From an uncultured Clostridia bacterium (GTDB lineage: Bacteria; Bacillota; Clostridia; Oscillospirales; Ruminococcaceae): DNA of 44,205 bases. The DNA lies in contig CAMWVP010000010.1 of the NCBI GenBank assembly GCA_947177735.1, positions 1 to 44,205 on the forward strand. The letters run 5' to 3'. The notes below the pieces were generated by a model. The model had not been told where the DNA came from, searched no databases, and saw only the letters and a program-made list of their open reading frames with translations. Below are positions 1 to 44,205 of the stretch, piece by piece (the first letter of the stretch is position 1; each line of letters opens with the position of its first letter). Made by a program: the position numbers and the translations under genes.

Positions 1-276
1 GGCTCGGCAGGTATCGCTGAAATGCTGCTGCAAAGCCACGAGGGAACCATTCGCTTGCTGCCTGCGCTTACGGACGAGTGGTCGAGCGGAGCGTTCAAGG
101 GATTATGCGCGAGGGGCGGATTTGTCGTCGACGCGGAGTGGGAGAACGGCTCCGTGACGGCGCTTTCGGTGCTTGCGAAGAATGGCGGCGAGTGCACGGT
201 GACTTATCCGACAAAGGACGGCGTGACCGCGGCACGGCTCAGGCTCGGCGCAGGCGAACGGACAAAAATCATTTAA
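1..276 (+). CDS. GH95-type alpha-L-fucosidase, C-terminal fragment
   Basis: The reading frame is open from the first base and gives 91 residues ending in a stop at 276, so the gene begins outside the window. The segment running GIAEMLLQSHEG, then RLLPALTDEW, then GLCARGGFVVDAEW is the typical end of glycoside hydrolase family 95 enzymes, which remove fucose from plant and host glycans. The catalytic barrel is not in this window, so activity cannot be judged. It lies 11 bp upstream of the Dabb gene and is probably in the same transcription unit. The family call rests only on this C-terminal signature. Confidence 0.75.
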   Translation, partial: GSAGIAEMLLQSHEGTIRLLPALTDEWSSGAFKGLCARGGFVVDAEWENGSVTALSVLAKNGGECTVTYPTKDGVTAARLRLGAGERTKII

Positions 277-287
277 CGGAGGTAACT

Positions 288-575
288 ATGATAAAGCATA
301 TAGTAATGTGGAAATTTAAGGAAAATGAGCGCGAAAATATGCTGCTGTTCAGGGAGCGCCTGCTCGCGCTTCGTGGGAAGATTCCCGAGATACGCGCAAT
401 GGAAGTAGGCATCAACGTCAACCCCTCCGACCGCAGCTTTGACGCGGTGCTCGTCTCGGAATTCGACAGCCTTGACGCACTGAAAGCATACAGTACCAAC
501 CCTCTGCACGTCGAGGTTTCCGATTTCTGTAAGTCCATACGTGAGCAGTCTGTGAGCGTGGACTATGAATTCTGA
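288..575 (+). CDS. Dabb (stress-responsive A/B barrel) domain protein
   Basis: 95 residues starting MIKHIVMWKFKE, the standard opening strand of the dimeric alpha/beta-barrel (Dabb) family. A later D-A-V-L-V-S-E-F strand and a helix ending in Y-S-T-N-P-L-H-V also fit. The start at 288 follows GGAGGTAACT, a strong ribosome site. A longer frame reaching back to 78 overlaps the fucosidase and has no such site. Members are small cytoplasmic proteins whose function is usually unknown, so none is assigned. Its 3' end overlaps the next gene by 11 bp, which suggests translational coupling. Confidence 0.85.
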   Translation: MIKHIVMWKFKENERENMLLFRERLLALRGKIPEIRAMEVGINVNPSDRSFDAVLVSEFDSLDALKAYSTNPLHVEVSDFCKSIREQSVSVDYEF

Positions 576-1053
576 GCGTGTGACCCATGAGTTCCCGCCT
601 GTTTTTGACGGGAACTCGCGTGTGCTTATCCTCGGTACTATTCCCTCGCCGAAATCGCGCGAGTTCGGTTTCTACTATATGCACCCGCAGAACCGCTTCT
701 GGAAAATGCTCTGCGCGGTGCTGAATGAGGAAGTCCCGTCAAATATCAAGGGCAGACGCGAGCTGTGTCTGCGGCACGGTATCGCGCTTTGGGACGTGCT
801 GGAGAGCTGCGACATCAGCGGCGCCGAGGACAGCTCTATCCGCAACGCCGTGCCGAACGACCTGCGTCTCATCATCGACAATTGCCCGATACGCGCGGTG
901 TTCACGACGGGCAAAAAGGCGCACTCGCTGTATCTGCGGCACTTTCCCGACCTGATGCCGGATATCTGTCTGCCGTCCACAAGCCCCGCTAATCGGACGA
1001 TATCGGAGAGCGCCATGCTGGAGGAATATCGGAGGATAGCAGAGTATCTGTAA
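565..1053 (+). CDS. DNA-deoxyinosine glycosylase (Mug/UDG superfamily)
   Basis: 162 residues, the usual length of hypoxanthine/mismatch-specific glycosylases of the uracil-DNA glycosylase superfamily. The N-terminal motif ILGTIPSPKSRE followed by GFYYMHPQNRFWK forms the base-binding loop. The C-terminal STSPANRTIS matches the conserved STSPAN loop of this subgroup. Such enzymes cut deaminated bases from DNA for base-excision repair. The start overlaps the Dabb stop by 11 bp, so the two are likely translated together. A perfect 9-bp stem lies just downstream. Confidence 0.85.
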   Translation: MNSERVTHEFPPVFDGNSRVLILGTIPSPKSREFGFYYMHPQNRFWKMLCAVLNEEVPSNIKGRRELCLRHGIALWDVLESCDISGAEDSSIRNAVPNDLRLIIDNCPIRAVFTTGKKAHSLYLRHFPDLMPDICLPSTSPANRTISESAMLEEYRRIAEYL

Positions 1054-1070
1054 GACCGCCGGATAAACAA

Positions 1071-1093
1071 ATCCCCCTCTGTTTGAGGGGGAT
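1071..1093. terminator. Convergent hairpin between the DNA glycosylase and atpC
   Basis: ATCCCCCTC and GAGGGGGAT form a perfect 9-bp stem around a 5-nt loop. It lies between two convergent genes (stops at 1053 and 1099), with short T-rich tracts on both sides. It probably ends transcription from both directions. The T tracts are modest, so its efficiency is uncertain. Confidence 0.65.
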
Positions 1094-1098
1094 ACGTT

Positions 1099-1500
1099 TT
1101 AATTGAAATTCGAGGTATCAATTCGGTTAAGCGCACGCTTGAGCTTTGCGTCGGCGAGTAGCAGCTCTTTGTCGCTCTTTGCCGCCTTTATGCGCTCCTC
1201 GGCTGTTGCCTTGGCAGCGTTCGCGCGCTCTACGTCGATCTCGTCCGACCATTCACAGGTCTGCACAAGTATCGTCGTCATTTCCTTTGACACCTTTATT
1301 ATTCCGCCCGACGTTGCCGCACGGCGGAACTCGCCGTCCTTCATGATCCGCATCTGACCTATTCCGAGCGCCGCGCAGTACGGTTCGTGCCCTTTCAATA
1401 TGCCGACATCGCCGACTGTTGTGCGGACAATGACCTGCTCGGTCTCACCGTCAAAAACGGTTTTCTCCGGCGTGATAATTTGTAATCTAAACGGCGTCAT
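1099..1500 (-). CDS. atpC: F1Fo ATP synthase subunit epsilon
   Basis: 133 residues beginning MTPFRLQIITPEKTVFDGE, the canonical epsilon N-terminal beta-sandwich, followed by a helical C-terminal hairpin rich in Ala, Lys and Glu. Epsilon links the gamma shaft to the c-ring and can inhibit ATP hydrolysis. It is the last gene of the atp operon, 25 bp after atpD, and a convergent hairpin follows its stop. The length is normal. Confidence 0.95.
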   Translation of the reverse strand: MTPFRLQIITPEKTVFDGETEQVIVRTTVGDVGILKGHEPYCAALGIGQMRIMKDGEFRRAATSGGIIKVSKEMTTILVQTCEWSDEIDVERANAAKATAEERIKAAKSDKELLLADAKLKRALNRIDTSNFN

Positions 1501-1525
1501 CTGAATATCCTTTCATCAGGCTTTA

Positions 1526-2977
<1,452 letters not shown>

Positions 2978-3829
2978 TTACTCCTGCGCGGAAGCGCCGG
3001 AAACGATATCGATGATTTCCGTTGTAATGCTTGCCTGACGTGCTCTGTTGTACAGCAGCGACAGGCTTTCCGTCATCGCGTCGGCGTTGTCGGTTGCGTT
3101 CTCCATAGCGGTGCGGCGCGCGCCCTGCTCTGAGGCATAGCTCTCGACCACAGCGCACTGGATAAGGCTCGCGGTGAAGCGCGGCACTATACGGTTGAAC
3201 ACCGCCTCGGGAGAGGGGTCGTACTCCATTGTGCCGTAGTCCTCAAGCTGCATGGTGTCCATAGGGAGCACGCGCATACTCTCGGGCTGCTGCGACATCG
3301 ACGAAACGAACATCGTGTAGAACACGTGAACCTCGTCGACCTCGCCGTCCGCGAACATCTTTATCGCTATATCCGCTATATCCTGCGCGGTGTTGGGCTT
3401 GATATCCTCCGCGATGTTCGCGTAGGAAGCGACAACATCATACTCGCGCTTTGCGAAAAATTCTCCCGCCTTTTTGCCGATAGCGATTATTTTCGGTTTT
3501 TCGGCGTCATCCTTATGAGCTGCGACGGCCGATTTGAGAACGTTGGAGTTGTATCCTCCCGCAAGTCCTCTGTCGCCCGCGACAACGATAAACAGCTTAT
3601 GCTTGACCTCGCGCTTTACCGTATAGATAGTGGAGAAGTCGATGTTTGCAGACGCTATCTCGCACATGGTCTTGTACAGCTCGTTAAAGTAGGGACGCGC
3701 CAGCTCCGCGCGGGCTTTAGCCTTGCGAAGCTTACTGGACGCCACAAGCTCCATAGCCTTGGTTATCTGTCGGGTAGAGCCGACAGAACGGATACGGCGC
3801 TTTATGGCTTTCATATTACCACTGGCTAT
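2978..3829 (-). CDS. atpG: F1Fo ATP synthase subunit gamma, probable AUA start
   Basis: The central shaft of F1. The conserved N-terminal helix (MKAIKRRIRSVGSTRQITKAM) and the C-terminal helix (ATDNADAMTESLSLLYNRARQASIT) are both complete. The first ATG is at 3814, but the ribosome site GGGGGTGAT ends about 19 nt before it. Upstream in frame lies ATA-GCC-AGT-GGT-AAT-ATG, which would give M-A-S-G-N-M-K, the usual gamma N-terminus M-A-S-x-x-M-K. ATA sits 7 nt after GGGGG, an ideal distance; the codon before it, ATT, is the other option. I therefore place the start at 3829 (283 aa). If only ATG is used, the protein is 278 aa. Confidence 0.9.
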   Translation of the reverse strand: MASGNMKAIKRRIRSVGSTRQITKAMELVASSKLRKAKARAELARPYFNELYKTMCEIASANIDFSTIYTVKREVKHKLFIVVAGDRGLAGGYNSNVLKSAVAAHKDDAEKPKIIAIGKKAGEFFAKREYDVVASYANIAEDIKPNTAQDIADIAIKMFADGEVDEVHVFYTMFVSSMSQQPESMRVLPMDTMQLEDYGTMEYDPSPEAVFNRIVPRFTASLIQCAVVESYASEQGARRTAMENATDNADAMTESLSLLYNRARQASITTEIIDIVSGASAQE

Positions 3830-3859
3830 AATATCACCCCCAAAAAGTATTTCACGTCA

Positions 3860-3985
3860 TCAGACGTTGTCGTCCGTGGTGATATATTTAACTTTCTTTT
3901 CGATGTACAGCCAAGCCACCGCCATCGCCGTAATAACAGCGATAGTAGTCGCTATAATGCTCAGTACAAAGGAAGCCTGTTTCAT
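3860..3985 (-). CDS. 41-aa single-span membrane peptide between atpA and atpG
   Basis: A short open frame in the 200-bp gap between atpA and atpG, preceded by a strong ribosome site (GAAAGGAGTTTAGTT then ATG). It encodes MKQASFVLS, a hydrophobic stretch of about 20 residues (SIIATTIAVITAMAVAWLY), then a charged tail with EKKVKY and ending in TTDDNV. This is one predicted membrane helix with a polar C-terminus. It does not resemble a standard ATP synthase subunit that I recognise. Its place between two F1 genes suggests an assembly or accessory role, but that is inference. The stop is 30 nt before the atpG start, so coupling is possible. Confidence 0.65.
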   Translation of the reverse strand: MKQASFVLSIIATTIAVITAMAVAWLYIEKKVKYITTDDNV

Positions 3986-4015
3986 AACTAAACTCCTTTC
4001 GGAAACCCCTCAGGG

Positions 4016-5524
4016 TCAACCCGTGTAGGTAGCCGCGAAGCTTACAAGCGCCGCCTTCAGCGACTCCTCGTTCTCGGGAGAGATCACCTTATCGTTTCTG
4101 ATGCCTTCGAGAATGCTCGGGTTGTTCGCCTTGAGCTCCTCGATCAGATCCTTCTGATACTGCTTGATCTTCTCAACGGGAATGGTCGCGAGATAGTTGT
4201 TGATTACCGCGTAGATGATAACTACCTGCTCCTCTACTTCAAGCGGTGAGTTCTCGTCCTGCTTGAGAACTTCAACTATGCGCTCGCCCTTTGCAAGTCT
4301 GTCCTTGGTATCCTTATCCAGATCGGAGCCGAACTGTGAGAACGACTGCAGCTCGCGGTACTGCGAGTAGTCGAGCTTCAGAGTACCCGCGACCTTCTTC
4401 ATTGCCTTGATCTGCGCGTTACCGCCGACACGCGATACCGAGATACCGGGGTTTACCGCGGGACGAACGCCCGAATTAAACAGCTCCGTCTCGAGGAATA
4501 TCTGACCGTCGGTAATAGAGATTACGTTGGTCGGGATATAAGCCGAAACGTCGCCAGCCTGCGTCTCGATGATAGGCAGCGCGGTCAGCGAGCCTCCGCC
4601 GTAGTCCTTGTTAAGACGCGCGGCACGCTCGAGCAGTCTTGAATGCAGATAGAATACGTCGCCCGGGTACGCCTCACGTCCCGGCGGGCGCTTAAGCAGC
4701 AGAGAGAGAGCACGGTAAGCTACGGCATGCTTTGACAGATCGTCGTATACGATAAGCACGTCCTTGCCCTTTTCCATAAAGTACTCGCCCATAGCGCAGC
4801 CCGAATAGGGCGCGATATACTGCAAAGGAGCCAATTCGGACGCTGTGGACGATACGACGATGGAATAGTCCATAGCGCCGTTGTTCGTCAGTCTCTCGAC
4901 TACGTTCGCAACGGTAGAGTTCTTCTGACCAATAGCGACGTAGATACAGATAACGTCCTTGCCCTTCTGGTTGATGATCGTGTCGATGGCGATAGCGGTC
5001 TTGCCCGTCTGTCTGTCGCCGATGATAAGCTCACGCTGACCTCTGCCGATCGGGATCATACTGTCGATAGCCTTGATACCCGTTTGCAGCGGCACGTTTA
5101 CAGGTTCTCTCGTGATGATACCCGAAGCGATCTTCTCGATCGGGCGGATCTCCTTCGCGAGGATATTGCCCTTGCCGTCAAGCGGCTGTCCGAGGGAGTT
5201 TACAACGCGTCCGAGAAGCTCTTCTCCGACGGGAACGGACACGATGTTGCCCGTGCGCTTTACGCTGTCGCCCTCTTTAATGCCCGCGTCCGTGCCCAAC
5301 ATTACCGCGCCTACGAAATCCTGCTCGAGGTTGAGCGCCATGCAGCGTACGCCGTTCTCGAACTCCAGCAGCTCGTTAAGCATACACTTTTCCAAGCCGT
5401 GGATGCGGACGATACCGTCGCCGACGGTAACTACCGTGCCGACGTCGCCGAGTTGGATCTTTGAGTTGTAGTTCTTGATGCGGTCTTTAATCAGACCCGT
5501 TATTTCATCGGGGCGTAAATCCAT
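4016..5524 (-). CDS. atpA: F1Fo ATP synthase subunit alpha
   Basis: 502 residues from [19 protein letters not shown]. The P-loop is [15 protein letters not shown], and the [12 protein letters not shown] and [18 protein letters not shown] signatures are intact. Alpha forms the non-catalytic half of the F1 hexamer. The start at 5524 lies 9 nt after AGGAAAGGG and matches family N-termini. An ATG at 5533 would abut the ribosome site, and one at 5569 extends into the intergenic gap. It follows atpH by 60 bp and is followed by the small membrane peptide. Confidence 0.97.
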
Positions 5525-5584
5525 TACATACATCCCTTTCCTAGTTGATAGTGTTCCGGGAAACTGCAAATCCGTGCAGAATCC

Positions 5585-6136
5585 CTAGGCGATAACCGAG
5601 CCCAGCTCGTCCTTAAGGGCTGCGAGTCTTGCCTTTACGGAGCCGTCATAGCGGCGGCTGCCGTAGTCTACGATTATGCCGCCGATAATGCCCTCGTCGA
5701 TCTTTTCGTTGATCGTTACGGTCTTTCCGATGATCTGCGACATCTTCTGCGAGATCTGCTCCTTGATATTGTCGGACAGCGGCGCGGAAGTCGTGACGGT
5801 GATCTCCGCCAGCTTGAACTTCTCGTTGTAAAGCTCCTTATAGACCTTTACAATGCCCGCAAAGCAGTTTATCCTGCTCTTTTCCGCGAGCACGCACAGC
5901 AGATTTCCGACAAGCTCGGAAACCTTGCCCTCCTTGATTATATCCTTGACGAGCGAGAGCTTTTCGTCTGCGGAAATGGTGGGTGTGCCCATAAGCTTTA
6001 CAAACTCGGGCGCGTCCTCAAACACCTTGGAAAGCCCTTCCAGCTCGCCCAGAATGTCCTTAAGTCCGCTTTCGTTCTGCTCCTCGCACAGCTCAAAGAA
6101 CGCCTCGCCGTATACCTTTTCAGCCTTGTCGTTCAT
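5585..6136 (-). CDS. atpH: F1Fo ATP synthase subunit delta
   Basis: 183 residues, starting MNDKAEKVYGEAFFELCEE as delta/OSCP proteins do. The C-terminal signature KIDEGIIGGIIVDYGSRRYDGS is the conserved peripheral-stalk contact region. Delta anchors the b-subunit stalk to the top of F1. The spacing to atpF is 33 bp, and the order F-H-A is standard. Confidence 0.95.
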   Translation of the reverse strand: MNDKAEKVYGEAFFELCEEQNESGLKDILGELEGLSKVFEDAPEFVKLMGTPTISADEKLSLVKDIIKEGKVSELVGNLLCVLAEKSRINCFAGIVKVYKELYNEKFKLAEITVTTSAPLSDNIKEQISQKMSQIIGKTVTINEKIDEGIIGGIIVDYGSRRYDGSVKARLAALKDELGSVIA

Positions 6137-6169
6137 AAAAATTTCCTCCTACATCTATGGGGCGGGCGG

Positions 6170-6736
6170 TCATTCTGCCGCGCCTACCTCGCTCAGGAAC
6201 TTGGAAATGATATCCTCGTTATCCTTAGCGGAAATTTCTTTCTCAACGACCTTGCTTGCTGCCATAACGACCATCTCGGATATTTCGTCCTTGATCTCGT
6301 TTATGGCGCGCTGTTTATCGCGCTCTATGTTCTCCTCCGCCTTTGCGCGGATCTCCGCAGCCTTTTGATTAGCCTCGGAAACGATCTCCTCCTCGCGCTT
6401 CTGCGCCCTTAACGTAGCCTGCTTCACAATCTCGGCAGCCTCGTTCTTGGCGTCGGCAAGACGCGCGGTGTATTCCTGCTCCGCCTTTTCGGCAGCCTCC
6501 TTCGCCTTCTGAGCGTCGGCGATCTCTGCGGCAGCCATTTCCCTGCGCTTTTCAAGGATATTGCATACGGGTTTGTACAGGAAAATTCTGAAGATCAGGA
6601 AGATTATGAGCGTATTTATCAGCGTAAACACAATAGTGCCGGGGTCAATGGAGACCAGATCCAGAAACGTATTGCCCGCTTCGGGCTCTGCGGCTCCCGC
6701 TGACGCCTCCGCCATTATGCCGAGTATATTCAGCAT
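6170..6736 (-). CDS. atpF: F1Fo ATP synthase subunit b
   Basis: 188 residues. One N-terminal membrane span (about residues 33-55, with TLINTLIIFLIFRIFLY) is followed by KPVCNILEKRREM and a long charged coiled coil rich in Ala, Glu and Lys. This is the peripheral stalk that holds F1 against rotation. An unusually long polar lead (about 28 residues, rich in Ala and Glu) precedes the membrane segment. It lies 45 bp after atpE. Confidence 0.95.
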   Translation of the reverse strand: MLNILGIMAEASAGAAEPEAGNTFLDLVSIDPGTIVFTLINTLIIFLIFRIFLYKPVCNILEKRREMAAAEIADAQKAKEAAEKAEQEYTARLADAKNEAAEIVKQATLRAQKREEEIVSEANQKAAEIRAKAEENIERDKQRAINEIKDEISEMVVMAASKVVEKEISAKDNEDIISKFLSEVGAAE

Positions 6737-6781
6737 ATTTGCTCCTCTCCTCTCAATCTAAACTCGTCGTATCGGCTGAAA

Positions 6782-7893
<1,112 letters not shown>

Positions 7894-7896
7894 ATA

Positions 7897-8289
7897 TCAT
7901 TCCTCCTTTTTTCTTAGTTCCCTTATTACAATGGCGATCTTCGGAAAAAACAGCGGGATCACCGATGCATAAAGGTTTATAAACGGTGCAAGCGCACCGA
8001 TGGTGAGCAGTGCAAACTGACCAAGAAACCGCAGACAATACATGAGGTTCATATAGGTCTGCGCAGACTTGGCGCTTTTTTTCAGCGCCGCCTGCGCCGT
8101 TTTGCCAAGCGCGAAAAAATTCAAAACGGCTATTACAATTCCGTATACTCCGCCCGTGATAAGCGTGTAATCGAACTTCAGCGCAAAGAAAAGCACTGCC
8201 ATAATAGCCATATATATTCCGCCGATCGTCAGAAAATACGGTGCAAGCGAGCGCATTTCCTCGTATACGGGCTGATTTCGTCTTGTCAT
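7897..8289 (-). CDS. atpI: AtpI-like ATP synthase accessory membrane protein
   Basis: 130 residues with four predicted membrane spans and a positively charged loop (GKTAQAALKKSAKSAQTY) between spans two and three. This matches the ATP synthase I chain family, which helps c-ring assembly and ion handling. Its place directly before atpB is diagnostic. I start at MTRRNQPVYEEM (8289). The ribosome site GAGGTGGTC just upstream is supplied by the end of repeat element A, and a longer frame only reads through that element. Confidence 0.8.
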   Translation of the reverse strand: MTRRNQPVYEEMRSLAPYFLTIGGIYMAIMAVLFFALKFDYTLITGGVYGIVIAVLNFFALGKTAQAALKKSAKSAQTYMNLMYCLRFLGQFALLTIGALAPFINLYASVIPLFFPKIAIVIRELRKKEE

Positions 8290-8296
8290 AATATTA

Positions 8297-8522
8297 GACC
8301 ACCTCGGAAACTTACGAAGCCCCGTCTGACTTGCCCTTTTACTGTCATGCTTTGCCCATTTTCCTTGAACGTTTTGCCGAAGGCATAATGCGTACATACA
8401 GTATTCCTGCGGAAAATGGACGCATTATCCTGCTTCGCAGAAAAACGCTACGCCTGACAGCAAAATTGCTGCGCAGTTGCCCAAGGGCAACAGGCGGTAC
8501 TTCTCCAGTTTCCGAGGAGGTC
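8297..8522. repeat. Dispersed hairpin element, copy A (atpZ-atpI junction)
   Basis: 226 bp with imperfect terminal inverted repeats (GACCACCTCGGAAAC on the left, GTTTCCGAGGAGGTC on the right). It contains the core shared with copies B, C and D (ending AGTATTCCTGC), flanked by CCATTTTCC and GGAAAATGG. The core is interrupted by about 22 extra bases after TTGAA. The element starts 2 nt after the atpZ stop and ends 7 nt before the atpI ATG. No transposase is encoded. Confidence 0.75.
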
Positions 8523-8524
8523 TG

Positions 8525-8830
8525 TTATTTTCGCAAGTCCTTATACTCATCGTAATAATCGTTATCCCTGATTGAGCTTGTGAACGCTTTAGGTGCGGGT
8601 TTGTCCTGCTTCTCGTACATCTTTATCAGCTGATAAATATAGGACACCGCGCCGCATATCATAAAGATAAGCGCCAGCGCCACGCATATACCCATTACCC
8701 ACTGCGGCAGCCCGAACTTTTGTACAGCCCAGCTTCCTCCGCCCAGAAACAGCAGCAGCGGCGTTATGATGACAAACGCCAACTGGCTGACCTTAGCGTA
8801 CACCGACAGCGGATTATCATTCTTACTCAT
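8525..8830 (-). CDS. atpZ: AtpZ/AtpI-family ATP synthase accessory protein
   Basis: 101 residues with two membrane spans (AFVIITPLLLFLGGGSW and ICVALALIFMICGAVSYIY) and a charged C-terminus. This matches the small 'ATPase gene 1' (AtpZ) family that precedes atpI in many anaerobes. I start at MSKNDNPLS (8830), where GAGGGGGG from the end of repeat B lies just upstream. The longer frame to 8971 is translated repeat sequence. It is the first dedicated gene of the atp cluster. Confidence 0.75.
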   Translation of the reverse strand: MSKNDNPLSVYAKVSQLAFVIITPLLLFLGGGSWAVQKFGLPQWVMGICVALALIFMICGAVSYIYQLIKMYEKQDKPAPKAFTSSIRDNDYYDEYKDLRK

Positions 8831-8832
8831 TA

Positions 8833-8993
8833 GCCCCCCTCGGAAACTTACGAAGCACCGTCTTCCTTGTCTATTTCGCATATGGCTTTGTGTCTCTCCC
8901 TTGAAATACAGCAAGTATTCCTGCGGTCGAGCCACTTTGCCATATGCGAAATATCCTGCGGAACCCGGCACTTCTCCAGTTCCCGAGGAGGTC
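8833..8993. repeat. Dispersed hairpin element, copy B (upstream of atpZ)
   Basis: 161 bp with terminal inverted repeats of the same type as copy A (CCCCTCGGAAAC / GTTCCCGAGGAGGTC). Inside, ATTTCGCATATGGC and its complement GCCATATGCGAAAT bracket the shared 24-nt core at 8901-8924. It begins 3 nt after the stop of the upstream gene and ends 2 nt before the atpZ ATG, supplying its ribosome site. Confidence 0.75.
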
Positions 8994-8996
8994 TAT

Positions 8997-9689
8997 TCAA
9001 TACACCAGCTTTGTGAGCCGCCAGCCGTCATCACCCTTGAGCATAGTCGCGTCAAGCGTCATCTCCGGCGGCACTGCCGTCAGATCCGTCTCCTCGTCCG
9101 CGCCCAGGAATATCCTCAGGCTGCACTCGGTCTCGCTCAGCGGCACAAACTGTATACGAGTGCTCTCCCACGGCTTGTCATAAGTCTCGTCGGGGGTAAA
9201 TCCCGCGTAGATACCGAGCGCTCCGTCGTGCTCCTCGCGCGTGCCGTAGACCTTGAGCCCGTTTCCGTCGAAGTTTTCAAGGACTCTCTCAGCCTCCTTC
9301 TCAACGAGGATAGACTTTACATACGCCGCCAGCCCCGCGTAGGTCGCGAACATACTCGACTTGGCGGTATAGTAGCCGTCCTCGGGCTCGTTGCCGTAAG
9401 GCTCGTCCTCGTGAGGAACGCCCTCGAGACGAAACAGCCGAAGTATCTCGTAATTCCCTGCGACAAGGTCATGAGCATTATTGTTACACTCATCGATAAG
9501 CTCCGCCGTCGGATGGAAGTTTTCGGGCACGCTTGTTATAAGACCGCCCGTTGACTCGGAGTTATTCCCTCCGATGCCGTTTGTGACCATAATGACAAGG
9601 AAAACGACCGCGGCAACGGCGGCTAACCCCACCGCAGCGGTGGCTATTACGGAACCGGTATGGCTGCCGCTCATTTTCTTATTGCTCAT
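8997..9689 (-). CDS. Membrane-anchored extracytoplasmic protein, possibly IseA-like
   Basis: 230 residues. A short basic lead is followed by one membrane segment (about residues 13-37, TGSVIATAAVGLAAVAAVVF) and a soluble domain facing outward. The domain has the pattern D-G-Y-Y, a helix AAYVKSILVEKEAERVL, and a terminal strand W-R-L-T-K-L-V-Y. This resembles the IseA/YoeB inhibitors of cell-wall endopeptidases, but only loosely, so the assignment is tentative. It follows the bactofilin gene by 40 bp, which fits an envelope role. Confidence 0.5.
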   Translation of the reverse strand: MSNKKMSGSHTGSVIATAAVGLAAVAAVVFLVIMVTNGIGGNNSESTGGLITSVPENFHPTAELIDECNNNAHDLVAGNYEILRLFRLEGVPHEDEPYGNEPEDGYYTAKSSMFATYAGLAAYVKSILVEKEAERVLENFDGNGLKVYGTREEHDGALGIYAGFTPDETYDKPWESTRIQFVPLSETECSLRIFLGADEETDLTAVPPEMTLDATMLKGDDGWRLTKLVY

Positions 9690-9729
9690 TCTGCCTGCCT
9701 TTCGCTTGTTTACACTTTATATCTGTAGT

Positions 9730-10929
9730 TTAGTTAGTCTTGGGAGCGGCGGCGGGACCATCCTTATTCTCAAGCGAGATAGCCTCGGGGAATACGTTTC
9801 TGCTGTCCTCCTTGGAGAGGAAGGTCGTGTTTACGTACCCCTGAATGATTGCTCCGTCCGTTACCGCGATGGTCGAGGCGTTGATATCGCCGAAAACTAT
9901 CGCATCGCGCTTGAGCTCCGCCTTGCCGACTATGTCAAGCTTACCGCGTATTCTGCCGTTGATATCGGCATACTGCGAGGTGAGGTCTCCGATAAGTATC
10001 GTGTCGCGGTCCATTCTCATTCTGCCCTTGAGCGACACGTTGCCCTGCATTGCCGCGGAGTTCATACCCGCGTTGTTGCAGGTGATATCGCCGACGATCT
10101 TTCCGCTCATATCGATGTTGCGGGTAGTCTCGACGTTACCCTTAATATTGCCGTCTATCTGCATATTCGCGAGAGAACGTATGTTGCCGTCTATGACGGT
10201 GTTCTTGGAAATGACGGTGGTTTCGTCGACCTCGTTCGACGACTGCATGGGAGCGCCGGGCGCGGGAGGAACATAGCCGCCTCCGCCGTAGCCGCCGCCC
10301 TGACCGTAATTCCCCGAAACATTGGGATTATAGCCGCCCTGCTGCGGGAACGCGTTCCGATTCGCGTAGCCGTCCTGGGGGGGAGCCTGCATATTCTGAA
10401 CGTTCTGCGCGTTCTGAGCGTTGACGTTCCCCGCGCCCTGAACCGCCTGCGCATTCATATTCTGAGGCTGCTGAGGATCCGCCTGCGGGTTCTGCTGAAC
10501 AGCGTCCTGCGCGGGCTGAGCTGCAGTCTGTGCGTTCTGATCGGGCTGAGCCGGCTGAGGGTTCTGATTATTCTGACCGAAATTGCGGCGAATATTCTGA
10601 ACGTTCATATTAACGCCCGCGTCGCCGTCCGGAATGGTATTCTGAAGCGGTACGTTCTGCGCGTTCTGAACATTCTGTGTATTCTGCGTATTCGGCTGGG
10701 CATCCTGCTGAGGCTGGCGGTAATACGGGGTCTCGAGCGGTACGCCGCCGCTGCCCATCTCGCCGCCCTGCGCGGGCTGTCCGGGAGCGGCAGTCTGCTG
10801 CTCCGCGCCCTGTCTCAGATAGCTGTCCAGCTCCGTAGGCTGACCGCTCGGCTGCGACGAGTTCTGATCCTGCCCATCCTTTTTCCACAGCTCTTTAACT
10901 GCCTGCGAAAAGTTATCCTTAATTCCCAT
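9730..10929 (-). CDS. Bactofilin (polymer-forming cytoskeletal protein) with long Q/N/P-rich N-terminus
   Basis: 399 residues. The C-terminal part (about residues 235-375) has the regular short-strand repeats of bactofilins, such as TVIDGNIRS, MQIDGNIKGNVE and GKLDIVGKAELKRDAIVFGDI. These form a right-handed beta-helix that polymerises without nucleotides. The first 230 residues are low-complexity, rich in Gln, Asn and Pro with a Gly/Tyr patch, and are unusual in length for the family. The start at 10929 follows GGAAAGGATC; the upstream ATG at 10956 overlaps the preceding gene. It lies 19 bp after a deacetylase, consistent with cell-wall remodelling. Confidence 0.88.
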   Translation of the reverse strand: MGIKDNFSQAVKELWKKDGQDQNSSQPSGQPTELDSYLRQGAEQQTAAPGQPAQGGEMGSGGVPLETPYYRQPQQDAQPNTQNTQNVQNAQNVPLQNTIPDGDAGVNMNVQNIRRNFGQNNQNPQPAQPDQNAQTAAQPAQDAVQQNPQADPQQPQNMNAQAVQGAGNVNAQNAQNVQNMQAPPQDGYANRNAFPQQGGYNPNVSGNYGQGGGYGGGGYVPPAPGAPMQSSNEVDETTVISKNTVIDGNIRSLANMQIDGNIKGNVETTRNIDMSGKIVGDITCNNAGMNSAAMQGNVSLKGRMRMDRDTILIGDLTSQYADINGRIRGKLDIVGKAELKRDAIVFGDINASTIAVTDGAIIQGYVNTTFLSKEDSRNVFPEAISLENKDGPAAAPKTN

Positions 10930-10948
10930 AGCGTGATCCTTTCCAAAT

Positions 10949-12307
10949 TTATGCAAACGGTCCGATAAACTGCACGGGTTTTGTGTCGCTGTTTATCTTA
11001 TCAAACTTATAGCCCTCGTCCTTAAGCACCTTTATAATATCCTCCAGAACCCAAACGGTATTCTGCCTGTTCGGCGAATCATGCATAAGCACTATCGAAC
11101 GGTAATTGCCCCGGACATCCATTGGGATGGAATTGTACATCTGCGTCCAGGTAGCCCCCGTGACATCATAGCTGTCCACGTTCCAGTCGAAGAACCTGAA
11201 GCCGCGCCGCGACATCTCCGCGATTATCGCGTCTCTTGTATCTTCGTTGAAATCGTTGTTGCTGCCGCCCGGGAAACGGAATATCTCCGTGCTTATCCCC
11301 GTAGCGCTGCGGATTATATCCCACGCCTCGTAAAAGTCGTCCAGAAACGCCTCTACGGACGCGTATATCTTTTCATACTCGTGCGACGCGCTGTGCACGC
11401 CGATGGCGTGTCCGTCGTTCGCGATAGCCCTTAAAGTCGCCGCGCACTCCTCCGAGCGGTCCGGCACGACAAAGAACGTCGCCTTGACATTATTCTCTTT
11501 AAGGTAGGACAATATCGAGTAAGTGTGATTGGACGGTCCGTCATCGAATGTCAAGTAGATAACGTTCTCCTCACGCACATACTCGGGCGGCTCGGAAACG
11601 TACATATCCTCGTAAAGCGCCGCGTACTCTCCCTGCGGCTCGCTCGTGTTATCGGGCACCGTGCTTGACGGCTCGTCGGTGCTGCTCGAGCTCTCGGGCG
11701 TACTGCTGCTCTGCGGAGGCGTGCTTGAAGCGGGCGGCGTTGTCTGCGGATTCTTTTTGTTGATATACGCGACAATGTCGTCGTCGGACAGCCCGCACTG
11801 CTTGAGTATCTCGTAATAGTCGTCGATCTTTCCGCCGCTCTTGTTGGCGATGATCGTGATGATATCCTTATCGGAGACGCCGTTTTTCGACATAATCTCG
11901 TAAAGGCTCTCGCCGCTTACGGTGTTCTTGGACGCCGCGAGCGCGACTATCTCCTTATCCGACAGCCCCGCCTTGGACATCGCGTCGTAAAATCCCTGTG
12001 CGTCAAGGCTCTCCTTTCCGTATATATAGGCAACAAAGTCCTCATACGCTATCCCGCTCTTGGCGAAGATAGTATCGAACGCCTCTATCGTGCCCGCCTT
12101 ATCCTTGACAAGCATATCCGTCACCAGCTGGAGCCTGCGGTTCTCGTCCTCCACCGACTCTATCCGCGTCTCGACCTCGGACAGCTTGGCGCTGTTCCGC
12201 GCGAAAAGCACCCCGAACACCACAGCGGCAGCCAACGGAAGAAAAAACAATATAGCCAGTACTGTTTTTATCAGCACCTTAAAAAACTCAACGCTGCCAA
12301 AACGCAT
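10949..12307 (-). CDS. Membrane-anchored polysaccharide (peptidoglycan) deacetylase with four 29-aa repeats
   Basis: 452 residues. An N-terminal membrane span (about 11-35) is followed by a short coiled coil (40-65) and four tandem 29-residue repeats from residue 77 to about 185 (pattern hydrophobic-Y-E-I-M-S-K-x-G-h-S-D-K-D-I). A Ser/Thr/Pro linker (188-225) leads to a NodB deacetylase domain. Its motifs are all present: TFDDGPS, HSASH, RFPGG, DWNVDSYD and VLMHD. It likely removes acetyl groups from cell-wall sugars outside the cell. Start 12307 follows GAAGAGGTT. The own promoter is at 12362-12390. Confidence 0.9.
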   Translation of the reverse strand: MRFGSVEFFKVLIKTVLAILFFLPLAAAVVFGVLFARNSAKLSEVETRIESVEDENRRLQLVTDMLVKDKAGTIEAFDTIFAKSGIAYEDFVAYIYGKESLDAQGFYDAMSKAGLSDKEIVALAASKNTVSGESLYEIMSKNGVSDKDIITIIANKSGGKIDDYYEILKQCGLSDDDIVAYINKKNPQTTPPASSTPPQSSSTPESSSSTDEPSSTVPDNTSEPQGEYAALYEDMYVSEPPEYVREENVIYLTFDDGPSNHTYSILSYLKENNVKATFFVVPDRSEECAATLRAIANDGHAIGVHSASHEYEKIYASVEAFLDDFYEAWDIIRSATGISTEIFRFPGGSNNDFNEDTRDAIIAEMSRRGFRFFDWNVDSYDVTGATWTQMYNSIPMDVRGNYRSIVLMHDSPNRQNTVWVLEDIIKVLKDEGYKFDKINSDTKPVQFIGPFA

Positions 12308-12361
12308 TTTTTAACCTCTTCAATGTTTCTGTATATTAAGAAATAATTCCCCTATTATTTA

Positions 12362-12390
12362 ATAATACTATAAAAAATGTAATTTGTCAA
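12362..12390 (-). promoter_or_regulatory. Sigma-A promoter for the deacetylase-bactofilin(-atp) genes
   Basis: On the minus strand TTGACA (12385-12390) and TATTAT (12362-12367) are separated by 17 bp. It lies about 55 bp upstream of the deacetylase start and after the terminator of the cyclophilin unit. No other clear promoter was seen before the atp genes, so it may also feed them. Confidence 0.75.
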
Positions 12391-12484
12391 TAGCAACAAT
12401 AGACAAAACCGAGTTATTACGCGAAAATGCTCTTTTTTATGACAAATTTATTTGCCGTTTTTTGTTGGTTTTGCACAAAAACAG

Positions 12485-12509
12485 AAAAAGGCACAATATT
12501 TCGTGTGCC
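12485..12509 (-). terminator. Rho-independent terminator of the proC-cyclophilin unit
   Basis: On the minus strand GGCACA and TGTGCC form a 6-bp stem with an 8-nt loop, directly followed by TTTTTCTGTTTTT. It lies downstream of cyclophilin and of repeat C, and upstream of the deacetylase promoter. Confidence 0.7.
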
Positions 12510-12522
12510 ATTTTCCGGAATA

Positions 12523-12683
12523 GACCTCCTCGGAAACCGGAGAAGTGCCGTATGACGCAGCAATTATGTCGTAAGGCGAAGTCCATTTTCCGCAGGAATA
12601 CTGTATGTATTTCAAGGAAAATGGGCAAAGCCTTACGGCAAAAGGGCAAGTCAGACGGTGCTTCGGAGGTTTCCGAGGTGGTC
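12523..12683. repeat. Dispersed hairpin element, copy C (downstream of cyclophilin)
   Basis: 161 bp, inverted relative to copies A and B. The outer arms GACCTCCTCGGAAACC and GGTTTCCGAGGTGGTC pair. Inside, GTAAGGC/GCCTTAC and CCATTTTCC/GGAAAATGG bracket the shared core at 12592-12615. It begins 11 nt after the cyclophilin stop. The short open frames across it are repeat sequence, not genes. Confidence 0.75.
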
Positions 12684-12694
12684 TGTTATGTCAG

Positions 12695-13168
12695 TTATTC
12701 TTCAATATAAACGCGCTTCATACGCACGTCTTTCAAGGGACGATCGTTGTAGTCGGTCTCAACTGCCGCTATCTCGTCCACCGTCTCTATCCCCTCGACC
12801 ACTCTGCCGAACGCGGCGTAGCTGCCGTCGAGGTGCGGAGCGTCCTTGTGCATGATAAAGAACTGGCTGGAAGCCGAATCGTTGGCTCTGCTGCGCGCCA
12901 TGGAGATAACTCCGCGCTCGTGCTTTATGTCATTCGGCACGCCGTTCGCCAAAAACTCTCCCTTGATCTTCTCGGAAGCGCCGCCCGTACCGTTGCCGAG
13001 CGGGTCGCCGCCCTGTATCATAAAGCCGCTTATGACCCTGTGAAAGATCAGCCCGTCATAAAATCCCTCGCCTGCCAGTTTCAGGAAGTTCGCGACGGTT
13101 ATCGGAGCTTTATCCGGATAAAGCTCCAGCTTGATCTCCTTGCCGTTTTCCATTTCGATTATAACCAT
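12695..13168 (-). CDS. Cyclophilin-type peptidyl-prolyl cis-trans isomerase
   Basis: 157 residues covering one complete cyclophilin domain. The signature runs FYDGLIFHRVISGFMIQGGDP, then GVISMARS, SASSQFFIM and AFGRVVEG, with the catalytic Arg in FHRV. There is no signal peptide, so it acts in the cytoplasm on proline bonds during folding. It lies 18 bp after proC in what looks like one unit. Confidence 0.93.
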   Translation of the reverse strand: MVIIEMENGKEIKLELYPDKAPITVANFLKLAGEGFYDGLIFHRVISGFMIQGGDPLGNGTGGASEKIKGEFLANGVPNDIKHERGVISMARSRANDSASSQFFIMHKDAPHLDGSYAAFGRVVEGIETVDEIAAVETDYNDRPLKDVRMKRVYIEE

Positions 13169-13186
13169 AGTTCCTCCAAATCAATC

Positions 13187-13984
13187 TTATTTTCCGCCCA
13201 ACTCGTAAGCCCGCTTGGTGCAAGCCTCACAAGCGTTTATTGCCGTATGCACCAGCCCCGAATGCTCGAGCACCTCCAGCCCCGCGAGCGTTGTGCCGCC
13301 CGGAGAGGATACCTGCTTTATCAGCTCGTCCACCGTCATGCCGCTCTCGGTCATCATTTTCGCCGAGCCTATCAGCGACTGCGCGAATAATCTCAGCGCC
13401 GCACCGGGGTCTATCCCAACGCTTTGTGCATATTGCACAAAGCCCTTTGCGTATACGTAAATGAACGCGGGAGAGCTGCCGTTTATCGCGATGACCTCTT
13501 TCATCTTGTCCGCGGGAATGACCTCCGTTATTCCGCAGGAGCCGATGATCTTCCTCGCGAACGCAAATTCGTCGTCCGACACCATTCCATCACGGCTCAT
13601 CGCCGAAGCGCCTACGCCGAGCATCATCGGCGTATTCGGCATAACGAGCACTACCTTAGCATTTGCAAAGGTGCGCTCGCGTATGTATTCGGCGGAGATA
13701 CCCGCGCAGATGGAAATAATTACCACGCCCTCGTTAGCGGCGCTCTTGATGTCCGCGAGCACTCCGTCAAGCTGCTGAGGCTTGACGGCAAGCAGAATAT
13801 AGTCGCACTTCTTGGCTATCTCAAACACGCTCGGAGCCGCCGTGGCTCCGACGAACCTAAGATCCTTGAGCTTCTCCTCGTTGCTGTCATAGGCAAAGAC
13901 CGCGGTGTTGCCGAGCTTGCCGTTAATTCCCTTGATGATCGCGCCGCCCATATTGCCGACGCCGATAAAACCCAATTTTGTCAT
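13187..13984 (-). CDS. proC: Pyrroline-5-carboxylate reductase
   Basis: 265 residues from MTKLGFIGVGNMGGAI, the NADPH-binding fold, followed by AVKPQQL. The C-terminal dimer signature is intact (LIKQVSSPGGTTLAGLEVLE). It performs the last step of proline synthesis. The start at 13984 has GAAAGG upstream and the family N-terminus. The longer frame to 14056 runs into folT. It probably shares a transcript with folT upstream and cyclophilin downstream. Confidence 0.95.
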   Translation of the reverse strand: MTKLGFIGVGNMGGAIIKGINGKLGNTAVFAYDSNEEKLKDLRFVGATAAPSVFEIAKKCDYILLAVKPQQLDGVLADIKSAANEGVVIISICAGISAEYIRERTFANAKVVLVMPNTPMMLGVGASAMSRDGMVSDDEFAFARKIIGSCGITEVIPADKMKEVIAINGSSPAFIYVYAKGFVQYAQSVGIDPGAALRLFAQSLIGSAKMMTESGMTVDELIKQVSSPGGTTLAGLEVLEHSGLVHTAINACEACTKRAYELGGK

Positions 13985-14045
13985 TTCGGAAGCCTTTCTT
14001 AATTTTCTGTCACGGAGATCGATTTTTATGCAAACCGTTTTTGGT

Positions 14046-14693
14046 CTAAAATTCAATCTCTATGTTTATAGGTGGTTTTTTTGATTTGAATACTCTTGTG
14101 TATGCCGCTTTGACAGGGTACATCGTAAGCAGCAGCAAAAGCACGTCAAAAGGCATTTTGATAAAGTTTGTTCCCACTCTTGCCCACAGCTTCACCCAGA
14201 ATACTTCGGGAGCGATGTAGCCCGTTAGAACTTGGAACGAGGTGTTCATAAGCAGGTTGCAGATGACAATGACCGTGAACTTCGCCAGAACTATCCGCAG
14301 GAAGGAGCTCCAATTCGCGCCTATCGACTTTATGAACGGTTTTCCTCCCGAAAGGTCGGGCTTTATTACCGCAAAGTCATAAAGAAAAATACCGTAAAGC
14401 AGACCGCCCGTCATCTCAACCAGCGTGAAGAGCGGGTTGAACGCGTCTATATTCTGCGCGATGAACATTCCGAGAATATCCGTTATTCCTCCCGCAAGGA
14501 AAGCAACAACGGGTCCGAACAGCATACCGATAGCTGCCAGCGCGACAAACGCCACGCTTATCTTACAAAAAGGCAGGTTGATCGTTACCGACTTCAGCGC
14601 CAGATCGAGCGCGATAAGTATCGCCGTAACGCACAAACAGCGCAGGTTTTTCAGTTCCAGTGCCGATCTCTTAAAATTAGCAAAAAAAGCCAT
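14046..14693 (-). CDS. folT: ECF transporter S component for folate
   Basis: 215 residues with about six membrane spans. The hydrophobic segments, VEMTGGLLYGIFLYDF and the C-terminal helix fit the substrate-binding S subunit of energy-coupling-factor transporters. The THF riboswitch in the leader identifies the substrate as folate. Start at 14693, 8 nt after GGGAGG. The shared ECF energising module (EcfA/A'/T) is not in this window. The name rests on both the protein type and the riboswitch. Confidence 0.85.
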   Translation of the reverse strand: MAFFANFKRSALELKNLRCLCVTAILIALDLALKSVTINLPFCKISVAFVALAAIGMLFGPVVAFLAGGITDILGMFIAQNIDAFNPLFTLVEMTGGLLYGIFLYDFAVIKPDLSGGKPFIKSIGANWSSFLRIVLAKFTVIVICNLLMNTSFQVLTGYIAPEVFWVKLWARVGTNFIKMPFDVLLLLLTMYPVKAAYTRVFKSKKPPINIEIEF

Positions 14694-14765
14694 TCCATTA
14701 TCCTCCCATAATACGACTTTTCCGCTATATATAAAAGAATAATCAAATGGCTTATTCAATTTATG

Positions 14766-14864
14766 TACAGCGAGATGCGAATACCGCACCGCAAGCGCTT
14801 GGCTTTTCGTCCGCCCGACAACTCTCCGTTCGGTCGGCACTTAACGCGCGGTATTCTACTCTGT
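14766..14864 (-). ncRNA. THF (tetrahydrofolate) riboswitch upstream of folT
   Basis: The minus-strand RNA begins ACAGAGTAGA and contains the conserved GCGTTAAGTG, GAACGGA, GTTGTC, GGACGAAAAGCC and CTTGCGGTGCGG blocks of the THF class. An 8-bp helix pairs AATACCGC (14848-14855) with GCGGTATT (14780-14787), and ACAG/CTGT closes the base. A weak AU stem with TTTT at 14733-14757 follows and may be the expression platform. The aptamer begins only 20 nt after the pfkA stop, so it probably acts inside a pfkA-folT transcript. Folate binding should reduce folT expression. Confidence 0.9.
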
Positions 14865-14883
14865 GAACGTTTTCTTGTTTCTT

Positions 14884-15846
14884 TTAGAAGTTGATATCGT
14901 TGAGTATCTTATACAGACGCTCGTCGAAGGGCTTCTTCATGGAGAGCGCCTCCTGGATATCAACGTCGTACACCTTGCCGTCCTTGCGGCCGACAACGCG
15001 GTTGCCGATACCCTGCTCGAGCAGCTCAACGGCATAGTAACCCATCTCGGACGCGAGCACTCTGTCGCGCACGGTGGGCGAGCCGCCGCGCTGAACATGA
15101 CCGAGTATAGTGGCTCTCGCCTCGATACCCGTCTCCTCGTGGATAGTCTTGGCGATATCCTCCGTACCTCCTACGCCCTCGGCAACTACGATGATAATAT
15201 GCTTCTTGCCGTCCGCGCGCACCTCCTTGATACGCTGGATCATCTTTGCCATATCGTGCTCCACTTCGGGAACGAGCACAGCCGTCGCACCGCAGGCGAT
15301 ACCCGCGTTGAGCGCGATGTGACCCGCGTGTCTGCCCATTACCTCAACGACGGAGCAGCGCTCATGAGAACGGCTTGTGTCGCGGAGCTTGTCAACGAGC
15401 TCCATAACGGTATTGAGCGCGGTATCGTAACCGATGGTATACTCGGAGCACTGGATATCGTTGTCGATGGTTCCGGGGATCCCGACGCAGGGAATACCCG
15501 CCTTGGACAGATCCGCCGCGCCTCTGAAGGAGCCGTCGCCGCCGATAACGACGATACCGCTCATATTCTTCTCCTCGCATATCTGCTTAGCCTTTTCGAT
15601 ATTCTCCCACTCCTTGAACTCGGGGCAGCGCGCCGTATATATCATCGTACCGCCGCGCTGGATAATATCCGATACCATGCGGACATCAAGCTGAACGAAC
15701 TCGCGGTTGAGCAAGCCGTTGTAGCCCTTAAGAATGCCTATTACCTCAAAGCCCTTTGCGAGTGCCGTTCTCGTTACGGAACGCACAGCCGCGTTCATGC
15801 CGGGTGCGTCGCCGCCGCTCGTCAGTACGCCGATTCTTTTTTTCAT
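14884..15846 (-). CDS. pfkA: ATP-dependent 6-phosphofructokinase
   Basis: 320 residues, the bacterial standard length. MKKRIGVLTSGGDAPGMNAA is the ATP-binding start. VVIGGDGSFRGA and GIPGTIDNDI carry the catalytic residues, and PGTIDND rather than PKTIDND indicates ATP instead of pyrophosphate use. EVMGRHAGHIAL binds fructose-6-phosphate. It commits sugar to glycolysis. Start 15846 follows AAGGAGAGATAATT. It has its own promoter at 15967-15995 and a leader containing a 15-bp inverted repeat. Confidence 0.96.
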   Translation of the reverse strand: MKKRIGVLTSGGDAPGMNAAVRSVTRTALAKGFEVIGILKGYNGLLNREFVQLDVRMVSDIIQRGGTMIYTARCPEFKEWENIEKAKQICEEKNMSGIVVIGGDGSFRGAADLSKAGIPCVGIPGTIDNDIQCSEYTIGYDTALNTVMELVDKLRDTSRSHERCSVVEVMGRHAGHIALNAGIACGATAVLVPEVEHDMAKMIQRIKEVRADGKKHIIIVVAEGVGGTEDIAKTIHEETGIEARATILGHVQRGGSPTVRDRVLASEMGYYAVELLEQGIGNRVVGRKDGKVYDVDIQEALSMKKPFDERLYKILNDINF

Positions 15847-15894
15847 AATTATCTCTCCTTGCTGAAATATATTTCTCCGAACTCTCTGTCCGGT

Positions 15895-15946
15895 GGGCAC
15901 CTCTAAAAAACGTTTTTTCTCCAAAACAAGGTTTTTAGAGGTGCCC
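15895..15946. repeat. 15-bp perfect inverted repeat in the pfkA leader
   Basis: GGGCACCTCTAAAAA (15895-15909) and its exact complement (15932-15946) are separated by 22 bp. It lies downstream of the pfkA promoter, so the pfkA mRNA should carry this hairpin about 50 nt before the start codon. There is no T tract after it, so it is not a normal terminator. It may be the remains of a tiny mobile element or a leader-stabilising stem. Confidence 0.6.
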
Positions 15947-15966
15947 CGGTATTATTTCCACATTAT

Positions 15967-15995
15967 ATTTTACTACAAGCGTCCGTTTTCGTCAA
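15967..15995 (-). promoter_or_regulatory. Sigma-A promoter for pfkA
   Basis: On the minus strand TTGACG (15990-15995) and TAAAAT (15967-15972) are separated by 17 bp, giving a leader of about 115 nt. A 14-bp perfect palindrome lies 15 bp upstream of the -35 box. Confidence 0.75.
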
Positions 15996-16010
15996 TAGCT
16001 TTTTTTTACT

Positions 16011-16024
16011 TTGTAACGTTACAA
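16011..16024. promoter_or_regulatory. Palindrome TTGTAACGTTACAA, candidate operator
   Basis: A perfect 14-bp palindrome with a central CG, 15 bp upstream of the pfkA -35 box and 37 bp past the dnaE stop. A central CG palindrome is typical of LacI-family sites. A role in pfkA control is inference. Confidence 0.4.
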
Positions 16025-16060
16025 AAAAATAAAAGTGCTTTTTAACAAATTTTGGGTGAT

Positions 16061-19459
<3,399 letters not shown>

Positions 19460-19482
19460 AAGTCCTCCCAACAAAAGCAAAA

Positions 19483-19505
19483 GGCAAGGGTACACTCCCC
19501 TTGCC
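19483..19505 (-). terminator. Hairpin with T-rich tail directly before dnaE (copy 1)
   Basis: GGCAAGGG and CCCCTTGCC pair around a short loop. On the minus strand the stem is followed by TTTTGCTTTTG and then the dnaE ribosome site. It is nearly identical to the hairpin at 19638-19660. Because it sits in the dnaE leader, it may act as an attenuator rather than a plain terminator. Confidence 0.6.
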
Positions 19506-19506
19506 T

Positions 19507-19612
19507 CAGACTGTCGATAAACCCTCATCTACTTCGTCAACTGCTTGTTCGGCAGCCATTAAGGCTAGCCGACAAGCAGTTTTCTCGTATCTGAGGGCTT
19601 CTCGACAGTCTG
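19507..19612. mobile_element. 106-bp MITE-like palindromic element
   Basis: Terminal inverted repeats of 21 bp with two mismatches (CAGACTGTCGATAAACCCTCA-type ends, 19507-19527 and 19592-19612). A second inner palindrome is built on CTGCTTGT and ACAAGCAG. There is no coding capacity. It separates two near-identical terminator hairpins. The architecture is that of a miniature inverted-repeat element, but no clear target duplication beyond the hairpins is visible. Confidence 0.6.
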
Positions 19613-19637
19613 AATGTGGACTTTTTCTAAAAGCAGA

Positions 19638-19660
19638 GGCAAGGGTATTCTCCCCTTGCC
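19638..19660 (-). terminator. Terminator hairpin downstream of rpmF (copy 2)
   Basis: GGCAAGGG and CCCCTTGCC pair as in copy 1. On the minus strand the stem is followed by CTGCTTTTAG. It lies 54 bp after the rpmF stop and probably ends the rpmF transcript. The flanking AAAAGC and GCCTC bases also match copy 1, so the whole segment of about 35 bp is duplicated. Confidence 0.65.
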
Positions 19661-19713
19661 TCCTCTGTCTTATCCCGAAACAATACACGGACAATATCGC
19701 TGCCAAAACCGAA

Positions 19714-19899
19714 TTATTCGGCTTCCTTGACAACAACGACCTTATCCTTGTAATAACCGCAATTTCCGCAAACCCTGTGAGCGAGCTTCAGCTCTCCGCA
19801 GTTTTTGCAGCGCGAGAAAGCGGGAGCGGATAACTTCCACACCGCAGAACGTCTTTTATCACGTCTTGCACGAGATACTTTTCTCTTTGGAACTGCCAT
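19714..19899 (-). CDS. rpmF: 50S ribosomal protein L32
   Basis: 61 residues starting MAVPKRKVSRARRDKRRS, the universal L32 N-terminus. Two zinc-ribbon pairs (CKNC and CGNC) mark the zinc-binding (C+) form. The start follows GAGGGGGGTGTGCAATA. It has its own strong promoter at 19996-20024. Many bacteria have a yceD gene before rpmF; here there is none. Confidence 0.97.
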   Translation of the reverse strand: MAVPKRKVSRARRDKRRSAVWKLSAPAFSRCKNCGELKLAHRVCGNCGYYKDKVVVVKEAE

Positions 19900-19920
19900 T
19901 ATTGCACACCCCCCTCTTGT

Positions 19921-19951
19921 CAGTTGACAATGTAAAGTTGACAGTTGACAG
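19921..19951. repeat. Three AGTTGACA direct repeats in the rpmF leader
   Basis: AGTTGACA occurs at 19922, 19936 and 19943, the last two head to tail. They lie between the rpmF promoter and its start codon, so they are transcribed as TGTCAACT in the leader. No function is recognised. On the plus strand they resemble -35 boxes, but no -10 box follows. Confidence 0.5.
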
Positions 19952-19995
19952 CTTTTTACACGTGCTGCCGACTGATTTACTATCGAACATTTACC

Positions 19996-20024
19996 ATTAT
20001 ATCACACAAAAAGGGATTTGTCAA
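19996..20024 (-). promoter_or_regulatory. Consensus sigma-A promoter for rpmF
   Basis: TTGACA (20019-20024) and TATAAT (19996-20001) on the minus strand with exactly 17 bp between. Both boxes are perfect. Transcription should start about 90 nt before rpmF. Confidence 0.88.
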
Positions 20025-20059
20025 GCGGTTTTTTGAATTTTTTACAAATTCGTCAAAAC

Positions 20060-20464
20060 TCACGCAATGAACTTCTTGACGTTCTCGGGCAGCTCGGAGT
20101 TGTCGGCGGATACGGTGAGCGTTACGACGGTGCTCTGGGTGATCTTCTCGAGCTTCTCGAACATCTCGCCGAGCTTGTCGTAGTCTCTGCCCGTGATCTT
20201 GAGCGTTGCGTCGACAAAGATATCGGTGCAGTCGTGGTCGGAAGCGAGAATTCCCGCGATAAAGCCGTAGAACGCGTCCATACCCTCAACGGCGTAGTCC
20301 TCGATATTCACCAGACGAACCTTGTAGGTAATGTCCGTGTTCAGCGAAGAGCCCTTCTGGATAGCCACAACGTTGCCGTTGGACTTCTTCTCCGCCGCGT
20401 GGATAGCGTCGATGAGCACCTTGGTCTTTCCTGAACCGCGTCTGCCTGTAATAATTTTAACCAT
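20060..20464 (-). CDS. Small P-loop ATP-binding protein of unknown role
   Basis: 134 residues. Walker A is GRRGSGKT at residues 7-14, and a Walker-B-like strand reads DIFVDATLKI near residue 82. The rest is a short alpha/beta fold with no second recognisable domain. It is too small for a full AAA or ABC ATPase, and I do not recognise a named family. It follows pgi by 50 bp and is probably on the same transcript. Function unknown; nucleotide binding is the only supported statement. Confidence 0.7.
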   Translation of the reverse strand: MVKIITGRRGSGKTKVLIDAIHAAEKKSNGNVVAIQKGSSLNTDITYKVRLVNIEDYAVEGMDAFYGFIAGILASDHDCTDIFVDATLKITGRDYDKLGEMFEKLEKITQSTVVTLTVSADNSELPENVKKFIA

Positions 20465-20514
20465 GATCTTTTTCCTCCGTAATATAAACTAGCGCGACCG
20501 CGCAATACTTCCGT

Positions 20515-21855
20515 TTACAGACCCAGCTTCTTCTCAAGCTCGGCCTTTCTGTCCTCGTAGCCGGGCTTGCCCAACAGCGCGAACATATTCTTCTTGTAAC
20601 TCTCAACGCCCGGCTGATCGAACGGGTTCACACCCAACAGGTAGCCGCTTATCGCGCAGGCTTTCTCGAAGAAGTAGATCATAAAGCCAAGCTCGAACTC
20701 GTTGAGCTCCGGCACCTCGAGCACAATATTCGGCACGCCGCCCTCGGTGTGCGCGATGACTGTGCCCTCGAACGCCTTTCTGTTTACGATAGACATATTC
20801 TGATTCGACAGGAAGTTCAATCCGTCAACGTTTGTCGGCTCGTCCTTGAGGAACAGCTCCTTCTGCGGCTTGCCAAACTGGATAACGGTCTCGAACATCA
20901 CGCGCGCGCCGTCCTGAACGAACTGACCGAGCGAATGAAGATCGGTCGAGAACACCGCTGAGGACGGATACAGACCCTTGTTGTCCTTGCCCTCGCTCTC
21001 GCCGTACAGCTGCTTGAACCACTCCGCCATCATCTGGAAGCTGTTCTCATAGCTGATAAGCATCTCGACGCTCTTGCCCTTTCTGTAAAGTATGTTGCGC
21101 AGAGCGGCATACTTATAGCAGGCGTTCTTATCGAGATCGAAATACTTATACTCATCGCGCGCCGCCGCCGCGCCCTTCATCAGCGCGTCGATATCGCAGC
21201 CCGCGCAGGCTATCGGCAGCAAGCCAACAGCCGTAAGCACGGAAAATCTTCCGCCGACGTCGTCCGGGATAACGAACGTCTCGTAGCCCATCTTGTCGGA
21301 CAGCTCCTTGAGCGTTCCGCGAGCCTTGTCGGTGGTCGCGTATATCCTGCTCTTGGCACCCTCCTCGCCGTAGCGCTCCACGAGCAGATCGCGGAACACC
21401 CTGAACGCCAGCGCGGGCTCGGTCGTCGTGCCCGACTTCGAGATGATGTTCACCGAGAAGTCGCGCCCCTCAACAAGTGATATGACCTCGCTGAGGTATG
21501 TAGGCGACAGGCTGCATCCCACGAAGTATATCTCGGGAGTGTCCTTTTTCAGCGAGTTATACAGCGACGAACGCAGCGCCTCAATAGCGGCTCTCGCGCC
21601 CAGATACGAGCCGCCTATGCCGATAACTATCAGCACTTGGCTGTCGCTCTTGATCTTCGCTGCCGCCTTTTTGATGCGCTCGAACTCGTCCTTATCGTAA
21701 TCAGCGGGAAGGTCTATCCACCCCAGAAAGTCATTTCCGGGACCTTTTCTGCTCTCCAGCATCTCATGCGCCGCTTTTACCATAGGCGCGTATGCCTCCA
21801 GCTCATGCTCTCTCACAAATCCCTTTAAGTACTTGTCGTCAAGCCTTATTCCCAT
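20515..21855 (-). CDS. pgi: Glucose-6-phosphate isomerase
   Basis: 446 residues from [14 protein letters not shown], a typical Firmicutes length. Sugar-phosphate site [40 protein letters not shown] and [10 protein letters not shown] are all present. It interconverts glucose-6-phosphate and fructose-6-phosphate, one step before pfkA. The start at 21855 lies 10 nt after AAAGGAG; the ATG at 21876 overlaps that site. The promoter is at 21911-21939. Confidence 0.96.
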
Positions 21856-21910
21856 AAAATAATTGCTCCTTTCCAAAGGCCGAATCTCTTCGGCGTTTTG
21901 TCCTACTCTT

Positions 21911-21939
21911 ATTATATATTACTTTTCACTTTTTTGCAA
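21911..21939 (-). promoter_or_regulatory. Sigma-A promoter for pgi
   Basis: On the minus strand TTGCAA (21934-21939) and TATAAT (21911-21916) are 17 bp apart, about 55 bp before the pgi start. Confidence 0.75.
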
Positions 21940-22019
21940 GATTTTTTCCCTGCTTTAAACTGATTTGGAGATATTTTGCTTTTTAACCGTGTTTTTTTGT
22001 ACAATATGCACAAAACACT

Positions 22020-22250
22020 AGAACCTGTCCACATAGCCGCTCAACGCCTGTCTTAGTGTGAACGCCTTCAATGCGCGACATCGTGTCGCGCTGGGGCGTT
22101 CACCTTAAGGCGTCGTGCCTTTCGGCATATTTTCCGCATAACTTCGTCATAAATCCTTGAAATACACCAAGTATTCCTGCGGATTTTTTCCTTGTTATGC
22201 GAAAAATCCGCTTCGAAATCCGGGCATTTCGGGCTATGTGGACAGGTTCT
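22020..22250. mobile_element. MITE-like hairpin element, copy D (between DUF58 gene and pgi)
   Basis: 231 bp with perfect 19-bp terminal inverted repeats (AGAACCTGTCCACATAGCC and its complement), possibly flanked by TA. One half folds as GTGAACGCC/GGCGTTCAC enclosing GCGCGACA/TGTCGCGC. The other half has CGCATAAC/GTTATGCG and AAATCC/GGATTT around the same 24-nt core as copies A-C (22157-22180). Its last base is the first base of the DUF58 stop codon. No protein is encoded. The rest of 21940-22019 is AT-rich without recognisable signals. Confidence 0.75.
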
Positions 22251-23191
22251 TACACCACGATTTTTCCGTTCCCCAAAAAGATAACAGCCGCGTCCGCGGG
22301 CGGAGTTTCCGTCGACGGCTCTTCGGTCTCGGCAAACTCCCGGAACGCCAGCCACTCCCTCATTCTGTCAAGCGTCTCGGGGGTCGCGGCGGTGCGCTCG
22401 TCGCCCTTATGGGTTATTTTGACCGTTCCTCCGCGGAATATGAGCCGATTTGCCAACGCGAACGCCTTATCGCAGCATACGGGCAGCGCGTTTTCGGCAA
22501 TGTACAGATTCGTGGTCGCGCATCCGCTGCTCTCGTTGAGCCTTACCATAAGCTTCCGCTTCTTTGCCGAGAGCTTATAATTGACGCGCCGTGGAGAGTC
22601 TCCGGGAGCATACTCGCGGTGCTCGTAGCCCGGCAGACCGCCCTGCATTGACGACGCTCCCTCCTCGACCTCTTCCTCCTCGCTCGGAAGCAGGTTCGGC
22701 GGCACGTCGGGACCGTCGTATTCTATCATTCTCGGCAGCACAGCCATATGAGTGGTCTGCTCGAACGGTATCTTAAGCTGTAAAAGCCCAAGAAAATCCC
22801 TGATCACTACCTCGCTAAGTGTCACGTTATTCAGTCCGCTGTGCGACGCCCGAAACCTGCCGCTCACGGTAACGCTTCCGCGGAACAGCAGCGACGTCCG
22901 CAGCCGTATCGGGTTGTTAGCGTTCACGCACACCTCGACATACGGGATAACACAAAACCCCTTTTTATTTATCGTAACGTCAAATCCGACGCTCCTGCCG
23001 TATTCCGTAACGCCCGACAGCTCGTGCAGCTTAACGCTGAAGCGCCGCTTGGAGATCAGGAACGTCACGAGAGAGATTACGACCGCCGCGCCGATGGTGT
23101 ATATCAGCGCCCAGCCGATATCCGCGTTGATGAATATCACAAACAACGCCGAAAACAGCAGCGCCTGAACGTAGCCCGAAATATGCGTCAT
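22250..23191 (-). CDS. DUF58 domain protein
   Basis: 313 residues. Two membrane helices lie at the N-terminus (about 5-50). The DUF58 core motif reads REYAPGDSPRRVNYKLSAKK near residue 205 and is followed by the VWA-like strand KLMVRL. Such proteins usually pair with a MoxR ATPase and a transglutaminase in envelope stress or assembly. Here the transglutaminase partner overlaps by 4 bp (ATGA), but no MoxR gene is nearby. The extreme C-terminus abuts mobile element D, which may have replaced the original end. Confidence 0.85.
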   Translation of the reverse strand: MTHISGYVQALLFSALFVIFINADIGWALIYTIGAAVVISLVTFLISKRRFSVKLHELSGVTEYGRSVGFDVTINKKGFCVIPYVEVCVNANNPIRLRTSLLFRGSVTVSGRFRASHSGLNNVTLSEVVIRDFLGLLQLKIPFEQTTHMAVLPRMIEYDGPDVPPNLLPSEEEEVEEGASSMQGGLPGYEHREYAPGDSPRRVNYKLSAKKRKLMVRLNESSGCATTNLYIAENALPVCCDKAFALANRLIFRGGTVKITHKGDERTAATPETLDRMREWLAFREFAETEEPSTETPPADAAVIFLGNGKIVV

Positions 23192-25353
23192 TTCCTCCTG
23201 CTCCTTTTCATTTTAAGGATAGCCTTGTAATCGCGGTAGAGGCGCTTTACGTCCGCGTCGGGACTGCCGCTGCCGTAGAACAGCTCGTTCGCCGCGTCGG
23301 TGATCTCCGCCGCTTCCACGTCAAGCGAGAGCGTCCGCGAGATGATATCGCGCACCTCCTCGGCGGCGGTGCTGCGGGGATCGGTCTCCGCTATACGGCA
23401 GGCGAGCTTTCTCGTTTTCAGGTACACTGCGCGTATCTTGCCGTTCCTGCCGCGCATACGATATGCCGCCGCGAAGATGAGCCCGGCGAGCTGTCTGCGG
23501 AAAATAATTACAACTGTTGCCAGCACGACCGCCGCCGCTATAAATATGCCCAGCGTGACGACTATACGGTCTCCCAGATCGCTTATCGGCACGTATTTGG
23601 TGCCGTCTATCTCAAGCCAGCCGAAGCCCTCGATGAACGCGGTGGAATAGGCGTGCGCCTGCTCCGCCTTGACAATGTAGCGACCGTATTCGTCCACCGA
23701 ATCCTCTTTCAGCACAAACCCCGACGTATACCTCGCAGGTATGCCCGCCGCTCGGAGCAGCAGCGTTGACGCCGTCGCGAAATCGGTGCAGATGCCGCGC
23801 TTGCTGTCAAACAGGAAGTAGTCCGCCTCCGCACGCTCGGGAACAAAGCTCAGATCGTACTCAAAGCCCGCTTCTCCAAACCATCTCTCGATAGCGAGCG
23901 CCTTTTCGTAATCGTTGGACAGCCCCGCGGTTATCTCGCCCGCGAGAGCTTTTATCTCATCGGTGAGGCTGCTGTCAAGACCCGCCATATAGTACAGCTC
24001 GGCGTCCTCGCTCTCGTAGGCGAACTCGTCGCGAACCGCGCTTTCAATAACTCCGTCTTTGACCGCGTCGTCGATCAGGTTTCTGAAATCCACGTGCTCA
24101 AGCATTTCCAGAAACTGCGTATTCGGTTCGCTGATATTATAATCAAGCACATAAGCCGCATTTCTCGGAAGCACGCGCGCGGCGGTGAATATCTCGTCTT
24201 TTTCATTGCGGTAGGTGACGGGCTGCTTATCGACGGAGGATACGGTCACGCCGACAGTCCCCGACGGGTGCATTACAACGCTCGTTGCGCTGCCGTCCAA
24301 TATCCGTATCGTCATCTTGGCGGGGGTGTTGTAAAAGGACTCGGGAATATCGTCGAGCGAGTTCAGCTCATTGCTGTATTTCTCGAGCTTGCCTTCCTCC
24401 GCGCCCTTTTTCAGATCGGCTATCAGCTTGTTTATGTTCAGTCTCGATCTGCTGCGCTCCCAGTTATCATAGCCCTTTGAGAAGTCGCTGCTGTACGTCC
24501 AGCCGTCCTTGCCCTTGTACACGTCGAACGACCAACGGCTGACGTTTCTCGGAAACTGTGTGTACACCATAAAAAGTACATCGTCGGGAAATGTGTTGTT
24601 GCCTGTATTCGGCCGCGCGCTGTCGGTGAAATCGGAAAGCATTCCCCTGCCGTAAGGAGACGGGCGTTTCGTTATGTTCTCAAGATAGCGCACCATCGGC
24701 GTATAGTCGTCGCGCGGTATCACTATCAGCAGCGCAGCGGCGACGATTCCCGCCGCGCCCAGAGCCGCGAGCCGTTCAAAGCGCGCCTTTTTGTCGTCGA
24801 CATAAGCATTCTCGGCAGGGAACTCCGGACGCGCTATGCCAAGCACCGCCAACAGATATCCCACTGCCAGAAACACCAGCAGACCGAGCGGGAGCCGTCC
24901 CACAAGTCTTGCCGCCAGAATGAGCGGAACAAACGCGGGAAGCAGCAAAAAACTCGGTCTCGGGAGATATGCCGTAAAATAGCATACGGGAAACGCGATT
25001 ATTAACGAGCAAATCAGTATCGTCATTCCCGCAAGCGCCGGGTCGAAAAATTCCGACGCGTTAAAGACGAAATCGTAAAACGACGGCGAGCCGAACGAAT
25101 TGCCCAGAACGCTCGACACCGCGTACTCTATCAGTAAAATGACAACAAACGCCAACAGCGAAAATCCCTTTTTCCGCCGCAGCGTGTAAAATATCATATA
25201 CATCCCGAACGACAGCGCCGTCATTATCACCGTGCAAACAAACGCGTAGTCGCGGCACAGCACATACATCAATCCGGCACTGAGCGCGCAAAGGTAGATA
25301 AGAGACGTAATGATCTCAGCGCCGCCGAATACGGGTCTTGTTCTCTTTTTCAT
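23188..25353 (-). CDS. Membrane transglutaminase-like protein (TgpA type)
   Basis: 721 residues. About six membrane spans in the first 220 residues are followed by a large external region. A transglutaminase core has Cys in RGICTDFATASTLLLRAAGIPARY, His in AEQAHAYSTAF and Asp in WLEIDGT. A further span near residue 595 and a cytoplasmic tail follow. The order matches TgpA-like proteins that act with DUF58 proteins. The reaction outside the cell is unknown for most members. It starts 18 bp after the methyltransferase gene with only a weak GGAAGTG ribosome site. Confidence 0.87.
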   Translation of the reverse strand: MKKRTRPVFGGAEIITSLIYLCALSAGLMYVLCRDYAFVCTVIMTALSFGMYMIFYTLRRKKGFSLLAFVVILLIEYAVSSVLGNSFGSPSFYDFVFNASEFFDPALAGMTILICSLIIAFPVCYFTAYLPRPSFLLLPAFVPLILAARLVGRLPLGLLVFLAVGYLLAVLGIARPEFPAENAYVDDKKARFERLAALGAAGIVAAALLIVIPRDDYTPMVRYLENITKRPSPYGRGMLSDFTDSARPNTGNNTFPDDVLFMVYTQFPRNVSRWSFDVYKGKDGWTYSSDFSKGYDNWERSRSRLNINKLIADLKKGAEEGKLEKYSNELNSLDDIPESFYNTPAKMTIRILDGSATSVVMHPSGTVGVTVSSVDKQPVTYRNEKDEIFTAARVLPRNAAYVLDYNISEPNTQFLEMLEHVDFRNLIDDAVKDGVIESAVRDEFAYESEDAELYYMAGLDSSLTDEIKALAGEITAGLSNDYEKALAIERWFGEAGFEYDLSFVPERAEADYFLFDSKRGICTDFATASTLLLRAAGIPARYTSGFVLKEDSVDEYGRYIVKAEQAHAYSTAFIEGFGWLEIDGTKYVPISDLGDRIVVTLGIFIAAAVVLATVVIIFRRQLAGLIFAAAYRMRGRNGKIRAVYLKTRKLACRIAETDPRSTAAEEVRDIISRTLSLDVEAAEITDAANELFYGSGSPDADVKRLYRDYKAILKMKRSRRK

Positions 25354-25371
25354 CGTTCAACACTTCCATGC

Positions 25372-26487
25372 TCACTTGAAATACGAATATAATCTGCACA
25401 TCATCATACCGTTATATAGTTTTCTGTTTTTGTCGGCTTTCGCACCGAATATGTCCTCAAACTCTTCGTCGGGAGTTATCACGTAAAGCTGATTTCCGTT
25501 CAGCGGAAGAAGCTTTTCGCCCATGGTCTTGTATATCTCCCGCGCCTCGGATATTTCGAGCATTCGCTCGCCGTAGGGAGGATTAGTGAGTATCTTGACC
25601 GCGTTTTCGGGATAGATTAAATCGCGTATATCCCGCCGCTCAACGGTAATATATTCGCCGACGCCCGCTATTTTAGCGTTCGCCGCCGTCAAATCCGCAC
25701 ATTCCTTGTCGATATCAAAGCCGACCGCGCGAAATCCGCCGTCCTTTTTAATAAGAGACCGTGCCTCCTCGCGAGCCTCCATCCATACCTTTTCGGGGAG
25801 GAACTTCATATGCTCGCCGTCAAAGCGGCGATTCAGCCCCGGAGCGATATTCAGTGCTTTCATCGCTGACTCTATCAACAGTGTTCCGGAGCCGCAGAAC
25901 GGGTCGCATATGAGATCGTTTTCGCGCACTCTCGCGATGTCAACAATGCCCGCCGCCAGCGTTTCACGAATAGGAGCGGCGTTACTGTCGCGGCGGTAAC
26001 CGCGCTTGTGCAGACCCTGTCCGCTCGTGTCGAGCATAAGCGTGAACTCGTCCTTCATCAGCGAGAACCGAATGCGGCACTCCATTCCGCTCTCCGGCAT
26101 AACGCCCATGCCGTAAGCCTTGCCGAGGTTCACCGCCATTGCCTTTTTGACTATCTTCTGTATCGCTGGAACGCTCGTAAGCTTGGAGTTCAACGAGTGA
26201 CCGTTATTCGGGAACTTATCGTTCTTTCCGATAAACTCCGACAGCGGAAGCTTGCGTATCCCCTCGAACAGCTCGTCGAACGTCACCGCCCCGAACTGCC
26301 CGAGAACGACGCACACGCGCTCCGCAGTGCGCAGGAACACGTTAGCCTTTGCACAGACCTCCGCGCCGCCCGAAAAGAATACTCTGCCGTTTTCCGCGCG
26401 GACGTTCTCGCCGCCGATCTTCTTTATCTCAAAAGAGAGAGTTTTCTCCAAGCCGAAGTGACAGGGAGCAACGTAGTTATATATCAT
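25372..26487 (-). CDS. THUMP-domain class I rRNA methyltransferase (RlmL/YpsC type)
   Basis: 371 residues. An N-terminal ferredoxin-like/THUMP region (about 1-155) binds RNA. The SAM-binding motif is DPFCGSGTLLIESAM, and the catalytic motif NPPYGERM is typical of N2-guanine methyltransferases. Related enzymes modify 23S rRNA; the exact base here is not shown. It follows purD by 2 bp and so is translated from the purD transcript. Confidence 0.92.
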   Translation of the reverse strand: MIYNYVAPCHFGLEKTLSFEIKKIGGENVRAENGRVFFSGGAEVCAKANVFLRTAERVCVVLGQFGAVTFDELFEGIRKLPLSEFIGKNDKFPNNGHSLNSKLTSVPAIQKIVKKAMAVNLGKAYGMGVMPESGMECRIRFSLMKDEFTLMLDTSGQGLHKRGYRRDSNAAPIRETLAAGIVDIARVRENDLICDPFCGSGTLLIESAMKALNIAPGLNRRFDGEHMKFLPEKVWMEAREEARSLIKKDGGFRAVGFDIDKECADLTAANAKIAGVGEYITVERRDIRDLIYPENAVKILTNPPYGERMLEISEAREIYKTMGEKLLPLNGNQLYVITPDEEFEDIFGAKADKNRKLYNGMMMCRLYSYFK

Positions 26488-26489
26488 GA

Positions 26490-27761
26490 TTATAATGCTT
26501 TCTTTCCGATATCATGCCTGTAATGCGCTTTCTCGAACGAAATGCTCTCGACCGCCTTATACGCGCTGTCAAGTGCCGATCTCAGATCATCGCCCGTCGC
26601 CGTAACGCCGAGAACGCGTCCGCCCGTGGTGAGATACTTGCCGTCCTCGAGCTTAGTGCCCGCGTGGTATACATAAGCCAGCGGAGACTGACCCTTTTCG
26701 TCCAGTCCGCTTATCGGCTTGCCAGTCTCGTATTTTTCGGGATAGCCGCCGCTTGCCATTACAACGCATGCGCAGGATTTACCGCTCCACTTGATATCCA
26801 GGTCGCCGAGACGCTCCTCGGTAATAGCTTCCATAATATCAACCAGATCGGTCTCCAGCAGCGGCAGAACGACCTGCGTTTCGGGGTCGCCGAAGCGGCA
26901 GTTGTACTCTACCACCTTTGCGCCGTTTTTCGTCAGCATAAGCCCGAAATACAGACAGCCCTTGAACGGTCTGCCCTCCGCGCTCATCGCCTTGATAGTC
27001 GGGAGGAATATCTTCTCCATGCACTCCGCGGCTATCTCGGGAGTGTACAAGGGATTCGGCGCTATCGTTCCCATGCCGCCCGTATTCAAGCCCTCGTCGT
27101 TGTCGTAGGCGCGTTTGTGATCCATTGACGACACCATCGGCTTTACGCTCTTGCCGTCCGTGAACGCCAGCACCGTGACCTCCGTGCCGTCCATAAACTC
27201 CTCGACCACTATCTCCGAGCCGCTCTTGCCGAATTTGCCGTCGACGAGCATGGAGTGAACCGCCGCTTTAGCCTCCTCGAAATCCTTTGCGATTATAACT
27301 CCCTTGCCGAGCGCCAGACCGTCCGCCTTGATGACCGCGGGATAGCTGTTCTGCTCCTTTATGTACGCGACCGCCTTGTCCTCGTCCGTGAACGTCTCAT
27401 ATGCCGCGGTCGGTATGCCGTACTTCTTCATCAGCCCCTTTGAGAACGCCTTGCTCCCCTCGAGAATAGCGGCATTTGCGCGCGGGCCGAACGTCTTGAA
27501 GCCCTCAGCCTCCATTTTGTCAACCATACCCATTACCAGAGGATCGTCGGGCGCTACAAACACGTAATCGGGGTTCAGCTTCTTTGCAAGCTCCACCGCT
27601 CCCTCAATGTCCGTAGCTTTTACCTCGGGAAAGCACTCCGCAAGCGCCGAGATACCTCCGTTTCCCGGTGCGCAGTACAGCTTATCCACTTTCGGCGACT
27701 TCGCCAATGCCGCCGCTATTGCGTGTTCACGGCCGCCACCGCCTATAATCAGAATGTTCAT
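26490..27761 (-). CDS. purD: Phosphoribosylamine-glycine ligase
   Basis: 423 residues, full length. The N domain begins MNILIIGGGGREHAIAAALA. The ATP-grasp region includes KADGLALGKGV and VEEFMDGTEVTVLAF, and the metal site includes NCRFGDPETQ. It joins glycine to phosphoribosylamine in purine synthesis. No other pur genes are adjacent. Promoter at 27793-27821. Confidence 0.97.
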   Translation of the reverse strand: MNILIIGGGGREHAIAAALAKSPKVDKLYCAPGNGGISALAECFPEVKATDIEGAVELAKKLNPDYVFVAPDDPLVMGMVDKMEAEGFKTFGPRANAAILEGSKAFSKGLMKKYGIPTAAYETFTDEDKAVAYIKEQNSYPAVIKADGLALGKGVIIAKDFEEAKAAVHSMLVDGKFGKSGSEIVVEEFMDGTEVTVLAFTDGKSVKPMVSSMDHKRAYDNDEGLNTGGMGTIAPNPLYTPEIAAECMEKIFLPTIKAMSAEGRPFKGCLYFGLMLTKNGAKVVEYNCRFGDPETQVVLPLLETDLVDIMEAITEERLGDLDIKWSGKSCACVVMASGGYPEKYETGKPISGLDEKGQSPLAYVYHAGTKLEDGKYLTTGGRVLGVTATGDDLRSALDSAYKAVESISFEKAHYRHDIGKKAL

Positions 27762-27792
27762 ATCAAAAATGTCCTTTCAATAATATATTTTT

Positions 27793-27821
27793 ATTATACC
27801 ACGATACCGCGGGAATTGCAA
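27793..27821 (-). promoter_or_regulatory. Sigma-A promoter for the purD unit
   Basis: TTGCAA (27816-27821) and TATAAT (27793-27798) on the minus strand with 17 bp between, about 30 bp before purD. It probably drives purD, the methyltransferase, the transglutaminase and DUF58 genes. Confidence 0.78.
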
Positions 27822-27850
27822 GCGTTTTGCTTTATCGGAATATTGCCGGG

Positions 27851-28399
27851 TCATACGTGAGTGAGGTCAAGCTCGCGCCAGTCTTTTACGGAGATATCCG
27901 AAAATTCGCGCACGTCGCCCTCCGTGCCAGTCACCTCGTCGATTATGCCGACAACGTAAAATCCGGCTTGCTTTGCCGTCCTTGCGCTGTAATCCGAGTC
28001 CTCGAACACCGCACATTCCGATATTTCCGCGCCGAGGCGCTCCGCCGACAGCAGATAGATGTCGGGGTGCTCCTTGAATCTGCCGACCTCGTGACAGTCG
28101 ATGAAGAACTCCATGAACTCCATTATCCCCGTGCGTTGAAGAAACGGCTCGGCAACGTCGCGGCGCGTTCCCGTGGCTATGCACATTTTAACGCCCTCGG
28201 CACGCGATCTTTCAAGAAATTCCCGAACGCCGTCCTTGAGACGAACGTCGTCGCGATAGTGCTCGCGCATTTTAACGTAGGCGGGCTCCATAAGCTCGAA
28301 ATCGCGGAAGTTGTTTATGTGCGCCGTCTCCGCTCTCCACAGCCCCATGCTGTCGCATAATGTGCCGTCCAAGTCGAATATGTAATATTTTTTATTCAA
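27851..28399 (-). CDS. HAD-family phosphatase (beta-phosphoglucomutase-like), TTG start
   Basis: 182 residues. Motif I is IFDLDGTLCDSM, motif II ends CIATGT, and motif IV is FEDSDYSARTAKQAGF. The motif III region FKEHPDIYLLSAERLG carries the conserved Lys before HPD. A helical cap lies between motifs I and II. The substrate cannot be read from sequence. The start is placed at TTG 28399 because a promoter covers the upstream in-frame GTG. GGGTGAT lies just before TTG, and the protein then begins MNKKYYIFDLDG. Confidence 0.82.
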   Translation of the reverse strand: MNKKYYIFDLDGTLCDSMGLWRAETAHINNFRDFELMEPAYVKMREHYRDDVRLKDGVREFLERSRAEGVKMCIATGTRRDVAEPFLQRTGIMEFMEFFIDCHEVGRFKEHPDIYLLSAERLGAEISECAVFEDSDYSARTAKQAGFYVVGIIDEVTGTEGDVREFSDISVKDWRELDLTHV

Positions 28400-28416
28400 A
28401 TAAATCACCCGATTAT

Positions 28417-28445
28417 ATTGTACCACAAAACGAGCATAATGTAAA
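28417..28445 (-). promoter_or_regulatory. Promoter for the HAD phosphatase gene
   Basis: TTTACA (28440-28445) and TACAAT (28417-28422) on the minus strand, 17 bp apart. It diverges from the ABC promoter 36 bp away. The predicted leader is very short (about 10 nt). Confidence 0.6.
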
Positions 28446-28480
28446 GGGTCAAAAAAAAGAAAAAATTTTGAAAAAACTTA

Positions 28481-28509
28481 TTGACAAACTCAGGGAGATG
28501 TGCTATATT
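28481..28509 (+). promoter_or_regulatory. Sigma-A promoter for the ABC exporter
   Basis: TTGACA (28481-28486) and TATATT (28504-28509) with 17 bp between. Transcription should begin near 28516, which rules out the upstream in-frame ATG codons as starts. Confidence 0.8.
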
Positions 28510-28532
28510 GTATATATGGTGCATACACAATA
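28506..28532. promoter_or_regulatory. Inverted repeat over the ABC -10 box, candidate operator
   Basis: TATTGTATAT and ATACACAATA form inverted half-sites (9 of 10 match) with a 7-bp spacer, covering the -10 box and start point. The position suits a repressor site. No regulator gene adjoins it; a GntR/YtrA-type regulator is a guess. Confidence 0.45.
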
Positions 28533-28557
28533 TCAACAGCTGAAAGGACTGATATAT

Positions 28558-29448
28558 TTGGTTAGTATACGGAACCTGAAAAAGAGCTACAAGCATTATC
28601 CCGTCCTGCGCGGGCTTAATATGGAGATACACGACGGCGATGTTTACGGCTTTCTGGGGAGAAACGGCTGCGGCAAGACGACCACGATGAACATCATCGC
28701 GAACGTTATACCCAAGGACGAGGGCGATATACAGCTCGGCGACGGCACCAAGCCGATACGCGTGGGCTATCTGCCCGAGAGTCCGACTATCTTCGGCTAT
28801 ATGACCGCGAGAGAGTACCTGGAGTATATCGCGGCGTGCGCGGGATATGACGGCGATATCGCCAAGCGGACGAGCGAGGTGCTTGAGGTGGTGGGGCTTC
28901 GCGACGCTGCCGACAGGCGTACAAAGGGCTTTTCACGCGGAATGACACAGCGGCTCGGAATGGGCGCGGCTATCTTCCGCGATCCCGACCTGCTCATTTT
29001 CGATGAGCCGACCTCAGCGCTTGACCCTCAGGGGCGCGTCGAGGTAATCTCGATAATCAACAGGCTGAAGGCTATGGGATGTACCATTGTACTGTCAACG
29101 CATATCCTCTCGGACGTTGAGCGCGTGGCAAACCGTATCGGGATAATGAACGGGGGCGTGCTCGCCGAGGAGGGCGGGATAAGCGACATACTGCGCCGTC
29201 ACGGCGGCGACGTCGTGAACGTAAAGCTGCGCCAAACCACGCAGGAAAACAAGCTCACGCTCCTAAAGGTCGACTTTGCGAGAGCCGAGTTCGACAACAA
29301 TACGGGACTGTTCCGTTTCGGCACCGACAATCCCGAGGAAACCGCAAAGCGACTTATGCGCCTGCTCGCGGACAATGAGATAGTTCCCGAGAGCTTCAGC
29401 ATCGGCACCGCGACGCTCGAGGAAGTTTTCAGAAAGGTGGTCGGCTGA
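28558..29448 (+). CDS. ABC transporter ATP-binding protein, TTG start
   Basis: 296 residues. Walker A is GRNGCGKTT, the signature is FSRGMTQRLGMG, Walker B is LLIFDEP, and the switch His is in STHILSD. It also has an accessory C-terminal domain typical of exporters that pair with ABC-2 permeases. I place the start at TTG 28558, 8 nt after AAAGGA, giving MVSIRNLKKSY. ATG 28516 coincides with the predicted transcription start. It couples to the permease 1 bp downstream. Confidence 0.9.
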   Translation: MVSIRNLKKSYKHYPVLRGLNMEIHDGDVYGFLGRNGCGKTTTMNIIANVIPKDEGDIQLGDGTKPIRVGYLPESPTIFGYMTAREYLEYIAACAGYDGDIAKRTSEVLEVVGLRDAADRRTKGFSRGMTQRLGMGAAIFRDPDLLIFDEPTSALDPQGRVEVISIINRLKAMGCTIVLSTHILSDVERVANRIGIMNGGVLAEEGGISDILRRHGGDVVNVKLRQTTQENKLTLLKVDFARAEFDNNTGLFRFGTDNPEETAKRLMRLLADNEIVPESFSIGTATLEEVFRKVVG

Positions 29449-29449
29449 T

Positions 29450-30340
29450 ATGCAATTGAAGTACAGCTTTAAAAAGGAATGGTCGCATTTCGTGCGCACC
29501 GGCAGGATATTCGGGTTTGTCGCGGCGATATTCTCGTTCGCGCTGTCGGGTCCGATAATGTTCAAGCTCCTCGCGATGATGATGGAAATGGTATACTCGG
29601 CGGACGGCGGCGGCTCGGCGTTCGCGGCAGTGGCAGCGGCGGGCGCGGACGGCGGACTCGGAAACGCTTTCGCAGGTATCGGAATGGACGAGATAATGGA
29701 GGTCTATTCCGACGCGGGAATGATCTTTTTCACGACTGTCTCGGGCTTCTCGGGGCTGTCAATGCTGATAGTGATGCTCATTATGATGGCTGCCTCGGGC
29801 GGCGAGCAGAAAAAGCGCGCGATGATAGTGCCGATGTGCAGCGGTCTGGAGTACAAAAACTACCTTATCCCGAAATTCATTATCTACCCGCTCTGCACGG
29901 GAGGTGTGACACTCGTGAGCGTTCCCGTCGCGGGCGTGCTCTGCAACGCGATGTTCGCCAACAATACCGTCTCGACGGAGGTAATACTCCTGTGCTCGGT
30001 TATGTACGCGGTGTACAATATATTCCTCACGTGCGTATTTATGGCGGTCGGGCTGTGCACCTCGCGCCCGGGCATGGCGACGGTGATCGTCTACCTCGGA
30101 CAGTCCTTCCTCCAGTTCATCTTCCAGGGGATCGGGCTTATCGACTACAACCCGTTCACGCTTATAACCCTCCCGAGCATCATGATAACGGAGAACTTCG
30201 AGCTTACGAACAGTCTGGCAAGCATTATCGTCGCTTTAGCGATATCGCTTGCGGTGGCGGTGATAATGTACTTCCTTACACTGGGCGTGCTGAACACCAA
30301 AAAGATCGACAATACCGAGGATGAGAAGCCCGAATTTTAA
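29450..30340 (+). CDS. ABC-2 type permease
   Basis: 296 residues with about six membrane spans, beginning MQLKYSFKKEWSHFVRTGR. That is the cytoplasmic lead helix common to ABC-2 permeases. A long Gly/Ala-rich external loop (about residues 50-80) follows span one. The substrate is not evident. It starts 1 bp after the ATPase stop and ends 11 bp before a strong terminator, so the two genes form a complete two-gene exporter unit. Confidence 0.85.
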   Translation: MQLKYSFKKEWSHFVRTGRIFGFVAAIFSFALSGPIMFKLLAMMMEMVYSADGGGSAFAAVAAAGADGGLGNAFAGIGMDEIMEVYSDAGMIFFTTVSGFSGLSMLIVMLIMMAASGGEQKKRAMIVPMCSGLEYKNYLIPKFIIYPLCTGGVTLVSVPVAGVLCNAMFANNTVSTEVILLCSVMYAVYNIFLTCVFMAVGLCTSRPGMATVIVYLGQSFLQFIFQGIGLIDYNPFTLITLPSIMITENFELTNSLASIIVALAISLAVAVIMYFLTLGVLNTKKIDNTEDEKPEF

Positions 30341-30350
30341 CTGATACTTT

Positions 30351-30390
30351 CGCCATAGCACTTATGATTTAAAAGTGCTATGGCGTTTTT
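30351..30390 (+). terminator. Rho-independent terminator of the ABC exporter operon
   Basis: CGCCATAGCACTT and AAGTGCTATGGCG form a perfect 13-bp stem followed by TTTTT (30386-30390), 11 bp after the permease stop. Confidence 0.92.
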
Positions 30391-30416
30391 GATGTTTAAT
30401 TATTTCTAGGAAAAAA

Positions 30417-30696
30417 GCGGGCTCGGTTTTGTTTCTTTTAATTATTGCACCGAGGTTAGTGTAATAATTAAAGGCAAGAAAACCGACCAAGCAATTACAA
30501 AAAAACTCACCGAGGTTAGTGCGATAATTAAAGGAAACAAAACCAAGCCCACAGCTACAAAAAAACTCAACACCGAAGTTAGCCGATAACAAAAGGAAAC
30601 AAGACCGAGCCCACAGCTACAATAAAACCCTTAACGAAGTTAGTCCGATAATTAAAAGAAACAAAACCGAGCCCGCAGCAATAAAAAAAACAAACA
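30417..30696. repeat. Tandem array of four 60-63 bp units with one inverted partial unit
   Basis: Units begin at 30449, 30509, 30572 and 30633 with ACCGAGGTTAGT or close variants. They share ATAATTAAAGG, AAACAAAACC and GAGCCCACAGC blocks. The segment 30417-30445 is the exact reverse complement of 30648-30676 (29 bp), in the last unit. On the plus strand units 1 and 2 read in frame as a 20-residue repeat (TEVSAIIKGNKT then about eight residues). Unit 3 has lost one base, and no start codon is present. It is not CRISPR-like: there is no repeat/spacer alternation. Confidence 0.75.
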
Positions 30697-30700
30697 CGCA

Positions 30701-30739
30701 AAGCCCCGAAGCAGCTACCAAACAGCTGCTTCGGGGCTT
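30701..30739. terminator. Perfect 16-bp hairpin after the tandem array
   Basis: AAGCCCCGAAGCAGCT and its complement flank a 7-nt loop. On the minus strand a T-rich tract (TGTTTGTTTTTTTT) follows after a few bases; on the plus strand only ACTTCTTT follows. It may terminate or protect a small transcript from this region. No gene is attached to it. Confidence 0.55.
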
Positions 30740-30793
30740 AGACTTCTTTATGAGTATCGCCCTAATCCCTACGTGGCTTTTTTGAAATCGCGC

Positions 30794-30824
30794 AAAAAAA
30801 ACCACGGACAAGGGGGTGTCCGTG
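30794..30824 (-). terminator. Rho-independent terminator downstream of the AEC transporter
   Basis: On the minus strand CACGGACA and TGTCCGTG form an 8-bp stem followed by G and eight T. It lies about 200 bp after the AEC stop. The bases between (30825-31028) are AT-rich, with two TTGGGGAAAA-type repeats and no gene that I can see. Confidence 0.82.
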
Positions 30825-31028
30825 AAAGTCAAATCAATTCGCCGAATTGTTTGGGGAAAACAATTCAACTGAAAATAATTGGGGAAAATATATTAAGAAG
30901 TATGTAAGCATAACCTACAATACTATCTCGCAAAATTTATTGTAATTAGATTATAACATTTTCCGCAGCTTTTTTCAACTCTAATTTCGCACAAATTTTT
31001 CTTATCGGATTTGGCGATTTTATACAAA

Positions 31029-31994
31029 TCATGGTATGAACAATCCCTCAAGCATCTTTGCGAACGCCAGCACCAGCGGCATCGTCACGATACCCACGAC
31101 CGTTGACATCGCGAAATGGTTGGAGGCGTAGCCCTCGTTCCTGCCAAATCTGTACGCGAACATTATCGTTGCGGACGCAGTCGGAGCGGCGGCGGCGAGC
31201 ACTATCGTCTCGACGATCATCGGGCTGACCCCGAAAAGCTCCATAGGCACGTACAGCGCCGCCAGCAGCATTGGCACGATCAGCAGCTTGAACGCCTGCA
31301 AAAAGTAGATCCGCTTGTTTTTCAGCCCGCCCAGCAGCCCGGTTTTCGCGATAGTCGCGCCAGATACCAGCATGGCGAGCGGCGTGTTCATCGCGCCGAG
31401 GTGATCCAGCGGCTGCTGCACAATAGACGGCATACGCAGCCCCGTGAAAAAGAACACCAAGCCCAACACTATCGACAAGATAGCGGGCGAAACGAGTATT
31501 TTCAGCAGCGAACCGAGGCGTTCTTTGACGTTCTTGCTGCCGCCAGAGCCTCCCATCAGCACCACGCCGTGCGTCCACATAAACACGTTGAACGCCGTAA
31601 TGAACGCGGTAAGATAGAACACTCCCTCCGAACCGAACGTCGCCTGAACGAGCGGAATGCCCATAAACGCACAGTTCGAGTATCCGACCGCAAAACGCTC
31701 CACCTCGAAGTCCTTGTGCCCGGTCCTTACCATAATGTATGACGACGCGACCAGTATCGTCTGCCCGATAAACGCCAGCAGCAGCGCGTACATCAGCCCT
31801 CTGAACAGAGCGGGGTCAAAGTCGGTCTGATAGGCGTTGAAGATCACTATCGGGTTGATGACGGTCAGCGCGATATTCGAGAGCTGCCGCACAGCCTCGT
31901 CGCCGAGAAGCTTCTTCTTGTACAGAAAATACCCGACCGCGAGCAGTATGAACATCACCGCCGCCTGAAATGCTATTACAAGCGCGGACTTCAT
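31029..31994 (-). CDS. AEC-family (auxin efflux carrier-like) transporter
   Basis: 321 residues with about ten membrane spans in two inverted halves. The N-terminal half has ALTVINPIVIFNAYQTDFD, and the second half has PLAMLVSGATIAKTG and AAAAPTASATIMFAYRFG, which are typical of this family. Bacterial members export organic acids and similar small molecules; the substrate here is unknown. It overlaps bioY by 4 bp (ATGA) and ends a long operon. Confidence 0.88.
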   Translation of the reverse strand: MKSALVIAFQAAVMFILLAVGYFLYKKKLLGDEAVRQLSNIALTVINPIVIFNAYQTDFDPALFRGLMYALLLAFIGQTILVASSYIMVRTGHKDFEVERFAVGYSNCAFMGIPLVQATFGSEGVFYLTAFITAFNVFMWTHGVVLMGGSGGSKNVKERLGSLLKILVSPAILSIVLGLVFFFTGLRMPSIVQQPLDHLGAMNTPLAMLVSGATIAKTGLLGGLKNKRIYFLQAFKLLIVPMLLAALYVPMELFGVSPMIVETIVLAAAAPTASATIMFAYRFGRNEGYASNHFAMSTVVGIVTMPLVLAFAKMLEGLFIP

Positions 31995-32557
31995 TTATCC
32001 AAACCCTCGATCACGGCGTTCAGACGCGATCTGAGCGGTACGGATACCGCCGTTGCCAATACCATCTTGAGCGTATCCCCGATGAGGAACGGCACAACGC
32101 AGCTCATAAGCGCGGCTCCGAGCGGCGTACCGTTCATTATCATATACCACGCCGTTCCGAACGCGTACATCACCGCCGTGCCGAGCACCATTCCGATGGG
32201 CATCAGCCAGCGCTTTTTCGCGGATCTGTCCGCGAATATCCCCGTCAGCAGCACAAGCGGGATATACCCGATTATGTAGCCGCCCGTAGGACCGAACAGC
32301 TTGGCAAAACCGCCCGAAAATGCCGTAAATACGGGTAGTCCGATAGCTCCAAGCAGTATATACACGCATACCGCGACTGTTCCGCGCTTGCCGCCGAGCA
32401 TTGCGCCCGTCAGATAAATGGCAAACGTTCCCAATGATATCGGCACAAGCCCGGGCATAGGTATCGCATACGGCGCGGCAACACAGATAAGCGCAGCAAA
32501 AATCGCCATAAATACCATGCTTCTTATATTAAATAAGTCCTTTTTCGCCGTTTTCAT
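31991..32557 (-). CDS. bioY: Biotin transporter BioY
   Basis: 188 residues with about six membrane spans. MVFMAIFAALICVAAPYAIP, PISLGTFAIYLTGAMLGGKRG and the conserved loop LGAIGLPVFTAFSGGFAKLFGPTGGYIIGY are diagnostic of BioY. It binds biotin alone or with a shared ECF module, which is not in this window. The start follows AGGAGATTTTATT. It sits directly after a TetR-type regulator that may control it. No BirA site was recognised. Confidence 0.93.
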   Translation of the reverse strand: MKTAKKDLFNIRSMVFMAIFAALICVAAPYAIPMPGLVPISLGTFAIYLTGAMLGGKRGTVAVCVYILLGAIGLPVFTAFSGGFAKLFGPTGGYIIGYIPLVLLTGIFADRSAKKRWLMPIGMVLGTAVMYAFGTAWYMIMNGTPLGAALMSCVVPFLIGDTLKMVLATAVSVPLRSRLNAVIEGLDK

Positions 32558-32573
32558 AATAAAATCTCCTAAC

Positions 32574-33167
32574 TTATTTTAACCGCAGCTCGGACAGCTT
32601 TTCCTCCGAGACGAACGCCGACAGACCCTTTGTCGTCATTTTCACGGCGACCTCCGTCAGGAAGTCCAGATCGCCCGTGCAGCCGCCGTCGAACCACGCC
32701 GAATACAGCGACAGCACTCCCGAGACCGTAAACTCCGCGGCAGCGCTCAGCGTTGCCTCATCGTCCACGGCTCCGACGTTTTTAAGCGACACCGATATCA
32801 TTCTGCACAGCATAGCCTTGATCTTGCCGTTGCTGAACAGATCGGAGTTGAGCTTCATCAGCCCCATAAAGAACTCCTGCCGCTGCTCGATAACCGCGCT
32901 TATGTCGCGTATCGCCGCGCCGACGTCCAGCACGCTCTTATTGCCGGTGCGCATTATAGCGGAGAACTCGCCGAGTATCTCATTCTCGAGTTCCTCTATA
33001 ACGTCGCTTATCTCGCGGTAATGGCGGTAAAAGGTCTTGCGGTTTATCTCGGCGCGCGCGCATATCTCCGAAACGGTGATCTTTGCCAGCGGCTTTTCCG
33101 ACATCAGACCGAAAAGCGTGTTGCGGATAGCGCGGCGCGACTTGATAACTCTAAGATCGTCAGACAT
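32574..33167 (-). CDS. TetR/AcrR-family transcriptional regulator
   Basis: 197 residues. The N-terminal helix-turn-helix reads KITVSEICARAEINRKTFYRHY (residues about 29-50), the standard TetR DNA-binding signature. The C-terminal helical domain would bind a ligand or form the dimer. The start shares one base with the yajC stop (TAATG). Its place before bioY and the AEC transporter suggests that it senses something related to their cargo, but no operator was identified. Confidence 0.88.
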   Translation of the reverse strand: MSDDLRVIKSRRAIRNTLFGLMSEKPLAKITVSEICARAEINRKTFYRHYREISDVIEELENEILGEFSAIMRTGNKSVLDVGAAIRDISAVIEQRQEFFMGLMKLNSDLFSNGKIKAMLCRMISVSLKNVGAVDDEATLSAAAEFTVSGVLSLYSAWFDGGCTGDLDFLTEVAVKMTTKGLSAFVSEEKLSELRLK

Positions 33168-33556
33168 TACTTGATCTCGGTCTTGCCCTTGGACTTCTTG
33201 CCCTCGATCGCGGGAGCGGAGTTCTCATGCTCGGTATTGCACTTTGCGATGGCGCTCTTTACAACGCGGATCTTGGTGCGGTCGGAGCCCGTCTCAATAA
33301 GCACGGTGTCTTTCTGTACGGACAGGACGCGCCCGATGATGCCGCCGTTTGTGACTACCTCGTCAGCCACCTGGAGGCTTTCGAGCATACTCTGCATCTC
33401 CTTGGTGCGCTTCTTTTCGGGACGAATTATCAAAAACCAGAATATCAGCACCATAAGTCCCAGCGGCAATATCGTCATAACAAGCCCCATAACGCCGCCC
33501 GCAGCGTTCGCGTCGGCTGCCGCAGATGCCTGTGCCATTAACGTAAATAAATTCAT
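33167..33556 (-). CDS. yajC: Preprotein translocase subunit YajC
   Basis: 129 residues. One membrane span (about 26-46, MTILPLGLMVLIFWFLIIRP) runs directly into RPEKKRTKEMQSMLESLQ and then GDEVVT-like VADEVVTNGGIIGRV, the classic YajC order. It assists SecDF and YidC in protein export. SecD and SecF, its usual neighbours, are not here. The start follows GGAGGACAACT. A lysine-rich tail ends the protein. Confidence 0.95.
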   Translation of the reverse strand: MNLFTLMAQASAAADANAAGGVMGLVMTILPLGLMVLIFWFLIIRPEKKRTKEMQSMLESLQVADEVVTNGGIIGRVLSVQKDTVLIETGSDRTKIRVVKSAIAKCNTEHENSAPAIEGKKSKGKTEIK

Positions 33557-33617
33557 AGTTGTCCTCCAATTTCTTTCTTATCTTAAGTGTTAATATATTG
33601 ACCCTTTCGGGTAATAA

Positions 33618-35171
33618 TTACTGCGCGTAAACGGGTATCCCCGCCTCCTCGAACGCTCTGCGAACATCCTCGAGAGCCGAGCCCGAGAAGCCCTTAACCA
33701 GCACCGCGATCTCCGCGCCGCCAAGCTCCGCCTTAGCCTTAGCGGCGAAGTCCTTTGCGGTCTGATACGCGTTCGCGGCGCCCGAGGGAGCTGCCGCTCT
33801 TTCCGCCGTTACGGTCGTACTGATTTCCGGCTCCCGGAATCCCCCGAGGCTGCTCGTCGATGACGATGCGGGTGGCGTAACGGCACTGCTTGATGAAGTT
33901 GATGACGAAGCAGGCGGTGTAACGGTGCTGCTGTGCGGGGTCGAGGAGCTCTGAACCGGCGGCGCGCTCGACGTGCTCGATGTCGTACTCGACGTACTTG
34001 TCGGTGTGCTTGGCGTGCTTACCGGCGCACTTGATGAGCTTGTCGGTGTGCTCGATGTGCTTGATGTGCTCGACGGCGCGCTTGACGTACCTGTTGTCGT
34101 CGAGCTTGCGGGCGGCGCCGACGTTGTGGTCGCGGCATAGTCGATGATTATCCTCGACTCGCCCGTCTTAGCCTTGTCGGCGATTATCTCCGCGTCGGTG
34201 CAGCTCTTGTTCTCGGCGAGCAGACTCGCGGAGCTAATCTCTATCCACATCTGCGCATCCTTGCCCGAGGCGGCGGAGTTCACCGCGTCAAGCACCGTCC
34301 AAAGCGCCGAGGCGCGCTTAGCCGCGTCGGAGAGCGGCAGATTCTTCAGATATGTCGATATGTCAACGGTATGAAAAGCGGGATAGCGCGTGTCGGCGCA
34401 GATGATATACTCAAATCCCGCCGCCGTAAGCTCGTTTGTGATGTTGGTCATAAACGCCGCCGTCTCCGTCTTGAACGGCGAGAGCCACGGCTTGCCGCCC
34501 TTGGTGGGAGCGTTATCGAGCCAGTAGCCGTCTCCCGTCGCGAGCTCGTAACCGCCGTCGACGCGGTTGGGGTTCGTCCTGTCCATAAGCGTGCTTATCT
34601 TCGCCGCGGGGGTGAGCCCCGCCTTGGTGATGATATCGCTTATCTGTGCGGCAGTGAGCGTTCCCGTTATCGAGTCGGTGTCCTTAACTCCCGCGATGTC
34701 GGTCTTGTACAGGAAATGCCCCGTCTGATCCTTGAGAGTTACGGCAACGACGGTGTGACCCGCGTTCTTTGCCGCGGCAATGGCGCTGTTGAGCGACGTT
34801 GAATTCGCCGCGGCGCTCTCCGGGAGAAAATACATCGCGTCCAGGATATGCGGCTCGTCCACAACGGACGGTTCCGTGGAGCTATCCGTTGAGCTGCTTG
34901 ACGGCTCGGAGGTCTCCGAACCGTCGGAGCTGCCCGTGCTGTCCGTCACAAAACCGGAATCGGAGCTGTCGGACGGATCGGATGTGTATTGCCCTTTGTT
35001 CTGAAAGTACTCGAGGACGGGCTTTCCGATACCGTAGCCGACCACGCCGAGCGCACACGCCGCGAATATCGTCAGAATGACGGTGAGCGCCTGACGCGCT
35101 TTGCTTTTTTTCTTATTGTATAGGTTGAATTTTCTGTGCTTTATTTTGATATTTGTCTTTTTTTGTGCCAT
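33618..35171 (-). CDS. Membrane-anchored protein with DUF4015-like (glycosyl-hydrolase-fold) domain and Ser/Thr/Pro linker
   Basis: 517 residues. A basic cytoplasmic lead (1-26) and a membrane span (about 28-50) are followed by an acidic Ser-rich spacer. A barrel-like domain (about 105-345) has TLKDQTGHFLYKTDIAGV and LTPAAKISTLMDRTNP, resembling DUF4015 putative glycoside hydrolases. A low-complexity Ser/Thr/Pro stretch (about 350-460) follows, then a compact C-terminal domain of about 55 residues. Active-site residues could not be confirmed. It probably acts at the cell wall. The start at 35171 follows AAAGGAG. Confidence 0.65.
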   Translation of the reverse strand: MAQKKTNIKIKHRKFNLYNKKKSKARQALTVILTIFAACALGVVGYGIGKPVLEYFQNKGQYTSDPSDSSDSGFVTDSTGSSDGSETSEPSSSSTDSSTEPSVVDEPHILDAMYFLPESAAANSTSLNSAIAAAKNAGHTVVAVTLKDQTGHFLYKTDIAGVKDTDSITGTLTAAQISDIITKAGLTPAAKISTLMDRTNPNRVDGGYELATGDGYWLDNAPTKGGKPWLSPFKTETAAFMTNITNELTAAGFEYIICADTRYPAFHTVDISTYLKNLPLSDAAKRASALWTVLDAVNSAASGKDAQMWIEISSASLLAENKSCTDAEIIADKAKTGESRIIIDYAATTTSAPPASSTTTGTSSAPSSTSSTSSTPTSSSSAPVSTPSTPTSTSSTTSSTSSAPPVQSSSTPHSSTVTPPASSSTSSSSAVTPPASSSTSSLGGFREPEISTTVTAERAAAPSGAANAYQTAKDFAAKAKAELGGAEIAVLVKGFSGSALEDVRRAFEEAGIPVYAQ

Positions 35172-35201
35172 TGCATTAACTCCTTTCGTAATATATTTTT
35201 G

Positions 35202-35798
35202 CTAAAAATCAGCAGTATATCCAACCAGAACGTTAAACGCCAGCGAAACGATGCCGATATATATAAGCATTATCGGATATCCGCGGAAAATGCGCGGTAT
35301 CTTTTCCGAATCCAGCCGCTCGTGCGCTATGTTTAGCATAAAGCAGGCGAGGAAGAACCCGATTCCCGTGCCGAAGCCGTAGCCGATGTAGCTCGCGAGA
35401 TCGCTGCCGTAATTGGAGTTCAGGAACAGCGCGCCGATAACGGTGCAGTTGAACACCGCGAGGCTCGCGTATTGCTTGACCTTGCGGAACAGCTTGTGGA
35501 AGAACTTCCACAGTATCAGCAATCCCGCGATATACAGCACGCCGATTATCCCGACGTATATCAGCGGCATATACAGATTCCCGTTCGTCAGCGGCATAAC
35601 GAGTTTGTCAAAGAAGTACGAGACCGCGCTCGCGAGCGTCGTCATAGCGGTTATACCGAACGTAAAGCCTATGACGTGCGATTCCTTACGCGACGCGTAG
35701 ATCGCGACGTTCGCGCCGAACGCCCTGTCGAATATCGCGTTCTGCATAAACACGGAAAGCATTGTCAGACTCACTATTTTTGCAAATATCTCATTCAT
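35202..35798 (-). CDS. rnfA: RnfA-like membrane subunit (Rnf-Nqr family), one cluster Cys missing
   Basis: 198 residues with six membrane spans. The C-terminal part (HERLDSEKIPRIFRGYPI then IVSLAFNVLVG) is clearly RnfA. In RnfA and NqrE two cysteines help hold a membrane [2Fe-2S] cluster. Here the first lies in the GLCPF position but reads FGANVA (Asn30), while the second is kept (Cys118 in FNCTVIG). It overlaps rnfE by 4 bp. The start at 35798 matches the family; the longer frame reads back through rnfE. Confidence 0.88.
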   Translation of the reverse strand: MNEIFAKIVSLTMLSVFMQNAIFDRAFGANVAIYASRKESHVIGFTFGITAMTTLASAVSYFFDKLVMPLTNGNLYMPLIYVGIIGVLYIAGLLILWKFFHKLFRKVKQYASLAVFNCTVIGALFLNSNYGSDLASYIGYGFGTGIGFFLACFMLNIAHERLDSEKIPRIFRGYPIMLIYIGIVSLAFNVLVGYTADF

Positions 35799-36406
35799 AC
35801 GCCGCGCTCCTTTCTCGGAGCTCGTTTGCCCGAGATCCCTCTGCAAACCGCCGCCATTATCCCGACGAGTATAAATCCGAAGAACGGCGATTTCGCCGCG
35901 GGCACAACGGGCTCGCACAGATGGAAGCCGCAGACCGTGCCGTATGCCAGCACCTCGCGCAGCACGCCCACCAGAAACGCCACGACCGCGTAGCCGATAA
36001 CGTAAATGAAAGCGTCCAGCACCATCTCTCCGTAGGGCTTGAGGTAGAAACGCGTTTCCGTCTTGGCCAGCAGGAACGAATTGACTACCAGCAGCTCCAC
36101 ATACAGCATAACTCCCGACGAAACGTTGGGGAACAGCTTTGCGATGCAAAGCGCCGTCGGTATATACATGACCGCCGCGACCACCGCGTACAGCAGGATA
36201 CGCACCGTATACACTATCTTCCGCGGAATAAAGCGGCAGAGCAGTATGCTCGTGTACGATATCAGGAAAAAGCTCACCACCAGCACCGCCGCGCGCTCGA
36301 CCGAGGTCGCCGCAACGATGACGGGCGCGGTAACGAGACCGCTCATGAGCACGATGTTCTGACGCAGCAGACCGTCCGCGCTGACAGAAAATTTACTTTT
36401 TTTCAT
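35795..36406 (-). CDS. rnfE: RnfE-like membrane subunit (Rnf-Nqr family), both cluster Cys missing
   Basis: 203 residues with about six membrane spans. LLRQNIVLMSGLVTAPV and REVLAYGTVCGF align with RnfE/NqrD. The two positions that carry the cluster cysteines in RnfE are Ala27 (TAPV instead of GLCP) and Ser110 (VVNSFL instead of TNCIV). The electron path across the membrane known for Rnf is therefore probably absent or altered. It overlaps rnfD by 14 bp, where rnfG would normally lie between the two. Confidence 0.85.
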   Translation of the reverse strand: MKKSKFSVSADGLLRQNIVLMSGLVTAPVIVAATSVERAAVLVVSFFLISYTSILLCRFIPRKIVYTVRILLYAVVAAVMYIPTALCIAKLFPNVSSGVMLYVELLVVNSFLLAKTETRFYLKPYGEMVLDAFIYVIGYAVVAFLVGVLREVLAYGTVCGFHLCEPVVPAAKSPFFGFILVGIMAAVCRGISGKRAPRKERGV

Positions 36407-37499
36407 TGCGGTCCTCCTTGCGGCGTCTGCGTTTTTTCTTTATCTCGCCGTCGATAGGCGGGGTGTTGAAGCGGTATTTTTCGGGCAGGACTATTTCCTG
36501 AGTATCGGTGAGCTTTATGTCGCCGCGCTGTACCTGCGTCTTGGACTTCTCGAAAGAGTTGATGTACGTCCTCTTCCAGTACACGAGATTTTCGACCACT
36601 CTGTCAAAGCTGCTGCCGAGCGCGCCAGTTATCAGCAGCGCGAACAGGAAGCTGCCCTCGGTCTGACCGAACACGCGGAACATTATCGTTATATAGCCGA
36701 GCACCATTCCGTAGATGACCCTGCCCATTGCTTTTTCGGGCATCCTGTACGGCTCCGCTGCCAGGAATACCACGCCGAACAGCAGATATCCCGAGCTCAG
36801 CTCATAGAACACCGACTGCATACCCGAAACGTTTATCCTCGGGAAAAAGAACGCCAGCACTCCCGCCGTCACAAGGCAGGAGATTACGGCGCAGCCGCTG
36901 TTGGAGCGGTGTATCACCATACAAATGCCGCAGACCAGTATGACAAGAATATAAACCGTGCCGAGCGCTCCCGGCACAAAGCCCATAAGGATATCCCATA
37001 AGCTGCCCGTCGGGGTGTTCCCGAGCTTCAGCGAGTACTCCACCGAACGTGTGAGGATGTCGGTATACTCCTCGAAAACGGGTATCTTCTCGCCGTATTT
37101 GGGCGAGTAAAGCAGCTCTGTCGGATAACAGATTATCAAGAACGCCACCGCTATCGCGGGCGGACAGAATACGATGTTGTCGGAGCCGCCGAACAGGTGC
37201 TTGCCCATAGCTATGCAGATGACCGCCGACAGCGCAACCAGCGCAAACGGCACCGACACCGGCATCATAAGCGCTGCCGCGAGCCCCCAGAACGGCACCG
37301 CCATATCCCTCGGGCTGTACGGTATCCTCCGCATAAGACAGCACAGCAGATCGACCGCCATACATAACACGACGCTCAGCACGCCCACCGCCAACGCACG
37401 CATTCCCTGCAACCACGTCGACAGCACAAGCAACATCGCCATTATCACAAAACGCTCGAGATAGACCTTGTTTGGCTCCCGTGCAGTAAAAATCGTCAT
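36393..37499 (-). CDS. rnfD: RnfD-like membrane subunit with altered flavin site
   Basis: 368 residues, about nine membrane spans. GKHLFGGSDNIVFCPPAIAVAFL matches the RnfD/NqrB core. RnfD carries FMN covalently on the Thr of an S-G-A-T-type motif preceded by Asp. Here the aligned stretch reads LKLGNTPTGSLW (Thr162), so the ApbE recognition motif is not intact. A charged cytoplasmic C-terminal tail of about 55 residues (ending in Lys/Arg clusters) is extra. It begins immediately after the rpe stop. Confidence 0.85.
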   Translation of the reverse strand: MTIFTAREPNKVYLERFVIMAMLLVLSTWLQGMRALAVGVLSVVLCMAVDLLCCLMRRIPYSPRDMAVPFWGLAAALMMPVSVPFALVALSAVICIAMGKHLFGGSDNIVFCPPAIAVAFLIICYPTELLYSPKYGEKIPVFEEYTDILTRSVEYSLKLGNTPTGSLWDILMGFVPGALGTVYILVILVCGICMVIHRSNSGCAVISCLVTAGVLAFFFPRINVSGMQSVFYELSSGYLLFGVVFLAAEPYRMPEKAMGRVIYGMVLGYITIMFRVFGQTEGSFLFALLITGALGSSFDRVVENLVYWKRTYINSFEKSKTQVQRGDIKLTDTQEIVLPEKYRFNTPPIDGEIKKKRRRRKEDRNEKK

Positions 37500-38159
37500 T
37501 TAAAGAGTTCCTTTCAGCGCGGCATTCACCGCTTTCATATCGTCCGCCTTAAACAGACCCGTACCCGCGACCAGGACGTTTGCGCCCGCTTTTTTTGCGT
37601 CCGCTCCCGTCTTTTCGTTGACGCCGCCGTCGACCTGTATATCGAGCGACGGAAAGCCGTTTTCGTCGGCGTATCCGCGCAGTTTTTTCACTTTTTCGAG
37701 CATTTCCGCGATAAAGCCCTGACCGCCGTAGCCCGGCTCGACCGTCATCACCAATACCATATCGCACAACGGCAGGTACGCAAACGCGTCCTCTATCGGA
37801 GTATTCGGCTTGACCGCAAGCGCGGGCGACTTTCCAAGCTCGCGTATGTGCTTCAGACACGCGCCGATATCGCACGGGCTCTCAATGTGGATATCGATGA
37901 TATCCGCGCCCGCCTCGGCGAAAAACCTCGCCTGCCTGTCGGGATTGTCCACCATCAGGTGCACGTCAAGCGGCTTGTCCGTTATGCCGCGCACCCGTTT
38001 CAGCACCGGTTCGCCGTAGGTGAGCTGCTCGACAAAATGCCCGTCCATAACGTCAAAATGTATCCAGTCAACGCCCGCGTCCTCGCAGCGACGTATCTCC
38101 TCCGCCATTCTCGTCATATCGCTCGCCAGCAGCGAGGCGGAAATTTTTATATCGTTAAT
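37500..38159 (-). CDS. rpe: Ribulose-phosphate 3-epimerase, probable AUU start
   Basis: 219 residues if started at ATT 38159. HFDVMDGHFV, DVHLMVDNP, MTVEPGYGGQGF and IQVDGGVN carry the metal and substrate residues of this TIM barrel. The first ATG (38117) would give 205 aa and lose strand one (KISASLLASD), including its conserved substrate Ser. In frame upstream, ATT-AAC-GAT-ATA-AAA-ATT restores that strand, and ATT lies 9 nt after AAGGA. It interconverts pentose-phosphate-pathway sugars. It lies 5 bp after the phosphatase gene. Confidence 0.92.
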   Translation of the reverse strand: MNDIKISASLLASDMTRMAEEIRRCEDAGVDWIHFDVMDGHFVEQLTYGEPVLKRVRGITDKPLDVHLMVDNPDRQARFFAEAGADIIDIHIESPCDIGACLKHIRELGKSPALAVKPNTPIEDAFAYLPLCDMVLVMTVEPGYGGQGFIAEMLEKVKKLRGYADENGFPSLDIQVDGGVNEKTGADAKKAGANVLVAGTGLFKADDMKAVNAALKGTL

Positions 38160-38164
38160 AGCTA

Positions 38165-39241
38165 TCAGTCCTTTTTGACCGCAATAAGCGGAATTATCAT
38201 CTCGTCCTTAGTCAGCCCCGCGTGTGCGCCGACAAAGTTTTTGCTGTCCATATTGTATATCGAAACATCGTCGATCGCAACCGCGATATAGTCGCCCAGC
38301 ATTCCGTCAAAGTGCGGGTGCGGAGCTCCCTTGCCGAACAACTGCCGCTCCTTGACCTCCGCCTTTGACATCAGCATAAACTTCCCATCAAAATGCTCCT
38401 TGAACGCCGCTTTTAGCTGCTCCTCCATTCCGTCCTTAACGAACAGGTTAAGGCAGCGCGGCTCTATCGACGGCATTCTCACCAGACACTCCATTATATC
38501 GGGATAGTGCGTAACTACCGCCTTCGGGCTGTCGATATGCCCGTGATCCGCCGTGATGAGAAGCAGCGTATCGGTCAGCTCATTAGCAAGCTCCTCGACC
38601 GCTTTTTCAAGCTCGCGAACCTTAGTCTTTGCAGACTCGCCGAAGCAGCCCTTGCGGTGCATTACGGTATCGGGCTGATCCCAATACGCATGAATGTACT
38701 TTTCGCCGTCCTCCGCGCACAGACGCTTGATCTCGCGGCAGAACGCGCCGAAATCCTCGGGATAAGGCTCGGTAAACGGCGCGCGATAGTGCGCTCCAAA
38801 GCCCGCGTCCTTTATACGGTCGTAGATACTCCAATAAGGCACATACTTCCATGCAAGTCTCTCGCCATTTATATCAACAAAATACTCAATGTTCTCATCG
38901 ACCTCGGGAAAATAGCACGACCAGCCCAGCCACGCCGACTGCACGGGGAAAAGCCCGCTGTCCATTGCCGTAGTCGCGGCGACGGTGGTCGGCGGAAACA
39001 CCGAGGAATACGTCCCCACGAGATGACTGCGAAAAAAGCCGTCGGGCGCGAGATTCGCCTCGATGATATTATTGCCCATTCCGTCCAAAAGCAACACTAC
39101 AACATTCTTATATCGTCTCTCCGAAAGCAGACTGTCCGCGAGCGACAAACCGGGATTGGGCGGCGTAACTCCGAAATGCTTCATCACCGAGCAGGAGAGG
39201 TTGGCTATACAATTGTCATAATCGGGATATAAAATTTCCAT
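38165..39241 (-). CDS. Alkaline-phosphatase-superfamily hydrolase (type I phosphodiesterase-like)
   Basis: 358 residues. The two-metal site is visible: LLLDGMG (first Asp), the nucleophile Thr in FPPTTVAAT, DQPDTVMH, TADHGH and GAHAG. This is the layout of nucleotide pyrophosphatase/phosphodiesterases and related cofactor-independent enzymes. There is no signal peptide, so it is probably cytoplasmic. The substrate is not evident. It is first in the ten-gene minus-strand run with its promoter at 39308-39336. Confidence 0.87.
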   Translation of the reverse strand: MEILYPDYDNCIANLSCSVMKHFGVTPPNPGLSLADSLLSERRYKNVVVLLLDGMGNNIIEANLAPDGFFRSHLVGTYSSVFPPTTVAATTAMDSGLFPVQSAWLGWSCYFPEVDENIEYFVDINGERLAWKYVPYWSIYDRIKDAGFGAHYRAPFTEPYPEDFGAFCREIKRLCAEDGEKYIHAYWDQPDTVMHRKGCFGESAKTKVRELEKAVEELANELTDTLLLITADHGHIDSPKAVVTHYPDIMECLVRMPSIEPRCLNLFVKDGMEEQLKAAFKEHFDGKFMLMSKAEVKERQLFGKGAPHPHFDGMLGDYIAVAIDDVSIYNMDSKNFVGAHAGLTKDEMIIPLIAVKKD

Positions 39242-39307
39242 ATTTTGCCTCCATTCCTGCTTTTGCCGAATAAACCGGTAAAATCCACTTTTACACCATA
39301 CAAATAT

Positions 39308-39336
39308 ATTCTATAATAAAAATGCCGTTAAGTCAA
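39308..39336 (-). promoter_or_regulatory. Promoter for the phosphatase-rpe-rnf operon
   Basis: TTGACT (39331-39336) and TAGAAT (39308-39313) on the minus strand, 17 bp apart, about 65 bp before the phosphatase start. It is divergent from guaB. No other clear promoter was seen before 31029, so it may drive all ten genes. Confidence 0.7.
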
Positions 39337-39399
39337 GAAGTAAATCCATTTTTTCTCGGATTTTTTGTCAAGTGCGTTAAAATGTTCCAAACTCGTTGA

Positions 39400-40998
<1,599 letters not shown>

Positions 40999-41006
40999 GA
41001 TTAATC

Positions 41007-41037
41007 GAGTTTTCCCCGCCGCCGGCGGGGAAAACTC
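41007..41037. repeat. GC-rich palindromic hairpin after guaB
   Basis: GAGTTTTCCCCGCC and GGCGGGGAAAACTC form a perfect 14-bp stem with a 3-nt loop. No T tract follows in either direction. It shares the CCCCGCC-N3-GGCGGGG centre with the hairpin at 44166-44198, although the outer arms differ. Confidence 0.6.
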
Positions 41038-41119
41038 ATAAAAAAATGCTTTAAATAAAAATTATTTGTAGTTTACGCAAAAAAGCGGCGTCGGGATTAG
41101 GAAGTGTACGATATAAGTA

Positions 41120-41157
41120 TTGCGGTGTCGAGCGAAAACGCTTGACACCGCAATTTT
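41120..41157. terminator. Bidirectional terminator between guaB and copA
   Basis: TTGCGGTGTCGAGCG and CGCTTGACACCGCAA pair (one mismatch) around AAAA, with TTTT following on the plus strand. It lies between two convergent genes, just before the copA stop at 41175. Between 41038 and 41119 I see only AT-rich sequence. Confidence 0.8.
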
Positions 41158-41174
41158 CTGTGAAACGCCTTGAT

Positions 41175-41378
41175 TTATGCGACTACCTTATAGTCCTTAT
41201 CCTCTACCGCCTTTTTAAGCACCGCGAAATCCGTCTCGGCATTCAGCTTTACGACCGCCGTGCCCTTTTCGTGCGAAACCTCCGCGCTGTCCACCGTGGG
41301 GAGCTCCTCGAGCGCCTTTTTAACGGCAGCCTCGCAGTGAGCGCACATCATGCCCTCGATCTTCATAGTAATTTCCAT
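41175..41378 (-). CDS. copZ: CopZ copper chaperone, nested in-frame at the 3' end of copA
   Basis: 67 residues from MEITMKIEGMMCAHCEAAV, a complete CopZ with the CxxC copper site. It has its own strong ribosome site (AAGGAGG, 8 nt before ATG) inside the copA frame. Just upstream, one base out of phase, lies TGA-TAA-TAA, the kind of stop expected if copA and copZ were once separate. The sequence thus allows both a fused ATPase and free CopZ. Whether both are made is inference. C-terminal HMA fusions are known in related bacteria. Confidence 0.6.
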   Translation of the reverse strand: MEITMKIEGMMCAHCEAAVKKALEELPTVDSAEVSHEKGTAVVKLNAETDFAVLKKAVEDKDYKVVA

Positions 41379-43685
41379 AGTAATATCCTCCTTATTATCA
41401 AGCGGTTTTCCGCTTTTATTAACTTTCTTTCTCAGCTTATGATCGTGCGCCGTGCTGTAAATCTTCGTAAAGTTCAGTCTCAGCGCGTTTGTTACGACGC
41501 AGAAGCTCGACAGGCTCATAGCCGCCGCTCCGAACATTGGGTTCAGCCGCCAGCCGAACAGCGGTATCCATATGCCTGCCGCGAGCGGTATGCCGATAAC
41601 GTTGTATATAAACGCCCAGAACAGATTTTCCTTGATGTTCAGCAGCGTGCTGCGCGAGAGCCGTATCGCCGCGGGAACGTCCGATAGGCGCGACTTCATC
41701 AGCACCACGTCCGCCGCGTCAAGAGCAATATCCGAGCCCGCGCCGATGGCGATTCCTATATCCGCGCGGGTAAGCGCGGGCGCATCGTTAATACCGTCGC
41801 CGACCATCGCCGTCTTTCCGCGCTTTTTCAGTTCTCTGATAACGTCCTCTTTACCGCCCGGGAGCACTCCGGCGATCACCTCGTCGACACCCGCGAGTCT
41901 GCCCACCGCGTCGGCGGTGCGCTGATTGTCGCCCGTGAGCATAACCGTGCGTATGCCCATATTTTTTAGCTGCGCGATCGCCTCGGGGCTGTCCTCCTTG
42001 ACCGCGTCCGCGACCGCGATAATGCCGATAAGCAGCTGATCGCGGCAGAAGAACAGCGGCGTTTTGCCCTCGTCGGAGAGACGCTCGGCAGTCTCGCGAA
42101 TTTCGCGCGAAATGTCGCAGTAGGTCTCACAGAGCCGCAGGTTGCCCGCGATATACTGCCGTCCGCCAAGCACTGCCGAGATGCCGTTTCCGCGCAGAAC
42201 TTGGAACGAGCTCGGCTCCTGTACCTCGAAGTTGAACGAGCGTCCATAGGAGATTATCGCCTTGGCTAAGGGATGCTCGCTGCGCTGTTCTATCGAGAAC
42301 GCGCTTTGAAGCAGCTCCTCCTCGGATACCCCGACGGGGATAACGTCGTAGACCGTAGGCTCGCCGCTCGTGATCGTACCCGTTTTGTCAAGTACGACTA
42401 TCTCCGTCTTGCCCGTCTCCTCAAGCGAAACGGCGGTCTTGAACAGTATGCCGTTCTTTGCGCCGATACCGTTTCCGACCATTATCGCCACGGGAGTTGC
42501 CAGACCGAGAGCGCACGGGCAGGAGATAACAAGCACCGAGATACCGCGCTCCAGAGCATATCCCACGCCGTTTCCCGTAAGCAGCCAGACCGCGATAGTC
42601 ACCAGCGCGATGCAGATGACCGTCGGCACGAAAACGCCCGAGACCTTGTCGGCTATTTTGGCGATGGGCGCTTTGGTTGCCGCCGCGTCGCTCACCATCT
42701 TGATTATTTGCGACAGCGACGTATCCTCGCCGACGCGGCTCGCCTTGCAGCGGATATAACCCGATTGATTTATAGTAGCCGCCGATACCTCGTCGCCGAC
42801 TATCTTGTCAACGGGAATGCTCTCGCCCGTGAGCGCGCTCTCGTTTATCGCCGTTTCGCCCTCGATTATCACGCCGTCCACGGGAATACTGTCGCCGACC
42901 TTGACCGCAAAAATATCCCCGATCTTCACCTGCTCGACGGGCACCGTGACCTCGCCGTTATCCGTCACCAGCACGGCGGTTTTCGGCGCGAGCTTCATCA
43001 GGCTTTTCAGCGCGTTGGTGGTCTTGCCCTTGGAGTACGCCTCGAGAAGCTTGCCGAGCGTTATCAGCGTTAAGATCATACCCGCGCTCTCGAAATACAG
43101 CTCGTGCATATACGTCATGACCGTTTCATGGTTGCCGACTGCCTGAGCGCCGCTCATCACGAACATCGCGTACACCGAGTACCCGAAAGCAGCCGCCGCG
43201 CCGAGCGCCACGAGCGTGTCCATATTCGGGGCGCGGTGGATAATGCCTTTAAAGCCGCTGACGAAGAATTTCTGATTTATCACCATGATTATCCCGGTCA
43301 GCAGAAGCTGCGCCAGCGCCATTGCCAAATGGTCGTTCGCGAGAAAAGGCGGCAGCGGCCACCCCCACATCATTCCGCCCATAGAGATGTACATCAGCAC
43401 CGCCAGAAAACCCAGCGACCAGAACAGCCTCATTTTCATCTTCGGGGTCTCGCGGTCGGCGAGCTCTCCGTCGCCCTCGGACTTCTCCGCGCCCTTTAAG
43501 CTCGCGCCATATCCCGCCGCCGTGACCGCCTTTATTATCTCCGACGGCTCGCCGCCCTCGACGCCCATTGAGTTCGTCAGCAGGCTCACCGAGCACGCGG
43601 TCACGCCCGCGACGGCGTTTACCGCCTTTTCAACGCGCGCCGAGCACGCGGCGCAGCTCATGCCCGTTACATTATATTGCTGCAT
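41175..43685 (-). CDS. copA: Cu+-exporting P1B-type ATPase with N- and C-terminal heavy-metal domains
   Basis: 836 residues. An N-terminal HMA domain carries GMSCAACSARVEKAV. Then come eight membrane spans, the ion motif CPCALG, the phosphorylation site DKTGT, the hinge GDGINDAPAL, and the MSLSS plus NALRL copper residues in the last spans. A second HMA domain (GMMCAHCEAAVKKAL) is fused in frame at the C-terminus. It pumps Cu+ out of the cell. The start at ATG 43685 follows AAGGTGAT. It lies 10 bp after csoR under the copper-responsive promoter. Confidence 0.95.
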   Translation of the reverse strand: MQQYNVTGMSCAACSARVEKAVNAVAGVTACSVSLLTNSMGVEGGEPSEIIKAVTAAGYGASLKGAEKSEGDGELADRETPKMKMRLFWSLGFLAVLMYISMGGMMWGWPLPPFLANDHLAMALAQLLLTGIIMVINQKFFVSGFKGIIHRAPNMDTLVALGAAAAFGYSVYAMFVMSGAQAVGNHETVMTYMHELYFESAGMILTLITLGKLLEAYSKGKTTNALKSLMKLAPKTAVLVTDNGEVTVPVEQVKIGDIFAVKVGDSIPVDGVIIEGETAINESALTGESIPVDKIVGDEVSAATINQSGYIRCKASRVGEDTSLSQIIKMVSDAAATKAPIAKIADKVSGVFVPTVICIALVTIAVWLLTGNGVGYALERGISVLVISCPCALGLATPVAIMVGNGIGAKNGILFKTAVSLEETGKTEIVVLDKTGTITSGEPTVYDVIPVGVSEEELLQSAFSIEQRSEHPLAKAIISYGRSFNFEVQEPSSFQVLRGNGISAVLGGRQYIAGNLRLCETYCDISREIRETAERLSDEGKTPLFFCRDQLLIGIIAVADAVKEDSPEAIAQLKNMGIRTVMLTGDNQRTADAVGRLAGVDEVIAGVLPGGKEDVIRELKKRGKTAMVGDGINDAPALTRADIGIAIGAGSDIALDAADVVLMKSRLSDVPAAIRLSRSTLLNIKENLFWAFIYNVIGIPLAAGIWIPLFGWRLNPMFGAAAMSLSSFCVVTNALRLNFTKIYSTAHDHKLRKKVNKSGKPLDNKEDITMEITMKIEGMMCAHCEAAVKKALEELPTVDSAEVSHEKGTAVVKLNAETDFAVLKKAVEDKDYKVVA

Positions 43686-43695
43686 AATTATCACC

Positions 43696-43998
43696 TTATT
43701 TCATCAGCTTTTGCAAAGTAGTTACAAGCTCATCAATGACCTCGTCATTGCCGCTCTTAATATTATCCGCAACGCAGGTGCGGATATGCTCCGCGAGCAG
43801 CTCCTTGCTGAAAGAGTTCAGCGCGGCGTTAGCGGCGGCGACCTGCACGAGAATATCCGTACAGTAGGCGCTCTGCTCCACCATTTTCTTTATCCCGTTT
43901 ATCTGCCCCGATATGCGGTTCAGGCGGTTGATCAGCTTCTTATACTCGCCGTCCGTGCGCTCCTTCGTCTTTTTGCAGTGCGGACATTCCTTTTCCAT
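43696..43998 (-). CDS. csoR: CsoR-family copper-sensing repressor
   Basis: 100 residues of the all-helical DUF156/CsoR family. The Cu+ ligands follow the C-H-C pattern: Cys in SAYCTDILV, then His and Cys in LLAEHIRTCV. An additional CPHC pair sits at residues 5-8. It represses copper genes until Cu+ binds. The start follows GAGGGGTGAGTAAATT. Its promoter contains a matching operator at 44026-44042, so it is probably self-regulated together with copA. Confidence 0.95.
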   Translation of the reverse strand: MEKECPHCKKTKERTDGEYKKLINRLNRISGQINGIKKMVEQSAYCTDILVQVAAANAALNSFSKELLAEHIRTCVADNIKSGNDEVIDELVTTLQKLMK

Positions 43999-44020
43999 AA
44001 TTTACTCACCCCTCAGCTAT

Positions 44021-44049
44021 ATTATATACCCTATGGGGGTATTTGTCAA
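44021..44049 (-). promoter_or_regulatory. Copper-responsive promoter with CsoR operator
   Basis: On the minus strand TTGACA (44044-44049) and TATAAT (44021-44026) are 17 bp apart. The spacer is filled by ATACCCTATGGGGGTAT (44026-44042), nearly the CsoR operator known from Bacillus subtilis copZA. CsoR bound here would block polymerase. Confidence 0.9.
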
Positions 44050-44074
44050 GAGGGATATTAAAAAATTTTATTTC

Positions 44075-44118
44075 TTGACAAAAAAACTTTTACGTGATAC
44101 AATATATTATATATTGTA
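44075..44118 (+). promoter_or_regulatory. Rightward promoter overlapped by a 21-bp palindrome
   Basis: TTGACA (44075-44080) and TACAAT (44098-44103) are 17 bp apart on the plus strand. The -10 box is the left end of a perfect palindrome (TACAATATAT, one T, ATATATTGTA) at 44098-44118. It probably drives a gene beyond the window under a repressor. It diverges from the csoR promoter. Confidence 0.65.
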
Positions 44119-44165
44119 CAGACTTTAGAAAAAGTTCTTTTTAATAAAAGCAGCCTTGATTTTAT

Positions 44166-44198
44166 GCGGTTCTCCCCGCCTGCGGCGGGGAGAACCGC
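44166..44198. repeat. GC-rich palindromic hairpin at the window end
   Basis: GCGGTTCTCCCCGCC and GGCGGGGAGAACCGC form a perfect 15-bp stem with loop TGC. Same centre as the hairpin at 41007-41037 with different outer arms. It lies about 60 bp downstream of the rightward promoter, so it may sit in a leader. Confidence 0.6.
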
Positions 44199-44205
44199 GG
44201 GTTTA

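Follow-up and report, generated by a model that had tools for sequence, protein, structure and literature searches.

Does a gene cluster that encodes only the D, E and A membrane subunits of Rnf represent a reduced Rnf, or a separate system made of the same protein families? We addressed this question for a locus in a contig of an uncultured, gut-type Clostridia bacterium (CAMWVP010000010.1). The whole stretch of DNA that was analysed, 44,205 nucleotides long, is called the window below. A sequence-only reading had described the cluster as a reduced Rnf-like module that has lost its redox activity or has been recruited for another membrane task. The loss of redox sites and the signs of another membrane task were both borne out by our analysis, while the description as a reduced form of Rnf was not.

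The D-E-A cluster and the complete Rnf of the same genome

The locus contains the following features.

37500..38117, minus strand: rpe, ribulose-phosphate 3-epimerase (TIGR01163, 231 bits)
36393..37499, minus strand: D subunit, a paralog of the RnfD/NqrB family, 368 aa (PF03116, 163 bits; paralog clade in the tree)
36435..36518, minus strand: C-terminal tail of D, residues 328-355, core LTDTQEI...NTPPIDG (column conservation)
35795..36406, minus strand: E subunit, RnfE-like (PF02508, 76 bits; residue tables)
35202..35798, minus strand: A subunit, RnfA-like (PF02508, 80 bits; residue tables)
33618..35171, minus strand: DUF4015-like gene, 517 aa (PF13200)
33167..33556, minus strand: yajC (TIGR00739, 88 bits; synteny)

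The minus-strand order is rpe, D, E, A, the DUF4015 gene, yajC and a TetR-type regulator. As had been read from the letters, the D, E and A genes overlap one another, by 14 bases between D and E and by 4 bases between E and A over positions 37499 to 35202, with rpe directly upstream and the DUF4015-like gene directly downstream. The stop codon of rpe directly adjoins the start base of D, and 30 bases lie between the end of A and the DUF4015 gene. The absence of rnfB, rnfC and rnfG from the cluster and the window, also part of that reading, held in tblastn and profile searches, which gave no significant match to RnfB, RnfC or RnfG within the window. The PF03116 and PF02508 scores of D, E and A exceed the curated cut-offs, and the window proteins stay under the cut-offs of the NCBIfam Rnf models (83 of 207 bits for rnfD, 41 of 213 for rnfE and 78 of 229 for rnfA). 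No PF00175 domain was found in the window D, in which PF03116 is the sole domain up to an E-value of 1.

A genome-wide search for rnfB, rnfC, rnfG and apbE, which the earlier reading had proposed, revealed a complete rnfCDGEAB on contig C63 of the same genome (G000, 98.96% complete) and two ApbE genes. The C, D, E, A and B proteins of C63 pass the NCBIfam subfamily cut-offs; its G reaches 57 bits with the rnfG model (cut-off 102) and scores above the cut-off of FMN_bind, a domain present in this genome on contigs C63 and C186 only. The window proteins share only 24% (D), 28% (E) and 24% (A) identity with their C63 counterparts, so a full Rnf, D, E and A included, is encoded apart from the window, and the window set is not a reduced form of it. 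Nor does C63 serve as a second locus of matching phylogeny that supplies the missing B, C and G subunits, as it has D, E and A of its own and the window D falls outside the 21 canonical D sequences.

In a tree built from 21 canonical and 43 paralog D sequences (64 in all), a branch with support 96/98 parts the two groups. On one side of a further branch, with support 97/84, lie 41 of the 43 paralogs, and L045 and L048 have uncertain positions between the canonical and paralog groups. For comparison, 20 canonical loci were fetched from other genomes; C, D, E, A and B are present in all 20, and a G match in 16. Among 37 same-genus genomes, 36 have the divergent D and 31 a canonical-type D, and five of the six that lack the canonical D are less than 90% complete. 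In addition, the near-complete genome G216 has a D of the paralog type only (PF03116, 220 bits), at the rpe-C-D-E-A locus L106, and no canonical D, indicating that the paralog set can do without the canonical one.

The comparisons show homology with Rnf, a separate clade, a complete Rnf alongside, loss of most [2Fe-2S] and FMN ligands, strong purifying selection and a genomic tie to DUF4015. It is well supported from sequence that the window D-E-A is an old, lineage-specific paralog of the Rnf membrane core rather than an eroded version of the Rnf that the cell also has, and we regard it as very likely that the set is a cofactor-poor paralog and not an Rnf.

Cofactor sites, proposed ion-path residues and the D tail

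Residue numbers below follow C. tetanomorphum RnfD as given in the available text of PMC9588780 and A. woodii RnfA/E as given in that of PMC11889175, and were mapped via PDB alignments; the canonical E and A align to the 7ZC6 and 9ERI structures. In the [2Fe-2S] cysteine columns, the window has E Ala27, E Ser110 and A Asn30 in place of cysteine, and A Cys118 stays, which confirms the residues named by the sequence-only reading. We then find the same loss in the relatives, where the four cysteines and the flavin threonine were aligned as that reading had suggested. Both E cysteines are absent from all 42 paralogs (0/42) and the first A cysteine from all 41 (0/41), and the second A cysteine (A Cys113) is retained in 24/41, window included. 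At the FMN site of D, the Thr153 column has Thr in 2/43 and Ser in 30/43, and Arg130 (0/43), Glu185 (1/43) and Ser284 (0/43) are gone almost throughout. The residues with which A contacts RnfB in Rnf have changed as well: most paralogs no longer have Arg154 and Glu158, and Lys32 is usually Arg. Redox sites have thus been lost in a coherent clade of D-E-A sets, set apart by the 96/98 branch of the D tree and with ligand losses across 41-43 relatives. The earlier claim that the flavin motif of D is lost is upheld, with the qualification that the aligned column holds a Ser; the stretch LGNTPTG named as its replacement is not the aligned one, since the true site in the window is ...LTRSVEYSLK..., about nine residues upstream. 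Because a Ser occupies the aligned FMN position in 30 of the 43 D sequences, flavinylation would be possible there.

We compared the retention of residues named in the papers with that of positions near-invariant in the 21 canonical sequences. By random draws that ignore sequence kinship, and with the residue table known before the draws, the four FMN-pocket residues showed a mean retention of 0.02 versus 0.41 for the background (3 of 20,000 draws as low); within the genus alone this loss is ordinary against the background (1316 of 20,000 draws as low). Seven of the Na+-path residues named in the accessible part of PMC11889175 (A Leu22 and A Thr111 are not among the seven, as they are not near-invariant in the 21 canonical sequences) showed a mean retention of 0.75 versus 0.41 at other near-invariant positions (108 of 20,000 draws as high), and in the same genus of 0.94 versus 0.40 (13 of 20,000).

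Individually, A Asn112 is retained in 40/41, E Arg67 in 38/42, E Asn107 in 36/42 and E Glu115 in 27/42, the last in 18/18 genus members and in 2/11 of the C-bearing loci tabulated. The window itself retains the Arg and Glu of the E R67-E115 pair and the Asn before A Cys118. An acid is found at D Asp248 in 41/43, as Glu in the genus. A Thr111, a named Na+-path residue, is lost (0/41), and the genus usually has Phe in place of A Leu22 (16/18). Hydrophobic gate residues may stay for packing alone.

Comparison of the window with three close relatives gave dN/dS values of 0.08-0.11 (D), 0.10-0.15 (E), 0.07-0.08 (A) and 0.20-0.28 (DUF4015 gene), indicating that all four genes are under constraint.

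The C-terminal tail of D stands out by its conservation. Mean column identity is 0.86 in residues 328-355 compared with 0.73 in residues 12-310, and within the genus only two of 341 windows of the same length, the tail itself included, reach this conservation. The motif DTQE(I/L) is present in 18/18 genus D sequences, in 3/25 other paralogs (all g28) and in 0/21 canonical D. A phospho-threonine role for the TDTQE of the tail was considered and set aside; the genome's sole FHA domain match lies near the start of contig C62. An AlphaFold2 model of D, made with five alignment rows, had a mean pLDDT of 42.9 and was unusable.

Related loci and their distribution

In the genus cluster, 19 loci were read, two of them on contigs taken as repeats because their lengths are equal, which leaves 17 besides the window, 15 from same-genus genomes and two from MAGs that the tree places inside the genus. 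The order rpe-D-E-A-DUF4015 is found in 17/17 of them. A further 25 loci came from other genera of the order, a non-random set picked for spread among second or high-scoring D copies. Here rpe is upstream in 24/25. Twelve loci have an rnfC-like gene between rpe and D, and another 12 have no C; the remaining locus, L045, consists of C and D, with rpe, E and A all missing. DUF4015 follows A in 17/25 (that of L046 is partial at the contig end; the contigs of L046 and L048 stop within or shortly past the cluster). The related loci thus share the pattern rpe-(C)-D-E-A-(DUF4015), of which the window's lineage has the form without C. The six C-bearing loci of family f24 that were read have no DUF4015 after A, and the tie between D-E-A and DUF4015 is therefore not universal. 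At the 25 other-genus loci, neither RnfB nor RnfG was the best match of any reading frame when single-sequence models were used. The RnfG profile is weak: of 20 canonical operons, 16 give a match of any strength and 7 give one above 60 bits. The absence of G at these loci therefore follows mainly from D and E abutting, which leaves no space for it.

Mapped onto the D tree, the C label needs to change only once, and so does the DUF4015 label; a single loss of C on the window's line is accordingly possible. The relatives with an rnfC-like gene suggest that there was a C-D-E-A stage and that C was then lost in the window's genus.

To see how far the paralog extends, a profile of 21 paralog D sequences was run on 392 sampled genomes of the class. 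The 11 best matches (at least 321 bits) all fell in the window's order, in its families f1 and f24, and the next, at 286 bits, came from a single-D genome. In a phylum sample of 199 genomes, only the window's own genome exceeded 263 bits. No equally strong match to the paralog D was found outside the order in the class and phylum samples. The paralog also occurs in three other families of the order, f24, f23 (L044) and f5 (L046). Two D matches are present in 29 of the 33 f1 genomes listed, a listing that omits six matchless genomes of unstated family; the three f1 genomes of genus g26 have a single D of canonical type (371-373 bits), G280 has no D match and the second copy of G217 reaches 118 bits. 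Because the profile by itself cannot part weak paralogs from canonical D (L048 D, G050: 215 bits, canonical-like), this distribution holds for clear paralogs; among second D copies in other families (e.g. f14, f19, f20 and f21), L045 and L048 alone were taken in.

Relation to known systems and possible function

The window set is like the Rnf complexes of C. tetanomorphum (7ZC6) and A. woodii (9ERI) in that D, E and A match the same families along most of each protein, come in the same relative order and retain the A/E Asn and the E Arg/Glu of the proposed Na+ path. It differs from them in the absence of B, G and C at the locus, the loss of three of the four [2Fe-2S] cysteines and of the FMN pocket of D, and the addition of the conserved D tail and the DUF4015 neighbour. 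Na+-NQR shares the same protein families (NqrB, NqrD and NqrE); unlike it, the window set has lost the cofactor ligands and has no FMN_bind (NqrC-like) gene at the locus. Partial Nqr/Rnf clusters, in which the flavinylation Thr of the D-like protein is not conserved, were described by Meheust et al. in 2021 (PMC8238504) and in a 2024 preprint (PMC10979944). According to the accessible portions of both, those NQR/RNF-like systems combine an RnfG-like flavoprotein with an RnfD-like protein that bears a NAD-binding domain (PF00175), whereas the window D lacks PF00175, G is absent and E and A are present. There is a likeness by gene names with Faecalibacterium duncaniae A2-165, which has rnfDEA (CG447_09840-830) without C, G and B beside a second locus, rnfCDGEAB. 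In the available sections of PMC10781979 both are assigned to energy conservation, and rnfDEA is taken as part of a membrane NADH:ferredoxin oxidoreductase, unlike the reading proposed here. In gut Clostridia, an rnfD, rnfE or rnfA annotation should not by itself be read as an energy-conserving Rnf, which is how this rnfDEA was read (PMC10781979, available sections). Our literature search, with most subscription journals outside its coverage, found no account of a D-E-A set without cofactors.

The route of the ion through Rnf is a matter of dispute. As far as their available texts go, PMC11889175 describes A/E as a Na+ channel whose inward/outward switching is controlled by the [2Fe-2S] cluster, with D for electron transfer only, and PMC9588780 describes an ion path in D. 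PMC12174285, in whose available text the word "paralog" does not occur, finds RnfD akin to ammonium/urea transporters. A natural D/E/A core that is strongly selected and lacks most redox ligands would be a direct test bed for this question.

The [2Fe-2S] cluster and the covalent flavin are apparently gone and the channel residues are preferentially retained, and the simplest reading of this is that A/E still switches or conducts without electrons. The D, E and A products would assemble as one complex, in which the A/E pair would still move or gate an ion or small solute, but without electrons as the driving force, and D would be the scaffold that holds A/E and offers its conserved new tail as a docking site. 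Outside the cell, the membrane-anchored DUF4015 barrel would sit roughly at the place of RnfG and link the complex to the cell wall. The set is probably a former redox pump put to new use. We judge the chances evenly balanced that it is a complex poor in cofactors and probably without redox activity, in which A/E still switches or conducts and DUF4015 is the outside partner. A transport or gating role of D-E-A is offered more tentatively, and with a little more reserve still the specific form of an Rnf/Nqr core without electron transfer that acts as an alternating-access ion or solute transporter, or as a wall-coupled gate, tied to the outer barrel. If true, the Rnf A/E pump would be able to run uncoupled from redox chemistry.

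The proposed outside partner matches PF13200 with 32.2 bits (cut-off 27) over profile positions 3-157 of 313 and is single in the genome. Its model, which was given a second look with VIA-align, contains a basic N-terminal segment, one predicted helix (24-45), Ser/Thr-rich linkers and a glycosidase-like barrel, so that in the model a membrane anchor is joined to the barrel. DUF4015 is present in 14 of 32 genomes searched and lies at the D-E-A locus in 10 of those 14. In the same set, all eight paralog-bearing f1 genomes have DUF4015 at the locus, compared with 0/4 f1 genomes without the paralog. In the available text of PMC12700454, DUF4015 appears as a domain fused to YkyA.

The neighbour raises the alternative of an envelope scaffold or regulator, in which D-E-A would transport nothing and would anchor the DUF4015 barrel in position to act on peptidoglycan or surface glycans. 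We find this rather unlikely. The acid aligned to the F-D-Y-x-R-F-P motif of 4s1a is missing in 17/18 genus members, window included, which makes catalysis by the DUF4015 protein seem doubtful; some members, the window among them, have an acid one residue off the aligned position. In addition, a mere anchor leaves the retention of A Asn112 and E Arg67 unexplained, and the six C-bearing f24 loci that were read do without DUF4015 after A. The set might also be a decaying remnant of a duplicated rnf operon, as B and G are absent, C is absent at part of the loci and the E reading frame of L044 is only 134 aa. This is highly improbable, given that the D frame is at least 320 aa in all 43 loci used, that dN/dS of D, E and A is 0.07-0.15 and that the set is retained across dozens of genomes, which together contradict such decay for the window's genus.

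Another possibility is that the set is still a redox device, with a non-covalent flavin on D and a partner, rnfC-like in the relatives and an unlinked protein in the window's genome, that feeds electrons. In its favour, all eight cysteines for two [4Fe-4S] clusters are present in 13/13 of the rnfC-like proteins of the relatives, and D Asn124 (the riboflavin/Na+ site) is Asn in 12/13 loci with C versus 6/30 without. The acid at D Asp248 in 41/43, the two ApbE genes and a separate FMN_bind/ferric-reductase-like protein in the genome also fit a flavin-dependent device. However, the GLGGAG string is absent from all 13 rnfC-like proteins (it is exact in 11/20 canonical C), and four of the 13 lack the N-terminal barrel. 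In the six that were scanned, Pfam still detects Complex1_51K with 22-56 bits (cut-off 31) along with Fer4-type domains. Apart from rnfC in the relatives no redox gene was seen at the locus, and the genus locus lacks C as well as most FMN-pocket and Fe-S ligands. With Asn124 kept where C is present and replaced by Cys or Ser in the window's genus (18/18), the C-bearing forms may keep a partial electron path, while the genus probably lacks even that. We consider a redox device unlikely for the window set and keep to the cofactor-poor, probably non-redox complex.

A link to sporulation was also considered and dropped: genes for SpoIIP and a germination protease precede rpe in L044, but the upstream genes scanned at L098, L110 and L105 differ. 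The sporulation marker SpoIVA is present in 64 of 65 genomes, a selection that included genomes with the paralog and genomes lacking it, so a test on sporulation is powerless. Beyond the DUF4015 gene, yajC, which is probably outside the complex, is the kept downstream neighbour in g1 and g28.

Ends of rpe and D in the window

In the rpe frame of the window (37500-38170), ATG, GTG and TTG are all missing at the expected full-length start (INDIKISASLLASDM), and the rpe of a close relative (L040) has an ATG at the corresponding position. The window rpe possibly uses ATT or ATA as its start codon. The D subunit of the paralog carries a conserved C-terminal tail (36435-36518) with the core TDTQE, which looks like a candidate docking or phosphorylation motif.

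Related loci in other genomes

At L044 (G058:C22, 10896-12913), SpoIIP and germination protease genes were observed 5' of rpe-D-E-A, and these genes were not found upstream at the three other loci scanned for upstream genes. The E frame of L044 encodes only 134 aa. The arrangement at L106 (G216:C1, 5314-9181) is rpe-C-D-E-A, and canonical RnfD is absent altogether from its near-complete, two-contig genome. L045 (G055:C18, 5931-8173) contains an isolated rnfC-rnfD pair, with E, A, G and B not alongside, which is followed by a tRNA methyltransferase gene; its rnfC product has both [4Fe-4S] motifs.

In genome G046, which lacks the D-E-A paralog, a canonical rnfB is followed immediately by a DUF4015 gene of full length (L149, G046:C43, 277-1512; PF13200, 176 bits).

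An FMN_bind-domain protein and ApbE in the window's genome

Elsewhere in the window's own genome, L065 (G000:C186, 2208-4754) encodes a single protein that combines a ferric-reductase-like membrane part, matched under the Pfam cut-off, with an FMN_bind domain, and an ApbE gene adjoins it. The two products probably form a flavinylated electron-transfer pair that is a separate system.
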